From positions 127,001 to 191,000 of the forward strand of contig NZ_CBXV010000008.1 of the NCBI RefSeq assembly GCF_000820845.2: DNA of 64,000 nucleotides. Direction: 5' to 3'. This DNA comes from Pyrinomonas methylaliphatogenes (GTDB lineage: Bacteria > Acidobacteriota > Blastocatellia > Pyrinomonadales > Pyrinomonadaceae). How positions within the stretch are numbered: position 1 is the stretch's first letter; every line of letters begins with the position of its first letter. This document shows, piece by piece, positions 1 through 64,000 of this stretch. The position numbers and the translations under genes were made by a program. The notes below the pieces were generated by a model. It saw only the letters and a program-made list of their open reading frames with translations. It searched no databases and had not been told where the DNA came from.

Positions 1-112
1 CTCTTCGACCCGAAAAACGAGTGATTCGTCGATGCTCTATCCTCAATGCCGAAGCGGTTTAAAATATCCTCTTGCAGCTTGGCGGTACAGGCTTTTCATG
101 TCAAGCTAAAAA

Positions 113-130
113 GGCGCAGCCAACTGCGCC
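113..130 (-). terminator. 7-bp hairpin, possible minus-strand terminator
   Basis: A perfect 7-bp inverted repeat (GGCGCAG / CTGCGCC, 4-nt loop) is followed by TTTTTAGC when read on the minus strand, so it has the form of a short intrinsic terminator for leftward transcription. On the plus strand it lies in the leader about 39 nt before the first gene, with no U-tract. No minus-strand gene immediately to the right would need it, so its role is uncertain. The rest of bases 1-168 shows no convincing gene. Confidence 0.3.
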
Positions 131-168
131 GTGCGATACTTCATCACAGTGACGGCATCAAGCTACCG

Positions 169-2289
169 ATGAACAGCATAGCGTTCCGTCGAATCGCCGC
201 CATCTCGCTCCTTAGTCTGGCCCTGAGCCTTACATTCGAGGCGCAACAGCAGTCCGCCCCGCGCTTTGATGTGACCAATTATCGGATCGAAGCCGATCTC
301 GATCCCGCCAACCACTATCTTCGCGCGCGCGCTGAGGTGACCTTCATCCCGCAGGATGCGATGCGGATCGTGACGTTCGAACTGAACGGGTCGCTCAAGG
401 TCGAGCGCGTCGAACTGGTCACACAGACCGCCGCCGTTTCTTCTCAGGCCCAACCGCCAGAGCGCCGCGCGGCGAGAGCGCGCCCGAGCCCGCAACCCGA
501 AGCGACTCCCTCTGCGCAAACGCTCAACTTCGTACAGGATCCGATCGGCGGCGAAGCGATTGGGCCGAACGTCCGAGTCGATCTCGGAACGGTTGTCCCG
601 GCGGGGCAACCCGTAACCCTTCGTTTCGTATGGGGCGGCGCGCTCATCACTCCCGAAGGTGGACCGATACCGACGAAGCGGTTGGCTTACGTCGGCCCCG
701 AAGTGTCGTATCTGATGTACGCCGCGCGGTGGTTTCCATTCCACGATTACGCCGCCGACCGCGCGACCGCCGACATCACCATCAACGTTCCTGCGGGGCT
801 CGAAGTCACCGGATCGAGCGACGAGATGCCAACGCGCCAAACCGTCGGCAATACTCTCCGCTATCACTTCGTCCATCGACAACCCGCGCTCATCGGCAAC
901 ATCGCCGCTGGACCATATCTGACGCGCGATCTCCGTTTCGGGAATTACGAATTGCAGTTCTACGTTCAACCGCAGAGCGAATCGCAGATCGCGCCTTTCG
1001 CCGAGGAGATCGGGCGAGCCTTGCAATTCTACACGCAACAATATGGAGCGCCGGCTTTCGGCACGCGCTACGTGATCGCGCAGACCGACGATGAGACGCT
1101 CGAGGCCTATAGCGGGCCCGGCATCCTCTTTCTCTCCTCCAAGATCTTCAATTCGCCGCGCCAAGTGGCCATCGAACGTTTGCAACGCGAAGTTGCCTAT
1201 CAGTGGTGGGGCCACACGGTCGGACTGAGATCCTTCGATGATGCGTGGATCTCGCAAGGATTGGCCGAATGGAGCGCCTTCGCTCTGCGCGAAGCGACGC
1301 TGACCGGAGCGGCGCTCGAAGCGGCGCAACGGGACCTCTTGGAGCGAGCGCTCTTATTCGAACAATCGGCCTCGATCCTTCGCGCGCCCTCAACCCTCGA
1401 TGACCAATCGGCGGCCTATCAATCGATCATGTTCTACAAAGGGGCGATGGTCTTCCGCATGTTGCGCGAGACCCTCGGCAAAGAACGTTTCGACCGACTT
1501 CTTCGCACCTTCCTCGAACGCTACCGCGGGCGTAACGCGGGGATAGATGATTTCGAGAAGTTGACCGATGAGATCGCCGGAACCGATATGCGCTACTTCT
1601 TCGCCCGTTGGGTCGAGAGCACCGGTGTGCCCGAATTCTCCGCCGACTACCAGATCATTCGCACGCGCGCGGGTAAATTCCGCACGCGCGGGACGGTGCG
1701 CGAGAATATCGATCAAATACGATTGCCGGTCGACGTGATGCTGCGCTACGAAGGCGGCACCGAGACGAAAACGCTCTTCATCGAAGATAAGAGCGAAGAC
1801 TTCGACTTCGAGACGAGCGGCCAGCCGATCGAAGTCATCATCGATCCGAACAACAAGATCCTCCGCATGTCGGATGAGCTGCGCGTCGCGGTGGCCGCCC
1901 GCCGTGGCATCGAACTCTATCGTGAAGGGCAGTATGCCGAAGCGCAGAACCAACTCGAAGAAGCGCTCAAACTGGACCGGTCAAATTCATGGATCTACTA
2001 TCACCTGGGTTTGATCTTCCTCGAGCAACGCAATTATGATCGCGCGATCGAGAACTTCCGCGCGGCCCTCGATGGCAATTTGAAACCATCGTGGATCGCC
2101 GTCTGGGCGCACATCAAACTCGGCAACGCTTATGATGCCAAAGGCGATCGCGACCGCGCCGTGAACGAGTACAATAGGGCTATTCAAACCGGAGACAATT
2201 ACGACAACGCGCAGGCGGTGGCCCGGCAGTATCTAGCCACGCCCTACGATCCGCGTACCGCTCAACCGCAGCAAGGGCCGCACGGCTGA
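169..2289 (+). CDS. Secreted M1-peptidase-fold protein with degenerate zinc site, fused to TPR repeats
   Basis: The gene encodes 706 residues. The ATG at 169 is preferred over an upstream ATG at 46 because it is followed at once by a signal peptide (basic start, hydrophobic SLLSLALSLTF, cut near EAQ). Residues ~25-560 follow the M1 aminopeptidase plan: an N-terminal beta domain, then a catalytic-like domain. The M1 signature HExxH-x18-E is present only as a ghost: R340-E-V-A-Y344, exactly 18 residues, then Q363. Both zinc histidines and the zinc glutamate are replaced, while the general-base glutamate E341 survives. A catalytic peptidase is therefore unlikely. Residues ~575-690 form TPR-like helices (GIELYREGQYAEA, YYHLGLIFLEQRNYDRAIENF), suggesting protein binding. 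It is convergent with lpxI, 10 nt away. Family placement is firm. A role as a periplasmic scaffold or binding protein is inference. Confidence 0.85.
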   Translation: MNSIAFRRIAAISLLSLALSLTFEAQQQSAPRFDVTNYRIEADLDPANHYLRARAEVTFIPQDAMRIVTFELNGSLKVERVELVTQTAAVSSQAQPPERRAARARPSPQPEATPSAQTLNFVQDPIGGEAIGPNVRVDLGTVVPAGQPVTLRFVWGGALITPEGGPIPTKRLAYVGPEVSYLMYAARWFPFHDYAADRATADITINVPAGLEVTGSSDEMPTRQTVGNTLRYHFVHRQPALIGNIAAGPYLTRDLRFGNYELQFYVQPQSESQIAPFAEEIGRALQFYTQQYGAPAFGTRYVIAQTDDETLEAYSGPGILFLSSKIFNSPRQVAIERLQREVAYQWWGHTVGLRSFDDAWISQGLAEWSAFALREATLTGAALEAAQRDLLERALLFEQSASILRAPSTLDDQSAAYQSIMFYKGAMVFRMLRETLGKERFDRLLRTFLERYRGRNAGIDDFEKLTDEIAGTDMRYFFARWVESTGVPEFSADYQIIRTRAGKFRTRGTVRENIDQIRLPVDVMLRYEGGTETKTLFIEDKSEDFDFETSGQPIEVIIDPNNKILRMSDELRVAVAARRGIELYREGQYAEAQNQLEEALKLDRSNSWIYYHLGLIFLEQRNYDRAIENFRAALDGNLKPSWIAVWAHIKLGNAYDAKGDRDRAVNEYNRAIQTGDNYDNAQAVARQYLATPYDPRTAQPQQGPHG

Positions 2290-2299
2290 GCCATGCGCT

Positions 2300-3106
2300 T
2301 TAAGTTGGCTGCACGCCGATGATCGAGATGCGATGCTCATCGGCGCGCGAGATCATCTCTTCGCGATCGAACATGAGGGTTTTTCCCGCCGTCAAGCAGA
2401 GGCATGTCGCGCCCGCTTCGACCATCGCCTCGATCGTGCGAGCGCCGACGACGGGGACGTCGAAGCGCATGTCTTGATTCGGCTTGGCGATCTTGACGAC
2501 CGTCAAGCGCCCGCGCGCCAGCTTCCCGGCCCGACGGATCGTCTCATCGGTCCCTTCCATCGCTTCGATCGCCACGCAGGCGCGTGCGCGCACGACGATC
2601 GTTTGCCCCAAATCGAGGCGTGCGATCTCGCGCGCGACCTCTAATCCATATTCGATGTCGCCGCGCTCCCGTTCGTCCGGCGCGCGCTTTGTCATCACGC
2701 CATCCGCCGCGAGTTGATCGCGAATGAAGTAGGTCGAATCTATTAGCTCGATGCCTTCGCGCGCCAACTCTTCGGCGACGGCGCCGATCAAAGCATCGGT
2801 ATTGCGCCGCGGCAAGCGAAGGATGAGTTTGAGCATGCGCAGATCCGGGACCGCATCGCTGAAGATCTGCACGTGTTTGACTTGACCGGCCATGATCGCG
2901 CGCGCGACGCCTTCCGCTTTGAAGAAGCGGATCAGCTTGCCGAGCTGTCCGACTCCGACCCAGATCAAGCGGTCCGCCACGCGCTCGATCATCGGGTCAG
3001 TCTCCTCGCGTATGGCGGCGACGGCCAACTCCACTCCGGCGCGACGCGCGCCTTCGATGACGAGGAAAGGGAATTGACCGTTCCCGGCAATCAATCCGTA
3101 GCGCAT
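2300..3106 (-). CDS. lpxI: UDP-2,3-diacylglucosamine pyrophosphatase LpxI
   Basis: The 268-residue protein has the LpxI/DUF1009 architecture: N-terminal YGLIAGNGQFP, then GVGQLGKLIRFFK and AGQVKH, and a C-terminal domain ending with AGKTLMFDREEM. LpxI hydrolyses UDP-2,3-diacylglucosamine to lipid X in lipid A synthesis and replaces LpxH in lineages lacking that enzyme. It is a soluble or membrane-peripheral cytoplasmic enzyme. The gene is the last of the run bamA-ompH-fabZ-lpxA-lpxI and begins 55 nt after the lpxA stop, so it is probably co-transcribed. Length and motifs look complete. Confidence 0.93.
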   Translation of the reverse strand: MRYGLIAGNGQFPFLVIEGARRAGVELAVAAIREETDPMIERVADRLIWVGVGQLGKLIRFFKAEGVARAIMAGQVKHVQIFSDAVPDLRMLKLILRLPRRNTDALIGAVAEELAREGIELIDSTYFIRDQLAADGVMTKRAPDERERGDIEYGLEVAREIARLDLGQTIVVRARACVAIEAMEGTDETIRRAGKLARGRLTVVKIAKPNQDMRFDVPVVGARTIEAMVEAGATCLCLTAGKTLMFDREEMISRADEHRISIIGVQPT

Positions 3107-3161
3107 CTTGAGTGCAAGCGTGAAAGCGCCCTTTTAAATTCCATCAGATGAGGCGGAACTT

Positions 3162-3989
3162 TCACTTTGTAATTCCCCGTTCGGATGTTTCGATGAAACG
3201 GATCAACTCGTGAACCTCGGCGCATGAACCGGCGTCGCGACGCATCGCCTCGAGCGCCTGCGTGGTGTTCAATCGCGCCGAGAGCAGAAGGTGGAAGGCG
3301 TGTCCGAGCGCGCGAATCGTCTCTGCCGGATAACCGCGCCGTTTCATCCCCGTCAAATTCAACCCATAACAACGCGCGCGGTTGCCGACGGTCAACGCGA
3401 AGGGCAACGCATCTTTGACGACGACCGAATAGCCGCCGATGTAAGCCTCGCGCCCGACGCGACAGAACTGATGGACGCCCGAATAGGCGCCGATGTTCGC
3501 CCCATCCTCCACCGTCACATGCCCGGCGAGCGTCGCTCCGTTGGCCATGATGACGCCGCGCCCCAAACGACAATCATGCGCCACATGAGCCTGGGCCATG
3601 AGCAAGCAATCATCGCCGACCTCGGTCACCATCCCGCCGCCCTCCGTCCCACGATGGATGGTGACGAATTCGCGGATGCGCACGCGCCGTCCGATGCGCG
3701 TCTCCGATGGTTCGCCGCGATACTTCAGATCTTGCGATGCGAGGCCGATCGAAGCGAAGGGATAGATGTGCGTCTCATCGCCGATCGTCGTCCGCCCGTC
3801 GATGACGACATGCGATTCGATGCGCACGCCGTCGCCCAGCTTGACCTCATCGCCGATGATGACATACGGCCCGATGAAACAGTTGCGGCCTATTTCGGCG
3901 CGCGAACTGACGACTGCCGTCGGATGGATGAGCGAAGAGGCGCGCGCGCGACGCGAACGACCTTGCGAGTGGTGGGGAGGGATGCTCAT
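3162..3989 (-). CDS. lpxA: Acyl-ACP--UDP-N-acetylglucosamine O-acyltransferase LpxA
   Basis: The 275-residue protein is a left-handed beta-helix acyltransferase catalysing the first step of lipid A synthesis, transfer of a 3-hydroxyacyl chain from ACP to UDP-GlcNAc. Hexapeptide repeats run from ~20 to ~190. The catalytic histidine lies in AHVAHDCRLG, and the C-terminal helical domain ends in the typical FIETSERGI. The first ~18 residues (Ser/Arg/His-rich) extend beyond the usual LpxA start. An alternative start is possible, but the ATG at 3989 overlaps the fabZ stop as ATGA, which supports translational coupling. lpxD, which usually sits between skp and fabZ, is absent here. Confidence 0.95.
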   Translation of the reverse strand: MSIPPHHSQGRSRRARASSLIHPTAVVSSRAEIGRNCFIGPYVIIGDEVKLGDGVRIESHVVIDGRTTIGDETHIYPFASIGLASQDLKYRGEPSETRIGRRVRIREFVTIHRGTEGGGMVTEVGDDCLLMAQAHVAHDCRLGRGVIMANGATLAGHVTVEDGANIGAYSGVHQFCRVGREAYIGGYSVVVKDALPFALTVGNRARCYGLNLTGMKRRGYPAETIRALGHAFHLLLSARLNTTQALEAMRRDAGSCAEVHELIRFIETSERGITK

Positions 3990-4444
3990 GCGCTCAGAGC
4001 CGATTCGCGATCGGCGATGACGCTCATGATCTCCGCTTCGGCGACCAAACGCCCGTTCACCTTCGCCTCGCCGCGCATGCGTTGAATGCGCGAGCCGACT
4101 CGCAGCGCCGTGACCTCCAAGATGAGCGTATCGCCCGGGAAGACGGGATGACGGAAACGCGCGCTGTCGATGCCGCTGAAGAGCACGAGCTTACGCTCGC
4201 GATCCTCTATCTCGCGCAGCGCGAGGATCGCGCCGACCTGCGCTAGCGCTTCGATGACGAGCACGCCGGGCATCACGGGCGCGCCCGGAAAGTGGCCCTG
4301 AAAGAAAGGCTCTCCGATCGTCACCTGCTTGATGCCGACGATGCGCTCGCGCGGCACGAGCTCGATGATGCGATCGACCAAGAGAAACGGATAGCGGTGC
4401 GGCAACAGTTCCTGTATGGCGCGCGCGTCAAGGATCGTATCCAT
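3986..4444 (-). CDS. fabZ: 3-hydroxyacyl-[acyl-carrier-protein] dehydratase FabZ
   Basis: The 152-residue hotdog-fold dehydratase removes water from 3-hydroxyacyl-ACP during fatty acid elongation. It competes with LpxA for 3-hydroxyacyl-ACP, which explains why the two genes are commonly linked. Visible signatures are LLPHRYPFLLVDR, the catalytic histidine in GHFPGAPVMPG and the catalytic glutamate in IEALAQVGA. The length is normal. Its stop overlaps the lpxA start by 4 nt. Upstream, a strong hairpin (4459-4481) separates it from ompH, and no clear Shine-Dalgarno is visible, so translation may depend on RNA structure or coupling. Confidence 0.95.
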   Translation of the reverse strand: MDTILDARAIQELLPHRYPFLLVDRIIELVPRERIVGIKQVTIGEPFFQGHFPGAPVMPGVLVIEALAQVGAILALREIEDRERKLVLFSGIDSARFRHPVFPGDTLILEVTALRVGSRIQRMRGEAKVNGRLVAEAEIMSVIADRESALSA

Positions 4445-4458
4445 GCTTGAATCAAAGA

Positions 4459-4481
4459 AGCGGGGAGATCTTCTCCCCGCT
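4459..4481 (-). promoter_or_regulatory. Perfect 10-bp intercistronic hairpin between ompH and fabZ
   Basis: AGCGGGGAGA and TCTCCCCGCT are perfect inverted repeats around a 3-nt centre. The hairpin lies 5 nt after the ompH stop and ends 14 nt before the fabZ ATG. Read on the minus strand the stem is followed by TCTTTGATTC, only a poor U-tract. It could be a leaky terminator, a 3'-end stabiliser for the bamA-ompH message, or a processing site that sets lower fabZ-lpxA-lpxI expression. The structure is directly visible. The function is inferred. Confidence 0.6.
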
Positions 4482-4486
4482 CGACC

Positions 4487-5110
4487 TCAACGTGATGGTG
4501 TGGTCGCGGAAGCCGTCGCCGGATTGCGCCGGTTGTATTCGGCGATGAAATCGCTCGTGATATCCATCGCGTTATTCGTGACGAAGATGACGCCCGGCAC
4601 TTTGCTCGCGTCGATGATCATCGCGATGCCGCGCTGTTTGGCGTAAGCTTCGAGGAATTTCGCGATGTCATCGTAGATCGGCGCGACGACCTCTTGCAAA
4701 CGCTTGTTGTAAGCGATCTGCGCATCTTCGCGCTTGCGCTCGAGCTCGCGCTGAAGCTGCTCAGCCTGCTCACGCTTCTGCTGCTGGGCACGTGGATCTT
4801 GAACAGCCGCCGTTTTGTTGAGCTCATCGACCAACTGCTGGTAACGCTGCTGCAGCGACTGCAACTCCGCGCGCCGCGGCTCGAATTCACGATCCACGCC
4901 TTTGACGGCGTTGACCAGCCGCGCGATGCCCTGTTTCTCATCATCGAACACGTCCGTGTAGATGATCACGATGCGCCCTTCGTTTCCGCCGGCAACGGTG
5001 GTCGTTGGCGCGGCCTGACGACTCGCCGGTTGTTGCTGTTGCGCTTTGACTGCACCGCTGGTTACCGCCACGACGATGGCGACAACTGGGATCAAACGTA
5101 GTGCCTTCAT
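4487..5110 (-). CDS. OmpH/Skp-family periplasmic chaperone
   Basis: The 207-residue protein has a signal peptide (MKALRLIPVVAIVVAVTSG, cut near VKA), a short beta segment (GRIVIIYTDVF) and a long, charged, Gln/Glu/Arg-rich coiled coil (~70-155). It ends with a strand region (AMIIDASKVPGVIFVTN). This is the layout of Skp/OmpH, the trimeric holdase that delivers unfolded outer-membrane proteins to BamA. The gene directly follows bamA, as in most diderms. The start has a good Shine-Dalgarno (GAGGAGAAAC before the ATG). The Gln/Ala-rich linker after the signal peptide (~25-45) is low complexity. Confidence 0.88.
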   Translation of the reverse strand: MKALRLIPVVAIVVAVTSGAVKAQQQQPASRQAAPTTTVAGGNEGRIVIIYTDVFDDEKQGIARLVNAVKGVDREFEPRRAELQSLQQRYQQLVDELNKTAAVQDPRAQQQKREQAEQLQRELERKREDAQIAYNKRLQEVVAPIYDDIAKFLEAYAKQRGIAMIIDASKVPGVIFVTNNAMDITSDFIAEYNRRNPATASATTPSR

Positions 5111-5210
5111 GTTTCTCCTCGTAACTGATCTCTATCTGAACTCTCCAACAAAATTTAAGGGCGACGGATGATCCGCCGTCCGGTCGAATTCATGCCGAAA
5201 GGGTCGAACT

Positions 5211-8200
5211 TCAGAACGTCCGCCCGATGCTGAAGCGAAAAGCTCGTTTCGGATAAGGCAAAGGCACGCCGTTCAATTCGCGCTGCGCGTTTGGATTGAA
5301 CGCATAGATCAGGCGGAACGGGACGTTGATCACGGGAACCTGCACGCGCAACTCGAGCCCGATGCTGGACCGAAAGTCTCCGAACTTGGAGAAGGCGCTC
5401 TGCGACATCCGCACGATCGTGTTGGTCTGCGCTTCGCCGCGGAAGAAGACCGCGCGCAACCCGACGGGCAATCCGGTCGTTTGGTCTATCTGCCCGGCGT
5501 TGACGGCATCTTGATACTCCTGCTTGGTGAGCAAATGCGTGCCATCCGAAACCAAAGCGAACGATCCGTCTGAAGTCGTGAAGGTCGCTAGATCGGGGTT
5601 ACGCGCCGCGACGAGCGACGTCAAGGAGATGCCGAGCGAGCCGGGCAAGAAAGGCGTATCGGCCAAGAAATTGCTCGTGATGAATTGATCTCCCCCTTTG
5701 CGCAGGTTGAAAGCCGACCCGATATCGGCAAACGCCGCCAAACTCAGAGGGCCGAAGAGCGGGATGCGATATTCGAAATTGCCCAGAACCTGCGTATCGG
5801 CTCCGATATACTGATACGTGCGCGCGACCAGTGGCGAGTTGCTGTTCGGACCGGTGAAAGTGCCCAGATTCGCAAACTGTTGAAGCTCTGGGATCGGCTG
5901 CGGATCGCCCGTCGCATTGGCCGCGACGACGACGTTGCGCGTCGTCACGTAGGTGTCGAGCGGCGCGAGCGGGCTGATCGAGCGCACGTCGTAGCCGCGG
6001 ATCGTAAACTCGTCTCCGAGGAAGAAGCGATCATAAATCGGCACGCCGTTGACGAAGGCGAGCGAATTGGCGTTGCGCACCGTCGGCGTTACTGAAAAGC
6101 TTCCGACGTGCCCGGCCAGAAGGCGGAAAGCGAAGACCTCGGGCTTTTGCCCACGCCCTTTCCGACGCACGGGGATGAACTGGGAATAGGAGATGATCGG
6201 CTGATAGGTGCGCACATCGCCGCCGAATCCGGCTACAGCGAACGAGAAGGAGATCTGCTTGCCTCGCGTCGGATCGATCCCGTTGCTGTTCGAGAAATCG
6301 CGCGTGTCATAGACGAAAGTCGGCGTCAAGCGGCTCGTGATGATATCCGGTTGCGAATAGAGCACGGGGATCGCGCGCCGCGGGTCCTGCTGATTGATCG
6401 GCGGCTCCTTGATGCTCGTTCGCGAGATCGAATACGACAACCCGATCCGCGAGAAGGTCGTAAACCGCCGCTTGCGGTAGAACTCCGATAGCGGCGCGCT
6501 GACGAAGAGGCTTCCGCCGGTCGTATCCTGCGTGAAGAGATTTTCCTCGCCGACGTTAACCAGCTGCCCGAAAGCGGTTCCTAATAAACCGCCGATCGCC
6601 TCGGGATTCTGCGAGAAGATCGTCCCCTCGCCGAAGAATTTGAGCGACTGGGTGTACAAGGAGAAGCCGGCTGTGATCGGACGGTTGCGCACATAAGGTT
6701 CGGTGAAAGAGAAGAGGAAAGACCGCTGACGATCGCCGGCAGCGAGCTGAAATGAGAGCGATTCGCCGCGCCCGAAAAGGTTGTTGGTCGAATATTCCAA
6801 GCCGAAGAAGGAGCCGCCAATGCCCGACACTCCGCCGTTGAAGGAGATCTGCTGGCGCCCGCGTTCGGTCACCTTGACGTTGACGTCAACGTAGCCTTCC
6901 TCATCGTTGGTCCGAAAATCGGCGTCCTTGTCCTTATCGATCGGGTCGAAGAACCCGAGCTGATTGAGGCGCACGATCGAATATTCGAAGAGCGATTGGT
7001 TGTAAACGTCCCCTTCATTCAACAAGAACTCGCGTCGCAAGACGTAATCGCGCGTGAAGGTGTTCCCCAGAAACTCCAACCGGCGCAACGTGAATTGCCG
7101 GCCTTCGGTGATCTTGATCGTGAAATCGGCGATCCCTTCGTTCGGATTCTGCGGGTTATCGCGGAAGGAAGGCTCAAGCTCAGCCTCGTACTGCAGGAAC
7201 CCTTGCGTGCCATAGACGCGCTTGAGATCCTCGAAGATCGCTTTCCCGATGCGCTCGCCGTTGGCGATATCCCCCTTCTTCAAACCGATGACGTTCTGGA
7301 TGTACTGCTCGGAGAGGATCGAGTTACCCTCGACCTTGATATCGCCTATCCGATAGAGCTTCCCTTCAACTACCGGGATCGTCACGCGCAAGGCATCGTC
7401 AGTCGATGAAAGCAACGGCAACGGGATGAAGAAGCCAGTCGTCCGGCGCCCGATGCCCTCGACGCGCGGCTCACCAGTGCGCGCCTGCAGATAACCTTTC
7501 GAGCGCATGTAAAGCTCGATCCGCCGCCGATCCTCATCCAACTTGCGCGTGTCGAGCACGTCTTGCCCGCGGAAACGGGAGATCAAACCGGCTTCCTTGA
7601 CATACTTCATCTGCGAGCGCAGTTCGCCGTCCTTGAAGACATGGTTGCCGACGAAATCTATCTCGACGACACGCACGCGCTCACCTTGATTGACGACGAA
7701 GGTGACGGCGACCGATGTCGCGGAGACCTCCTCGGTGCGCACGTCTACGGTCGCGTTCGGATAGCCGCGCGAGGCCAACAACTCTTTGATGATGCGCGTC
7801 GCGTTACGCACTTTGACCGGATCGAAGATGGACTCTTTCGAAACCCCGACGCGCGATTCGCGAAACGCTTTAAGGATATCGGACTCGGCGACCGCTTTGA
7901 GTCCCTCGAACTGCAGATCGCGGATGATCGGCAGCTCCTTGACCTCGAAGATGACCTCGACCCCTCCGCGCGGCCCATCTTGGATGAGGACGCGCGATTT
8001 GGTCTTGTCGAACCAGCCGAGCGCCATGATGGCTTGAAAATCGCGCTGCACCTGTTGCTCGTTATAAGGATCGCCCGGACGAGTCTGCACATAATAAAGG
8101 ATGGAGTCCTCGCTGATGCGGCGATTGCCTTGGATATCGACGGCCTCGACCAGACGTTGCTGAGTCGATTGCGCGCCCTGACTGGCCCATGCGGTCGCCC

Positions 8201-8267
8201 AGAACAATCCGCCGAAGATCGTCACCAAAGCGAAACGGATGAAGAGTGGCTCGCGCAAAGTTCGCAT
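5211..8267 (-). CDS. bamA: Outer membrane protein assembly factor BamA
   Basis: The protein is an Omp85-family outer-membrane protein of 1018 residues. The start chosen is the ATG at 8267, preceded by GGAAGAA at good spacing. An upstream TTG at 8285 would disrupt the signal peptide. After the signal peptide come five POTRA-type segments (~30-470; for example VEAVDIQGNRRISEDSI and FTLRRLEFLGNTFTRDYVL) and a 16-strand-type barrel ending in a C-terminal aromatic (FSIGRTF). The conserved loop-6 motif appears as TIRGYD rather than VRGF. The protein is about 200 residues longer than E. coli BamA, mainly from extracellular loop insertions in ~760-950. It is followed by ompH. Confidence 0.95.
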   Translation of the reverse strand: MRTLREPLFIRFALVTIFGGLFWATAWASQGAQSTQQRLVEAVDIQGNRRISEDSILYYVQTRPGDPYNEQQVQRDFQAIMALGWFDKTKSRVLIQDGPRGGVEVIFEVKELPIIRDLQFEGLKAVAESDILKAFRESRVGVSKESIFDPVKVRNATRIIKELLASRGYPNATVDVRTEEVSATSVAVTFVVNQGERVRVVEIDFVGNHVFKDGELRSQMKYVKEAGLISRFRGQDVLDTRKLDEDRRRIELYMRSKGYLQARTGEPRVEGIGRRTTGFFIPLPLLSSTDDALRVTIPVVEGKLYRIGDIKVEGNSILSEQYIQNVIGLKKGDIANGERIGKAIFEDLKRVYGTQGFLQYEAELEPSFRDNPQNPNEGIADFTIKITEGRQFTLRRLEFLGNTFTRDYVLRREFLLNEGDVYNQSLFEYSIVRLNQLGFFDPIDKDKDADFRTNDEEGYVDVNVKVTERGRQQISFNGGVSGIGGSFFGLEYSTNNLFGRGESLSFQLAAGDRQRSFLFSFTEPYVRNRPITAGFSLYTQSLKFFGEGTIFSQNPEAIGGLLGTAFGQLVNVGEENLFTQDTTGGSLFVSAPLSEFYRKRRFTTFSRIGLSYSISRTSIKEPPINQQDPRRAIPVLYSQPDIITSRLTPTFVYDTRDFSNSNGIDPTRGKQISFSFAVAGFGGDVRTYQPIISYSQFIPVRRKGRGQKPEVFAFRLLAGHVGSFSVTPTVRNANSLAFVNGVPIYDRFFLGDEFTIRGYDVRSISPLAPLDTYVTTRNVVVAANATGDPQPIPELQQFANLGTFTGPNSNSPLVARTYQYIGADTQVLGNFEYRIPLFGPLSLAAFADIGSAFNLRKGGDQFITSNFLADTPFLPGSLGISLTSLVAARNPDLATFTTSDGSFALVSDGTHLLTKQEYQDAVNAGQIDQTTGLPVGLRAVFFRGEAQTNTIVRMSQSAFSKFGDFRSSIGLELRVQVPVINVPFRLIYAFNPNAQRELNGVPLPYPKRAFRFSIGRTF

Positions 8268-8637
8268 AGATGATTCTTCCCTCAAACCGTGCGTCCCTTC
8301 GGGGAGAGCGGAAGCTTTCGATCGCTGCTCGCAAAGCGCCCGGCGTCGGGGTCATCCGCAACCGGTCGCGCCGCTGATCCCTATCGATCCGCTTGAAAGT
8401 CCGCTATTTGATTCGCGCCACCGGTTGCGCCGTTGCCAGATCTTCCGGCAAAGCGGCGCATTATACTAGCAACCGCGCCGTGAAGGCAAAAAGCTACGCT
8501 ATCGCGAAAAGGTTCCGTCCGAGCCTTCGGAGCGGGCAGATCTGCCGGACGATGAACGACAGTTAAATCAGGACGCGGGGGGAGTCGGGCTTAAGCTCCC
8601 GCGAGCGAAAGATCGAGCATGATCGCATCAAAAGCCT
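8268..8637. other. Intergenic region between clpC and bamA
   Basis: These 370 bases hold no supported gene. They contain the candidate bamA promoter at 8460-8489, and therefore a leader of roughly 185 nt before bamA. Nearer clpC there is a palindrome GGCAGATCTGCC and a weak GGGAG/CTCCC stem without a U-tract, so no convincing clpC terminator is visible. Confidence 0.5.
8460..8489 (-). promoter_or_regulatory. Candidate sigma-70 promoter for bamA
   Basis: On the minus strand TTGCCT (8489-8484), an 18-bp spacer and a perfect TATAAT (8465-8460) form a vegetative promoter upstream of bamA. The predicted transcript begins near 8453, leaving a long leader. It would drive the bamA-ompH-fabZ-lpxA-lpxI run independently of clpC. 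Confidence 0.6.
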
Positions 8638-10989
8638 TCAATGGATCAACAGCGCGTCTCCCGGCTCTTCCACCGTCGCCGGACGATAGCTCAACCCATC
8701 GCCCGCGACGAACACTTCGACGACGCTTGCACCGTTCAAAGATCCCTGGATGATAGCTTCGCTGAGCGGATCTTCGACGTACTTCTGCAACGCGCGGCGC
8801 AGCGGCCTAGCGCCATAAGAACGATCCGTACAGGTCTTATTGACGATCCAGCGCTTGGCCTCATCGGTCAACCGGACCTCAAGCCCGCGCCGTCGCAAAG
8901 TCCGGTTCAACTGCTCAACCTGTAATCCGACGATCTCAAACAGCTCCTCATCGTGCAGCGGGTCGAAGATGATGATCTCGTCCAGGCGGTTGATGAATTC
9001 CGGATTGAAGGTCTGCCTGACCGCCGACATCACCATCTCCTCTATCTTCTCGCGCGTCGCCTCAGCCGAGGCTTGGAAACCGAGCGCGCCCCGCTTCTGG
9101 ATGAAGCGCGCGCCGATGTTCGACGTCATGATGATGATCGTATTCTTGAAATCGACCGTGTTGCCGAGCGAATCGGTCAAGATGCCATCCTCGAAGACCT
9201 GAAGCAGGATGTTGAAGATGTCCGGGTGGGCCTTCTCGATCTCGTCGAAAAGCACAACCGCATAGGGCGATCTTCTGATCCGCTCGGTCAACTGACCGCC
9301 CTCTTCATGGCCGACATATCCGGGCGGGCTGCCGATCAGTTTCGAGACGGCATGTTTCTCCATGAACTCCGACATATCGAAACGGATCATGGCCCGCTCG
9401 GAACCGAAGAGAAATTCGGCGAGCGAACGCGCGACCTCGGTCTTCCCGACGCCCGTCGGTCCTAGGAAGAGGAACGAGCCGACCGGTCGGTTCGGGTTCT
9501 TCAATCCGGCGCGCGAACGACGGATGGCGCGCGCCAACGCCGAAATGGCCGAACGCTGCGCGACGACGCGACGATGCAACTCCTCTTCGATGCGCAGTAG
9601 CTTCTGCGACTCCTCTTCCTTCAGCGACGTGATCGGGATGCCGGTCCAGCGGGCGATCACCTCTTCGACATCGTCTTTCGTCACCTCGACCGAAAGCAAC
9701 ATCTCATCTTCCTCGGCAAACGGGACGCCGAGATCGGCGAGGAAGATCGGTCCATCGTATGACAGGCGCTCGGCGCGTTCGCGACGCGCACGTAGCTTGA
9801 CGCGCGCTCCGGCCTCATCGATCACATCGATCGCCTTGTCGGGCAGGAATCTATCCGGAATATAACGGTTCGACTGATAAACGGCAGCTTCGAGCGCTTC
9901 GCGCGTGTACCGTACTTGATGGAAGGATTCGTATCGTTCGCGCAACCCTTCGAGTATCCGGATGGCCTCTTCTTCCGTCGGCGGCGGGACTTTGACGGCT
10001 TGGAAACGGCGCTCTAGCGAGCGATCGCGCTCGATCGACTTGCGAAATTCGGCTGGGGTCGTCGCGCCGATGCATTGGATTTCGCCGCGCGATAGCGCTG
10101 GTTTCAAGATGTTGGCAGCGTCGAGCGAGCCTTCGGCGCTGCCCGCGCCGACCAGCGTATGGAGCTCGTCGATGAAGACGATGTACTGCGGGTTTTCGAT
10201 CAGCTCTCGCATGATCTGCTTGAGCCGTTCTTCGAACTGGCCGCGATACTTCGTCCCGGCGACGATCAAGGAGAGATCGAGCGATAGGATGCGTTTGTTT
10301 TCGAGAAACGGCGGGACTTCGCCGCGCACGATCCGCTGCGCTAGCCCCTCGACGATCGCCGTCTTCCCAACGCCCGGTTCACCGATCAGGACCGGGTTGT
10401 TCTTCGTTCGGCGGCAAAGGATCTGGATGACGCGCTCGATTTCGGCTTCGCGCCCGACGAGCGGATCAAGCCGATCGTTCATCGCGTCTTCGGTCAGGTC
10501 GCGCGAAAACTCCGCTAGATGCGGTGTGTCCTTCTTCTGCGAAGTGCGCGGATCGACGCCGAGCGATCTGGCGATCTCCTCGCGCACGGCGCTGACGCGC
10601 AATCCGCGCTCGTGCAAGATCTCCGCCGCGAGCGAACGCTCTTCGCGCAACAATCCAAGCAACAGATGCTCCGTCCCGATGTGTTTGTGACCGAGCCTTT
10701 CCGACTCCTCGTGCGCGTAGACGAGCACCCGTTTGGTGTCGGGCGCCAGCGGCAGTTCGACGCTGGTGGAGATCTTCTCGCGTATCGTCGTCCGCGCTTC
10801 GATGTCGCGGCGGATCGCCTCAACCGACATCTGTGAGCGAGCGAGGAAACGCGATGTCAAGCTTTTGTCTTCGCGCAACAAACCCAAGAGCAGGTGTTCC
10901 GGTTCGATTGCGGGCGCACCGAACTGTGCGGCTTCGTAACGTGCAAAGAAGATGACCCGTCGCGCTTTTTCCGTGTAGCGTTCAAACAT
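8638..10989 (-). CDS. clpC: ATP-dependent Clp protease ATP-binding subunit, ClpC type with shortened middle domain
   Basis: This is a AAA+ unfoldase of 783 residues. Two N-terminal Clp_N repeats (1-145; [26 protein letters not shown]) are followed by the first AAA module (Walker A GEPGVGKT, Walker [10 protein letters not shown]) and the second ([19 protein letters not shown]). An ALGF tripeptide-type loop near residue 635 is the ClpP-docking signature, so it should feed ClpP. Between D1 ([12 protein letters not shown], ~393) and RWTGIP (~446) there are only ~50 residues. ClpC normally carries a longer coiled-coil/UVR middle domain that binds adaptors such as MecA or McsB, and that coiled coil is missing here. 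clpP is not in the window. A candidate promoter lies at 11067-11095. Confidence 0.93.
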
Positions 10990-11066
10990 GAAACCTTACC
11001 GCCCAGATAAAGACACTCATCTCTTTCCGAGTGAAGGCGCGTCGCCTGTCGCGCTTTTGCCTGAAG

Positions 11067-11095
11067 ATTATAACCTAACAACGCATCTGCCGAAA
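11067..11095 (-). promoter_or_regulatory. Candidate clpC promoter
   Basis: A perfect -10 TATAAT (11072-11067) on the minus strand is preceded, after a 17-bp spacer, by TTTCGG (11095-11090), a poor -35. The predicted start is near 11060, about 70 nt before the clpC ATG. I see no CIRCE element or tandem CtsR-type heptads around it. Confidence 0.4.
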
Positions 11096-11146
11096 GAGGG
11101 AGGCGCAACCCGCGGGCGAAAGGCCATGGCGTCCGGCGCGAGCAAG

Positions 11147-11815
11147 TCAAAGCGGATCGCGCGCGCTCAACCGACCATCCTTCAACAAGAGCGCGCGATC
11201 GCATAACCGCGCCAAACTTTCGTTGTGCGTCGCGATGACGGCTGAGGTCCCATCCCGCCGACACAACTCGATGAGCAATTGCGCCACCTTTGAGGCCGTC
11301 TGCTCGTCAAGATTTCCCGTCGGCTCGTCTGCGAGCACAAGGCGCGGCCCGGTCACAAGCGCGCGCGCGATGGCGACGCGCTGCTGCTCGCCCCCGGAGA
11401 GATGGCCGATCGGATGCTCAGCGCGCGCATCCAAACCGATCTGCGCCAAAACTGCGCGCGCGCGCGCGAAGGCTTCGCGCTTCCGGCAACGGGCCACCAG
11501 AAGCGGCAGCGCGACGTTTTCAATGGCCGTCAGATCGAGCAACAGCCGATGCGATTGGAAGACAAAGGCGACGCGGGCGCGCGCCTGCTGATCGCCCAGT
11601 TCGATCGTCCCGGCGTCCGCTCTTTCGATCCCGCCGATCAGGTGAAGCAAGGTCGTCTTCCCGGCCCCTGAGGCGCCCATGATGGCGATCGTCTCGCCGA
11701 CACCGACCGAAAAGGAGACGCCGCGCAAGACTTCGATCCTCTCGCCCGAAGCGTTATGGAACACCTTCCACACGTCGCGCGCGCTGAGCGCGATCTTTCG
11801 CGTCATCTCATTCAT
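11147..11815 (-). CDS. lolD: Lipoprotein-releasing ABC transporter ATP-binding protein LolD
   Basis: The ATPase has 222 residues, with Walker A GASGAGKTT, Q-loop VFQSHRLL, signature LSGGEQQRVAIARAL, Walker B RLVLADEPTGNLD and switch histidine ATHN. The NLDEQT stretch is typical of the LolD/FtsE/MacB group. The start at 11815 gives an 8-nt ATGAATGA overlap with the permease gene. A second ATG nine bases downstream is possible. Together with the adjacent permease it should extract lipoproteins from the inner membrane towards the outer membrane. LolA and LolB are not in the window. Confidence 0.9.
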   Translation of the reverse strand: MNEMTRKIALSARDVWKVFHNASGERIEVLRGVSFSVGVGETIAIMGASGAGKTTLLHLIGGIERADAGTIELGDQQARARVAFVFQSHRLLLDLTAIENVALPLLVARCRKREAFARARAVLAQIGLDARAEHPIGHLSGGEQQRVAIARALVTGPRLVLADEPTGNLDEQTASKVAQLLIELCRRDGTSAVIATHNESLARLCDRALLLKDGRLSARDPL

Positions 11816-13025
11816 TGCGCAACACGGTCGCCGGAAGCACCGAAGCCGCCGCTCGCGCCGGCCCGATCGCCGCGCCAAGGCTGACGAGCAACGCGATGCA
11901 CGCCGTCAAGATCAGGTCTCGCGGGTGCGGATCGAAGGGAACGAAACTGAGCGAATAGACCTCTGCAGGCAAACGAACCAGCCTGAAGCGATTGCCCAAC
12001 GAGCACGCGATCAATCCAGCCACGATCCCAATGGCGGTGCCGAGCGCGCCGATGAGCCCGCCCTGGATGAGAAAGATCGAAACGATCTCGCCCGTGCGCG
12101 CTCCCATCGTTCGCAACACAGCGATATCGCCGCGCCGCTCGACCACCGTGAGCGAGAGCGCCGCAAAGACGTTGAGCGCCGCAACGCCGACGAGCAGGGC
12201 GATGAGCGCCGTCACGAGGCGTTTTTCGAGCGCCAACGCGGTAAAGAAAGGGCGATTCGCCTCCTGCCAATCGGTCAGCGAGAAACCCGGTCCGAGCGCC
12301 CGTTCGAGTCGCGTTTTGACGCGCGCGACGGCGAACGGATCTTCGACTTCAACGCTGATGATCGAGGGCGGTGTGGGCCACACGCTCGGATCTTCAAGCG
12401 CCGCGTAGCTCCAGATCGAATCGTACTCGAAAAGCCCCGAACGGAAGACGCCGACGATCCGCGCTTCGATCACCTGCGGTTCGACCTCTGATGCCCCTCC
12501 GCGCGCGACGATGAGCGAGACCTCATCGCCGACGCGCGCGCCGATCCGCTCGGCCACGCCGGCACCGATGACGATCGGGACGCGATGACCGCCGCCGTTT
12601 TCGACCAAAGGTTGAAGCGATCCTTCGCCGATCGATGGTTTGAGCTCTGCGATCGCGCGCTCGGATTCGATGTCGAGCGCCCGCAAGATGGTGTACGAAG
12701 TCGCCGCTGGACCATCGATCAAAGCTCCAACGTAAGCCGTCGCATATGCACCTTTGACGCCCGCCATCCGTTCAAGTCGCGCGACGATCGCGCGCCAATC
12801 GGCCAAAGGCCGCCCGTCGATTCGCGTGAGCGTGATGTGCGCCGTGCCTTGCAAGATCTTCGCCTGAACCTCATCGCGAAAGCCGTTGGCCAACGCGAGC
12901 GCGATCGTCAACGCGCACACGCCCAGAGCGATCCCGCCCGCCGCGACGCGCCCCAATAAACGCGCCGTGCGCCGCCCGTATGGCGCGCGCAGGTAGCGCA
13001 AAGCGAGGAAGACCTCATACGGCAT
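11808..13025 (-). CDS. lolC: Lipoprotein-releasing ABC transporter permease (LolC/LolE family)
   Basis: The 405-residue FtsX-superfamily permease starts with the LolC/E signature (MPYEVFLALRYLRA). One membrane helix follows (~20-45), then a large periplasmic domain (~45-265) and three C-terminal helices with FSLTDWQEANRPFF and LRTMGART. The ATG at 13025 is preferred over the longer frame because GGGAG precedes it at proper spacing and it matches the family N-terminus. Only one permease gene is present, so the transporter may be a homodimer, as in single-LolCE lineages. The stop overlaps lolD. Confidence 0.88.
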   Translation of the reverse strand: MPYEVFLALRYLRAPYGRRTARLLGRVAAGGIALGVCALTIALALANGFRDEVQAKILQGTAHITLTRIDGRPLADWRAIVARLERMAGVKGAYATAYVGALIDGPAATSYTILRALDIESERAIAELKPSIGEGSLQPLVENGGGHRVPIVIGAGVAERIGARVGDEVSLIVARGGASEVEPQVIEARIVGVFRSGLFEYDSIWSYAALEDPSVWPTPPSIISVEVEDPFAVARVKTRLERALGPGFSLTDWQEANRPFFTALALEKRLVTALIALLVGVAALNVFAALSLTVVERRGDIAVLRTMGARTGEIVSIFLIQGGLIGALGTAIGIVAGLIACSLGNRFRLVRLPAEVYSLSFVPFDPHPRDLILTACIALLVSLGAAIGPARAAASVLPATVLRNE

Positions 13026-13044
13026 CACAGCGACTCCCACTCCC

Positions 13045-13148
13045 CGCCACAAACTGCGGCTCGATGCTGCGAAGTTTAATTGAACTTGGATGCGACGTTC
13101 GCCCTCGACACAGCCGCCAAACCACGGCTCGACGCCTCGGAGCTTAAT
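13045..13148. repeat. Two imperfect direct repeats upstream of lolC
   Basis: Two related 34-36-nt copies lie 70 nt apart at 13045-13080 and 13115-13148. Both share CGCC-n-AAAC, then CGGCTCGA, and end in TTAAT. Each can form a small hairpin (CCGC/GCGG and GCCG/CGGC) with an A-rich CAAA loop. A similar hairpin occurs at 18703-18719. They may be degenerate dispersed extragenic repeats or paired regulatory sites. Confidence 0.45.
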
Positions 13149-13163
13149 CCCTGAAGCTGCGCA

Positions 13164-14744
13164 TCAGCGAACTCCGCCCTCGCGTTCCGGCAGAAGGCGC
13201 CAAAGCTGCGGATCATCCTGCGCCGCCAGATCATCGCGCGGGCGGATCTCGTAGATCGTCGCCGTCACGCGCCGAAAGCGAAATCGATCCTGTAAGGCGA
13301 CAAGAGCGCGCGTCTCCTCTTCTTGCCAACCGTAGCCTTTCCACAAGCGCGGATCCGTATCGACGAAAACGCGCTTGCCTGCGCGCAAGTATGAGTCGAT
13401 CACCTCAGGAAGGTTCGGGCCCGGCCATCCGCTACCGGTACCGATCACCTCCCACCTTCCCAATCCCACGCCACGCCAGAAGGTGACGCTGACGGTCTGC
13501 CCGCCAGCCATCACCACCGCATCCGGCGGCAAAAGCTCGAGACGCGCGCGATACTCGCGCGGAAGCGCGTGCGCCGCCAAAGCCGGTTTCGCTTGAATGT
13601 AGACGATCGAGCCGACGAGCGCAGTCGGGGCGGCGGCGATCGCCGCCGCCCGCCAGAACGCGCGCCATTCATCGCCCGAACGCCCCCTCATCTTCCGCCA
13701 AAGATAGTCGCCCGTTATCGGCACCAGCGCAGGCAACCCCGTCAACAGGTAACGACCATTGAGCACTACGCTATAGTGAAGGATCAAGATGAGATTGGCC
13801 CACAGACCGACGCATGCCGCGATCAACAGCGGAGACCAACCTCGCCTTCGCCACTCATCCTTGAAAGTCCACGGGATGAGCGAAAGGACGACCGGCGCGG
13901 CGATGAAGAAATAGAAGAGGAGTTGACGCATGTTCGATAACGAGATCGGATGGCGCGCCGATTCGGCGCGCGCCGTCTCCCACCAACCGAACCACCAAGC
14001 GCGATAGTCGCCGATGTTCAACCCGAACCACAGGGCGAAGGGGCCGAAGGCAAAGAGGACGAAGAGCAGACAAGCGAGCGCCGTCACCCCAAGGTCCTTC
14101 ATCCGCCACCTCCAACCGAAGGCGCATGGCATGAACACCAACCATGGGGCGTAGACGAGCGCCGCTTCGCGGACGTTCGCGCCGAGCCCGAGGAGCGCGG
14201 CGCCGATTAGGATCGAACTGGTGCGCGCGCGCTCCAATCCGCGCAGATGTATCGTCAAAGCGATGGCCAGAAGAAGGATCGCCGGGATCTCGGTCATCGC
14301 CTGCCCGCTGTAGATGATGTAGAACGGCGAAAGGGCGAGAAGGAGCGCGGCGAGCGTGGCCGCTTGAACCGATCGCGTCAACTCTCGCGCCAGCGCCCAA
14401 CTCGCGATGATGGCCAACGGACTTTGCGCGACGACTGCGTATTTGAAGAGCAGATAGGCCCTCTCCGGAGGCAGATCGAAGAGACCGTGCGCGATGCGCC
14501 AGAGCCCGTGATTGAAGAAGACGAAGAGCATCCGCCCGAGGAGCATCGACGAAGGCCGCCCTTCGAGCGCGAAGACGGTGTAATCGAGCGCATCCCAATC
14601 GCCCGCGAACGGATCGACGAAGATCAGAGCCAAGAGCAGAGATAACGCCGCAACGGGCATCCACCAGGCAAGCCCGGTTAGACGACGGCGCGTCGAATCG
14701 CTCTTCTCACCTGTGGCGCGCTCGCGCCTACTTTCGTTCGTCAT
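13164..14744 (-). CDS. Polytopic membrane glycosyltransferase-like protein (GT-C fold, GT39/ArnT-like)
   Basis: The 526-residue protein has about ten hydrophobic segments and a soluble C-terminal ~100 residues. The first periplasmic loop carries an acidic motif (FAGDWDALDY), the position where GT-C enzymes place catalytic carboxylates. An arginine-containing segment (ALEGRPSSMLLGRML) and a helix with YSGQAMTEIPAILLLA also follow the PMT/ArnT pattern. Such proteins transfer sugars from polyprenyl-phosphate donors to lipid or protein acceptors outside the cytoplasmic membrane. The acceptor cannot be told. The start overlaps the upstream regulator gene by 17 nt, so the two are co-transcribed. 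The ATG at 14744 is chosen over one 21 nt upstream. Confidence 0.7.
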   Translation of the reverse strand: MTNESRRERATGEKSDSTRRRLTGLAWWMPVAALSLLLALIFVDPFAGDWDALDYTVFALEGRPSSMLLGRMLFVFFNHGLWRIAHGLFDLPPERAYLLFKYAVVAQSPLAIIASWALARELTRSVQAATLAALLLALSPFYIIYSGQAMTEIPAILLLAIALTIHLRGLERARTSSILIGAALLGLGANVREAALVYAPWLVFMPCAFGWRWRMKDLGVTALACLLFVLFAFGPFALWFGLNIGDYRAWWFGWWETARAESARHPISLSNMRQLLFYFFIAAPVVLSLIPWTFKDEWRRRGWSPLLIAACVGLWANLILILHYSVVLNGRYLLTGLPALVPITGDYLWRKMRGRSGDEWRAFWRAAAIAAAPTALVGSIVYIQAKPALAAHALPREYRARLELLPPDAVVMAGGQTVSVTFWRGVGLGRWEVIGTGSGWPGPNLPEVIDSYLRAGKRVFVDTDPRLWKGYGWQEEETRALVALQDRFRFRRVTATIYEIRPRDDLAAQDDPQLWRLLPEREGGVR

Positions 14745-15570
14745 CTCGTGCGAGCGTGCGAACATCCTCCGCGCGTTTGACCATCGTCAAACGATTGCCG
14801 CGCTCATTGTATTCGACTTCATCCATGATGTTGGAGATCAGCAATACGCCGCGCCCGCTAGGTTTGAAAAGGTTGGCCGGATCGCGCGGATCTGGGATCT
14901 GTTGCCGATCGAAACCTTCGCCTTCGTCCTCGATCGTAAAACGCGCTTCGCGCGGCGTCAGTTCAGCGATGATGTGGACCATCTTTTGCGGATCGCTCTT
15001 ATTGCCGTGAATGATCGCATTGGCGATCGCTTCGTCCAAAGCGACGAAGAGGTTCGAACGCTCTGGGCGGATGATCCCAAGCTTGACGGCGCGTTCCAGC
15101 AAATATTGAAGGACGCCGCCCATCAAACTCAGATCGCTCGGAAGTTCGAACTCGATCCGCTCGCGCACGTAAGGCGTGACTTTGCGATCCTCGAGGAAGC
15201 GGAGCTTGTAGGCGAGCGTCTTTTCGACTATCTGACGCAACTCCTCGCGATCATAAGGGCGGCGCAGGTAGTTGGTCGCCCCCAGTCTGAAGGCTTCGAT
15301 GATGCTCGGCGGTTGCCCCTCTGAGGCGGAGACGACGACCGGCACGGGCAGGCCCTTCCGCTCCAACTCGCTGAGGATCTGCGCGCCGGCTTCCGCATCC
15401 TCAGTCAGATCGCTGATGATCAGGTCGAAATCTTCCAGATCATCACGCGCGAGCGCTTCCCGGCGATTTGACGTCGCGACGACATCATGCCCCAAATCTT
15501 CAAGCGCCCGTTCTAACGATTGACGGAGTTTGCCATCGCTTTCGACGATGAGAATACGCCTTCTTCCCAT
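14728..15570 (-). CDS. Response-regulator receiver fused to RsbW-type HATPase domain
   Basis: The protein has 280 residues. A receiver domain (~4-115) has phospho-acceptor D54 (DLIISDL), but the first acidic pair is ESD and the conserved lysine is an arginine (YLRRPYD), so switching may be altered. The C-terminal ~135-265 is a GHKL ATPase with N-box DEAIANAIIHGN, G1 DEGEGFD and G2 GRGVLLI. It has no dimerisation/phospho-histidine region, which resembles the anti-sigma serine kinases RsbW/SpoIIAB. It may link a phosphorelay to partner switching. No anti-anti-sigma gene is in the window. The ATG at 15570 directly precedes the receiver; in-frame codons upstream encode unconserved sequence. Confidence 0.82.
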   Translation of the reverse strand: MGRRRILIVESDGKLRQSLERALEDLGHDVVATSNRREALARDDLEDFDLIISDLTEDAEAGAQILSELERKGLPVPVVVSASEGQPPSIIEAFRLGATNYLRRPYDREELRQIVEKTLAYKLRFLEDRKVTPYVRERIEFELPSDLSLMGGVLQYLLERAVKLGIIRPERSNLFVALDEAIANAIIHGNKSDPQKMVHIIAELTPREARFTIEDEGEGFDRQQIPDPRDPANLFKPSGRGVLLISNIMDEVEYNERGNRLTMVKRAEDVRTLARDDERK

Positions 15571-15771
15571 CAAACGCGTATGCCTCGAAGTTAAAGTTTC
15601 CGATCGGAGAGGGGGCGTCGCCTTTACGCTATACGCGCAAGGGGGCTTTTCGGTTCGCATCATAACATCTAAAGCTCGCAAAAAGCCAACCTCAGCTCTC
15701 GCGTTGGAGGCGGTACCGCTTCCCTCTTTCTCCTCGACCGTCTATTTCTGCTAGACTGCCGATGTCTTCCG

Positions 15772-16521
15772 ATGTCTACGGTGACCGAAAGGGAAGTGTC
15801 GGAACGCACCTTGCGCGTTTACCGATTCGCCGATCTGCGACGGTATTCGCGCGGCGAAAGGTTGTTGATCTACGCCGCCGATCTGTTCTTCTACTGGCTG
15901 ATCCGCGCCATCGGCGCGACCGTGCGCTATCGGGTCGAAGGGTGGGAGAATTGGGAGGCGGCTTCGCGCGACGGCGGCGCGCCGATCTACGCCTTCTGGC
16001 ACAATCGGATCTTTCTGGCAACCCACTTCTGGCAACAGCGCGGCATCGTCGTCATGACATCGCAGAGCCGCGACGGCGAATACATCGCCCGTTTCATTCA
16101 GCGCTTCGGTTACGGCGCCGCCCGCGGGTCGAGCACGCGCGGCGGAGTCGGCGCGCTCGTCGAGATGGTTCGGCTTACGCGCCAAGGTATCCCGACGGCC
16201 TTCACCATCGACGGCCCGCGCGGGCCGCGCTATGTGGCCAAGATGGGCGCCGTCATGCTGGCCAAGAAGACCGGCCAACCGATCCTGCCTTTTACCATCG
16301 AGGCCGCGCATCACATCGAACTTTCGAGTTGGGATCGGTTTCAGATCCCATTGCCATGGACGCGCGCGACGGTGCGGATCGCGCCGCCCATTTACGTCCC
16401 CGCTGATGCAGATGATGCGCTGCTTGAGGCTAAACGAGCCGAATTACAACGCGCGCTCGACCGTCTTACGCGCGACAACGCGAGATCGTTGAAATGCGAA
16501 CCGAAGGGAGGAGGAAGATGA
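15772..16521 (+). CDS. DUF374 lysophospholipid acyltransferase-family protein
   Basis: The 249-residue protein has an N-terminal hydrophobic helix (~30-52) and DUF374 signatures: AFWHNRIF in place of the HxxxxD acyltransferase motif, then SRDGEYIARF, a GSSTRGG block and FTIDGPRGPR. Members act in lipid or lipid A-type acylation at the inner membrane, but the exact acceptor is unknown. Its end overlaps the M20 peptidase gene as ATGA, so the pair is translationally coupled. An alternative ATG at 15762 is out of frame. Confidence 0.82.
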   Translation: MSTVTEREVSERTLRVYRFADLRRYSRGERLLIYAADLFFYWLIRAIGATVRYRVEGWENWEAASRDGGAPIYAFWHNRIFLATHFWQQRGIVVMTSQSRDGEYIARFIQRFGYGAARGSSTRGGVGALVEMVRLTRQGIPTAFTIDGPRGPRYVAKMGAVMLAKKTGQPILPFTIEAAHHIELSSWDRFQIPLPWTRATVRIAPPIYVPADADDALLEAKRAELQRALDRLTRDNARSLKCEPKGGGR

Positions 16522-17666
16522 TCAATCTCGAGCGGATGAGACAGACTTTCCTCGATCTGGTCCAGATCGACAGCCATTCGCGCCATGAACGGCGCGTCGC
16601 CGAATATCTCAAACGGCGCTGCGAAGCGCTGGGCGCGGAAGTCGAGATAGACGATGCGGGCGAGAAGGTCGGCGGCGACACGGGCAATCTGATCGCGCGC
16701 TTTCGCGGCACAGTCCCCGATGCGCCGCCGTTCCTCTTCAGCTCGCACATGGACACGGTCACCCCCGGCGAGGGCATCCGTCCCATCGTCGAAGGCGACA
16801 TCATTCGCTCAGACGGGCGCACCATCCTCGGCAGCGATGACAAATCGGGCATCGCCATCATCCTCGAAACGATCCAAACGCTGCGCGAACGAGCGATCCC
16901 GCACCCGGACCTCGAAGTTGTCTTCTCTATCTGCGAAGAGATCGGGCTACTCGGAGCCAAACATCTCGACGAAAAGAGGCTCCGCGCGCGCCTCGGCATC
17001 GTCTTCGACGCCGAAGACCCGAACGAGATCTTCACGCGCGGTCCATCGGGCAACCACATAGAGTTCCGCATCCACGGTCTCGAGGCCCATGCCGGGATCG
17101 CGCCCGAACAGGGCATCTCGGCCATCAAAATCGCCGCCGAAGCGATCGCCGCCATGCGTCTCGGCAGGATCGATGAAGAGACGACCGCCAACATCGGCCA
17201 GATCGAAGGCGGACGCGCGACCAATATCATCCCGAATCTCGTCACGCTCAAGGGCGAGGCGCGCTCGCTCGACGAACGAAAGCTTGATGAGCAAACGCGC
17301 CACATGGTCGAATGCGTGCATCGCGCGGCAGAGCGTTACGAAGTCACGCTCGATGGTAAGACGATCCGCGCGCGCGTCGAAGAAACGATCGAGAGGAATT
17401 ATCCGGCGCTTAACGTTCCGGATGACGCACGACTGGTCCAGTTGATCAAACGCGCGGCGGAACGGCTCGGGCGCCAAGTCAAAACGGTCGCTTCGGGCGG
17501 CGGCTCGGACGCCAATTTCCTTAACGGCAAAGGCATCGAGTGCGTCGTCGTCGGAACGGGGATGCGCGCCATTCACACCGTCAACGAGTGGATCGACCTC
17601 AAAGATATGCGCGCGGCGGCTGAACTCGCCATCGAGGTCATCCGCTTGCACGTCGAGCGCAGTTGA
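16518..17666 (+). CDS. M20-family metallopeptidase (PepT-like)
   Basis: The protein has 382 residues. The start at 16518 follows an excellent GGGAGGAGG Shine-Dalgarno. M20 zinc-site signatures are visible: SSHMDTV (His, Asp), GSDDKSG (bridging Asp), SICEEIG (catalytic Glu-Glu), FDAEDPN and, near the C-terminus, the last histidine in RAIHTVNE. A dimerisation lid (~180-290) interrupts the catalytic domain. The pattern is closest to PepT-like enzymes, which are probable cytoplasmic aminotripeptidases or dipeptidases. No signal peptide is present. The substrate is not determinable. Confidence 0.88.
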   Translation: MINLERMRQTFLDLVQIDSHSRHERRVAEYLKRRCEALGAEVEIDDAGEKVGGDTGNLIARFRGTVPDAPPFLFSSHMDTVTPGEGIRPIVEGDIIRSDGRTILGSDDKSGIAIILETIQTLRERAIPHPDLEVVFSICEEIGLLGAKHLDEKRLRARLGIVFDAEDPNEIFTRGPSGNHIEFRIHGLEAHAGIAPEQGISAIKIAAEAIAAMRLGRIDEETTANIGQIEGGRATNIIPNLVTLKGEARSLDERKLDEQTRHMVECVHRAAERYEVTLDGKTIRARVEETIERNYPALNVPDDARLVQLIKRAAERLGRQVKTVASGGGSDANFLNGKGIECVVVGTGMRAIHTVNEWIDLKDMRAAAELAIEVIRLHVERS

Positions 17667-17865
17667 TGAGCCTCGATCCTTTCCGGATCCGCGATGACTA
17701 GAAGCCATCTCAACAATGGCAGAAGCTGAGGAGAACTGGGTCGGAAAAGGTTTTTATGAGATGTCTTCTAATCTCCGCTTCGCCGGCGCCATCTCAGCGA
17801 AAGATGAGCGGAAGCGGGGCTCTGGACCAGCAAAAGCGAGAAGCCTTTAGCGAAAGGCAAGCGAG

Positions 17866-18603
17866 ATGAAGCTCGAAGGTAAAACGGCCATCGTCACCGG
17901 CGGCGCCATTCGCGTCGGGCGCGCTATCAGTCTAGCGCTCGTCGGCGGCGGCGCACAGGTCGCCATCGCTTATCATAGATCGGAAGCTGCCGCTCAGACG
18001 CTCATGGCAAAGATCGAACGCGAGTTCGACGGTCGCGCCCGCGCCATTCGCTGCGATGTCTCTAAAGCGGACGAAGTGCGCGCGCTCTTCGATGAAGCCG
18101 AACGGTCGCTTGGCCCAATCGACATTCTCATCAACAACGCCGCGATCATCGAACGCCGTCCCGTCGAAGATCTGACCGAAGATGACCTTCTGCGCGCTTT
18201 CGATGTCAACTTGAAAGGCTCCTACCTTTGTGCGCTCGAAGCCGGGCGCAGGCTGAGGGCGCGCGGCGCCGCGGGCAAGATCATCCAGATCGCCGATGTC
18301 GCCGCGCTCGTCGCGTGGCCAGCCTACACGCCCTATTGCATCTCGAAAGCCGGCACGCTCATGCTCGTTAAATGCTTAGCCAAGGCCTTCGCGCCCGATA
18401 TACAAGTCAACGCCATCGCGCCGGGGATCGTCCTTCCCGAAGAGGGCGCGACAAACGAGACGATGCAGACCGCTTTAGCGCGCAACCTCATCAAACGCCC
18501 CGGTTCACCCGAAGATGTCGCGCGCGCCGTCCTCTTTCTGATCGAATCCGATTACATCACCGGTACGACGATCATCGTCGACGGCGGCAGACATCTCGCC
18601 TGA
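17866..18603 (+). CDS. SDR oxidoreductase with pteridine-reductase-like (PTR1/FolM-type) active site
   Basis: This is a short-chain dehydrogenase of 245 residues. The cofactor motif is TGGAIRVG, with arginine R16 where pteridine reductases carry TGxxxRxG. NNAA follows at ~90. The catalytic residues are D144, Y157 and K161. The usual SDR serine is an aspartate, and the D-x12-Y-x3-K spacing is that of PTR1. This suggests an NADPH-dependent reductase of biopterin, dihydromonapterin or folate, or another substrate, rather than FabG. Annotation pipelines would probably call it FabG-like. Upstream 17667-17865 contains a 44-codon ORF (17716-17850) without a ribosome site and is otherwise empty. Confidence 0.82.
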   Translation: MKLEGKTAIVTGGAIRVGRAISLALVGGGAQVAIAYHRSEAAAQTLMAKIEREFDGRARAIRCDVSKADEVRALFDEAERSLGPIDILINNAAIIERRPVEDLTEDDLLRAFDVNLKGSYLCALEAGRRLRARGAAGKIIQIADVAALVAWPAYTPYCISKAGTLMLVKCLAKAFAPDIQVNAIAPGIVLPEEGATNETMQTALARNLIKRPGSPEDVARAVLFLIESDYITGTTIIVDGGRHLA

Positions 18604-18655
18604 AGGGTTGAAAACTTGCGTTGACGCCGATCGGAACCGGTCACCAAATTTTCGC

Positions 18656-18815
18656 TACGTTAAACTCGCGGCCTCGCAGGCGAGCGCAGTTAAGATCGCG
18701 CCCCGCACAAAGAGTGCGGCTACGGCGCAGCTTCGATCACAGGCCCGAAAGAACCTTTGATCTTTTCAGACTCAGCGGTCCGCAAGCCGTTCTCGCTTGC
18801 GGACCCTTTTCTTTT
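18656..18815 (+). ncRNA. Candidate small structured RNA ending at an intrinsic terminator
   Basis: TTGACG (18621-18626), a 17-bp spacer and CCAAAT (18644-18649) resemble a weak promoter. The predicted ~160-nt transcript contains a hairpin around 18665-18684, a perfect CCGCAC/GTGCGG hairpin (18703-18719) and ends at a very strong terminator. No ORF of note is inside. It could equally be the 3' untranslated tail of the SDR message. No known RNA family is recognised. Confidence 0.25.
18777..18815 (+). terminator. Strong rho-independent terminator
   Basis: A perfect 11-bp stem (GGTCCGCAAGC / GCTTGCGGACC) with a 7-nt loop is followed directly by CTTTTCTTTT. It ends rightward transcription from the SDR gene or from a small RNA, about 225 nt before era. 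Confidence 0.88.
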
Positions 18816-19039
18816 CCAGATAAACTCACGGGTTGTTCGGTTGACTCGCGGCGCCGAAAGTCCGAAAGAGAGTTCGACCGAAATCGGGCTCCGAGCTCGC
18901 ACAAGAACTTCAAAACGTGAATCGCGATCGCGGCGAAACGGGAAAGCGCCTGTCGCTCCTTCAAGCATAGCGGCATAGACGACAACATCGAAGGAGATAT
19001 CGGGAACGGTTCGAGGCTGATCGTCAGCTTATTCAAACG

Positions 19040-20047
19040 ATGAGCGATACGGACGATAACACCGAGAAGGTTTCAAGCGGCGCAAGCGAAGCAGCGTTCG
19101 GCGACTCTGCCGAAGAAGGACGCAACGCTAACGAAGGATCTTCGGGCGAGCCGTACCGCAGCGGCTTCGTCGCGCTCATCGGGCGGCCCAATGCCGGGAA
19201 GTCCACGCTCTTAAACTACCTGGTCGGCGAAAAGATCGCCGCCGTCTCCGACAAGCCGCAAACGACGCGCTATCAGATCCGCGGCATCATCACGCGCCCC
19301 GAAGGACAGATCGTGCTCGTCGATACGCCGGGCATTCATCGTCCAGGCTATCTTCTCAACCGCCGCATGATGGCCGCCGTGATGGATGCGCTCGAAGGCG
19401 TCGATTTGGTGTTGCTGATTCGCGACGCGGCGACGGCGACAGGCAACGGCGACCGCTTCGCCCTTCAACTCGTCAAGGACGCAGGCAAACCGGCCATCCT
19501 GCTGCTCAACAAGATCGACAAGCTCAAAAACAAATCGCAACTTCTGCCGCTCATCGAGTGGTACAATAACCAACTGTCATGGCGCGCCATCGTGCCCATT
19601 TCAGCCCTGACCGGCGAGATGGTCGATGTGCTCATCGCTGAGATCATCAGGAACCTGCCGGAAGGGCCGCCCATCTTCGACGCCGATGAATTGACCGATC
19701 AACCGCTGCGCATGATCGTCGCCGAGATGGTGCGCGAAAAGATACTTGAATTGACTGGCGAAGAGCTGCCGTATGTGACTGCCGTCGTCACCGAAAAGTT
19801 CGAAGAGGGCGACCGCCTCGCGCGAATTCACTGCGCGATCTTCGTCGAACGGCCATCGCAGAAGGCGATCATCATCGGCAAAGGCGGCAGGCGCTTGAAA
19901 GAGATCGGCACGCGCGCGCGCCTCGATATCGAAAGATTGCTCGGCAAAAAGGTCTATCTCGAACTCTTCGTCAAAGTCGAGGAGGATTGGCGCGATAAGG
20001 AACACTTGCTCGATGAATTGGGCGTGCGCGAGCGCTTCTCGCCTTGA
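19040..20047 (+). CDS. era: GTPase Era, ribosome biogenesis
   Basis: The protein has 335 residues. The G-domain has G1 GRPNAGKST, G3 DTPGIH, G4 NKIDK and the G5-like SALTG. A C-terminal KH domain (~230-315) includes IIGKGGRRLKEIG. Era binds the 3' end of 16S rRNA during 30S maturation. The first ~37 residues are an acidic Ser/Glu/Asn-rich extension not found in most Era proteins. A start further in would still lack a good ribosome site, so the extension may be real. It is followed by the rRNA/r-protein modification genes prmA and rsmE, a translation-linked cluster. Confidence 0.95.
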   Translation: MSDTDDNTEKVSSGASEAAFGDSAEEGRNANEGSSGEPYRSGFVALIGRPNAGKSTLLNYLVGEKIAAVSDKPQTTRYQIRGIITRPEGQIVLVDTPGIHRPGYLLNRRMMAAVMDALEGVDLVLLIRDAATATGNGDRFALQLVKDAGKPAILLLNKIDKLKNKSQLLPLIEWYNNQLSWRAIVPISALTGEMVDVLIAEIIRNLPEGPPIFDADELTDQPLRMIVAEMVREKILELTGEELPYVTAVVTEKFEEGDRLARIHCAIFVERPSQKAIIIGKGGRRLKEIGTRARLDIERLLGKKVYLELFVKVEEDWRDKEHLLDELGVRERFSP

Positions 20048-20077
20048 GCGAAAATGAGCATGGGAGATTGACGATCC

Positions 20078-20941
20078 ATGAGACCGGAAGAGGAAACGCG
20101 CACGTGGCATGCCGTCACGATCACTTGCGATCAAACGGCGACCGAAGCCGTCGAATACGGCCTCTGCGAAGCGGGCGCACTCGGCACGGAGACGAGGAAT
20201 CGATCCGATGGACTGGCGCGCACGATCGGTTACTTCGCCGCCCCGCCGGCGCTCGACGCGCTGCGAATCATCCTGCATGACGCTCTGCGCATCTACGGCC
20301 TCGATCCTTCGCATATCGATCAAGTGGGGACTGAAGAGATCGGCGCGCGCGATTGGATCGCCGAATGGAAGCGCCATTGGCAACCGGTCCACGTTGGACG
20401 GTTCCTGATCGCGCCGCCATGGTACGAAATCAACGCAGCGCCGGATCAGATCGTCATTCGCATCGAACCGGGCATGGCCTTCGGCACGGGCACGCATGAG
20501 ACGACGCGCCTTTGTCTGCACGCGATCGAACGCCACTTCCGCGGCGGAGACTTCCTCGACGTCGGCACGGGCACCGGAATACTGGCCATCGCCGCAGCCA
20601 AGCTGCACCCAGAATCGCGCATCATGGCCTGCGATATAGATCCGCAGGCGATCGAGATCGCGCGCGAAAACGCGCAGCGTAACGGAGTCGCCGAGAGGAT
20701 AGATTTCTACGTCGGGACGCCCGACGAGCAGACGCCATCGGTCGCCTGTCTTGTCGCCAATCTCACGGCAGATATCATCGAACCGATGCTGCCCAAACTG
20801 CTCGACATCGCGTGCGAACATCTGATCCTTTCAGGCATCCTCGTCGCCCAAGCAGATCAACTCCTCGCCCGTTTGATCGAACTCGGCGCAACGCAACGCG
20901 AGGTCGCGATTGAAGGGGAATGGGTTGCCATCATCGTCTGA
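20078..20941 (+). CDS. prmA: Ribosomal protein L11 methyltransferase PrmA
   Basis: The class I SAM methyltransferase has 287 residues. An N-terminal L11-binding domain (~1-115) precedes the Rossmann domain with motif I FLDVGTGTGILAIAAAKL, acidic loop ACDIDPQA and the ANLTADII motif that corresponds to the catalytic N-x-x region of PrmA. The family trimethylates lysines and the N-terminus of ribosomal protein L11. A GGGAG sequence lies about 11 nt before the ATG. It starts 30 nt after era. Confidence 0.93.
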   Translation: MRPEEETRTWHAVTITCDQTATEAVEYGLCEAGALGTETRNRSDGLARTIGYFAAPPALDALRIILHDALRIYGLDPSHIDQVGTEEIGARDWIAEWKRHWQPVHVGRFLIAPPWYEINAAPDQIVIRIEPGMAFGTGTHETTRLCLHAIERHFRGGDFLDVGTGTGILAIAAAKLHPESRIMACDIDPQAIEIARENAQRNGVAERIDFYVGTPDEQTPSVACLVANLTADIIEPMLPKLLDIACEHLILSGILVAQADQLLARLIELGATQREVAIEGEWVAIIV

Positions 20942-20948
20942 ATGCGCT

Positions 20949-20972
20949 CGGTCCCCACGATGGTGGGGACCG
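20949..20972 (+). repeat. Perfect 10-bp hairpin between prmA and rsmE
   Basis: CGGTCCCCAC and GTGGGGACCG pair perfectly around the loop GATG. No U-tract follows, so it is not a canonical terminator. It begins 8 nt after the prmA stop and may stabilise the upstream message or pause ribosome/RNA polymerase passage before rsmE. Confidence 0.6.
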
Positions 20973-20988
20973 TCCGACTTAACGATCT

Positions 20989-21774
20989 ATGCCGATGCAT
21001 CGCTTCTACGCTCGCCCGGAAAACTTCTCCGCCGATGAGAGGCTCATCACGCTGGCCCACGAAGAAGCGCACCATTTGTGCGCCGTCCTGCGACTCAGAG
21101 AGGGAGCTGAAGTTTTCGTCTTCGACGGCTGCGGGCGCGAGTTTCGCTGCATCGTCTCTGCGATCGAGAAACGGAGCGGCATCGCGCTCCTCAAAATCGA
21201 AGAAGAGGTTCTCCCGACCCGTCCCGAATCGCCGCTGCGGCTCGCGCTCGCGCTCGCGCTTCTCAAGGGCGAAAAGTTCGATCTGGTGGTCCAGAAAGCG
21301 ACTGAACTCGGAGTGACGCGCATCACGCCGCTGCTCACCAGATTCTCTGATATCAAGATGGCCGATCCGCGCGACGCGGCGCGGCGTGTGGCCCGGTGGC
21401 GGAGATTGGCGATCGAAGCGGCCAAACAGTCTGGGCGGGCGCGCGTGCCGGAAGTCGCCGATCCGACCGGTTTCGCGGAATTCATCGAAAACGAGCGGCG
21501 AGCCGCCGACGAAGGAGAGCTCGCGAGGCGGCTGCCGATCATCTTCGCGGAAAGGGCAGGACGCGATCTGCGCGAGATCCGATCGCGCCACGATCCGAAG
21601 CCTCAAATCATCACCGCCGTCGTCGGGCCGGAAGGCGGCTGGTCCGAGGAAGAGATCAGACAGGCTTCGCAAAAAGGTTGGGAGATCGTCACGCTTGGCG
21701 GAAGGACGCTGCGCGCGGAGACGGCGGCCATCGTCGCCGTCGCGCTCCTTCAACATCTTTACGGCGATCTGTGA
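20989..21774 (+). CDS. rsmE: 16S rRNA (uracil(1498)-N(3))-methyltransferase RsmE
   Basis: The SPOUT-fold methyltransferase has 261 residues. An N-terminal PUA-like domain (HRFYARPENF, HHLCAVLRLREG) precedes a trefoil-knot domain with the RsmE signatures VVGPEGGWSEEEI and LGGRTLRAETAA. It methylates U1498 of 16S rRNA. Two ATG codons six bases apart (20989, 20995) are possible starts, and no good Shine-Dalgarno is visible. The prmA-rsmE order is common in many bacteria and supports the call. Confidence 0.93.
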   Translation: MPMHRFYARPENFSADERLITLAHEEAHHLCAVLRLREGAEVFVFDGCGREFRCIVSAIEKRSGIALLKIEEEVLPTRPESPLRLALALALLKGEKFDLVVQKATELGVTRITPLLTRFSDIKMADPRDAARRVARWRRLAIEAAKQSGRARVPEVADPTGFAEFIENERRAADEGELARRLPIIFAERAGRDLREIRSRHDPKPQIITAVVGPEGGWSEEEIRQASQKGWEIVTLGGRTLRAETAAIVAVALLQHLYGDL

Positions 21775-21871
21775 CCGCCGAACGATGCCTCTAGAGCTTT
21801 GACTTGTGCTCAGACGAAAGCGCACAATACGAAGCGACGCCCGGGAACGGGCGATAGAGGGAGCGGTTAAA

Positions 21872-22147
21872 ATGGCTTTGACGAAAGAGGAAGCGATCAA
21901 GCGGGCACGCGCAGATTTGGCGAAGCGTCTCGGCATCAACGAAAGCGAGATCACGGAGAGCAGAGTCGAGCAGACCGAGTTTCCCGATCTGGCGCTCGGC
22001 GCGCCGGAAGAGGATGAACTGAGCGGCCAGATGATCACCACCGGTTGGCGCATCGAGCTTTCGGCTCACGGCCATAAGTATGAATACCGCGCCGATCGAA
22101 ACCAACTGAGGCTCTACAACTTCAAAGGCGCGAACTACCGGATCTGA
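21872..22147 (+). CDS. Small conserved protein of unknown function
   Basis: The 91-residue protein starts at 21872 with GGGAG eight bases upstream. It has a helical charged N-terminus (TKEEAIKRARADLAKRLGI), then a beta-rich half with the block ITTGWRIELSAHGHKYEYRA. From memory, this TPGYRI..ANGQ.YEY-like block, preceded by a TEFPDLALG segment, recurs in small proteins of cyanobacteria and other phyla, but I cannot name a function. No signal peptide is visible. It lies 18 nt before the subtilase gene, so the two may be co-expressed, perhaps as a proteinase-associated partner (inference). Confidence 0.7.
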   Translation: MALTKEEAIKRARADLAKRLGINESEITESRVEQTEFPDLALGAPEEDELSGQMITTGWRIELSAHGHKYEYRADRNQLRLYNFKGANYRI

Positions 22148-22165
22148 AAGCGGAGGTAAGAGGCG

Positions 22166-23575
22166 ATGAACCGCAAAACGTTCCCGATCCATCTATCGCT
22201 GGCCATCGCGCTCGTGTTGCTAGCGGCGATCGCCGGACAATTGCGGCGCGAGTGGCACAAGGCCGCCGACGCCACCGTGCGCGTCAGCGAGTTGAGATCG
22301 CCGCGCAGACCGGCTGAGGTGCTGGTCCGCTTCCGTCCCAACGTCGCGCCGCAGGAGATCGAAAACATCGCGCGCGCGCTTCATGACCAGATCGAAGATC
22401 GCATCGAAGCGGTGCCGGGGTTGACCGTCATCGCCGATGAAGATGGACTGGACGTTGATCAGGTCGTCAACCAGTATCGCGCGCGCGCCGAGGTCGAATA
22501 TGCCGAGCCCAACTATGTGATCAGCCTCGATCCGGAGTTTGACCAACCGCGCCCTTCAAATCCCGATTACGCGCTCCCCAACAGCGACGATCCGGATGAA
22601 CCGGACGATCCGATGTTCGGCGAGCAATGGGCGCTGCGCAATAGCGGCCAGCGCGACGGAAAGGTCGGAGCCGATATCGCCGCCATGCGCGCGTGGACCA
22701 AGACGATCGGCAGTCATGAGGTGGTCGTCGCCGTCCTCGATAGCGGCGTCGATTATCTACATCCCGATCTGATCAATAACATCTGGACGCGCCCGGAATC
22801 GATCGCCGCTTATCACGATCCGGAACTCGGCGTGATCGACGATCGGCACGGTTACAATGCCGTTGATAACAATGGCGACCCGATGGATGAGAACGGACAC
22901 GGCACTCACGTCGCAGGCATAATCGGCGCCGAGGGAGATAACGGGATAGGGATCGCCGGCATCAACTGGAATGTGCGCATCATGCCGCTAAAGTTCATGT
23001 CAGCGGGCGGATTCGGCACGACCAAAGCGGCTATCGAATGCATCAACTATGTCATCGATCGCAAACGCGCCGGTGTCCCCGTCCGCATCATCAACGCCAG
23101 TTGGGGTTCGACGCGCCGCTCGCGCGCGCTCGAAGACGCGATCCGTCGCGCAAACGATGAAGGCATTCTCTTCGTCGCGGCGAGCGGCAACGCCGGAAGC
23201 AACACAGATCTATCGCCCCACTATCCGGCAAGCTACCAACTGCCCAACGTGATCAGCGTCGCCGCCCTCAACCGCCACGATCAACTGGCCTCCTTCTCGA
23301 ACTACGGGCCACGAAGCGTTCACATCGCGGCTCCCGGAGCCGAGATCCTGAGCACATGGTTGAATGGTTCTTACGAAGAGCACTCGGGGACTTCGATGGC
23401 AGCACCTGTCATCTCAGGCGTCGCCGCTTTAGTCCTTTCGTTGGAACCGGATCTTTCGGTGAGGGATCTGCGCGCGCGCTTGCTCGCCTCCGTCGATCAG
23501 CTCGAGTCGCTCAAAGGCAAGATCGTCACCGGCGGAAGGATCAACGCCGCGCGCGCGGTTGGAGCGTCTGATTGA
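22166..23575 (+). CDS. Secreted subtilisin-like serine protease (S8 family)
   Basis: The protein has 469 residues. An N-terminal hydrophobic signal (~7-25) is followed by a propeptide of the fervidolysin/I9 type (~50-115; EVLVRFRP through VEYAEPNYVIS). The S8 domain shows the catalytic triad: Asp in VAVLDSGVDYLHPDL, His in NGHGTHVAGI and Ser in SGTSMAAPVISG, with the oxyanion asparagine in AASGNAG. No C-terminal repeat or sorting domain follows, so it is probably released or periplasmic. All catalytic residues are present. Asp-rich DDPDEPDDP before the domain may bind calcium. Confidence 0.93.
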   Translation: MNRKTFPIHLSLAIALVLLAAIAGQLRREWHKAADATVRVSELRSPRRPAEVLVRFRPNVAPQEIENIARALHDQIEDRIEAVPGLTVIADEDGLDVDQVVNQYRARAEVEYAEPNYVISLDPEFDQPRPSNPDYALPNSDDPDEPDDPMFGEQWALRNSGQRDGKVGADIAAMRAWTKTIGSHEVVVAVLDSGVDYLHPDLINNIWTRPESIAAYHDPELGVIDDRHGYNAVDNNGDPMDENGHGTHVAGIIGAEGDNGIGIAGINWNVRIMPLKFMSAGGFGTTKAAIECINYVIDRKRAGVPVRIINASWGSTRRSRALEDAIRRANDEGILFVAASGNAGSNTDLSPHYPASYQLPNVISVAALNRHDQLASFSNYGPRSVHIAAPGAEILSTWLNGSYEEHSGTSMAAPVISGVAALVLSLEPDLSVRDLRARLLASVDQLESLKGKIVTGGRINAARAVGASD

Positions 23576-23621
23576 GTCAGCTCGCGCCGCTAGGCAAGCC
23601 GCAGTCGAGTAACTGATTCAG

Positions 23622-24695
23622 CTACCAATTGACCACGAGCTCTTCCGAGGATTGCCAAACCGGGACATCCTCGCGAATGGCGACCCGTCGCAGATGCTGC
23701 GGATTGGTGAGCAGTCGGCCAGCCCCCAAAGCGACCGCGGCCAACGGATCATCCGGCACGGCGACGTGCAGCTTCAATTCGCTTTGCAAACGCTCGGCTA
23801 AACCGTCAAGCAACGCCCCTCCGCCCGTCAAGATTATCCCGGAATGGTAGATGTCAGCCGTCGTATCGGGCTGCGCTTCCTCGATCGCCCTTCTTACTCC
23901 GGCGATGATCTCAGCGAGCACGGGCTCGATCGCCTCGCGCACCTCATCGGAACTGAGGCGGATGACGCGCGCTAATCCATCAGTTATCCGCTTGCCGACG
24001 ACCTCCATGCAATTGGCGCCGCTTTGACAACTCCCCCGCTTCAATGCCCCGAGCTCTCTTTTGACGTGCTCCGCCGTGCGCTCCCCGATCAGAACCTCAT
24101 ACTTGCTGCGCACGTAATCGCGTATCGCTTCGTCCATGGCATTGCCGGCGACCGGCAAACTGCTCGATGTGACGACCGCGCCAGAAGCGATGATGGCGAC
24201 GTTGGTCGTGCCACCGCCGATGTCGACGACAAGATGCGCGCGCTCATCATCGAACGAAAGGCCCGCCCCGAGAGCTGCGGCCAATCCCTCATCAACCAAA
24301 TCGACGCTTACAGCCTTGGCATCGCGCGCCGCGCCACGGACCGAACGCCTTTCGAGCGGCGTGCTCGATCCGGGCACGCCGATGACCATGTGACTTCGCT
24401 TGTGCGTGCCATCCAAAGCGCGACGGATGAAAGCGGTGAGCATCTTCTCGGCTGCATCGAAGTTGCTGATCGTCCCGCTGCGCATCGGGCGATGAACCTC
24501 CGCATCGTGCGGCTCGCGCCCCAGCATCTTGAAAGCCTCCGCGCCGACGGCGAGCGTCTCTCCGGTGTATTTGTCGATCGCGATCGCCGAAGGCTCATTC
24601 AACACGATGCCGCGCCCGGGCGCATAGATGAGCGTGTTGACGGTCCCAAGATCGATCGCCAACTTGCTGTTGAAAAGCTTGGTGATAAACCTCAT
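23622..24695 (-). CDS. MreB/Mbl-family actin-like protein
   Basis: The protein has 357 residues. The ATG at 24695 is chosen because GAGAGGGG precedes it and the product then begins like MreB (FITKLFNSKLAIDLGTVNT). ATPase signatures are phosphate-1 AIDLGTVNT, phosphate-2 LVVDIGGGTTNVA and the adenosine motif ILTGGGALLDGL. MreB polymers organise cell-wall elongation. The sequence is rather divergent in subdomain II (KRGSCQSGANCMEVVGKR), and no mreC/mreD/rodA follows. It may therefore be a second paralogue rather than the main mreB. The 271-nt upstream gap shows a GAAAACGTTTCC palindrome but no firm promoter. Confidence 0.87.
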   Translation of the reverse strand: MRFITKLFNSKLAIDLGTVNTLIYAPGRGIVLNEPSAIAIDKYTGETLAVGAEAFKMLGREPHDAEVHRPMRSGTISNFDAAEKMLTAFIRRALDGTHKRSHMVIGVPGSSTPLERRSVRGAARDAKAVSVDLVDEGLAAALGAGLSFDDERAHLVVDIGGGTTNVAIIASGAVVTSSSLPVAGNAMDEAIRDYVRSKYEVLIGERTAEHVKRELGALKRGSCQSGANCMEVVGKRITDGLARVIRLSSDEVREAIEPVLAEIIAGVRRAIEEAQPDTTADIYHSGIILTGGGALLDGLAERLQSELKLHVAVPDDPLAAVALGAGRLLTNPQHLRRVAIREDVPVWQSSEELVVNW

Positions 24696-24966
24696 AAGAG
24701 CCCCTCTCAACCCCAAACGAGTCCCTGTCACGAAAAGTTCCAAGCAATCTTCGTGCCATGAACTCCGAAAACCGCGCCGCCTCATCCGCGGCGCGCCCAT
24801 AAGGTGGCGAGGCCCATCGATTTACGCAAACGATCGCCGAGCTCGAGCGGGGCGCTCGTCCCCTTTCGAATGCTCAAAAGGCGGACAGAGTCTCCCGTCT
24901 CGCCGTTCACAATCGTCTCACCGAAACCCGAAAACGTTTCCTTTTGACAACAGCGAGAGAGGCGGA

Positions 24967-25281
24967 TTACAGAGAAAGGTCCGCAGGGAGATCTCGCTCC
25001 TCGAGCACCTCGTAAAGCGCAGAGGCCTCATGTCGCGAGACCTGTTTGGTGCGGGGCAAGGCTACCACCCGAACGATCAGCAAGCGACCTGCGCGCGGCA
25101 ATTCGATCCGATCTCCGATGCGCACTTGGCGTGCGGCGCGTGCTGGCAGGCCGTTGACCATTACCGCACCGCGACCGCATAGTTCTTGCGCGACGGTGCG
25201 CCGCGGGATCAAACGGCTTGCGCGCAAAAAGTGGTCGAGCCTGATGGTCCAGTCAGCCTCTTCTCTGAACGACCGGCGCAT
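24967..25281 (-). CDS. RNA-binding S4 domain protein (Hsp15/RqcP-like)
   Basis: The 104-residue protein carries an S4 domain at ~14-60 (IRLDHFLRASRLIPRRTVAQ, GAVMVNGLPARAARQVRIGD). Small stand-alone S4 proteins such as Hsp15 and RqcP bind stalled 50S-peptidyl-tRNA complexes and act in ribosome rescue. The tail (LPRTKQVSRHEASALYEVLEE) also fits that family. It lies 42 nt after the SurA-like gene and is probably in the mfd-surA operon. Confidence 0.8.
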   Translation of the reverse strand: MRRSFREEADWTIRLDHFLRASRLIPRRTVAQELCGRGAVMVNGLPARAARQVRIGDRIELPRAGRLLIVRVVALPRTKQVSRHEASALYEVLEERDLPADLSL

Positions 25282-25323
25282 ATGAAGAGATGCTTCTCTC
25301 CGCCGCCTCGAGGATGAGCCGCG

Positions 25324-26403
25324 CTACTTAGCAGCCTTCGCGCCTTTCTGGGCCGTTTTATCATCGAGTTTAAGCAGCGGCAGAACCGCCTCACGGTACT
25401 CATCGGCGATGGCGATGTAGGCCTCCTTTCGCAGCGAACTCAGGTAATCTTCGCGCTCTTTCGCCGCCCGCTCCATCGTCATCGCCTCGCGCACCTTATC
25501 TTCATCGAAAGTCGCTTCTCCGGGCGGCGTGCGCTCATCGACGCGCAAGATCAAGAATCCATCTTCGGTCTTTATCGGATCGGTCACTCCACCGGCCTTC
25601 AGATTTTTGATCGCCTGGGCGACTTCGGGGCGGGTGATATCCGAAGCGATGAAGGTTCCGAGTTTACCTTTCTTTTCGCGCGAAGAGAGCCTCTCGGAAT
25701 AGGTCTGCGCCAACTGCCCGAAATCGGCTCCGGCGCGCGCTTTTTGCACTATCTCCTTGGCTTTAGCAAGGACTTCCTGCTCGGATTTACCGGCGGTGCT
25801 GAGGAAGATCTCCGAGAGCGTGATGGTTTCCGGTTTGCGGAACTTATCACGGTGCGTGTCGAAATACTTCTTCACCTCATCGTCGCTCAAACTGAAGTAG
25901 ATGCGCGCGTCCACTTCGCGATTCAAAACGGCGCTCTTCATGATCTCCTTGCGCAACGTGCGACGGACTTCGGCGGGATCTTGTCCGTTTGCGCGCAAAG
26001 CCTCATCGAGCTGCTCGATCGTTTTGATGCCGTTTTCGCGCGCCACCTCGAGCATCCGCCGATTGACTTCAGCTTCGACCTGCTCTTCGAGCTGTGGGAT
26101 CTCTTTACCCTTTTGCAGCAAGAGTTGCTCGTTGATCAGACTCGCGATCAGCTCCGGTTGTCGTTTCCGCACCTCTTCGGTCGCCTGCTGTTCGGTCATG
26201 CCGCGCTGCTGTTTGAGCGCCTCTACGGCCTCGCGCATCTCGCGCTTTAGCATCGAGAGCGTGATGATGTCGTTGTTGACTTGAGCGACGACTTGATCGA
26301 CGACGATCGGTTCACCTTCCTCTTGCGCTTGCGCCGTCGCAATGTTCAAAGAGATGAACGCTAGGATGATCGCTCCCGAGAACCAGAACTTGAGCTTCAG
26401 CAT
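25324..26403 (-). CDS. SurA-like periplasmic peptidyl-prolyl isomerase
   Basis: The protein has 359 residues. The start at 26403 follows GGAAGGTGGGG and gives a clear signal peptide (LKFWFSGAIILAFISLNI, cut near AQA). The N-terminal SurA-type chaperone helices (~30-190) begin with VDQVVAQVNNDIITLSMLK. A parvulin PpiC domain (~195-300) has ITLSEIFLST, FGQLAQTYSE and KLGTF. Such proteins escort outer-membrane proteins to BamA, complementing the OmpH-like protein in this window. The C-terminal tail is Lys/Ala-rich. Confidence 0.88.
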   Translation of the reverse strand: MLKLKFWFSGAIILAFISLNIATAQAQEEGEPIVVDQVVAQVNNDIITLSMLKREMREAVEALKQQRGMTEQQATEEVRKRQPELIASLINEQLLLQKGKEIPQLEEQVEAEVNRRMLEVARENGIKTIEQLDEALRANGQDPAEVRRTLRKEIMKSAVLNREVDARIYFSLSDDEVKKYFDTHRDKFRKPETITLSEIFLSTAGKSEQEVLAKAKEIVQKARAGADFGQLAQTYSERLSSREKKGKLGTFIASDITRPEVAQAIKNLKAGGVTDPIKTEDGFLILRVDERTPPGEATFDEDKVREAMTMERAAKEREDYLSSLRKEAYIAIADEYREAVLPLLKLDDKTAQKGAKAAK

Positions 26404-26472
26404 ATCCCCACCTTCCCTGTGACGATTTCGTTCGAAATATTTTGGCGCGCCGCGCAAACGGCGCGCAAGCCG

Positions 26473-30129
<3,657 letters not shown>

Positions 30130-30233
30130 GACCTTCAGCTAAAGTATTTTGATGCGCGACGAGTCCGCGCGCGGTGCACGAGGCGGTAGACTGCGTCGAA
30201 CTTCGGTTTCGCCCCCTCTTTTGAAGCGAGCGT

Positions 30234-30734
30234 TCATCCCGGAAGCCTCCGTATCCGCTCGATGAGCGCGGTCGTCGAATACCCTTCGACGAACGGGAGC
30301 GCGAGAACGCGCCCGCCCGCAGCCTCTACTTCTTCGCGCCCGTGAATCTCATCGAGCGCGTAATCGCCTCCCTTGACCAGCACGTCGGGCAGCAGTTCGG
30401 CGATCAACGCGCGCGGACTCAGATCATCGAAGATGGTGACGTAATCGACCGCGCTCAGCGCGGCGAGCATCTCGGCGCGCTCGCGCTCGTTCATCAACGG
30501 ACGATGCGGCCCCTTGAGCGCGCGCACGGCGCGATCGCTGTTGATCGCCACAAGCAGCGCATCGCCGAGCGCGCGCGCCTGTTGCAGATAACGCACGTGC
30601 CCGAGATGCAGAAGGTCGAAGCAACCGTTCGTAAAGACTAGACGCTTCCCTTCGGCGCGCAACTGCTCGCGCAATCGCCGCGCCTCTTCGAGCGGTATGA
30701 TCTTGCCATCCATCGCGCCCAAAGAATCTATCAT
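30234..30734 (-). CDS. rfaE2: Heptose 1-phosphate adenylyltransferase (stand-alone RfaE2/HldE C-terminal domain)
   Basis: The nucleotidyltransferase has 166 residues and contains [17 protein letters not shown], the HxGH active site of the cytidylyltransferase-like family, and [13 protein letters not shown] and [10 protein letters not shown], typical of the RfaE2 domain. It makes ADP-D-glycero-beta-D-manno-heptose for LPS core. The kinase half (RfaE1) is not attached or adjacent, so heptose kinase must be encoded elsewhere. The ATG at 30734 is preferred because GGAGCGGAGC lies directly upstream. Other in-frame ATGs at 30749 and 30713 are possible. Confidence 0.88.
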
Positions 30735-30769
30735 GCTCCGCTCCCGCACGGCTAATCCGCACGACCTCT

Positions 30770-30798
30770 TTGCGCTTCTCGCGTCGGCCTCCTATAAT
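30770..30798 (+). promoter_or_regulatory. Sigma-70-type promoter of lysS
   Basis: TTGCGC (30770-30775), a 17-bp spacer and a perfect TATAAT (30793-30798) precede lysS. Initiation near 30805 would leave a very short leader that holds the GAGAGGG ribosome site. Because the leader is so short, the transcript start supports the TTG start codon at 30823 but does not exclude the ATG at 30856. Confidence 0.7.
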
Positions 30799-30822
30799 CT
30801 TTGCGATTAGAGAGGGCGCGCT

Positions 30823-32619
30823 TTGAGATTCGGAAAGATCTTTGATTCCGTGAACATGCCTTTCATCGAAGAGAACGATCAGACGCGCGCGCGGCGCGAA
30901 CATTTAGAACGGATCGCCGCGCTCATCGGCAACCCCTATCCGAACAAGTTCGAACGGAGCCGCGTCGTCCGTCCAGACGAAGAGGACTCGATCTCCGCGA
31001 TCGTCGAACGTTTCGCTCCGCTCGTCCCGCGCGCGCCGGGCGGAGCGCGACCCGCGCCCGAAGAGATAGAGCGGGCCAATGCGGAACTGAACCGTTACGA
31101 AGTGCGCGTCGCCGGGCGCATCGCCACTCCGCCGCGCGTGATGGGCAAGGCGGCGTTCGTCCACCTTTCGGACGGCGTCGCGCGCTTGCAGATCTACGTG
31201 CGCAAAGGCGAGACCAAAGCGATCACGAGCGACGGACGCGAGATAGATGGGTGGGAACTTTTCGAACTGCTCGACCACGGCGACTTCATCGGCGTCGCCG
31301 GCTTCCTCTTCGTCACGAAGACGGGCGAACTTTCGATTCACGTCAAGCAACTTTACTTCCTCGCCAAAGCCCTGTTGCCGATGCCCGATAAGATGCACGG
31401 CATCGCCGATCCGGAGGTGCGGCAGCGCCAACGTTACCTCGATCTGATCGCGAGCAGCTTGAAGATCGAGCGCGATGCGGAACTATCTACGCGCGAAGTC
31501 TTCGAGCGGCGCGCGCAGATCATCCGCGAGATCCGTCGCTTCCTCGACGAGCGCGGCTTCATCGAAGTCGAAACGCCGATGCTCTCGCCGCTGGCGACCG
31601 GAGCGGCGGCGCGCCCCTTCAAAACATGGCACAACGCCTTAGGCATTCCGCTCTACGCGCGTATCGCGCCGGAGCTTTACTTGAAGCGACTCATCGTCGG
31701 CGGCTTTGAGCGCGTCTACGAACTGAATCGCAATTTCCGCAATGAAGGGCTATCGGTACGCCATAATCCCGAATTCACGATGCTCGAGTTCTACTGCGCC
31801 TACTGGGACGCGCGACAGATGATGGATTTCTGCGAAGAACTGCTGCGCGCGGTAGTCGGGCGCGTTTGCGGGAGCATGCGCGTGCGTTATGGGACACATG
31901 AGATAGATTTCGCCCCGAAATTCCCGCATCTTTCCATGAAAGAGGCGATCGTCCGCTACTGGACCACCGAGATGAACGATCCGGTCGGCGAACCCTTTTC
32001 CGCGTCGTGGCTCGAGGATGATGAGAAGCTCAGCCTGCTCGTCCGCTTCTGCCGCGCGCTCGAACGGTTGAAGGCGGAGACCGATCAAGGTCGCGCTGAA
32101 ACGATCGCCGCAGCATGGCGCGAAGCGAAGCGCGAAACGCTCCCGCTCGAAGATGAGACGGCCCGCGCGCACGCGCTCGAAGAGGTCTTCGCCACCGTAG
32201 CCGAAGAGAGACTGATTCAGCCGACGTTCATCACCGATTTTCCCAAGGCGATCTCGCCGCTCGCCAAGCGCTCTATCGCCGATCCGACGGTCGCCGAACG
32301 CTTCGAGCTGTTCATCGCCGGAATGGAAGTGGCCAACGGATTCTCCGAGTTGAACGATCCGATGGAGCAATATGAGCGCTTCTTGGAACAAGCGGCGGCC
32401 CGCGAACGCGGCGATGAAGAGGCGATGGTGATGGATGAAGACTTCCTGCGCGCGCTCTCATACGGGATGCCGCCGACGGCTGGCATCGGCATCGGCATCG
32501 ATCGGCTGACGATGCTCCTGACGGATCGCCACTCGATCCGCGATGTGATCCTGTTCCCGCATCTGCGCCCCAAGAAGAAGCCGGGCGAAGAGAGGACGGA
32601 TGAGGCGAACGGCACATGA
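30823..32619 (+). CDS. lysS: Lysyl-tRNA synthetase, class II, with insertions
   Basis: The protein has 598 residues, about 90 more than typical bacterial LysS. The TTG at 30823 is preferred because TAGAGAGGG precedes it at 7-8 nt; the ATG at 30856 is the alternative. An OB-fold anticodon-binding domain (~95-200) leads to the class II core with motif 2 [19 protein letters not shown] and motif 3 [15 protein letters not shown]. Extra sequence is seen near the N-terminus (~40-90; [18 protein letters not shown]) and in the catalytic domain after [13 protein letters not shown] (~390-455), a charged helical insert. Catalytic signatures are intact, so it should charge tRNA-Lys. Confidence 0.94.
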
Positions 32620-32643
32620 AGGATAACGCACGGGGAGGGCGAA

Positions 32644-33645
32644 ATGGCCTCAAAGATGCTCGCCATCACGATCGCGCAGCACGGCGACGTTGACGCGCTC
32701 GAACTGCGCGAAGTCGAACGGCCCGAAGCGTGCGCCGATTGGGTGCGCGTGCGCGTGCGCGCCGCAGCTTTGAACCGCGCCGATCTGCTGCAACGTCGCG
32801 GCCTCTATCCAGCCCCGCCGGGCGCGCCGAACGACATTCCGGGGCTCGAATTCGCCGGCGAGGTGGACCAGATCGGCGGCGCCGTTCAACGCTGGCGTGT
32901 GGGTCAGCGCGTCTTCGGCATCGCGGGCGGCGGCGCGCAGGCCGAATATCTCGTCGTGCCCGAAAGCCATCTGGCCGAAATCCCGCCGAATTTGGATTGG
33001 ATCGAAGCCGCTGCCGTTCCCGAAGTCTTCATCACGGCGCATGACGCGCTCTTCGCTCAAGCCGATCTCAGATCGGGCGAAAGCGTTCTCATCCACGCCG
33101 TAGGATCGGGCGTTGGCACGGCAGCCATCCAGCTTGTGCGCGCTGCCGGCGGGATCGCTTACGGGACGGCGCGCACAGCAGAGAAACTCGACAGAGCGCG
33201 CTCTTTAGGTCTCGAGCGCGGCTGTGTGGTCGCGGATGATCCGCGCGTTTTCGTCGAAGCGATTCGCGACTGGACCGGCGGCGCAGGTATCGATCTGATC
33301 CTCGATCTGGTCGGAGCCGCCTATCTATCCGCCAACTTAGAGGCGCTCGCGCCTCTCGGGCGCATCATCTTCGTCGGGACGCTCGGCGGAACCAAAGCCT
33401 CCTTCGATATCGGACAGGTGATGCGCAAACGCCTACGCTTGATGGGAACCGTGCTGCGCTCACGCTCGATGGAAGAGAAAGCCTCGGCCATGGCGCGCTT
33501 CAGTCGCTACGTCGTTCCGCTGCTCGCCCGGGGCGCGGTTCGCCCAGTAATCGACAGCGTCTATCAGGCCAAAGATGTGCGCGAGGCCCACCGTCGGATG
33601 GAGTCGAACGCGAACTTCGGCAAGATAGTTCTCACTTTCGACTGA
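32644..33645 (+). CDS. NAD(P)H-quinone oxidoreductase, PIG3/QOR type
   Basis: The zinc-independent MDR-family reductase has 333 residues. The N-terminal GroES-like domain has NRADLLQRRGLYPAPPG, characteristic of the PIG3 group, and the Rossmann nucleotide site is AVGSGVGTAAIQL. The catalytic zinc cysteines of alcohol dehydrogenases are absent. Such enzymes reduce quinones using NADPH. GGGGAGGG lies just before the ATG, 24 nt downstream of lysS, so it probably shares the lysS transcript. Confidence 0.87.
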   Translation: MASKMLAITIAQHGDVDALELREVERPEACADWVRVRVRAAALNRADLLQRRGLYPAPPGAPNDIPGLEFAGEVDQIGGAVQRWRVGQRVFGIAGGGAQAEYLVVPESHLAEIPPNLDWIEAAAVPEVFITAHDALFAQADLRSGESVLIHAVGSGVGTAAIQLVRAAGGIAYGTARTAEKLDRARSLGLERGCVVADDPRVFVEAIRDWTGGAGIDLILDLVGAAYLSANLEALAPLGRIIFVGTLGGTKASFDIGQVMRKRLRLMGTVLRSRSMEEKASAMARFSRYVVPLLARGAVRPVIDSVYQAKDVREAHRRMESNANFGKIVLTFD

Positions 33646-33669
33646 GCGAATCGCTTCCGATCGACGCGC

Positions 33670-34215
33670 TCATCCCTCCCTCTTGCGCACGAACGCTTCG
33701 CCGCGCGGCTCCAATCCGGCTTTCTTCGCGAGCGTGGCGAGGACCGAAGCGAGCAACTGCTTGTCGTCTATCTTGAAGCTCGTCACGCCCGAGACGTTCG
33801 TATCCGGGTCGCTGTATTGAAGCGTTAGATAGCGATACTTCTTCCGGATGAACCAAGCTGGGACGTTTGCCCCATATGGCGCAGGGATGCTGCCGATGAC
33901 GGTCGCCGCCGTCGGACGACGCGAACGATTATCAGCAAAGGCCGCCGTGATCGCTCGATAGGGGATGCTGAACACCTCCTTATCTCGCTTATCGCGAAAG
34001 ACCAGACGATTGTTCGCATCGTCGAACTGGAGCGTCCCATCCATCTTGCGGTTGTAGCCGAGAACGCCGCCCTCGTATTTGGCTTTGAACGTCTGCGGCG
34101 CAGGCGGCAACTCGTTCGGCGCAGATTTATCTTCAGCCACACGCGGGCGCACCTGCGCTTGGACGGCGCCGCACAGGAGCAACGCGAAGAAGATCGTTGC
34201 GATCGGTCTCCTCAT
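33670..34215 (-). CDS. Secreted protein of unknown function
   Basis: The 181-residue protein has a signal peptide (PIATIFFALLLCGAVQA). The mature part is beta-rich, with a segment GTLQFDDANNRLVFRDKRDKE resembling a PH-like or lipid-binding strand pattern, then SIPYRAITAAF and a YLTLQYSD strand. This layout recalls bacterial PH-like domains, in which a setting such as I-P-Y-x-x-I is common, but I cannot assign a family. It is convergent with the quinone reductase gene and downstream of the HAS-barrel gene. Confidence 0.65.
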   Translation of the reverse strand: MRRPIATIFFALLLCGAVQAQVRPRVAEDKSAPNELPPAPQTFKAKYEGGVLGYNRKMDGTLQFDDANNRLVFRDKRDKEVFSIPYRAITAAFADNRSRRPTAATVIGSIPAPYGANVPAWFIRKKYRYLTLQYSDPDTNVSGVTSFKIDDKQLLASVLATLAKKAGLEPRGEAFVRKREG

Positions 34216-34295
34216 TTTCGGACGCCCCTCCGATCAAGCGAGTCGAGGCCATTTTATGCCCACCGTTTCCTCTCTGACAACGGGGCTTTGTCGGC

Positions 34296-34883
34296 TCAGA
34301 ACCGCGCGTTTTGGAAGACCCGCTGCCAAGCGAGCGTCTTCTTGAGCACGCACAGCCGCCGCGCCTCCTCTCCCGAAGAGAAGGATTCGAGCTGTTCGAT
34401 GATGGCGCTGATCAACGGGATGGCCATCTCGCGCGCATGCGTCATGATCTGCGCGAAGTAGTGGAGCCGCAGACGGCCATCTCGCCCGAGATGAAAGCGC
34501 CGAACCTCATCCGCAGTCATCCGATAGACTTCCGCCGCCACAGGGATGACCCGCTGCGGGATCGCCTGATGCGCTTCACTGCCGGCCCACCATCCGAGAA
34601 CTAAGATTCCGATCAGCACGCCCAACTCGTCCAGATAATCCGGGCTCAGGATCTCAAGCTCGGCCCGCGGAGAAAGACGCGGCCCATAATCGCCATATCT
34701 CGGATTGATGAGCAGCGAATCGTAGACCACCCCGACGATCTCTGAATCGTCCGTCGGAATTCGAACGAATTGAGCGAACCCGTAATCGGACGGCGCCGGC
34801 GGATCGGCCACTTCCAAGCGATCAAGGATGCGCCCGACGTAATCGACATGCGAATTCGATCTCACGATGCGCGCGATCTTCAT
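34296..34883 (-). CDS. Orphan HAS-barrel domain protein (HerA N-terminal-like), no ATPase domain
   Basis: The protein has 195 residues. The N-terminal ~75 residues (MKIARIVRSNSHVDYVGRIL, DYGFAQFVRIPTDDSEIVG) match the HAS-barrel fold that starts HerA-type helicases, as I recall it from cyanobacterial and acidobacterial homologues. They are followed by INPRYGDYGPRLSP and a helical C-terminus. There is no Walker A or B motif, so the HerA ATPase is absent. The downstream half (VLGWWAGSEA, TADEVRRFHLG) is helical and may mediate assembly. The nuclease gene nurA lies directly upstream (95-nt gap, same strand), so the two probably act together in DNA end processing. The partner ATPase, if any, is elsewhere. 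Confidence 0.65.
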   Translation of the reverse strand: MKIARIVRSNSHVDYVGRILDRLEVADPPAPSDYGFAQFVRIPTDDSEIVGVVYDSLLINPRYGDYGPRLSPRAELEILSPDYLDELGVLIGILVLGWWAGSEAHQAIPQRVIPVAAEVYRMTADEVRRFHLGRDGRLRLHYFAQIMTHAREMAIPLISAIIEQLESFSSGEEARRLCVLKKTLAWQRVFQNARF

Positions 34884-34978
34884 CTCAACCGGTCTCCCCC
34901 AAGATCACAAGTCAAAACGCCGCCGAATCTGAGGATCGGCCCCTCAGCGAATCTGTTCGGCGGTCCGCCCTCCAGAGC

Positions 34979-36184
34979 TCAATGGCGGCGAATTTTGCTC
35001 GCCGCCTTGCGCGAGAACGAAAGCTGTAATCCGGCGCGCGAGGCGAATTCCTGGACCAGACGCCAAGCTTGCTCAAGATCGCGCCCGGTAATCACCGCCG
35101 CCGCATCAGCCGTCTCGATCGCATACGGATAACCGTTTCCCACGACGCATTCGGCGCGCACGACATCGACGACCTCCTCGAGCAGGCCTTCACGATAGAC
35201 CCACGACGGGATATCCAGCCTCGCCGGCGGCGCATCCCTGGTCGTCTGCAGATAGACGAATCCGATGCGCGGATCGCCGCTTTCGTCGAGGAAAGCATCT
35301 CGCGAATCCTCTATGCCTTCGCGCATGCAATAAAAGAAGATCGTCCGATCCCCCCAACGCGAAAGGGCCGCGGAGCCGTCTTGAGCGCGCAACAGCTGAC
35401 CGTCGAAGAGCGTCGACTGTCGATTATCTTCAGCCAAGAAGTCGAGCAGCTTGACCAGATCGCGCGCTTGACTCTGATCGATATAACCGACGATCGGAAC
35501 CCGCGCTTCGTCCGACTTCCGCACCAGATGTAAGACCTTTTCGATATACTGATCCTGTCGGCGCGTGCGGGGCTGCGCGTAAGAGATGAACAACGATCCA
35601 TCGAAGAAGGCTACGGGGGCGCGCTCGCCGCGCGTTTGCCATCCCCTCTTGTCCTCGATGAACTTTTCGATCATCTCGATCTCGCCGGAAAAACGGCGGA
35701 AGTTGACGATCGCTTCCGGCGTCTCGGCCTCGTTCTCGCAAAAAGCCGTCGGCGTGATGAGCTCGAGCTTAACCTCTTTGCGATAATCCTCCTCCGCGCA
35801 GTGCGGATTCTCGAAAGAAGCGATCTGAACGACGGCGACCGGCGGGATCAACTCGCGCAATAGCGCTTGCCCGCCATCGGCGGCGTATGTCGTTCGACCG
35901 CTCAAGACATCAGCCGCCCAACGGCGCGCCCCTTCATGCGACCGCCACAGCCGCTGATCCTGAGAGAATCTGCAGGCCAAAGAGCGCGATCTATCGAGTT
36001 CGTCCGAAGGGAACGCGCCGCGAAACTCAGCGCACCGCATCCGCACCTGTTGCGCGCTCATTCCCGCGAGCTCGTTAAGCAGTCCGACGCCGCGGTCCAT
36101 CTCTTTTTGCCAGGCGTCATTCAATCGCTTGAAATCTTCGATACACTTGTCGAGCGCTGAAACGAAATGCTTCAAATGCAACAT
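34979..36184 (-). CDS. nurA: NurA-domain nuclease
   Basis: The protein has 401 residues. After an N-terminal helical region (~1-105), the NurA core shows its usual acidic motifs: AADGGQAL (first catalytic Asp), VAFFDGSLFIS (second Asp), GYIDQSQARDL and the C-terminal YPYAIETADAAAVIT block. NurA is a Mn-dependent 5'-3' exonuclease and endonuclease that acts with the HerA translocase in DNA end resection. Here the only HerA-like neighbour is a HAS-barrel protein without ATPase. The helical N-terminal extension is longer than in archaeal NurA and may be a docking module. Confidence 0.78.
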   Translation of the reverse strand: MLHLKHFVSALDKCIEDFKRLNDAWQKEMDRGVGLLNELAGMSAQQVRMRCAEFRGAFPSDELDRSRSLACRFSQDQRLWRSHEGARRWAADVLSGRTTYAADGGQALLRELIPPVAVVQIASFENPHCAEEDYRKEVKLELITPTAFCENEAETPEAIVNFRRFSGEIEMIEKFIEDKRGWQTRGERAPVAFFDGSLFISYAQPRTRRQDQYIEKVLHLVRKSDEARVPIVGYIDQSQARDLVKLLDFLAEDNRQSTLFDGQLLRAQDGSAALSRWGDRTIFFYCMREGIEDSRDAFLDESGDPRIGFVYLQTTRDAPPARLDIPSWVYREGLLEEVVDVVRAECVVGNGYPYAIETADAAAVITGRDLEQAWRLVQEFASRAGLQLSFSRKAASKIRRH

Positions 36185-36265
36185 CAGCGATCCACCTCAG
36201 ACGAAAAAGCGATTCCCCTCCTTTGAAGGGCATAGCGCGATCTATCGCCTTTTGCCTCTCCACGC

Positions 36266-36763
36266 TCACCTTTTCTGCGCGCGACTCAACTGCTCGGCGG
36301 AAGGGCTATAGTAAGCCCGGCGCAAACGCCCGTTCATGAAGCTATAGACGATGCCATCCTTCTGATTGCGATAGATCGCGACCGGCCCGCGCTCTTCGCG
36401 CGCGAAATTCGGATCAGCCTCCACGCCGAGCGATTGCGGCGTATCGGGCGCATTGTCGTATTCGACGACTACTTGCAATACCGTCCCTTCCAGATTCGGA
36501 TCGAGATGTTTGGTTTCGGCGAACTTCGGCGTGACGAAGGTCACCGTCACTCTGCCACCGACGATCTTGAACCGCAACTCGTTCGTCGCTTCGCCCGGCC
36601 CCGGAAGCGGTTTGCCGAGGATCCGCTCCACATCATCACGCCGCGATTTCAACGGCTCGATCCCCTGCCACGGCGCAGAGATGGCAAACGGCGCGGCGAA
36701 CATGATGACTAAAGCGAGGCGCGCAAGTTCGACTTTCAGCATGAGCTTACGATGTGACCCCAT
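36266..36763 (-). CDS. Secreted protein of unknown function (acidobacterial type)
   Basis: The 165-residue protein uses the ATG at 36763, with AGGTG nine bases upstream. An in-frame ATG at 36742 would also give the signal peptide (LARLALVIMFAAPFAIS). The mature protein begins WQGIEPLKSRRDDVERILG, a W-x-G-I-x-P-L-x-S-x-R-x-D-V-E block that I remember from many acidobacterial secreted hypotheticals and that resembles the SmpA/OmlA-type beta-alpha start. No catalytic motif is visible. It stands divergent from the large nuclease gene. Confidence 0.65.
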   Translation of the reverse strand: MGSHRKLMLKVELARLALVIMFAAPFAISAPWQGIEPLKSRRDDVERILGKPLPGPGEATNELRFKIVGGRVTVTFVTPKFAETKHLDPNLEGTVLQVVVEYDNAPDTPQSLGVEADPNFAREERGPVAIYRNQKDGIVYSFMNGRLRRAYYSPSAEQLSRAQKR

Positions 36764-37205
36764 GATTGTTGCACCTGTGCGATCGCTTTTCATGCGCGTC
36801 ATGGCGCTAATGCTACCCCGTGCGCGCGCAGGATTCAAGAGGGATCGGTTCAATCCCGCCGCTTCATCACGCAGCTTGCTGCAAATTCTTGACTGTTGAA
36901 GGCGTCCGATGCGCGCAATCCTCGCCCTTTGAGGCAGATCGCATCACCGCCGCAAATTTTTTATAGAGCCGAAAAAGCCCGCGCAACGCCCGCCCTCAAA
37001 TCTCGCCTTCGCGATCCCGATTTTATCGAGATTTAACTCACACACAACCGAAGGTTAACAAATCAAGCTCTATCCTCTTCACCTCCGAAGATGAGCGCTC
37101 TACGCGCGGGCTTGACGCGCTCATGCTAATGCGTGTAGAAAAGGCAACGCTCTTTTCACCCGTTTTATCAAGACGTCCTCTTCGGAGAGAAAGGTTTCTT
37201 CTCGC
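36764..37205. other. Divergent intergenic region upstream of the secreted nuclease
   Basis: These 442 bases show no gene. Base composition is more AT-rich than the surroundings near 36950-37080 (AATTTTTTAT, GATTTTATCGAGATTTAAC). For rightward transcription, TTGACG (37112-37117) with TGTAGA or TAGAAA 16-18 bp downstream is a possible weak promoter. GGAGAGAAAGG near 37183-37193 is the likely ribosome site for the GTG start at 37206. Confidence 0.4.
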
Positions 37206-40200
37206 GTGTTGACTCAACCGAAGCGCGGCATTGTCCGCACGTCTCTTTTCATCGCCCTCGTCATATTCATCTTCCTGATCTACCAAGCGGCGCGCTTCGC
37301 CCGGCAAGCGAACGCGCAGACTTCCGCCCCGCAAATAGTCATCAGCCAAATCTACGGCGGCGGTGGCAACAGCGGCGCCGCTTACAAGAACGATTTCATC
37401 GAGCTCTTCAACCGCGGGTCGTCGCCCGTAAGTTTGAACGGCTGGTCCGTGCAATACGCTTCGAGCGCGGGATCAAGTTGGCAGGTGACGACGCTCTCGG
37501 GGACGATTCAACCGGGCCAGTATTACCTAATCAAAGAGGCCGCCGGTTCTGGCGGCACGACGGATCTGCCGTCGCCCGATGCGACGGGCAACATCGCCAT
37601 GAGCGCGACCGCCGGCAAAGTCGCGCTCGTCAGCAGCGCGACGGCGTTGAGCGGTTCGTGCCCCACAGCGAATGTCGTCGATTTTGTCGGCTACGGGAAT
37701 ACGACGAACTGTTTCGAGGGGACTGGACCAGCGCCGACATTGAGCAACACGACGGCGGCGTTGCGCGCCGGCAATGGTTGCACTGACACGAACTCAAACA
37801 GCGCGGACTTTTCCGCCGGCGCCCCCAATCCGCGAAATTCGAGTTCGCCGCTTGCTCCTTGCGGAGGCGAGCCAATGCCTTCGCCGACCCCATCGCCGTC
37901 CCCCACGCCGCCGCCGGCCATCACGCCGATTCACATGATTCAGGGCAGCGGCACAACTTCACCGCTCGTTGGACAGAACGTGACGACGAGCGGCATCGTT
38001 ACGGGACTTCGCTCGAACGGCTTCTTCATTCAAACGCCCGATGCGGAAGCCGACAACGATCCGAACACTTCCGAAGGCCTCTTCATCTTCACGTCTGGCG
38101 CGCCGCCCGCCGCAGCGGCCATCGGCAATCGCGTCAACGTGACGGGCACGGTGGTCGAGTTCCGCCCGCCCTCGGATCCGAACAGTCCGCCGCTGACTGA
38201 ACTCTCCGGCTCCGTGACGGTGGCTTTGGTCTCGACGAACAATCCGTTGCCGACGCCAGTAACGCTCACGCCGAGCGATACGTCGCCCATCGGCCCAGTT
38301 GAACAGCTCGAGAGATACGAAGGCATGCGCGTGCACGTCGATACTTTGATCGTCGTCGGTCCAACGGGCGGCTCAATCAACGAATCGACGGCGACTTCCG
38401 CGTCAAACGGCATCTTTTACGGCGTGATCGCTGGCGTCGCTCGCCCGTTCCGCGAACCAGGCATCTCGGTGTTAGATCAATTGCCTTCCGGTGCGCCGTG
38501 TTGCGTGCCCCGTTTTGACACCAATCCGGAGAAGTTGCGCATCGACAGCGACGCGCAACCGGGCGCGACGCCTCTTGAGGTGACCGCCGGAAGCATCGTC
38601 TCGAACATCACCGGTCCACTCGATTTTGGCGCGCGCACCTATACGATCCTGCCCGATGCGGCAACGCCGCCTGTAGTCTCAAATATCGGCAGCGCCGTTT
38701 CGGTGCCCGACCCGACCGCGGACGAGTTCACCATCGCATCTTTTAACATGGAGCGCTTCTTCGACGCGACGGACGATCCGGCGATCAGCGAACCCGTCTT
38801 GACGACCGCCGCTTTCGATAACCGATTGCGCAAGGCGTCGCTGGCGATCCGCCAAGTGATGAAATCACCTGACATCATCGGCGTCGAGGAAGTGGAGAAT
38901 CTTGCCACTTTGCAAGCCGTAGCCAACCAATTGAACGGCGACGAGGTCGCCGCCGGACGCTCGAATCCGAACTATCAGGCCTACTTGATCGAAGGGAACG
39001 ACCAAGGCGGAATAGACGTCGGATTTTTGGTTAAGACGAGTCGCGTCGAAGTCATCGAAGTGCGACAGGAAGGGAAGAATGCGACCTACGTAAATCCGCT
39101 CACGAACCAGCCGGAGTTGCTGAACGACCGTCCGCCGCTCGTCCTGCGCGCCCGCGCCCATAGAGAGAGTGATAGCGCGGGACGCACCGTGACGGTCGTC
39201 GTCAATCATCTACGCTCGCTCTTGAGCATAGATGATCCAGCGGAAGGGGCGCGCGTGCGCGCTAAAAGGCGCGCTCAGGCGGAATTTCTCGCGAGCCTCT
39301 TGCAATCGCTGCAAACGTCGTCGCCGACTGAACCGGTCATCTCGGTTGGCGATTACAACGCCTTCCAGTTCAACGATGGCTATGTTGACGTGATCGGAAC
39401 CGTGCGCGGGCAACCGACGCCACCCGAGCAAGTTGTGCTCGCCTCAAGCGATCTGGTCAATCCCGACCTCACCGATCTGGTGGACCAGTTGCCGGCGCAA
39501 GAGCGTTACTCGTATGTCAACAACGGCGACGCACAGGTGCTCGATCACATCATCGTCAATCAAGCGGCGATGGCGATCTTTAACCGCTTCGCCTACGCGC
39601 GCAACGATGCCGATTTTCCCGAAAGCTTTCGCAACGATGCGACGCGACCGGAGCGCATCTCGGATCATGACATGCCCGTCGCATACTTCGCCCTGCCGCC
39701 CATCAACCGAGCGCCAATCGCCAACGATCAAGCCGTGACGGTCACCTATGCAACGCCCCTCACGTTCGCGCTCGACGCGAGCGACCCGGATGGCGATGCG
39801 CTCGCGCTCACGCTCGTTTCGGCTCCGAATAAAGGCGCGATCGCTTTCAACGACGCGAACCGGACGGCGACCTACACGCCGAACCCTAAAGCTTCGGGGA
39901 TGGATGCCTTCATCTACGCGATAACAGATGCGGGCGGGTTGAGAGCGCAAGCGACCGTGTCGATCAGCATCACGCCAGAGGACGTCTCCGCGCTGGTCCG
40001 CGCGACGAGCTCCGGGTTGATCTACAGCCGCGCGACGCGCACTTATAACGGCACCATCACCATAACGAACGCGAGCGCGCGCACCATCGCCGGTCCGCTG
40101 CAGATCGTGTTGAGCGCTCTGACATCCGGCGTCACGCTCGTCAACGCAAGCGGCACATACAACGGAGATCCCTACATCACAGCCAACGCCGTTTCGCTGG

Positions 40201-40295
40201 CGCCGAACGAATCGGTGACGATCAGCGTGCGGTTCGACAATCCATCGAACGCCCGCATCAGTTACGCGGCGCGAACGTATGCAGGCATCTTCTAG
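37206..40295 (+). CDS. Large secreted protein: lamin-tail domain, ExeM/NucH-like endonuclease domain, Ig-like C-terminus
   Basis: The protein has 1029 residues and a GTG start. A hydrophobic signal (~12-33) ends near ANAQT. Residues ~42-165 form a lamin-tail domain (IVISQIYGGGGNSG, FIELFNRG, GWSVQYAS). A Pro/Ser/Thr linker follows (~218-240), then an OB-like domain (~245-380). The endonuclease/exonuclease/phosphatase domain (~505-830) has FNMERF, IIGVEEVEN, GGIDVGFLV, VNHLRS, VGDYNAFQ, DHIIVN and SDHDMPV, so metal and catalytic residues look complete. A cadherin-like segment (ALDASDPDGDALALTL) and a C-terminal beta domain (~925-1029) end the protein. It is probably an extracellular DNase for nutrient or matrix DNA. 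The PEP-CTERM gene follows 17 nt later. Confidence 0.88.
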   Translation: MLTQPKRGIVRTSLFIALVIFIFLIYQAARFARQANAQTSAPQIVISQIYGGGGNSGAAYKNDFIELFNRGSSPVSLNGWSVQYASSAGSSWQVTTLSGTIQPGQYYLIKEAAGSGGTTDLPSPDATGNIAMSATAGKVALVSSATALSGSCPTANVVDFVGYGNTTNCFEGTGPAPTLSNTTAALRAGNGCTDTNSNSADFSAGAPNPRNSSSPLAPCGGEPMPSPTPSPSPTPPPAITPIHMIQGSGTTSPLVGQNVTTSGIVTGLRSNGFFIQTPDAEADNDPNTSEGLFIFTSGAPPAAAAIGNRVNVTGTVVEFRPPSDPNSPPLTELSGSVTVALVSTNNPLPTPVTLTPSDTSPIGPVEQLERYEGMRVHVDTLIVVGPTGGSINESTATSASNGIFYGVIAGVARPFREPGISVLDQLPSGAPCCVPRFDTNPEKLRIDSDAQPGATPLEVTAGSIVSNITGPLDFGARTYTILPDAATPPVVSNIGSAVSVPDPTADEFTIASFNMERFFDATDDPAISEPVLTTAAFDNRLRKASLAIRQVMKSPDIIGVEEVENLATLQAVANQLNGDEVAAGRSNPNYQAYLIEGNDQGGIDVGFLVKTSRVEVIEVRQEGKNATYVNPLTNQPELLNDRPPLVLRARAHRESDSAGRTVTVVVNHLRSLLSIDDPAEGARVRAKRRAQAEFLASLLQSLQTSSPTEPVISVGDYNAFQFNDGYVDVIGTVRGQPTPPEQVVLASSDLVNPDLTDLVDQLPAQERYSYVNNGDAQVLDHIIVNQAAMAIFNRFAYARNDADFPESFRNDATRPERISDHDMPVAYFALPPINRAPIANDQAVTVTYATPLTFALDASDPDGDALALTLVSAPNKGAIAFNDANRTATYTPNPKASGMDAFIYAITDAGGLRAQATVSISITPEDVSALVRATSSGLIYSRATRTYNGTITITNASARTIAGPLQIVLSALTSGVTLVNASGTYNGDPYITANAVSLAPNESVTISVRFDNPSNARISYAARTYAGIF

Positions 40296-40312
40296 CAAGG
40301 AGAGGAAATTGA

Positions 40313-40975
40313 ATGAAGGTTCAAGCGACAGTTGTTCATCGAATCGGCCTTTTATCATTCTTTCTGCTCGCATTGATGGCGCACGCTGAAGCGACTCCGG
40401 TTTCCTATGACGTTTCGGTCAACACCAACGCCATCAGCGGGAGCAGCGGATATCTCTCGTTTCAATTCAATCCTGGCGGCGCGGATGCGCCAAGCGCCAC
40501 GGCAACGATCAGCAATTTTGCTTCCATCGGTGGCACGCTCTCTGTGACGTCGAATAACAGCGGCGGCGCAAGTGGCACATTACCTTTGACGGTGACGATC
40601 AACAACAGCGATCAGCTAAACGAACTCTTTCAAGGTTTCACCTTCGGTTCGAGCTTTTCGTTTCAACTCACCTTCGCTGGTCCAGCCATCGAATCTTCAA
40701 GTGGAGCATCCTCGGGCAGCGCCTTTGCGCTCTCGCTTTACGCTTCCGACGAACAAACGCCATTGCTAACTATCGATCCGAATGGAACGGTACTGACCAT
40801 CTTGATTGCCCCGAACGGCGACCGGACCGTTCAAACTTTCCCAGCAGATGATCGAGGCAGCCCGCCGACGGTGACGATCGCGGAGCGAATAGCAGCAGTG
40901 CCTGAACCGGCGACTTTGTGGCTGTTCGCGATGGGCGCGTTCGGGCTCGGCCTCGCTAAAAGGCGCATTCCCTAG
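40313..40975 (+). CDS. PEP-CTERM sorting domain protein (NF038129-like)
   Basis: The 220-residue protein has an excellent AAGGAGAGG ribosome site. A signal peptide (~8-28) and a Ser/Gly/Thr-rich beta-sandwich mature region lead to the C-terminal tripartite signal: VPEPATL, a hydrophobic helix (WLFAMGAFGLGLA) and a basic end KRR. PEP-CTERM proteins are processed by exosortase/EpsH-type transpeptidases and linked to exopolysaccharide biofilm matrix. No exosortase gene is in this window. Its position right after a secreted nuclease suggests co-expression. Confidence 0.88.
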   Translation: MKVQATVVHRIGLLSFFLLALMAHAEATPVSYDVSVNTNAISGSSGYLSFQFNPGGADAPSATATISNFASIGGTLSVTSNNSGGASGTLPLTVTINNSDQLNELFQGFTFGSSFSFQLTFAGPAIESSSGASSGSAFALSLYASDEQTPLLTIDPNGTVLTILIAPNGDRTVQTFPADDRGSPPTVTIAERIAAVPEPATLWLFAMGAFGLGLAKRRIP

Positions 40976-41301
40976 CAAATCCGAGAGCAATTCGTTTTCT
41001 TGTCATCGATTCAGTCAACAGAGGCAACACGGGGCGGTTCGTCTGGTAAGAGTGCCGCGCGAAGGATTTTTTGTTTGCGCCCGCTTTATTGGATGCGGTT
41101 CATCTGGCGAGAGCCGAGGAAGCAATCGAGGCATTGGATGTGGCTCATCTGGTGAGAGCCAAGGAAGCAATTGAGACACGGCGAGCCGTCTCGAGGAAGC
41201 GCCGAAAGGCTATTGCTCGAAGCAGAGTTTCGCGCGAAGCGCCAGGGGAATACTTCGTGCGGGAAAAGGGGCTTTTTCCGCCGAATTTCGCTGCATAAGG
41301 A
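40976..41301. other. Intergenic region between the PEP-CTERM gene and tRNA-Arg
   Basis: These 326 bases contain in-frame tandem 45-nt repeats (41091-41180) within a 75-codon open frame (41071-41298) that has a TTG start and no ribosome site. Coding status is doubtful. GAAGGATTTTTTG near 41062 could be the tail of a weak terminator for the PEP-CTERM gene. An imperfect GCGG...CCGC stem precedes it. Confidence 0.4.
41091..41180 (+). repeat. Two tandem 45-nt repeats next to tRNA-Arg
   Basis: Units at 41091-41135 and 41136-41180 are imperfect copies (GGATG-GGTTCATCTGG-GAGAGCC-AGGAAGCAAT). A more diverged part of the unit (GCGGTTCGTCTGG) also occurs at 41034. The 45-nt period keeps a reading frame, giving LDAVHLARAEEAIEA then LDVAHLVRAKEAIET. 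It may be a remnant of a repeat protein or a recombinational duplication. Confidence 0.65.
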
Positions 41302-41378
41302 TGGTGCACCCGGGAGGACTCGAACCTCCGGCCTTCTGATTCGTAGTCAGACGCTCTATCCACCTGAGCTACGGGTGC
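41302..41378 (-). tRNA. tRNA-Arg (anticodon ACG), CCA encoded
   Basis: The reverse complement folds as a full cloverleaf: acceptor stem GCACCCG/CGGGTGC, D-arm GCTC...GAGC, anticodon stem TCTGA/TCAGA with loop CTACGAA (anticodon ACG), T-stem GGAGG/CCTCC with TTCGAGT, discriminator A, then encoded CCA. The ACG anticodon is normally deaminated to ICG by TadA and reads CGU/CGC/CGA. A promoter about 100 nt upstream is listed separately. Confidence 0.97.
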
Positions 41379-41483
41379 ACTTAAAATATCTGAGCGCGAT
41401 GCCTTAAGGTTTCCCCTTGTTCAGGACTCAGGGCGCGGCTTTTATCTTCTCAAGAGAGTTCTCTTGGAGTTCTCCCGGAAGAA

Positions 41484-41512
41484 ATATCACATAAACATCG
41501 TTATTTTGTCAA
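41484..41512 (-). promoter_or_regulatory. Candidate promoter for tRNA-Arg
   Basis: On the minus strand a consensus -35 TTGACA (41512-41507), 17-bp spacer and TGATAT (41489-41484) lie upstream of tRNA-Arg. The predicted start near 41478 leaves a ~100-nt leader containing a small hairpin (CAAGAG/CTCTTG, 41451-41466), to be removed during 5' processing. Confidence 0.55.
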
Positions 41513-41538
41513 AGAACTAGCGACGTTCTCTCCCACAG

Positions 41539-42876
41539 CTATAGAAGATCCCGCATCAGATCCTCGACCTCTGCAGCATTGCCTCTAGCTATGCTCACTT
41601 CATCGCCCTCAAGCTTCACCCAGGTCAAGCGCCCGGCGATGCGCCATATAAAACTTCGATTTGAAGGGTCGTGCCTTTCCGCCATCAACTCACCTTTGCG
41701 TCGGCAAAGCTCATTGTAGGCGCGATAGAACTCTTCGGCGTCGCGTCGTGAATCCCAAACGGTCTTCCAGAAGAAGAGTTCAGCGCCATCTTCACGGGCA
41801 AAAAGATATGCGCAATCTCCACCCCAACCAGCGGCGGCTTGGATCGCTTCCGGTCGCGCGAGCGCCGAAAGCAGTAGACCGCGAATGCCTATTTCGCCAA
41901 GCGGCGTTGCCGTCACGAGTCGCCAACCGCCGTTCGTCAGAGTTCCGGTATCCAACTCGATCGCTCGCGGTTCCTCGCGCGCCAGATATTTTTCCGGGTG
42001 AAGGATCTGTTCGCTCGAGGTCGGTGGATGACGGAACAGTTCGTCGATAACGGATTGCCCTTTCTTTCTTCTAAGCTCCTCGACGAATCGCGCCCCATCG
42101 CGATAACGGAAGATGAAGGTTTCCGTCAAGAGCGGCGGGAATAGGTCGCCGATCTCCGCGCGATAGCTCCTTAATCTCTCATCCTCCTGGCGCGTTATCT
42201 CGGCGAGCGAGCGGCGCATGAAAGCCTCTCCTTCCTCTAAACGCCTTTGCACGTTGAGCGCATCGCCCTCGATCACCGCGAAGATGGCTTCGCTTCGATC
42301 GAAATTGTAGGGGCGTGCGGTGAGCAAGCGCAGAAGATCGAAGTGTTGATCTTGCAGCGCGTGCACATATTCGTGCGCGAGAAGTGAAAGGCCATGTGGT
42401 TGATTGGCCAACAAGAGGACACGTTTGTCGAGCGGTGAGTAGTTAGCGCCTGCGGATATGGCCGCAAAGCTCGCGGCCAAAGTGGCGAGATCCGTCCCTT
42501 CGGGCAGCATGCCTCCCGCAGAGGCAAGTCGGCTCAGGGCGCGTAGATCGTCGCCCCCCAAATAATTTGCCATCTCGCTGTTACGTGGCCCATACTCCCA
42601 AGCGTAGAGCTCAGTTAAAGGCACGTCCGCGTACCACGCGAGCCCGCGCAACTCTGCGACACGTCGCATCGCCTCCTTGCGCTCCGCCTCCAATTCAGGC
42701 GGTAAGGGGCGATCGGGCAACGGCGGCAGCGCTGGCCTAGATGGACGCGCCGTCACTACATAGGAGCTTCTGCGCGACGGCTGCTCCCGATGACAACTAG
42801 CTGCGCTCAATATCGCGATGAGCGCGAGACTCGAAGCGACGCCAGCTTTGCCACGCATAGCAGTCTTTAGACGCAT
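41539..42876 (-). CDS. Lipoprotein with HExxH metallopeptidase-like motif
   Basis: The protein has 445 residues. The N-terminus is a lipoprotein signal (SSLALIAILSAASC) followed by a Pro/Arg-rich linker. The central block LLAHEYVHALQDQHFDL contains HExxH. A downstream AVIEGDALNVQ supplies a glutamate where gluzincins hold their third zinc ligand. The HE-x-VHALQDQ plus EGDA pattern recurs, as I recall, in surface proteins of archaea and bacteria of unknown function. Proteolytic activity is plausible but unproven. The start lacks a clear ribosome site, and an in-frame ATG 18 nt downstream would still leave a signal. Confidence 0.72.
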   Translation of the reverse strand: MRLKTAMRGKAGVASSLALIAILSAASCHREQPSRRSSYVVTARPSRPALPPLPDRPLPPELEAERKEAMRRVAELRGLAWYADVPLTELYAWEYGPRNSEMANYLGGDDLRALSRLASAGGMLPEGTDLATLAASFAAISAGANYSPLDKRVLLLANQPHGLSLLAHEYVHALQDQHFDLLRLLTARPYNFDRSEAIFAVIEGDALNVQRRLEEGEAFMRRSLAEITRQEDERLRSYRAEIGDLFPPLLTETFIFRYRDGARFVEELRRKKGQSVIDELFRHPPTSSEQILHPEKYLAREEPRAIELDTGTLTNGGWRLVTATPLGEIGIRGLLLSALARPEAIQAAAGWGGDCAYLFAREDGAELFFWKTVWDSRRDAEEFYRAYNELCRRKGELMAERHDPSNRSFIWRIAGRLTWVKLEGDEVSIARGNAAEVEDLMRDLL

Positions 42877-43211
42877 AGGATCAGTCTTGGGCTGCCATCA
42901 TAGTTGGAGGTCGGACTCCATTGAGATTCAGATCGCATCTCTTCGCTGCACATCTGATCTCTTTGATGATCTTCTTCCCATCTTCGAACATCTGCCAAGG
43001 CGCGCCTGTCGCTGATCCCCGCTCAATCTCCTTTAAGATAACACAAACCAAACGTCGTTATATGTTAAGATTTGACTATTAAATCGATTACTAGTAACAC
43101 TAAAGAAGCACATCGGGCATAACTAAAGTCTCCGAGGGCGAATAAGCGGCTTGGCTTTAGGGTCCGATCGTTTTCGCGCCGGAGGCTTTGGTATCCAGGA
43201 GGGTTTCGCCA
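42877..43211. other. Divergent intergenic region before the DUF486 gene
   Basis: These 335 bases hold no gene. For the lipoprotein gene, TATGAT (42902-42897, minus strand) is a possible -10 with a very short leader. For the DUF486 gene, TTGACT (43072-43077) and TAACAC (43095-43100) with a 17-bp spacer form a weak candidate. The stretch 43030-43110 is markedly AT-rich. Confidence 0.4.
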
Positions 43212-43538
43212 TTGAGAACGGTTATCTTGCTGACCATCTCCAACGTCTTCATGACTCTTGCGTGGTATGGCCATCTTAAATTCAAAAATAAACCCTTAGC
43301 GATCGCGATCCTTGCCAGTTGGGGGCTAGCTCTTTTCGAATACATCTTCCAGGTGCCAGCCAATCGTTTCGGCGCCCAGCGCTTCACCGTCACTCAACTG
43401 AAGATCTTGCAGGAATGCATTACGCTCAGCGTCTTTACGGTGATCGCCTACTTGCTCTTCGGCGAGCAACTTCGCTGGAACACGTTCATAGCTTATGCGC
43501 TGATCATCGCGGCAGTTTACTTCGCGTTCCGCTTCTGA
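43212..43538 (+). CDS. DUF486 (DMT-superfamily) small membrane protein
   Basis: The 108-residue protein starts with TTG at 43212, chosen because the perfect AGGAGGG (43197-43203) lies 8 nt upstream; the longer frame would place this ribosome site inside the gene. Four hydrophobic helices match the DUF486 family (VILLTISNVFMTLAWYGHLK, ALFEYIFQVPANR, LKILQECITLSVF). These four-helix proteins resemble small drug/metabolite transporters, but their substrate is unknown. Confidence 0.88.
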   Translation: MRTVILLTISNVFMTLAWYGHLKFKNKPLAIAILASWGLALFEYIFQVPANRFGAQRFTVTQLKILQECITLSVFTVIAYLLFGEQLRWNTFIAYALIIAAVYFAFRF

Positions 43539-43567
43539 CGGACTCCAGGTGAGAGCATCAAACCGCC

Positions 43568-43662
43568 TGCGCGGCTTTACTCCGTGGCTGTCTCACGCGA
43601 CATAGTAATACTGAATACTGATCGCCTTCCAACATGCGCGGCCTCACTCCGTGGCTATTTCA
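43568..43662. repeat. 28-nt direct repeat duplicating the 3' end of the yihY-like gene
   Basis: Copies at 43568-43595 and 43635-43662 match at 24 of 28 positions, 67 nt apart. The right copy encodes the end of the YihY-like protein (ATE plus stop). The left copy, in the convergent gap, would also read ATE and a stop codon. It looks like the relic of a 67-bp tandem duplication of the gene end. Confidence 0.6.
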
Positions 43663-44516
43663 TCCATCATCCTCTCCGCCTCGGAGTTTATCTCGCCGCC
43701 GATCAAGATCGCCGCGCCCGTTAGGTAGAACCAAAGCATGAGGATGATGACGGCTCCGAGCGCGCCGTAGGTCCTATTGTATGAATTGAAATACTGTAGG
43801 TAAGCGCGCAGACCGAACGAAACGATCAACCAAAGAGCGACGCCGACGGCTGATCCCGGCGTAATCCACCGCCACTTGGGCTTTTCAAGATTCGGCGCGA
43901 AGCGATAGATCAGGGCGAACGCGAAGAGCAGAAAGAAGAGGATCAACGGGATCTGCGCTATCCGCCAGGCGATGGTGAAGAGAGCGCCAAGCCCGAGTTT
44001 GCTGGCGATGAAACGCCCGATCCCTCCACCGTAGAAGATGATAGCTAGCGTCGAGATGATGAAAACGGCCAACCCTATGGTCAAAAGCACCGCCGTCAAC
44101 CGCGCCTTCCACCAAGGCCGCGTCTCCTTGACGCCGTAGGCGACGTTGAGCGTATTGCTGATCGCGCTCATCCCGCTCGAAGCCGCCCAGAGCGTGGCGA
44201 GGATGCCGAACGAGAGCTTTCCGCTCCCGGCCCCTCGATTTATCTCATCGACCGTTCGATGAATGAGGTCATAAGCGGAGATAGGCAATACCTTCGCCAG
44301 ATAAGTGAAGAGCGCGTTACGCAGCTTCGACCCGGCCTCGGCGAAATAGCCGAGCAGCGTCGTCAGAAAGAGCAGCAATGGGAAGAGCGAGAGCAGGAAG
44401 TAGTATGAAAGTTGGGCCGCGCGTCCGAAGATATCATCCTTCCAGATGCGGCACCATGTGCGCGCGATGACCCTCCTCCAATCGATCAGCGCGATCTCTC
44501 GAAATTCGCGCAGCAT
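43644..44516 (-). CDS. YihY/BrkB-family inner membrane protein
   Basis: The 290-residue protein has six predicted membrane helices and family signatures: AAQLSYYFLLSLFPLLLFL near the N-terminus, WAASSGMSAISNTLNVAYGVKETRPWW (in parts) and a C-terminal TYGALGAVIILMLWFYLTGAAILIGGEIN region. These proteins were once misannotated as RNase BN. Their transport or envelope role is unresolved. It lies 20 nt after lepB on the same strand. Confidence 0.88.
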   Translation of the reverse strand: MLREFREIALIDWRRVIARTWCRIWKDDIFGRAAQLSYYFLLSLFPLLLFLTTLLGYFAEAGSKLRNALFTYLAKVLPISAYDLIHRTVDEINRGAGSGKLSFGILATLWAASSGMSAISNTLNVAYGVKETRPWWKARLTAVLLTIGLAVFIISTLAIIFYGGGIGRFIASKLGLGALFTIAWRIAQIPLILFFLLFAFALIYRFAPNLEKPKWRWITPGSAVGVALWLIVSFGLRAYLQYFNSYNRTYGALGAVIILMLWFYLTGAAILIGGEINSEAERMMDEIATE

Positions 44517-44535
44517 GCGCCGCCTCTCGGTTGAG

Positions 44536-45405
44536 CTATTTGACCAACGTCCCCGTCCGACTCCAACGCGTGTTGCGGAGAAAGTCGATCACCGGATTTC
44601 CGCTGGAAGGAGCGCTCTCATCATACGACCAGTAGACGAACATCGCGCGCCCGATGATTAGATCGCGTGGGACGAATCCCCAAACACGACTGTCAGAACT
44701 ATCATCGCGATTATCTCCCATGACGAAGTAGTGGTTAGGCGGGACGATGACCGAATGCCCATTCACGCCGTAAAAGAAATCGTCATAGGGGACCGGAGTG
44801 GGACTGTAGTAGACCTTGTATAGTTCATCGCCGCGACGCGGCTCCTCTTCGATCACCTCGAGCGGCGCATCTTTCCGCCTCTCGACGGCGATGACGCGCT
44901 GTTCGGGCAGCGGTTGGCCGTTAACGTAAACGCGATCGTCGCGGATCTCGATCCGATCTCCCGGCAAGCCGACGACCCGCTTAACGAAGTTTGTCTTAAA
45001 AGGCGTGCTTGTCGGATCGGTCAGATCGCGCACCGGATTACGCTTATTGCCGGGATATTTGAAGACGATGATGTCACCGCGACGGATGTCCCGCTGCGGC
45101 AAGAACCAAACGTGCGGGCCGGGCGCGAAGATGAATTTGTTAACCAGAAGATGATCGCCGATCAAGATCGTATTCTGCATCGAGCCGGTCGGGACCTTTA
45201 CCGCCTGAACGACGAACGTGATGCCGAAAAGGGCCATGATGATGGTCACGACCGCCGACTCGAAATACTCGCGCACGACGCTACGCGGCGGGCCGACCTC
45301 CTCTTTGGCCTCAACCCGCTCCTTCTTCGGAGGGGAGATGGTCGCTGGATCGACCGAGGCAGACTGAGCCTGCGACCCGAACGCGCCCGATTGCTCTTTG
45401 CTCAT
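44536..45405 (-). CDS. lepB: Signal peptidase I
   Basis: The protein has 289 residues. The catalytic serine is in VPTGSMQNTI, the general-base lysine in FVKRVVGLPGD, and the later box FVMGDNRDDSSDSRVWG is diagnostic. One membrane helix precedes the active site (~50-70). The ~45-residue Ser/Pro/Glu-rich cytoplasmic N-terminus is longer than usual. The ATG at 45405 is chosen since AGGA lies 8 nt upstream. The 252-nt gap to rnc contains no supported gene. LepB removes signal peptides from the many secreted proteins in this region. Confidence 0.94.
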   Translation of the reverse strand: MSKEQSGAFGSQAQSASVDPATISPPKKERVEAKEEVGPPRSVVREYFESAVVTIIMALFGITFVVQAVKVPTGSMQNTILIGDHLLVNKFIFAPGPHVWFLPQRDIRRGDIIVFKYPGNKRNPVRDLTDPTSTPFKTNFVKRVVGLPGDRIEIRDDRVYVNGQPLPEQRVIAVERRKDAPLEVIEEEPRRGDELYKVYYSPTPVPYDDFFYGVNGHSVIVPPNHYFVMGDNRDDSSDSRVWGFVPRDLIIGRAMFVYWSYDESAPSSGNPVIDFLRNTRWSRTGTLVK

Positions 45406-45657
45406 AGCAGGCATCCTAAAAAAGTTACGCATCTATGGTCAAGCGCTTCTCCCGCGCGGAGCGTCTTGTAACGAACCATCATAATCGCAAAGACCGTGAA
45501 GCGATTTGCCATCCCGATCGCCGCCCTCAGCACGTTCGAGATCCTCAAACGACGCGCCATCCGAACCGTTTGAAACGGAGAGGTTCAAAAGCGCGCCTCA
45601 AGGAGCCCCGGCCTCGGCTCGGCGGGTGAGCGATCGTTTGCGCGCCGATCCGCCTCA

Positions 45658-46380
45658 TCACTTCAACTGTTCGAGCGCACGCCGCGCCGCTTCCATCTCC
45701 GCCGCCTTAATCGAACGCCCTTCACCTTGGGCGCACCCGCCGTCCCATCGCACCTCGACGCGGAAACATCGCCGATGCGGCGGGCCGGAGACCTCGACGA
45801 CGCTGTATTGCGGCGTTGGCTGCTGTTTAGCCTGTAACAGCTCCTGCAGCATCGTCTTGTAATCAGCCGCCGCTGCCGTTTCGGGGCTCACCCGGGCCAG
45901 TTCGGGCTCAAGCGCGCGCAGAACGAATTTCGAGGCGGCGCTCAGTCCGCCATCTATGTAGATGGCTCCGAGCACGGCCTCGAAGGCGTCAGCCAAAAGC
46001 GCGTGTTTGCGCCGCCCACCCGTCTTCTCTTCGCCGCGACCGAAACGGAGAAACTCGCCCAAACGCAACCGCTCGGCAGCGCGCGCCAGCGTCGTCGCGC
46101 TGACGAGCCGATGCTTCATACGCGACAGTTCCCCTTCGGTCAAATCCGGGTAGGAACGAAAAAGATGTTCGGCGATGATAAGGCCGAGCACTGAATCGCC
46201 GACGAACTCTAGCGCCTCGTTGTGCAACGCACGAGCTTTCTCCGCTTCGCCGGGACGGACATGTTCGTGCGCCCATGAACGGTGGGTGACCGCCCGCTCC
46301 AAAATGGAGCGATCGTTGAAACGGTAAGCGATGTGATCTTCCAGCTCCCTCAGTTCTCCCGCGCCGTTTCGCTCCCCCAT
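45658..46380 (-). CDS. rnc: Ribonuclease III
   Basis: The protein has 240 residues. The RNase III signature NEALEFVGDSVLGLIIAEHL gives the metal-binding Glu/Asp positions. A second acidic site is ADAFEAVLGAIYIDGG. A C-terminal dsRNA-binding domain (~165-235) has YKTMLQELLQ and GEGRSIKAAEMEAARRAL. It matures rRNA and other structured RNAs. The ATG at 46380 gives the normal length; a TTG 69 nt upstream would add an unconserved tail. Confidence 0.93.
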   Translation of the reverse strand: MGERNGAGELRELEDHIAYRFNDRSILERAVTHRSWAHEHVRPGEAEKARALHNEALEFVGDSVLGLIIAEHLFRSYPDLTEGELSRMKHRLVSATTLARAAERLRLGEFLRFGRGEEKTGGRRKHALLADAFEAVLGAIYIDGGLSAASKFVLRALEPELARVSPETAAAADYKTMLQELLQAKQQPTPQYSVVEVSGPPHRRCFRVEVRWDGGCAQGEGRSIKAAEMEAARRALEQLK

Positions 46381-46461
46381 ATCGCTGATCGATTCTAACA
46401 CAAGTGCCGACTGCACACTTTGCGCAGCCGGCACCTCAGCGAGAACCAACGCTGTCCGTTT

Positions 46462-47637
46462 CTACGAGCGATTGCTGGCCATCTTGCGCATCATCGGCTG
46501 TTTGATGGGCGACGATTGCGGTTTGGGGCTTGCGCTGGCGGGAACGCTCTGCTGCGCTGCGGGATTGGCTGCGGCGGGCGAAGCGCCTGTAGTCCCCCCC
46601 GATGGCTGCGATGTCGGCGTTGGCGTCGGGGCTGGCGTTGGGATCGTCGGCGACGGCAACGGTTTAGTGGTCACGCTGGCGATCAACTGGTCCAGCCCGG
46701 TCGTCGAATCGTTGTTGCGAAACTTGTAGAAAGCCGTCAATTGATTCGTCCACTCGACCTTACGCTGCTGGTAGCGCGCCTCACCGCTGGCATTGGCGTA
46801 AGCGATGGCGCGAGCGTAAGCATCGATGATCCGATCGATCACCTGATTGAGCTGCGCAAGCGCCGCCTGTTGCTCAGGCGATTCCGGCTGGCCTTGATAC
46901 TTATCGCGATACTCCTTAGCCATCGGCTCATAATAGGCCTGCTGATAAGCGAGGGCCAGAAGCGCATATGTTTGCGGATCCTTCTTCGCGAAGCCCTCGT
47001 ACTGGGCCGCCTTGTACAGATAGTTGAGCGCTTCGCGCGGATTGTTCTGCTTGACGGCGTAGATCCCCAGCGCGTAGTTCAACCAACCGAGCGTCTCATC
47101 TTTATTGAAATTGGTCGCCCCCTGGGGCGCTTTACCGGCTTCGATCTCTTGCAGAGTCTTCCGCGCGATTGCCGCAGCATCTGGGATGATCGCATCCTGT
47201 CCGGCGGTGACGGCCCCCAGCCCGGACCAAGCGGTGGCGATCATCACCGATAGATTATCGGGCTCTTCCGCCAAGATCTGCTTGCCGAGAGGGAAAGCTT
47301 CCGCGTACTTCTGCTGTTGGTAAAGCTGCTGGAAGCGCGAGCGCAATTCAGCTTTCTGTGTCGCCTGCTCGTAAGCGGTGACGAACCTGCGTATGTAGTT
47401 AACATATTGATCGTTCTCATTGCCGAAGCAGCTCAAATACTCTTTGCCCGCTTCATAAGCGACTTGTTGATTCGTCTTGAGGTTGCTGGTGAAGCGATTA
47501 TAAGTCTGCTGCTTGAACTCTTCTGTGCACTTGCCGGATGGCGCTTGCTGCGAACCTGAACTTTCCTGTGCGGGCGTCGATAAGGCTAAGACAGCCAACA
47601 GCACAGCGAGCGCGAACGTTTTGATCGAATTTTTCAT
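46462..47637 (-). CDS. Secreted TPR-like protein with proline-rich tail
   Basis: The protein has 391 residues. The start at 47637 follows GGAGGACC and gives a signal peptide (KTFALAVLLAVLALSTPAQ). The helical middle contains repeat units suited to TPRs (FQQLYQQQKYAEAFPLGKQI, EALNYLYKAAQYEG, PQTYALLALAYQQAYY). The tail (~320-391) is rich in Pro/Thr/Ser/Ala and may be disordered. It has no enzymatic motif. It lies downstream of the transpeptidase gene beyond a terminator-like structure. Confidence 0.75.
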   Translation of the reverse strand: MKNSIKTFALAVLLAVLALSTPAQESSGSQQAPSGKCTEEFKQQTYNRFTSNLKTNQQVAYEAGKEYLSCFGNENDQYVNYIRRFVTAYEQATQKAELRSRFQQLYQQQKYAEAFPLGKQILAEEPDNLSVMIATAWSGLGAVTAGQDAIIPDAAAIARKTLQEIEAGKAPQGATNFNKDETLGWLNYALGIYAVKQNNPREALNYLYKAAQYEGFAKKDPQTYALLALAYQQAYYEPMAKEYRDKYQGQPESPEQQAALAQLNQVIDRIIDAYARAIAYANASGEARYQQRKVEWTNQLTAFYKFRNNDSTTGLDQLIASVTTKPLPSPTIPTPAPTPTPTSQPSGGTTGASPAAANPAAQQSVPASASPKPQSSPIKQPMMRKMASNRS

Positions 47638-47870
47638 TTGTGGCAGGTCCTCCAAGAACGTTTTTCCATCTCACTCCTTCAAACGCGATCCGCTCATGCT
47701 TGTAAAGCGCGCGTCATTCATTCCGATGCTAGCCTTGGGAGAGTCGGTTGTCCTCACAACTCATCGCATCGTCGCTTTAGACCAGATGGAGAGAGACTTC
47801 GCGATGCGCAGTGATACTGCAACAAACTGGAGAATCCTGTCAAGTGAATCACAAAGCCACACGGAAAAAT

Positions 47871-47917
47871 AAAAAAACGCCCCAATTGTTGCAAATCTGC
47901 TGGCGGGGCTTTGCAAC
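47871..47917 (-). terminator. Terminator with alternative overlapping stem between transpeptidase and TPR genes
   Basis: Read on the minus strand the order is GTTGCAAA, GCCCC, TTTGCAAC, GGGGC, then GTTTTTTTATTTTT. GCCCC/GGGGC plus the U-tract is an intrinsic terminator just past the transpeptidase stop. The stronger 8-bp GTTGCAAA/TTTGCAAC stem overlaps it in an a-b-a'-b' order, so the two stems are mutually exclusive or form a pseudoknot. This could be a plain terminator or a conditional one in the ~230-nt leader of the TPR gene. The remainder of the 302-nt gap (47638-47939) shows no gene. Confidence 0.65.
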
Positions 47918-47939
47918 TCGAAGACAATTTCCGAAGGCC

Positions 47940-49559
47940 TTACGGCTTGAGAACGCGGCGCGGGCGCGAGATGCTGGATGGATCCTTCCTCGCGGAGGGC
48001 GAATCAGGCTCTTTCTGCGCAGGCGACGACGCAGAAGGGTCGCCCTCTTTCTGCGTAGGTGTCGGCGTCTGCGGCGCTGGGCGTGCCACCGGTTTGATGA
48101 CCGTCCGCATCTTCGATCCGCTCTGTCCATTCGGGCCGTTCATCTCGCCAGATTCGGTGTCATCCGCCTCTTTCTCCTCATCGCTGATCGCGGCGGCGTC
48201 GACCGGATTCACTTTCGGATGCGGCACAAGATCAGGCGCTGTGGCGAAGGCTGGCGGATTGGGCGTCCCGAAGCGATGGGCGAGCGCGCGATAGATTTGC
48301 CCGGCGATCGCGGCGGCGGTCCGGCCTCGCTCATGTGAACCGCGCGTGACGACGACGATGGCGAGTTTCGGATCATGCACCGGCGCATAGGAAGCGAACA
48401 GCCCTAACCATGAGCCTTGGCCGATGCAGGTGCCCGTTTTACCGGCGATCGTCTGCGTCGGATCGTATGCTAAGCGCGCCGTGCCGTAATTGACCGCGCC
48501 GATCATTCCGGGGATCAAACGCCGCAGGTAATCTTGCGGGATGTTCAATTGGCGACGGACCTCCGTCTTGAAATTGATCGTCTCTTCAGGCGTGCGCGGC
48601 AGATGCGGGACCAGAAGTTTCCCGCCATTGGCGATGGCCGACACGAGCGTCGCCAGTTGAATCGGCGTCACCTCGAAATCGTCGCCGTGCGAAGACATGT
48701 GATTGACCGCGTAGCCATACTTGTAGACCGGGACGCGCCCCGGATACTCGTTCGGATGATTGATCCCGGTCCGCTCGCCCAAGCCCAGTTCATGCGCGTA
48801 TTTGATCATCTTCTCGAAACCGACGTTCCCGCCGACGCGCTGGAAGAAGCCGTTGTTGGAGAAAGCGAGCGCATCCGTCAAGTCGAGCGAGTAGCTCCCG
48901 CCGATATTGACTAACTGCACCGGATCGATGACGTTCTCGCACAGCCCGGCCAAGCCCGTCACCAGCTTGATCGTCGAGCATGGTTTGAAACCGCGCCTTA
49001 TGGCCCACTCTTGATTGACGATCGTGTAGACGCGGCCCGTCTTCGGATCCATGACGACGACCGTTCCAGCATGATCGCCGAGCGCGGCGATCGCCGCGCG
49101 GCGCACCTCGAGATCTTCACCCGTCGTCTCATCGCGGGCGATGTTCGCCATCGCCTCGTTGCGCAACGCTTGATCCAGCGCGCGCTGACGGGCGATCGCG
49201 GCAAGGCGCGCAGCTTCTTCTCGCCGACGCCGTTCCGCCTCACGACGCGCGGCGAGCAACCGCTCGCGCCGCGACAAACGCTTTCCCTTCGCCGTCAATC
49301 GCTCCGCACCGCCTTTTTTCCGAGCGGTCTTCGCGCTTCGCTCTTTTCGACTCGAACTCTTCCGCGCCGAAGAGGCGGAGCTACTGCGCGTGCGCCGACC
49401 GCTCGCCTGACGCGCCTCGCTGCGCGCCGCCGCAGCCTTTTTCACCGTCTGTTTGGTCCGCTTCTGCGCGCGGGCGGCGAACGATATGCCGCCACTGAAC
49501 GCGAGAGTGAAAAGAAGGACTAGAGAGATGATAACCGGGGAACGTTTCGTCAAAGTCAT
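47940..49559 (-). CDS. Penicillin-binding transpeptidase-domain protein with very basic N-terminal linker
   Basis: The protein has 539 residues. A signal or anchor helix (~9-28) is followed by ~110 residues dominated by Arg, Lys, Ala and Ser (RRTRSSSASSARKSSSRKER and more), predicted disordered then helical. The transpeptidase domain (~150-445) has the three active-site motifs: STIK (PCSTIKLVTGL), SNN and KTGT. No PBP dimer or PASTA domain is present, so it is shorter than PBP2/PBP3. The Pro/Ser/Thr/Asp-rich tail (~455-539) is again low complexity. It probably cross-links or remodels peptidoglycan in the periplasm. Confidence 0.87.
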   Translation of the reverse strand: MTLTKRSPVIISLVLLFTLAFSGGISFAARAQKRTKQTVKKAAAARSEARQASGRRTRSSSASSARKSSSRKERSAKTARKKGGAERLTAKGKRLSRRERLLAARREAERRRREEAARLAAIARQRALDQALRNEAMANIARDETTGEDLEVRRAAIAALGDHAGTVVVMDPKTGRVYTIVNQEWAIRRGFKPCSTIKLVTGLAGLCENVIDPVQLVNIGGSYSLDLTDALAFSNNGFFQRVGGNVGFEKMIKYAHELGLGERTGINHPNEYPGRVPVYKYGYAVNHMSSHGDDFEVTPIQLATLVSAIANGGKLLVPHLPRTPEETINFKTEVRRQLNIPQDYLRRLIPGMIGAVNYGTARLAYDPTQTIAGKTGTCIGQGSWLGLFASYAPVHDPKLAIVVVTRGSHERGRTAAAIAGQIYRALAHRFGTPNPPAFATAPDLVPHPKVNPVDAAAISDEEKEADDTESGEMNGPNGQSGSKMRTVIKPVARPAPQTPTPTQKEGDPSASSPAQKEPDSPSARKDPSSISRPRRVLKP

Positions 49560-49885
49560 CCTTGGGTCAACCTCGGTCGCTGGATTTCGGCACTTAACTT
49601 GATGATCGGCGAAGCGAAAACGTTGGCGCTTCGCCTCCCAAGCCTCGTTTCAAAAAGCCCTCCCACGCTCCACAATGCGATCGCTCCGTTGAAAAACCGT
49701 CCGCTTTTCGTCGTGCGATGATTCGGTCCGAGTCAAACGACTCGAACGTTATGAGGAGAGGGAAGAGCAAAAGAACTTCAGCGCCGTCTCCGAAAGAGGG
49801 ATTGCGCCGGAGACGTCTTCACTATAACATTTCTTCTGAGCGCGCAGCAATCGATTTTTCATTCGGTCTGAAGATCGCGGCCCCG
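49560..49885. other. Divergent intergenic region between transpeptidase and histidine kinase genes
   Basis: These 326 bases carry a possible rightward promoter (49802-49828). A frame open from 49718 in line with the kinase lacks family-like sequence before 49886 and would include that promoter, so it is treated as leader. For the transpeptidase I see no convincing promoter. Confidence 0.4.
49802..49828 (+). promoter_or_regulatory. Possible promoter of the histidine kinase operon
   Basis: TTGCGC (49802-49807) and TATAAC (49823-49828) are separated by 15 bp, one or two short of ideal. The same TTGCGC -35 is seen at lysS. Initiation near 49836 would give a leader of about 50 nt to the start at 49886. 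Confidence 0.4.
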
Positions 49886-51469
49886 ATGAAAGGGATGGGA
49901 CAGTCGAAACTGATCTATAGTTTCCGCGCGCGGCTGTTGCTGATCTTCGCCTTGCTGCTCGTGACCACGCTCGGCGTTCAATATCAACTGAATGAGTGGG
50001 AACGCCAGCGCGTCGCGCGCATCATCGAAGAACAGGAGCAGGCCTTAGCGGCTGGCTTCTCGCTCGCCATCGAGAGCCTCTCCTCGCCGGAACGGCTCGC
50101 CGATCTGAGCAAGAAGAAGCGCGCGACCTTCCTCGAGCGCGAGGCCGATCGCTTGATTAACATTCTCATCGTCGATGACGTCGGCGCGATCCCCGACCGC
50201 CTCGATCCAGAGGACCGCGTGACCGATAGTCTCGACCCGAAATATAATCCACAACAACAACCCGACGGCTCCTTTCACTACTTCAAGCTCGGTGAAGTTC
50301 CGCTCCCGCCGATCATCGAGGCAGAACAAAACCCGACTGGCGCGGGAAACGGCGCGACCGATCTCCTCAGCGCTTACGTGAGGCCAACTGAAGCGGGCAA
50401 ACCGCGCGCGTTCCCCTTTCCCGTCCTAACCGATCAGGGCCGCAGCTACATCATCATCATCCTCGGTTCGGCGAGCGCCAGCTACGCGCCCTCGCCCTGG
50501 CGCGTCATTCGCCCGCTGTTGCCGACCTTGGCGATACTTCTTCTGGCGACGCTCGTCGCGGCGCTTCTCGTCTGGCGCTTTACGCGCCCGATCCGGGAGC
50601 TTTCGCAAGCGGCCAAGCGAATCGCCGCCGGAGACTTCGACTTCCAAGTCCCCGCCGCGAACAGGCGCGATGAGATGGGCGAGCTCGCCGCCGTCTTCAA
50701 TGAGATGATCGCCGGGCTGCGACGCATGCGCCAGCTCGAAGTCGAGCTTCATCAAGCGGAACGCTCCGCCGTCATCGGCAGACTGGCTTCGGCCATCGCT
50801 CACGAAATACGCAATCCGCTCAACTACATCAACCTCACGCTGGACCACCTGCGCACGCAGTTCAACCCAACCGAACCGGAGAAGCGCGCCGTTTTCGAAA
50901 GATTGACCAAACAGGTCAAAGATGAGGTGGCGCGTGCCAACGCGCGCATCACGGAGCTTTTGAGCTACTCGCGCCCATCGAGATTGAAGCTTCGCCCGCT
51001 CGCGCTGCGCCCGATCATCGAAGACGTGCTGCGCACGGTCGAGGTGCAAGCTGCGGAGAACGGCATCGCGATCCATCTCGAAGAACAGACTGCTTCACCG
51101 CAAGTGCTGGGCGACGCGGAATCTTTACGCTCACTCTTCTCCAACCTCATCATCAACGGCCTGCAAGCGATGGATGGGCATGGCGGCGAGCTGACGATCG
51201 CGATCGCGCCCGCCGAAGACGGTCGCGTGCGCGTGCTCGTCAAAGACACAGGCCAGGGCATCCCGCCTGAAGACCTGCCTCACCTTTTCGAACCCTATTT
51301 CTCGACCAAGGAGACGGGAACCGGACTGGGACTGGCGATCGTCAAAAAGGCCGTCGAAGATCACGGCGGGACGATTCAGGTGGAGAGCAGAGTCGGTCAA
51401 GGGACGACCTTTACGGTGACGTTACCTGCAGCCAGCGATGCGGCCCACAGGCGAGACGCGGAACCGTAG
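49886..51469 (+). CDS. Membrane sensor histidine kinase (NtrB-like, HAMP)
   Basis: The protein has 527 residues. Two membrane helices (~15-35 and ~210-230) bracket a ~175-residue periplasmic sensor region with no recognised domain. A HAMP linker (RFTRPIRELSQAAKRIAAGD), a HisKA box with the phospho-histidine in AIAHEIRNPLNYI, and a HATPase with N-box NLIINGLQAM, G1 DTGQGI and G2 GTGLGLAIV follow. The ATG at 49886 is chosen since upstream codons look like leader. The sigma-54 activator begins 38 nt downstream, making a two-component pair. Confidence 0.9.
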   Translation: MKGMGQSKLIYSFRARLLLIFALLLVTTLGVQYQLNEWERQRVARIIEEQEQALAAGFSLAIESLSSPERLADLSKKKRATFLEREADRLINILIVDDVGAIPDRLDPEDRVTDSLDPKYNPQQQPDGSFHYFKLGEVPLPPIIEAEQNPTGAGNGATDLLSAYVRPTEAGKPRAFPFPVLTDQGRSYIIIILGSASASYAPSPWRVIRPLLPTLAILLLATLVAALLVWRFTRPIRELSQAAKRIAAGDFDFQVPAANRRDEMGELAAVFNEMIAGLRRMRQLEVELHQAERSAVIGRLASAIAHEIRNPLNYINLTLDHLRTQFNPTEPEKRAVFERLTKQVKDEVARANARITELLSYSRPSRLKLRPLALRPIIEDVLRTVEVQAAENGIAIHLEEQTASPQVLGDAESLRSLFSNLIINGLQAMDGHGGELTIAIAPAEDGRVRVLVKDTGQGIPPEDLPHLFEPYFSTKETGTGLGLAIVKKAVEDHGGTIQVESRVGQGTTFTVTLPAASDAAHRRDAEP

Positions 51470-51507
51470 GGAGATCTGCTATCATAAAGGATGGGGACTG
51501 AGAAACG

Positions 51508-52857
<1,350 letters not shown>

Positions 52858-52868
52858 ATTGAAGCGAG

Positions 52869-53417
52869 ATGAAAGACGGACCGAAGATCGCCCGCTCCCC
52901 TGATAAACATCCGAGGCGTGCCCCTTACGCCATCATCTACTTCGCCCTTGGTCTCTTCGCGCTCCTTCAGCCGAGCTGCACGAGGAAGATGGAAAGCCCC
53001 ACGCCCAAGCGCGCTTCCGACATCGTGCGCGTCGAAGTCACTCCGATCGAAATGAGGGCCGGAGATCGGGCCGAAGCGAAGATCAGAGTGATCGTCGCCC
53101 ATGGCTACCACATCAACGCTAACCCGCCAACCTACGACTACCTCAAGGCGACGGAACTTCAGGTTTCATCGACCGATAGCATCGCCGCGGGCCCGCCCGT
53201 CTATCCGCCAGCGATCAAGCGCAAGTTCAGTTTCGCCCCGGACCCGTTGGCCGTTTACGAAGGAGCCGACACGGTGATCAAACTCCCATTGCGTGCGGCG
53301 CAAACGGCTCGCGGAAAGGTCGAACTCGAAGCCAGATTGCGCGCTCAAGCCTGTGATGATCAGACCTGCTATCCGCCGCGTGAAATAAGGTTCGCCATCC
53401 CAATAACGGTGAGATGA
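52869..53417 (+). CDS. Exported nDsbD-like (DsbD N-terminal) domain protein
   Basis: The protein has 182 residues. A hydrophobic N-terminal segment (IIYFALGLFALLQPSC) may be a lipoprotein signal, though the lipobox is imperfect. The mature part is an immunoglobulin-like fold similar to the alpha domain of DsbD: HGYHINANPP early and the redox pair in ACDDQTCYPP, matching the C-x5-C-Y-P-P motif of nDsbD. The membrane and thioredoxin domains of DsbD are missing. It probably passes electrons to periplasmic thiol proteins or binds them. It begins 11 nt after the sigma-54 activator and is likely part of that transcript. Confidence 0.8.
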   Translation: MKDGPKIARSPDKHPRRAPYAIIYFALGLFALLQPSCTRKMESPTPKRASDIVRVEVTPIEMRAGDRAEAKIRVIVAHGYHINANPPTYDYLKATELQVSSTDSIAAGPPVYPPAIKRKFSFAPDPLAVYEGADTVIKLPLRAAQTARGKVELEARLRAQACDDQTCYPPREIRFAIPITVR

Positions 53418-53461
53418 TGCGCGAACGGGCGTGAACGTCGAAGATAGACGCGATCGCCCTT

Positions 53462-54187
53462 TCATTTGACGCTTGGCGGCGATGGCGGCGTAAATTGCGC
53501 GAGATCGCTCAAACCCAACGCAGCTTCGATCTCGCTCACTTGTTTCACCGCATCGTCGAAACCATCCGAGCCGAACCGTTGATGCTCTATCTCCTCGAAC
53601 TTTTCGGCGAGCTCTTCGAGTTGTCCTTCGGGCAGAAGGGCTTTCCAGGCGGGGAACACGACCGTATCCTCTCTTGCGGAGTGATGCTCATACATCTTCA
53701 CGAAACCTTCGAGCACCCCGGCGAGCGTTTCCGCTTGTGCCGTTCCAAGCTTTATCCCGCGCGTTACGGAGATGATGTAATCCGTGATCTCCCGCCCGCG
53801 ATTGTGCTGGACGATGAGTATGTCCGGATAACTCGCCGCGGGGCCGTTCCTTCCTTTGATCATAGGGAAGACGTACTGCTCTTCGAGCGCTTTCTCATGA
53901 TAGTCCTCGCCGAAAGATCTGAACAGTTGGGCCGCTTTCTGCAACGCATCCGGCGGCACCGACGACGGGTCACGACGTAACCTCGGCACAGCTTCGGCAT
54001 AGATGAGCAGGATTCGCCGCAAGACGCCATGTTCGCGCATGAGATCTTCGTTGGCCGTCACCTCTTCGGCCCTCTCGCGCTCAGCTGCCCCCTCACGTCT
54101 CCCACACGAGCTTAGGACCAATCCGGCCCCTACGGCGGCGGACGTTTTTATCAGGAATTCACGCCGTGTGCCCTCCCTTTCGCTCAT
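53462..54187 (-). CDS. Tat-exported hemerythrin-domain protein
   Basis: The protein has 241 residues. The N-terminus contains a twin-arginine motif (TRREFLIK), a hydrophobic stretch and a possible lipobox cysteine (GLVLSSC). The mature helical bundle (~50-200) carries hemerythrin-type iron ligands: MREHGVL, YHEKALEEQYVFP, VQHNRGREI and YEHHSAREDTVVFP. Such domains bind O2, NO or iron in a di-iron site. Tat export agrees with cofactor insertion before translocation. It is convergent with the nDsbD-like gene. Confidence 0.87.
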   Translation of the reverse strand: MSEREGTRREFLIKTSAAVGAGLVLSSCGRREGAAERERAEEVTANEDLMREHGVLRRILLIYAEAVPRLRRDPSSVPPDALQKAAQLFRSFGEDYHEKALEEQYVFPMIKGRNGPAASYPDILIVQHNRGREITDYIISVTRGIKLGTAQAETLAGVLEGFVKMYEHHSAREDTVVFPAWKALLPEGQLEELAEKFEEIEHQRFGSDGFDDAVKQVSEIEAALGLSDLAQFTPPSPPSVK

Positions 54188-54234
54188 CCGTCATCCTCCT
54201 TCCCGGCTATCTTTAGCAGCGAGGCGCGATGCGT

Positions 54235-54921
54235 TCACTGCTTCCTCCTCAACTGCAAAGCTAATCGATAAACGGCGGCGCCATCGACCTCGATATCTTT
54301 GCTTGCCGTTTCCATCCCATCGGCTTTGGCCGTGATGCGGTAACGCGCCGGATCCGGCGGCAAGCGGAAACCGAACGAGCCCGTTTCGTTCGTGATACGC
54401 CCATCGAGCTTGCGCAAAGAGCCGTCCGGTTCGATGCGCGCAAGTTCGACGCGCACGCCCGGAAAACTTCGCCCTTCCGCGGTGAAGACGCTGCCGCGGA
54501 TGAGCGCCAGCGAGCCTTCGTCTACCGTCATGATGAGGCGATCGCCGAGCTGGCGGATCTTCCCGGCCCTCACTTCAACGTCATCTATGCGGCCTACGCT
54601 CAACCCGGGCTTGCGGAACGAAAGCGAATAACGACCGGGCTGAAGCCCTGTGATGACAAACTCGCCTTTATCGTTCGTCTTCGCACGCGCCACTTCGCGC
54701 TCGCCTTGATAGGCGGTGATCACCACGCCGCTCGGCGAGCCGACTTCGACGCGCACCTTCCCCTTGATCCCGCCCGTGCCCTGCGCGAGGGCCGTGATTG
54801 ACAAAAGGATAGTCGCCAGAAGCCCCCTGGTGATCGTTGAACGCCCATATCGCGATGGCCTTCGCGGTCGCCGCGCTGACAGCGCCAGAAGCTCCTCGGT
54901 GATCTTTGAACGCCCTCTCAT
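54235..54921 (-). CDS. Exported carboxypeptidase-regulatory-like domain protein
   Basis: The protein has 228 residues. The ATG at 54921 follows GGGAGGC. The first ~55 residues contain two related stretches 23 residues apart (GRSKIT..LLAL and GRSTIT..LLAT), the second leading into the hydrophobic export segment (LLATILLSITALAQG). Two beta-sandwich carboxypeptidase-regulatory-like repeats follow (GGIKGKVRVEVGSPSGVVIT; LIRGSVFTAEGRSFPGVRVE). These are common in Acidobacteriota surface proteins, including TonB-dependent transporters, but no barrel is present here. Function is unknown. Confidence 0.78.
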   Translation of the reverse strand: MRGRSKITEELLALSARRPRRPSRYGRSTITRGLLATILLSITALAQGTGGIKGKVRVEVGSPSGVVITAYQGEREVARAKTNDKGEFVITGLQPGRYSLSFRKPGLSVGRIDDVEVRAGKIRQLGDRLIMTVDEGSLALIRGSVFTAEGRSFPGVRVELARIEPDGSLRKLDGRITNETGSFGFRLPPDPARYRITAKADGMETASKDIEVDGAAVYRLALQLRRKQ

Positions 54922-54982
54922 GACTTCGCCTCCCTTGGTTGAGGATTCTATCACGCCAATGGCCAAGAGGATCAGCGCTGAC

Positions 54983-55011
54983 TGACGGCCCGCGTGCCGA
55001 TGGCTTATAAT
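54983..55011 (+). promoter_or_regulatory. Promoter of the VWA-domain gene
   Basis: A perfect -10 TATAAT (55006-55011) with a TGACGG element (54983-54988) 17 bp upstream. Transcription would begin near 55018, after the upstream in-frame ATG at 54994, which rules that codon out as the start and supports 55057. Confidence 0.6.
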
Positions 55012-55056
55012 CTTTTACGGGCGGCTCTGAAGTTCGAAACGGCGAGGACGTTCCCT

Positions 55057-56142
55057 ATGCTCCCGATCGCACGGTCAAAGCCTCAGCGTTCGTTCGCCAT
55101 TCACATCGCCCTTCTGGGCGCGATCTTCTTAAGCTCCGCGTTGCAGATCGCTCATGCGCAGGAAGAGTCGCGCGATCCGCGCGCCATCGTGCGGCCTCGG
55201 CGCGTCTTCCCTCCGGTCGAAATCACCGGTCCTGACGAGGTCATTCGCATAGATACCGATCTAGTGCTCGTCGATGTCACTGTCACCGATCAGAGCGGGC
55301 TTCCGGTCCGTGGGCTGCGCGCCACCGATTTCAAGATCTATGACGATGGGGAAGAACGCCCCATCGCCTTCTTCAACGTCGAACGCCGCGAGGGTGGGAT
55401 GCGCCCTGTCGCCGTCGTCTTCGCGCTCGACGTCTCCGGCAGCATGCGCGTCGATGAGATGGCCCGGCTCCAACGCGCGTTGGAACTCTTCTCGCGTTGC
55501 ATGGCCGGGCGCCCCTTCACTTACGCCGTGATCAGTTTCGGGATGAAGGTCAAACTGCTTCAGAACTTCACAAACGACGTGCAAAAGCTCGATCGCGTCT
55601 TCGCGATGTTGACCCGTGACGTGAATGGCCTTTCAACGCACGCTTACGATGCGGTCGATGATGCGATCCGCCTGCTCGTGCGCCATGCGCCGCGCACACA
55701 GCGGGGCATCCCCGTCAAGCGCGCCGTCGTGCTCGTGACGGATGGATTTCCGGTCGGCGATACGGTCTCACCGCAAACCGTGATCGAGCGGGCCAATGCT
55801 GCCGAGGTGAGCGTTTATACCGTGACCCTTCCCTCCTACTCGCGCTTCCTCTCAGCCGCGGCGATGCAGGCGCCGTTGCCCACTCCGCTCGACGTGAGCG
55901 GTTTGGCCGAAATGACCGGCGGGAGCAATTTCTACGCGACGGAGAACGATTTCGAACCGCTCTTCCGCGCCCTAGCCGAAGACGTCACATCCTCCTACGT
56001 GCTGGCTTTCTACCCTCCTGAAGAGAGGCGGCGCGATGGCCGCTTCCACCCCATTCGCATCGAAGGGCCGAGCGGCCTTCACCTACGCCAGAGCCGCGCG
56101 GGTTACAAGTTCGATCCCGCAAGCAAGCGTTTGGTGCAGTGA
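55057..56142 (+). CDS. Secreted VWA protein, acidobacterial VWFA-related family
   Basis: The protein has 361 residues. The start at 55057 is set by the promoter and by GAGG nine bases upstream. A signal peptide (FAIHIALLGAIFLSSAL, cut near AHA) is followed by the family block IRIDTDLVLVDVTVTDQSG and LRATDFKIYDDGEERPI. The VWA domain has the MIDAS motif FALDVSGSM and ends with SSYVLAFYPPEERRRDG. This arrangement is a hallmark of the VWFA-related domain family expanded in Acidobacteriota and is the best taxonomic marker in the window. The role is unknown; it probably mediates metal-dependent protein contacts at the cell surface. Confidence 0.93.
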   Translation: MLPIARSKPQRSFAIHIALLGAIFLSSALQIAHAQEESRDPRAIVRPRRVFPPVEITGPDEVIRIDTDLVLVDVTVTDQSGLPVRGLRATDFKIYDDGEERPIAFFNVERREGGMRPVAVVFALDVSGSMRVDEMARLQRALELFSRCMAGRPFTYAVISFGMKVKLLQNFTNDVQKLDRVFAMLTRDVNGLSTHAYDAVDDAIRLLVRHAPRTQRGIPVKRAVVLVTDGFPVGDTVSPQTVIERANAAEVSVYTVTLPSYSRFLSAAAMQAPLPTPLDVSGLAEMTGGSNFYATENDFEPLFRALAEDVTSSYVLAFYPPEERRRDGRFHPIRIEGPSGLHLRQSRAGYKFDPASKRLVQ

Positions 56143-56286
56143 GGCCACTTGACCCTTCGCGCACCGGCTTAATTGAGAGCCCCGTTCTGCTCAGCAGATC
56201 CCCTCGATCGAGGCGGCCAACCGCCACCCGATCACAAGATAGGCGGCACAAGCCGCCAATCACAGCGCTGGTCGCTATGGCGAGCC

Positions 56287-56487
56287 TCAGTAATCGTAAT
56301 CCTCCTCCTCATCATCGTCGTAATCGTAATCCTCATCCTCCTCCTCAACGAGGTCGAGTTCAACTGGATCTAATCCAACGATCTCCAACTCGGCCCCGCA
56401 CTCCTCGCACGAGATGATGTCGCCTTTGTCCATGTCGACATCGACGTGCACTTCAGCTTCGCATTCAGGGCAAATTCCTGTCGGCAC
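56287..56487 (-). CDS. LysW-like zinc-ribbon protein with Asp/Glu/Tyr tail
   Basis: The protein has 66 residues. A GTG start at 56487 is chosen because GGAGGTG lies 8 nt upstream and the product then begins just before the zinc ribbon. C6-x2-C9 and C27-x2-C30 form the metal site, and ISCEECGAELEIVGLDPVEL matches the amino-group carrier protein LysW. Real LysW ends in EDWGE, whose last glutamate carries the growing lysine or arginine precursor. Here the last 19 residues contain only Glu, Asp and Tyr and end DYDY. No lysX, argC-like or other carrier-pathway gene is adjacent. It is either a repurposed LysW paralogue or a zinc-ribbon protein of other function. Confidence 0.72.
   Translation of the reverse strand: MPTGICPECEAEVHVDVDMDKGDIISCEECGAELEIVGLDPVELDLVEEEDEDYDYDDDEEEDYDY
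56288..56350. repeat. Low-complexity CTC/TAATCG repeats encoding the acidic tail
   Basis: Short runs of CTC, ATC and TAATCGTAATCC repeat here, with TCGTAATCGTAATCCTC occurring almost twice. The tract encodes the Asp/Glu/Tyr tail of the LysW-like protein and is prone to slippage, so tail length may vary among strains. Confidence 0.6.
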
Positions 56488-56688
56488 TGTCCTTTCACCT
56501 CCGGTTGAGTCGCTTAATGTGATGATGTCAAGAGGCGTCCCGCAACGCAGGAAGCCTCCATCATGAAAACCTTCCATGCAACGAAGACACTCTACCTAGC
56601 TGCCGATGATTTTGCAACCACTTTCCATCCCGATCCAATGCGCCTAGCACAGGCCGGGAAGCCACGTCTCACTTCGCGTAGGTGATCA

Positions 56689-57408
56689 TCAGCGCTCAAG
56701 CGACGAAAGCTTTTGCCGCGCCCTTTCCGCCTCTTCGCTATGCGGATAACGGCGCACGATCTCGCGCCAGCACGCGCCATCGTAAACGTACCTGCTTCGC
56801 GCTCGATCCCAAACGAAGCGCACGCCCTGGCGATTGTAGCGATCCAGCCCGACGTAGTTCATAAAGTAGCTATGAGCGGGAACGCCCGTTGCGGCTATCT
56901 CCCCGTCGGGCAAACGGCGCATGGCCTCGCGCGTCAAAACGTCGGCTGCTTGCTCCGCCGCCTCGCCGAGCATCCAAAGGACAGCGGGACGATACGGTGA
57001 GCGTGGGAAAAGATCGAGAAATAGCTTGGCGCGCGCGATGCGAACGAAACCGTCGGAAGCGCGGATCAAACGCCATAAACGCTCATCGTCGCCGATCGCC
57101 AACGGCGAGGCGAGCGCATCCCTTTGCACCCATCCGCGCGTGCGTCTGGTTACGGCGACGCGCTCGAAGATGACTCCATCGCTCGCCTTTCGCCTGCCCA
57201 GCAACGTAACCTCTCTCCCTCGGCTCAAACGGCGCACGAGCGTCGCCGACAGCGTCGGCTCGCTCCTCAAGGCAGCCAACCTTTCATCGACGACTATCGC
57301 GCGCCCTCTTAAAGCGGCGGCCCGTTTCTGCGCTGAAGAGGTGGCGGGGTAAAGAAGCAGACCGAAGATGAGGCAAGCGAAGATCCGCCTTCGGCATAGG
57401 ATGAACAT
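56689..57408 (-). CDS. Exported protein with SH3-like domain
   Basis: The 239-residue protein has GGAGAGAGAAG before the ATG and a signal peptide (IFACLIFGLLLYPATSSA). Residues ~35-100 look like a bacterial SH3 domain (LAALRSEPTLSATLVRRLSRG, VTLLGRRK, RTRGWVQRDAL). The C-terminal ~130 residues are helical and Arg-rich (FLDLFPRSPYRPAVLWMLGE, RYPHSEEAERARQKL), reminiscent of TPR-type helices in envelope proteins. SH3 domains of this type often bind peptidoglycan. The family is not recognised. It lies downstream of ruvC on the same strand. Confidence 0.72.
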   Translation of the reverse strand: MFILCRRRIFACLIFGLLLYPATSSAQKRAAALRGRAIVVDERLAALRSEPTLSATLVRRLSRGREVTLLGRRKASDGVIFERVAVTRRTRGWVQRDALASPLAIGDDERLWRLIRASDGFVRIARAKLFLDLFPRSPYRPAVLWMLGEAAEQAADVLTREAMRRLPDGEIAATGVPAHSYFMNYVGLDRYNRQGVRFVWDRARSRYVYDGACWREIVRRYPHSEEAERARQKLSSLER

Positions 57409-57519
57409 CTCTTCTCTCTCCTGCGATCAGTGAGGTTAAAGATATCAAGCCGATAGCATGATGAAGAAGATCTATCCTCGATCTGCGCCGACGATTGCGA
57501 CCGCTGTTCCAGCTCTCCG

Positions 57520-58026
57520 CTACAGATGGCGCAGAACCTCGCGTTGAGAGGCGGCAAAACGCAGATGATGGAGATGGCAGATGGCGACGGCCAAAGCGTC
57601 AGCGGCGTCGTTCGGTTGCGGCGCTTGCTCGAGCTTGAGAAGGACGCGCACCATCTCCTGCACCTGATGCTTCTCCGCCGCGCCATAACCGACGATCGTC
57701 TGTTTGATGAGTCGCGGCGCATACTCTTTTATCTCCAATCCGGCGCGCGCCGCCGCCAAGATGGCTACGCCGCGAACTTGCCCGAGTTTGAGCGCGGTTT
57801 TGACGTTGGCGGCGAAGAACGCCTCTTCAACAGCACACACGTTCGGATGTAAGCGAGCGATGACGTTTTCCAATCCTTCGCTGATGCGAAGCAACCGCAG
57901 AGCGAAAGCGCTGTGAGGTGAGGTGCGTATGGCTCCGTAATCGACCAACTGGTAACACCGCGCGTCGCCTTCGACGACGCCCCAGCCGGTGATTTCGCTG
58001 CCCGGATCGATGCCCAAGACGCGCAT
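57520..58026 (-). CDS. ruvC: Crossover junction endodeoxyribonuclease RuvC
   Basis: The protein has 168 residues. The first catalytic aspartate is in MRVLGIDPGSEITGWG, the glutamate in CAVEEAFFAANVKTAL, and the last acidic pair in NDAADALAVAICH. RuvC resolves Holliday junctions. The ATG at 58026 lies five bases after the yebC stop; an in-frame TTG nine bases earlier is less likely. The yebC-ruvC order is widespread. ruvA and ruvB are not adjacent. Confidence 0.95.
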   Translation of the reverse strand: MRVLGIDPGSEITGWGVVEGDARCYQLVDYGAIRTSPHSAFALRLLRISEGLENVIARLHPNVCAVEEAFFAANVKTALKLGQVRGVAILAAARAGLEIKEYAPRLIKQTIVGYGAAEKHQVQEMVRVLLKLEQAPQPNDAADALAVAICHLHHLRFAASQREVLRHL

Positions 58027-58031
58027 GCTCT

Positions 58032-58775
58032 TCAAGCGGCTAACATCTCCTGCTCGCTGATATCGAAATTGGCGTAGACCTTCTGCACGTCGTCATGATC
58101 CTCGAGCGCTTCCATCAGTTTGACCATCTGACGCGCATCCTGCCCCTCGAGCTTCACATAGCTTTGCGGGACCATCGAGATCTCAGCGACCTGCGGCTCG
58201 ATCCCGGCCTTTTTGATCGCCGCGAGCACCGCTTCGAAACTCTCCGGATCAGTGATTATCTCGAAACTGTCTTCGTCATCGCGCAGATCTTCGGCTCCAG
58301 CTTCGATGGCCAACTCGAACAGCTTCTCTTCGGGCATCGCCGTTTTATCGACGACGATGTACCCTTTGCGCTCGAACATCCATGCGACCGAACCCGCCTC
58401 GCTCAAGTTCCCGCCGTTTTTGGAGAAGAGATGGCGCAGTTCCGCCACCGTGCGATTGCGATTGTCGGTCATCGCGTGGATCAGCACGGCGACGCCGCCC
58501 GGCCCATAACCTTCGTAGGTCACCTCCTCGTAACTTGCGCCCTCGATCTCGCCCGTGCCGCGTTTGATCGCGCGCTCGATCGTATCGTTGGGCATGTTGG
58601 CCGCTTTCGCATCGGCGATGGCTTTGCGCAAGCGCGGATTAGCTTCGGGGTCGCCACCGCCGAGCCGCGCGGCGACCGTAATCTCCTTGATCAACTTGGT
58701 GAAGAGTTTGCCGCGCCGCGCGTCGAGCAAACTCTTCTTATGTTTGATCGTATGCCATTTGGAGTGTCCAGACAT
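58032..58775 (-). CDS. yebC: YebC/PmpR-family regulatory or translation factor
   Basis: The 247-residue protein starts at 58775 with the invariant [14 protein letters not shown], preceded by AGGAAGGGG. Further signatures are [20 protein letters not shown] and [19 protein letters not shown]. YebC proteins have been described as DNA-binding regulators and, more recently, as ribosome-associated factors that help translation of proline stretches. It is followed directly by ruvC. Confidence 0.94.
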
Positions 58776-58881
58776 AGTTCCCCTTCCTCGACGATCGGCC
58801 TTATTGGACTGATGGAACAAAGGGCGAATATATCACGCTGATTTTCGCCCCCGCAAATCGCAATCCGACAGCGTCAAGAGT

Positions 58882-59184
58882 TCAGCGGCGCGCGTTCGAC
58901 GCCGCTAATCGCTGTAACTTCTCGCCACCATCAAATCCGCGAACGCGAATCTGTTTCACGCGGCTCTTTTCGCCGCGGACTATTTCGATGGCGCTCGGGC
59001 TGACACCCAAAGCCTCCGCCAAAACCCGCACTAATTCTTCGTTCGCGGCGCCATCGACGGGTGGCGCGGCGAGTTGAACGCGCAACGCGCCAGCCTGCTC
59101 CCCGACGATGCGACTGCGCGCCGCACGCGGCACGACCCGCACTTCAAAGAGCAGATCCCCGGCTCTCTCCGTAAACCTGATCAT
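58882..59184 (-). CDS. DUF167 (YggU) family protein
   Basis: The protein has 100 residues. The pattern VRVVPRAARSRIVGEQAGALRV, then LAAPPVDGAANEELVRVLAEALG and VRGEKSRVKQIRV, is typical of DUF167. Members are small cytoplasmic proteins of unknown function that often sit beside yggT and yggS, as here. Confidence 0.9.
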   Translation of the reverse strand: MIRFTERAGDLLFEVRVVPRAARSRIVGEQAGALRVQLAAPPVDGAANEELVRVLAEALGVSPSAIEIVRGEKSRVKQIRVRGFDGGEKLQRLAASNARR

Positions 59185-59231
59185 CCCAGCTGATTGAAAC
59201 TGACGCTGCCCGCCTCACGCTGCCAGAAGAT

Positions 59232-59843
59232 TCAACCTATGAATCGCAGCGGCCAACCGCGCAACAGCGTCCCGGCGACCGCCGCTTGGAACAACCATAA
59301 GATGAAGAAGGCGATGAGCGGAGAGATATCGAACATGCCGAGCGGCGGGACGACGCGCCGCAAAGGGAGCAGAAGCGGCTCCGTGATGTTGACGAGGAAT
59401 CTCATCAGCGGATTCGAATAACTCACCATGCCCCACGAAAAGATGATGCGAATGAAGAGCAGGATCGTATAGAGCGCGAGAAGGCCGTAGATCACATAGC
59501 CAATCAAAGCGATCGGCGCCCCCCGATCTAGGCTGAAGATGACTCCGGCGAATGTATTCAATACCGCCTCCGCGAGCTGCAACGCGAACCAACCGGCTAG
59601 AATGGCGATCAGAATCGTGACGAGCGGCGCGATATTCGGGCCCATGCCGAAAGCGATGAGCGCACGCCGCACGGGCGCGACGATCGGTTCAGTAATGTTG
59701 CGCAGCCACATCACGATACGATTGAACGGGTTGACATCGGCATAGTTGAGCGCGAGGCGAACGAGCATCAACCCGATGATGACGATGATCGCCGCTGTGA
59801 TCGCATAGCTGATCAGAACGAAGAGCGCTTCGATGACGAACAT
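59232..59843 (-). CDS. YggT-family membrane protein with two YGGT repeats
   Basis: The 203-residue protein starts at 59843, since GGAGAGGTG lies upstream. Two related halves each contain a paired membrane segment and a conserved loop: NPFNRIVMWLRNITEPIVAP and NPLMRFLVNITEPLLLP, followed by PPLGMFDISP. The family has been linked to osmotic or envelope processes and, in other phyla, to cell division or thylakoid organisation. It lies between yggS and DUF167. Confidence 0.9.
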   Translation of the reverse strand: MFVIEALFVLISYAITAAIIVIIGLMLVRLALNYADVNPFNRIVMWLRNITEPIVAPVRRALIAFGMGPNIAPLVTILIAILAGWFALQLAEAVLNTFAGVIFSLDRGAPIALIGYVIYGLLALYTILLFIRIIFSWGMVSYSNPLMRFLVNITEPLLLPLRRVVPPLGMFDISPLIAFFILWLFQAAVAGTLLRGWPLRFIG

Positions 59844-59890
59844 AACACCTCTCCAACCGAACATCCGTTCTCGATTTTAGCAGATGCGAA

Positions 59891-60619
59891 CTACTCGACC
59901 GGCTCATTCGATGTCTGGCGCGCGCCGAAGATCGCCGTTCCGAGACGCACCATCGTCGCCCCTTCCTCGATGGCGACTTCAAAGTCGTGGCTCATGCCCA
60001 TCGAAAGCTCGCCGCGCCCGTGACCGAAAGCTCCTTCAGCTAACAATCTATCGCGCAACTCGCGCAACCGCCGAAAGTATGGGCGAGCCCGTTCAGCTGC
60101 GGCGAAAAACGGCGGCAGCGTCATCAAACCGATCAATCGCAGGCGCTCGCACCGTGACAGAGCCTGCACGATCGCCGGCAATTCGGCTTCGCTCGCCCCG
60201 GATTTGGTCTCCTCACCGGCCAAATTCAACTGGACCAACACGGGCAACTCGGCGCGCCCCTCCTCGACACAGATTCTCTCGAGTCGCTTCGCCAATTCGA
60301 TCGAATCTAACGAATGGATTAGGTCGAAGAGCCGCACTGCGCGCCGCGCTTTGTTCGCTTGCAGATGACCGATCAGATGCCAGCGCACGTCCCCATGGCC
60401 GATCTCCCTGATCTTCGCTTCCGCTTCCTGCACGCGATTCTCGCCAAGATCGCGCACCCCGGCCCTCACCGCTTGGCGCAGAACCTCGATCGGGAAAGTC
60501 TTGCTCACGGCGATCAGAGTTATTTCGGCTGGATCGCGGCCGACGCGCTTCGCGCAAGCGACGATCCGTTCCTTCACCCTCTCCAGGCGCGCGCCGATCT
60601 CATCCAATCGCGTTTCCAT
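59891..60619 (-). CDS. Pyridoxal-phosphate homeostasis protein YggS/PLPBP
   Basis: The protein has 242 residues and the alanine-racemase-like TIM barrel of YggS. The PLP lysine is in LIAVSKTFP, followed by DLGENRVQEAEAK, WHLIGHLQANKARRAV, LVQLNLAGEETKSGA and a late phosphate-binding GATMVRLGTAIFG. It lacks the racemase C-terminal domain. The family controls free PLP levels. It probably heads the yggS-yggT-DUF167 run. The 262-nt divergent gap to the next gene shows no clear promoter. Confidence 0.94.
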   Translation of the reverse strand: METRLDEIGARLERVKERIVACAKRVGRDPAEITLIAVSKTFPIEVLRQAVRAGVRDLGENRVQEAEAKIREIGHGDVRWHLIGHLQANKARRAVRLFDLIHSLDSIELAKRLERICVEEGRAELPVLVQLNLAGEETKSGASEAELPAIVQALSRCERLRLIGLMTLPPFFAAAERARPYFRRLRELRDRLLAEGAFGHGRGELSMGMSHDFEVAIEEGATMVRLGTAIFGARQTSNEPVE

Positions 60620-60881
60620 ATCGCCCCCTACACCGCTTCACGGCGACTATATCAATTCGCACAAAACGGCTGCAACCGACAGATTAACCATCCGTCAGAA
60701 ACGAACGTGTATCCCAAATCGTTCGCAGGAAGCGCCCTTTTCGTGCACCAGAATCGATCGCCACCGCCGAAGAACCGGGAAACGATGGGCCTTTAGTCAG
60801 TCCATGCGCTTGGCATACGGTTTGTTAGCTCGTCTCAGCGAGCCTTCGGGCAGAAGAACTCGACCTTATCGGGAGGGAGTC

Positions 60882-61394
60882 ATGATCGATCGCCAGAAGT
60901 TTCCGCTCTTCGCGATCTCGCTGTTATTCGCCGCTCTTTTCGCCGCCCCCGCACCCTCAGCGGCCCAAGCCGGCCCACCGCCGTGGATACGCGAGAAGAA
61001 ATCCGAAAAGTTCATCAACGGTCACGACGCGCGCGATGGGCGCTGGGATGGGCGCGGCCCTCAAAGGGGCTATTGGCGAGACGATGATCGTTGGGATCGA
61101 AGGGGATGGGATCGCGACCGCGATCGGGTGAGGGACAAACGCGAGATCCGCAACTACGCTCAATCGATCGGTTATCGCGAAGGTTATCGCCTCGGACGCG
61201 AAGATCGTTTCCGCGGGCGCAAGTTCAACTATCGCGACAATAACATCTATCGCGACGCGCTGCTCGGCTACCGTGACAGCTTCGACGACCGCGACCTATA
61301 CCGCCGCAGTTTCCGCGAAGGGTTCAAACGAGGTTACGAAGATGGATACCGAGACGCGCGCCGCGGCCCCTTCGGCGGCATCTTCGGCCACTGA
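60882..61394 (+). CDS. Secreted Arg/Asp/Tyr-rich repeat protein
   Basis: The 170-residue protein starts at 60882 with an excellent GGGAGGGAG. A signal peptide (FPLFAISLLFAALFAAPAP, cut near AQA) is followed by a mature protein rich in Arg, Asp, Tyr and Gly. Approximate repeats are YREGYRLGREDRFRG, YRDALLGYRDSFDDRD and YRRSFREGFKRGYEDGYRD. Similar short secreted proteins occur, as I recall, in many Acidobacteriota. Alternating Arg/Asp and aromatic residues suggest a self-associating or polyanion-binding surface protein. No function is assigned. Confidence 0.75.
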   Translation: MIDRQKFPLFAISLLFAALFAAPAPSAAQAGPPPWIREKKSEKFINGHDARDGRWDGRGPQRGYWRDDDRWDRRGWDRDRDRVRDKREIRNYAQSIGYREGYRLGREDRFRGRKFNYRDNNIYRDALLGYRDSFDDRDLYRRSFREGFKRGYEDGYRDARRGPFGGIFGH

Positions 61395-61413
61395 GGAACC
61401 GCTTTTAAGGCGC

Positions 61414-61442
61414 TTGACACCTCTCCGCCACATTCCTAAAAT
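61414..61442 (+). promoter_or_regulatory. Consensus promoter of tRNA-Leu
   Basis: A perfect TTGACA (61414-61419), a 17-bp spacer and TAAAAT (61437-61442) lie just upstream. Initiation near 61449 is only about six bases before the mature tRNA 5' end. This is the best promoter match in the window. Confidence 0.88.
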
Positions 61443-61454
61443 TTTCAGTGCAGT

Positions 61455-61541
61455 GCGGATGTGGCGGAACTGGTAGACGCGCTGGCCTCAGGAGCCAGTG
61501 ATGGCAACATCGTGGAGGTTCAAATCCTCTCATCCGCACCA
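61455..61541 (+). tRNA. tRNA-Leu (anticodon CAG), CCA encoded
   Basis: The acceptor stem is GCGGATG/CATCCGC. The D-arm is GCGGAACTGGTAGACGC. The anticodon stem CTGGC/GCCAG holds loop CTCAGGA (anticodon CAG). The long variable arm (TGATGGCAACATCGT) is the class II tRNA-Leu feature, and the T-arm is GGAGG-TTCAAAT-CCTCT. Discriminator A and CCA are encoded. It reads CUG codons. Confidence 0.97.
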
Positions 61542-61549
61542 AAGTTTCA

Positions 61550-61583
61550 AAGGCGAGGCCGGTCGCCTCGCCTTATCCTTTCT
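61550..61583 (+). terminator. Rho-independent terminator of tRNA-Leu
   Basis: A perfect 10-bp stem (AAGGCGAGGC / GCCTCGCCTT, loop CGGTC) is followed by ATCCTTTCT. It starts eight bases after the tRNA CCA end, so tRNA-Leu forms a single-gene transcription unit with its own promoter and terminator. Confidence 0.85.
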
Positions 61584-61667
61584 GCAGCGCCCCAAGATAT
61601 CATCTTGAAGCCATCTCAGCGTCGTCCGATGCCGATCGACAAGGCCCACTCATTCGCGAGCTTGCCC

Positions 61668-62198
61668 TCAATTGACGGATTCCGTTGCGCCATCCAACAT
61701 CTGAGCGCGCGCATCCATAACGACTAAAGGCTGCTCATCGAAGAGCGATGAATCGACCAGCGTCTGCACCCAGTAACGTCCGGCCACCGGGAAGGTCACG
61801 TTGACGAAGAAGCTGATGTTGTCAGCGAAACCGCCGGGCGCGACCTCAAAGCGCGTCGGCTGCGAGACGACGATCGGATACTGTCGATCGGGCGAAAGGA
61901 TGCGCACTTCGGAAAGATACGCGCCTTCACCGCGCCAGTGATTGACGACGGCGAACTTGATGAGCGAAACGGGAAGCTGTTGCACCATGATGTTCTGAAA
62001 GATGCCCATCAAGGAGAGCTTGTTCCCCACCTCCAGACGCACGTCGTCGCAAAATATCGTGTAGACGAGCTCCAATTTTCCGCTTTTGCTCTGCTTCACG
62101 CCCTTCTCCACCGAAAGATCTTCTGGCGCCGCCGAATCCCCGCCTCCGTCAGATAAGAGGCTAGACTCGAAACTCCCGGTTGCACGGTGAACCCTCAT
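61668..62198 (-). CDS. DUF6941-like protein of unknown function
   Basis: The conserved part begins at LELVYTIFCDDVRLEVGNK and continues with SLMGIFQNIMVQQLP, a beta-rich ~130-residue domain resembling DUF6941 as I recall it. This suggests a small C2- or immunoglobulin-like fold. The Ser/Gly/Asp-rich region before it is unconserved. The start is uncertain: ATG at 62198 is given, with 62264 and an internal GTG near 62096 as alternatives, and none has a good ribosome site. No signal peptide is seen. Confidence 0.6.
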   Translation of the reverse strand: MRVHRATGSFESSLLSDGGGDSAAPEDLSVEKGVKQSKSGKLELVYTIFCDDVRLEVGNKLSLMGIFQNIMVQQLPVSLIKFAVVNHWRGEGAYLSEVRILSPDRQYPIVVSQPTRFEVAPGGFADNISFFVNVTFPVAGRYWVQTLVDSSLFDEQPLVVMDARAQMLDGATESVN

Positions 62199-62300
62199 CT
62201 TCCGCAGGTTATTCCATACTAACACCGAAACTTCTGGACGGGTATCGCGATTCACAGGTTCCATGCAAGCGGGCCGGAAAGCGGCGCGCAAGTTCTCGCG

Positions 62301-64000
<1,700 letters not shown>

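Follow-up and report, generated by a model that had tools for sequence, protein, structure and literature searches.

A standalone HAS-barrel protein associated with HerA and NurA in Blastocatellia and on some haloarchaeal plasmids

For two decades HerA–NurA has been investigated as a machine of two components, and both its role in bacteria and its role in archaeal end resection are disputed (PMC12977600, PMC9960219). In the solved complexes NurA is bound by the HAS domains of HerA (PMC12977600, PMC9960219), which in Deinococcus offer an acidic face to a basic face of NurA (PMC9960219). The 64,000-nucleotide stretch of the Pyrinomonas methylaliphatogenes genome analysed here (the window) raises the question of what a HAS barrel does when it is encoded beside NurA as a small protein of its own, lacking an ATPase core (Table 1). 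Such a pair had been proposed in a first-pass annotation of the window, and we found it to be correct: both open reading frames are present, the smaller protein has a modelled HAS-barrel fold, and its neighbour belongs to the NurA family PF09376. We consider it probable (roughly 70%) that Blastocatellia and some haloarchaeal plasmids encode an archaeal-type HerA–NurA system in which the 195-aa protein, a HAS barrel of its own, partners HerA, likely as an adaptor that connects NurA to the ring; that HerA would need it, and how it would act, we infer.

Table 1 Features around the nurA–HAS gene pair (window positions)
Feature	Position	Strand	Basis or remark
Downstream neighbour, 181-aa predicted exported protein	33670..34215	(-)	Cluster 1, in 31/42 loci analysed
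Standalone HAS-barrel protein, 195 aa	34296..34883	(-)	ORF; fold from AlphaFold model
Gap between nurA and HAS gene, 95 bp	34884..34978	(-)	Most relatives have a zinc-ribbon + membrane-helix gene there
NurA nuclease, 401 aa, archaeal-type, N-terminal helical region	34979..36184	(-)	PF09376; AlphaFold model
Upstream neighbour, predicted exported protein, GIEPLKSRR motif	36266..36853	(-)	Cluster 4, in 12 loci

The HAS-barrel protein and the NurA of the window

The 195-aa protein had no match at E ≤ 10 among the Pfam, NCBIfam and PADLOC profiles. The only Pfam family reached by its orthologues was the HAS-barrel family PF09378, weakly and in five of 41 sequences (best E 0.03); the window protein itself did not reach the cut-off of this model, and a PDB sequence search with a profile of the family gave chance matches only. 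The AlphaFold model (pLDDT 80.7, pTM 0.78; alignment of 29 sequences; residues 63–86 uncertain) comprises a beta-barrel, at about residues 1–121, followed by C-terminal helices (residues 124–191). In both structural searches HerA HAS barrels came first (Foldseek 8e-06), with VIA Z scores of 12.2 to 8wod, 10.4 to D. radiodurans HerA and 10.3 to T. kodakarensis HerA. The matches to most HerA entries span 102–115 residues, leaving the helices at ~143–191 little covered, and F1-ATPase barrels rank next (Z ~8.9). These matches settle the fold of the modelled protein as a HAS barrel.

The sequence carries a family motif, xSNSHxDY (residues 8–15), and no Walker motif. The net charge of the barrel part was negative in 19 of the 20 family members examined, which fits contact with a protein (NurA) better than DNA binding. 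A recent derivation from HerA was rejected, as comparison of the HAS profile with the N-terminal domain of HerA revealed no profile similarity (hhalign probability 0.4%). The matches that a scan of genome contigs gave for the window protein all lay in Acidobacteriota; phages and viral contigs contained no relatives.

The identity of the second protein is certain: it is a NurA by both family profile (PF09376, E 3e-26, scoring 92.9 bits where the cut-off is 21) and fold. Its AlphaFold model (pLDDT 83.8, a confidence reached only by the best of five models) is closest to archaeal NurA structures (Z 20.1 to 2ygk, 19.9 to 9x1m and 18.1 to 3taz), with lower scores to the bacterial proteins of Thermotoga (12.9) and Deinococcus (11.8); by sequence, the PDB contained no match. 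All 20 orthologues compared carry Asp103 (in AADGGQ), which by its position is the putative counterpart of Asp49 of T. kodakarensis NurA, the first-strand catalytic aspartate. The long N-terminal helical extension pointed out in the first-pass annotation is indeed present, but it is not unusual, since the model aligns with archaeal NurA structures from their first residues and the NurA of a haloarchaeal operon, described below, has the same helices (Halobaculum, 30% identity over residues 4–400, 3e-45).

In the window, nurA lies 95 bp upstream of the HAS gene on the same strand, among ordinary genes. An inverted repeat seen in the gap folds no better than shuffled sequences, yielding no significant RNA fold, and a scan of the gap for promoters and terminators remained at chance level. 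At most related loci a zinc-ribbon protein of 150–200 aa with hydrophobic helices is encoded between NurA and the HAS protein (cluster 2, 27 loci; e.g., L026:5356-5895); it is missing in the window. Conservation of the pair in Acidobacteriota exceeds chance: the HAS gene is kept in 83 of the 162 genomes analysed from the class of the window genome, and of the 62 genomes with both genes, 50 have nurA upstream of it in the same orientation, the two lying on different contigs in the remaining 12.

HerA in the genome and across Acidobacteriota

The first-pass annotation described the pair as lacking a HerA and proposed either a split system with its ATPase elsewhere or a different motor. The absence holds for the neighbourhood and fails for the genome (3.79 Mb, 16 contigs, 99.5% complete), which encodes a full-length HerA (DUF87 ATPase, E 1.2e-40) at C7:162501-164177 and two further, divergent HerA-like ATPases on contigs C1 and C2. 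The C7 gene, on another contig than the nurA–HAS pair (contig C8), stands alone among cell-wall and sugar-nucleotide genes with no nurA nearby, such that herA–nurA operon linkage is absent in this genome. Ahead of its Walker A motif the protein has an N-terminal domain of 170 residues, which gives a match to T. kodakarensis HerA (E 1.1e-11) mainly over the second half. A HerA stripped of its HAS barrel is thus not supported; since the C7 HerA is full-length and has its own N-terminal domain, the system is probably not a HerA cut in two, and what survives of the split-system proposal is the location of the ATPase elsewhere in the genome. Residues 5–532 of 559 align end to end with positions 4–542 of 561 of the archaeal repair HerA model NF040819 (E 1.3e-64, scoring 218.7 bits where the equivalog cut-off is 970), a far better match than those to antiphage HerA models (1e-26).

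The HerA-like ATPases of C1 and C2, members of another subfamily, each follow a divergent NurA. The first-pass annotation had held that a HerA beside another nurA would speak against its reading; to the letter such pairs exist, but they belong to the divergent subfamily and leave the window pair unexplained. On C1, at ~60725-64854 (L068:5726-9855), a DruA gene (PADLOC DruA1, E 3e-123), the divergent NurA and the divergent HerA-like ATPase follow one another on one strand, in what looks like a defence-type arrangement. On C2, a candidate IscB open reading frame, recognized by eye, lies ~2.6 kb upstream of the divergent NurA–HerA pair (L069:2803-4233 and 6824-9638).

Among 297 Acidobacteriota genomes drawn evenly across the phylum, the HAS protein and the C7-type HerA (E below 1e-200) were found in the same 14 genomes, and neither occurred alone in any. 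In the 162 class genomes, 77 had both, six the HAS protein only, five HerA only and 74 neither (phi 0.86). All 11 discordant genomes are fragmented assemblies (200–1,100 contigs), and missing sequence is the simplest reason for the discordance. Because the class genomes are related to each other, we mapped the HAS trait onto an Mfd tree built for 30 good genomes, the branches of which are only partly supported. The trait changes state at least seven times, and HerA changes with it in every independent pair (five on well-supported branches, seven on all), although with five pairs this contrast test is unable to give p<0.05. The gene trees of HAS and HerA have their main well-supported groups in common. 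This almost perfect co-occurrence with a C7-type HerA tells against a different motor. The two genes were nevertheless never found near each other in Acidobacteriota, where they share a contig only once, ~155 kb apart.

Strong NurA matches (E below 1e-12) were confined to genomes with the HAS protein or the C7-type HerA. Conversely, NurA went undetected in 21 of the 83 HAS-carrying genomes, so the HAS protein is not strictly a NurA adaptor. Some of these genomes are fragmented, but near-complete ones occur in one genus (g3), which indicates that the bond of the HAS protein with HerA is tighter than that with NurA. HAS and HerA persist without a detectable NurA in several genomes, including most well-assembled g3 genomes. 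Relative to HerA, the HAS protein also diverges more quickly in the absence of NurA, with a mean log-identity ratio of 1.82 between NurA-positive and 3.76 between NurA-negative genomes. This suggests, on the basis of about two independent losses, that NurA constrains HAS evolution.

The g3 HAS gene is flanked by genes for a DEDD exonuclease (PF10108, 3.9e-52) and a DNA methyltransferase (PF01555, 5.5e-41). At loci L060, L061 and L064-L066 the methyltransferase comes directly after the HAS gene (5.5e-41 in L066), and in most of them the exonuclease is just upstream. We considered the exonuclease as a substitute for NurA and dropped this idea: it is also encoded in g3 genomes devoid of HAS and HerA, and it sits next to both NurA and HAS in the four genomes G357 and G362-G364, so it represents no clean replacement.

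An operon on haloarchaeal plasmids

The NurA and the 195-aa protein of the window and the HerA of C7 served as tblastn queries against 72,556 plasmids. Each of the three retrieved the same four haloarchaeal plasmids, the HerA query alone adding one weaker match, to a plasmid of M. jannaschii (Methanocaldococcus). The gene order on the four plasmids is metallophosphoesterase – SMC ATPase – NurA – HAS homologue – HerA, with the HAS and HerA genes overlapping by 1–4 bp; in Halorussus the array spans the start of the record and nurA is unannotated. All four thus have the herA–nurA linkage. The HAS homologues are 27–31% identical to the window protein over ~95% of its length, the xSNSHxDY motif being intact in two and degenerate in two, and the HerA proteins are 39–43% identical to that of C7. 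The first two genes of the operon look like Mre11–Rad50. Either the window pair is what remains of an operon that haloarchaea have kept whole, or haloarchaea assembled genes that were formerly dispersed. At the 3' end of one HerA gene (L125:2710-2871; NZ_CP099995.1:155645-155806), an overlapping 162-base match to a DES-1 beta-lactamase (PLSDB, 100% identity) is probably spurious.

Co-occurrence, gene trees and gene order together assign the 195-aa protein to the C7-type HerA. The resulting system resembles the archaeal HerA–NurA that goes with Mre11–Rad50 (T. kodakarensis 9x1l-9x1p; Saccharolobus solfataricus 4d2i, 2ygk) in the fold of its NurA (Z ~20), in the end-to-end alignment of its HerA with the repair model and, in haloarchaea, in the linkage to metallophosphoesterase and SMC ATPase genes. 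It differs from it by the additional HAS-barrel gene between NurA and HerA and by the dispersal of the genes in Acidobacteriota; the archaeal HerA6:NurA2 structure has no standalone HAS subunit (PMC12977600). The HerA–NurA of Deinococcus-Thermus (7f6d, 7wrw) is the same functional pair, in which a HAS domain likewise binds NurA (PMC9960219); however, it consists of two components only, and the window NurA is nearer to the archaeal proteins (Z 18–20) than to that of Deinococcus (Z 11.8).

Proposed role of the HAS-barrel protein

Very probably, then, a third, standalone HAS-barrel component of the HerA–NurA system is common to Acidobacteriota and haloarchaea. Our literature search found no account of one, although it did not reach the 2004 FtsK–HerA survey (Iyer et al.), which might mention it. 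The 195-aa protein connects a HerA and a NurA of Acidobacteriota, each an orphan, that annotation would leave unrelated. As a conserved third subunit with the fold of the domain that joins HerA and NurA, it offers a testable handle on assembly and regulation, and the lineages that kept HerA and adaptor and lost NurA represent a natural experiment.

For a free HAS barrel whose gene lies between those of NurA and HerA, the best explanation is a subunit that sits at the HerA–NurA interface; it has no ATPase core, so the power would come from HerA. Its physical contacts, stoichiometry and effect on activity we infer as follows. The C7 HerA, equipped with its own N-terminal domain, would form the hexameric DNA pump and NurA would be the nuclease of the system. 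The HAS protein might stack on, or insert at, the side of the HerA ring that bears the HAS barrels, the NurA docking site in known complexes, and it could act there as an adaptor or clamp, or as an extra tier of barrels, recruiting NurA or controlling it as HerA feeds it DNA. The most likely role of the system would be DNA-end processing in repair, as suggested by the HerA subfamily and by the metallophosphoesterase and SMC neighbours in haloarchaea. More tentatively, the HerA rings of this lineage might use an obligate separate HAS-barrel ring or adaptor for exchanging effectors, NurA in most genomes and another where NurA was lost; it would then be a third standard component of bacterial and archaeal systems, one that has escaped notice since no family model recognizes its sequence.

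The adaptor reading can be weighed against others. The HAS protein might primarily be a partner of HerA that recruits varied effectors, NurA being one of them, with another nuclease or enzyme encoded nearby docked where NurA is absent. The persistence of HAS and HerA without NurA in most well-assembled g3 genomes agrees with this, as do the exonuclease and methyltransferase genes beside HAS there; we find it rather doubtful, given that the exonuclease also occurs in g3 genomes devoid of both HAS and HerA and accompanies NurA and HAS in other genomes. It seems unlikely, too, that the protein has a regulatory function as a competitor of the HAS barrels of HerA, occupying NurA or the ring face and keeping the nuclease off until it is needed. 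It does share the fold of the NurA-binding part of HerA, lacks an ATPase core, is encoded beside NurA and is acidic, like the NurA-binding face of D. radiodurans HerA (PMC9960219), but a pure inhibitor of NurA should not outlast its target, and the HAS protein persists with HerA where NurA is undetected.

A role in anti-phage defence, in which HerA, nuclease and adaptor would degrade foreign DNA, had also been suggested for the pair, and we judge it improbable. HerA does pair with nucleases in defence, archaeal HerA–NurA has been proposed to act against viruses (PMC12977600), and the haloarchaeal copies are plasmid-borne. The HAS barrels of antiphage HerA (Sir2–HerA, DUF4297–HerA) and of TdpAB are among the best fold matches of the 195-aa protein; there, however, the barrel lies within the ATPase and the effector is other than a NurA of the window type. 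PADLOC found no match for the window NurA or the HAS protein, the C7 HerA is nearest to repair models and poorly matched by antiphage ones, and the window neighbours are ordinary genes. The approximately seven changes among 30 genomes and the tree groups in common with HerA suggest, in addition, mostly vertical inheritance. Finally, the idea that the 195-aa gene is a chance neighbour unrelated to NurA or HerA, for which the 12 genomes with HAS and NurA on different contigs might be invoked, is hardly credible, being contradicted by the co-occurrence with HerA, the linkage to NurA and the haloarchaeal operon.
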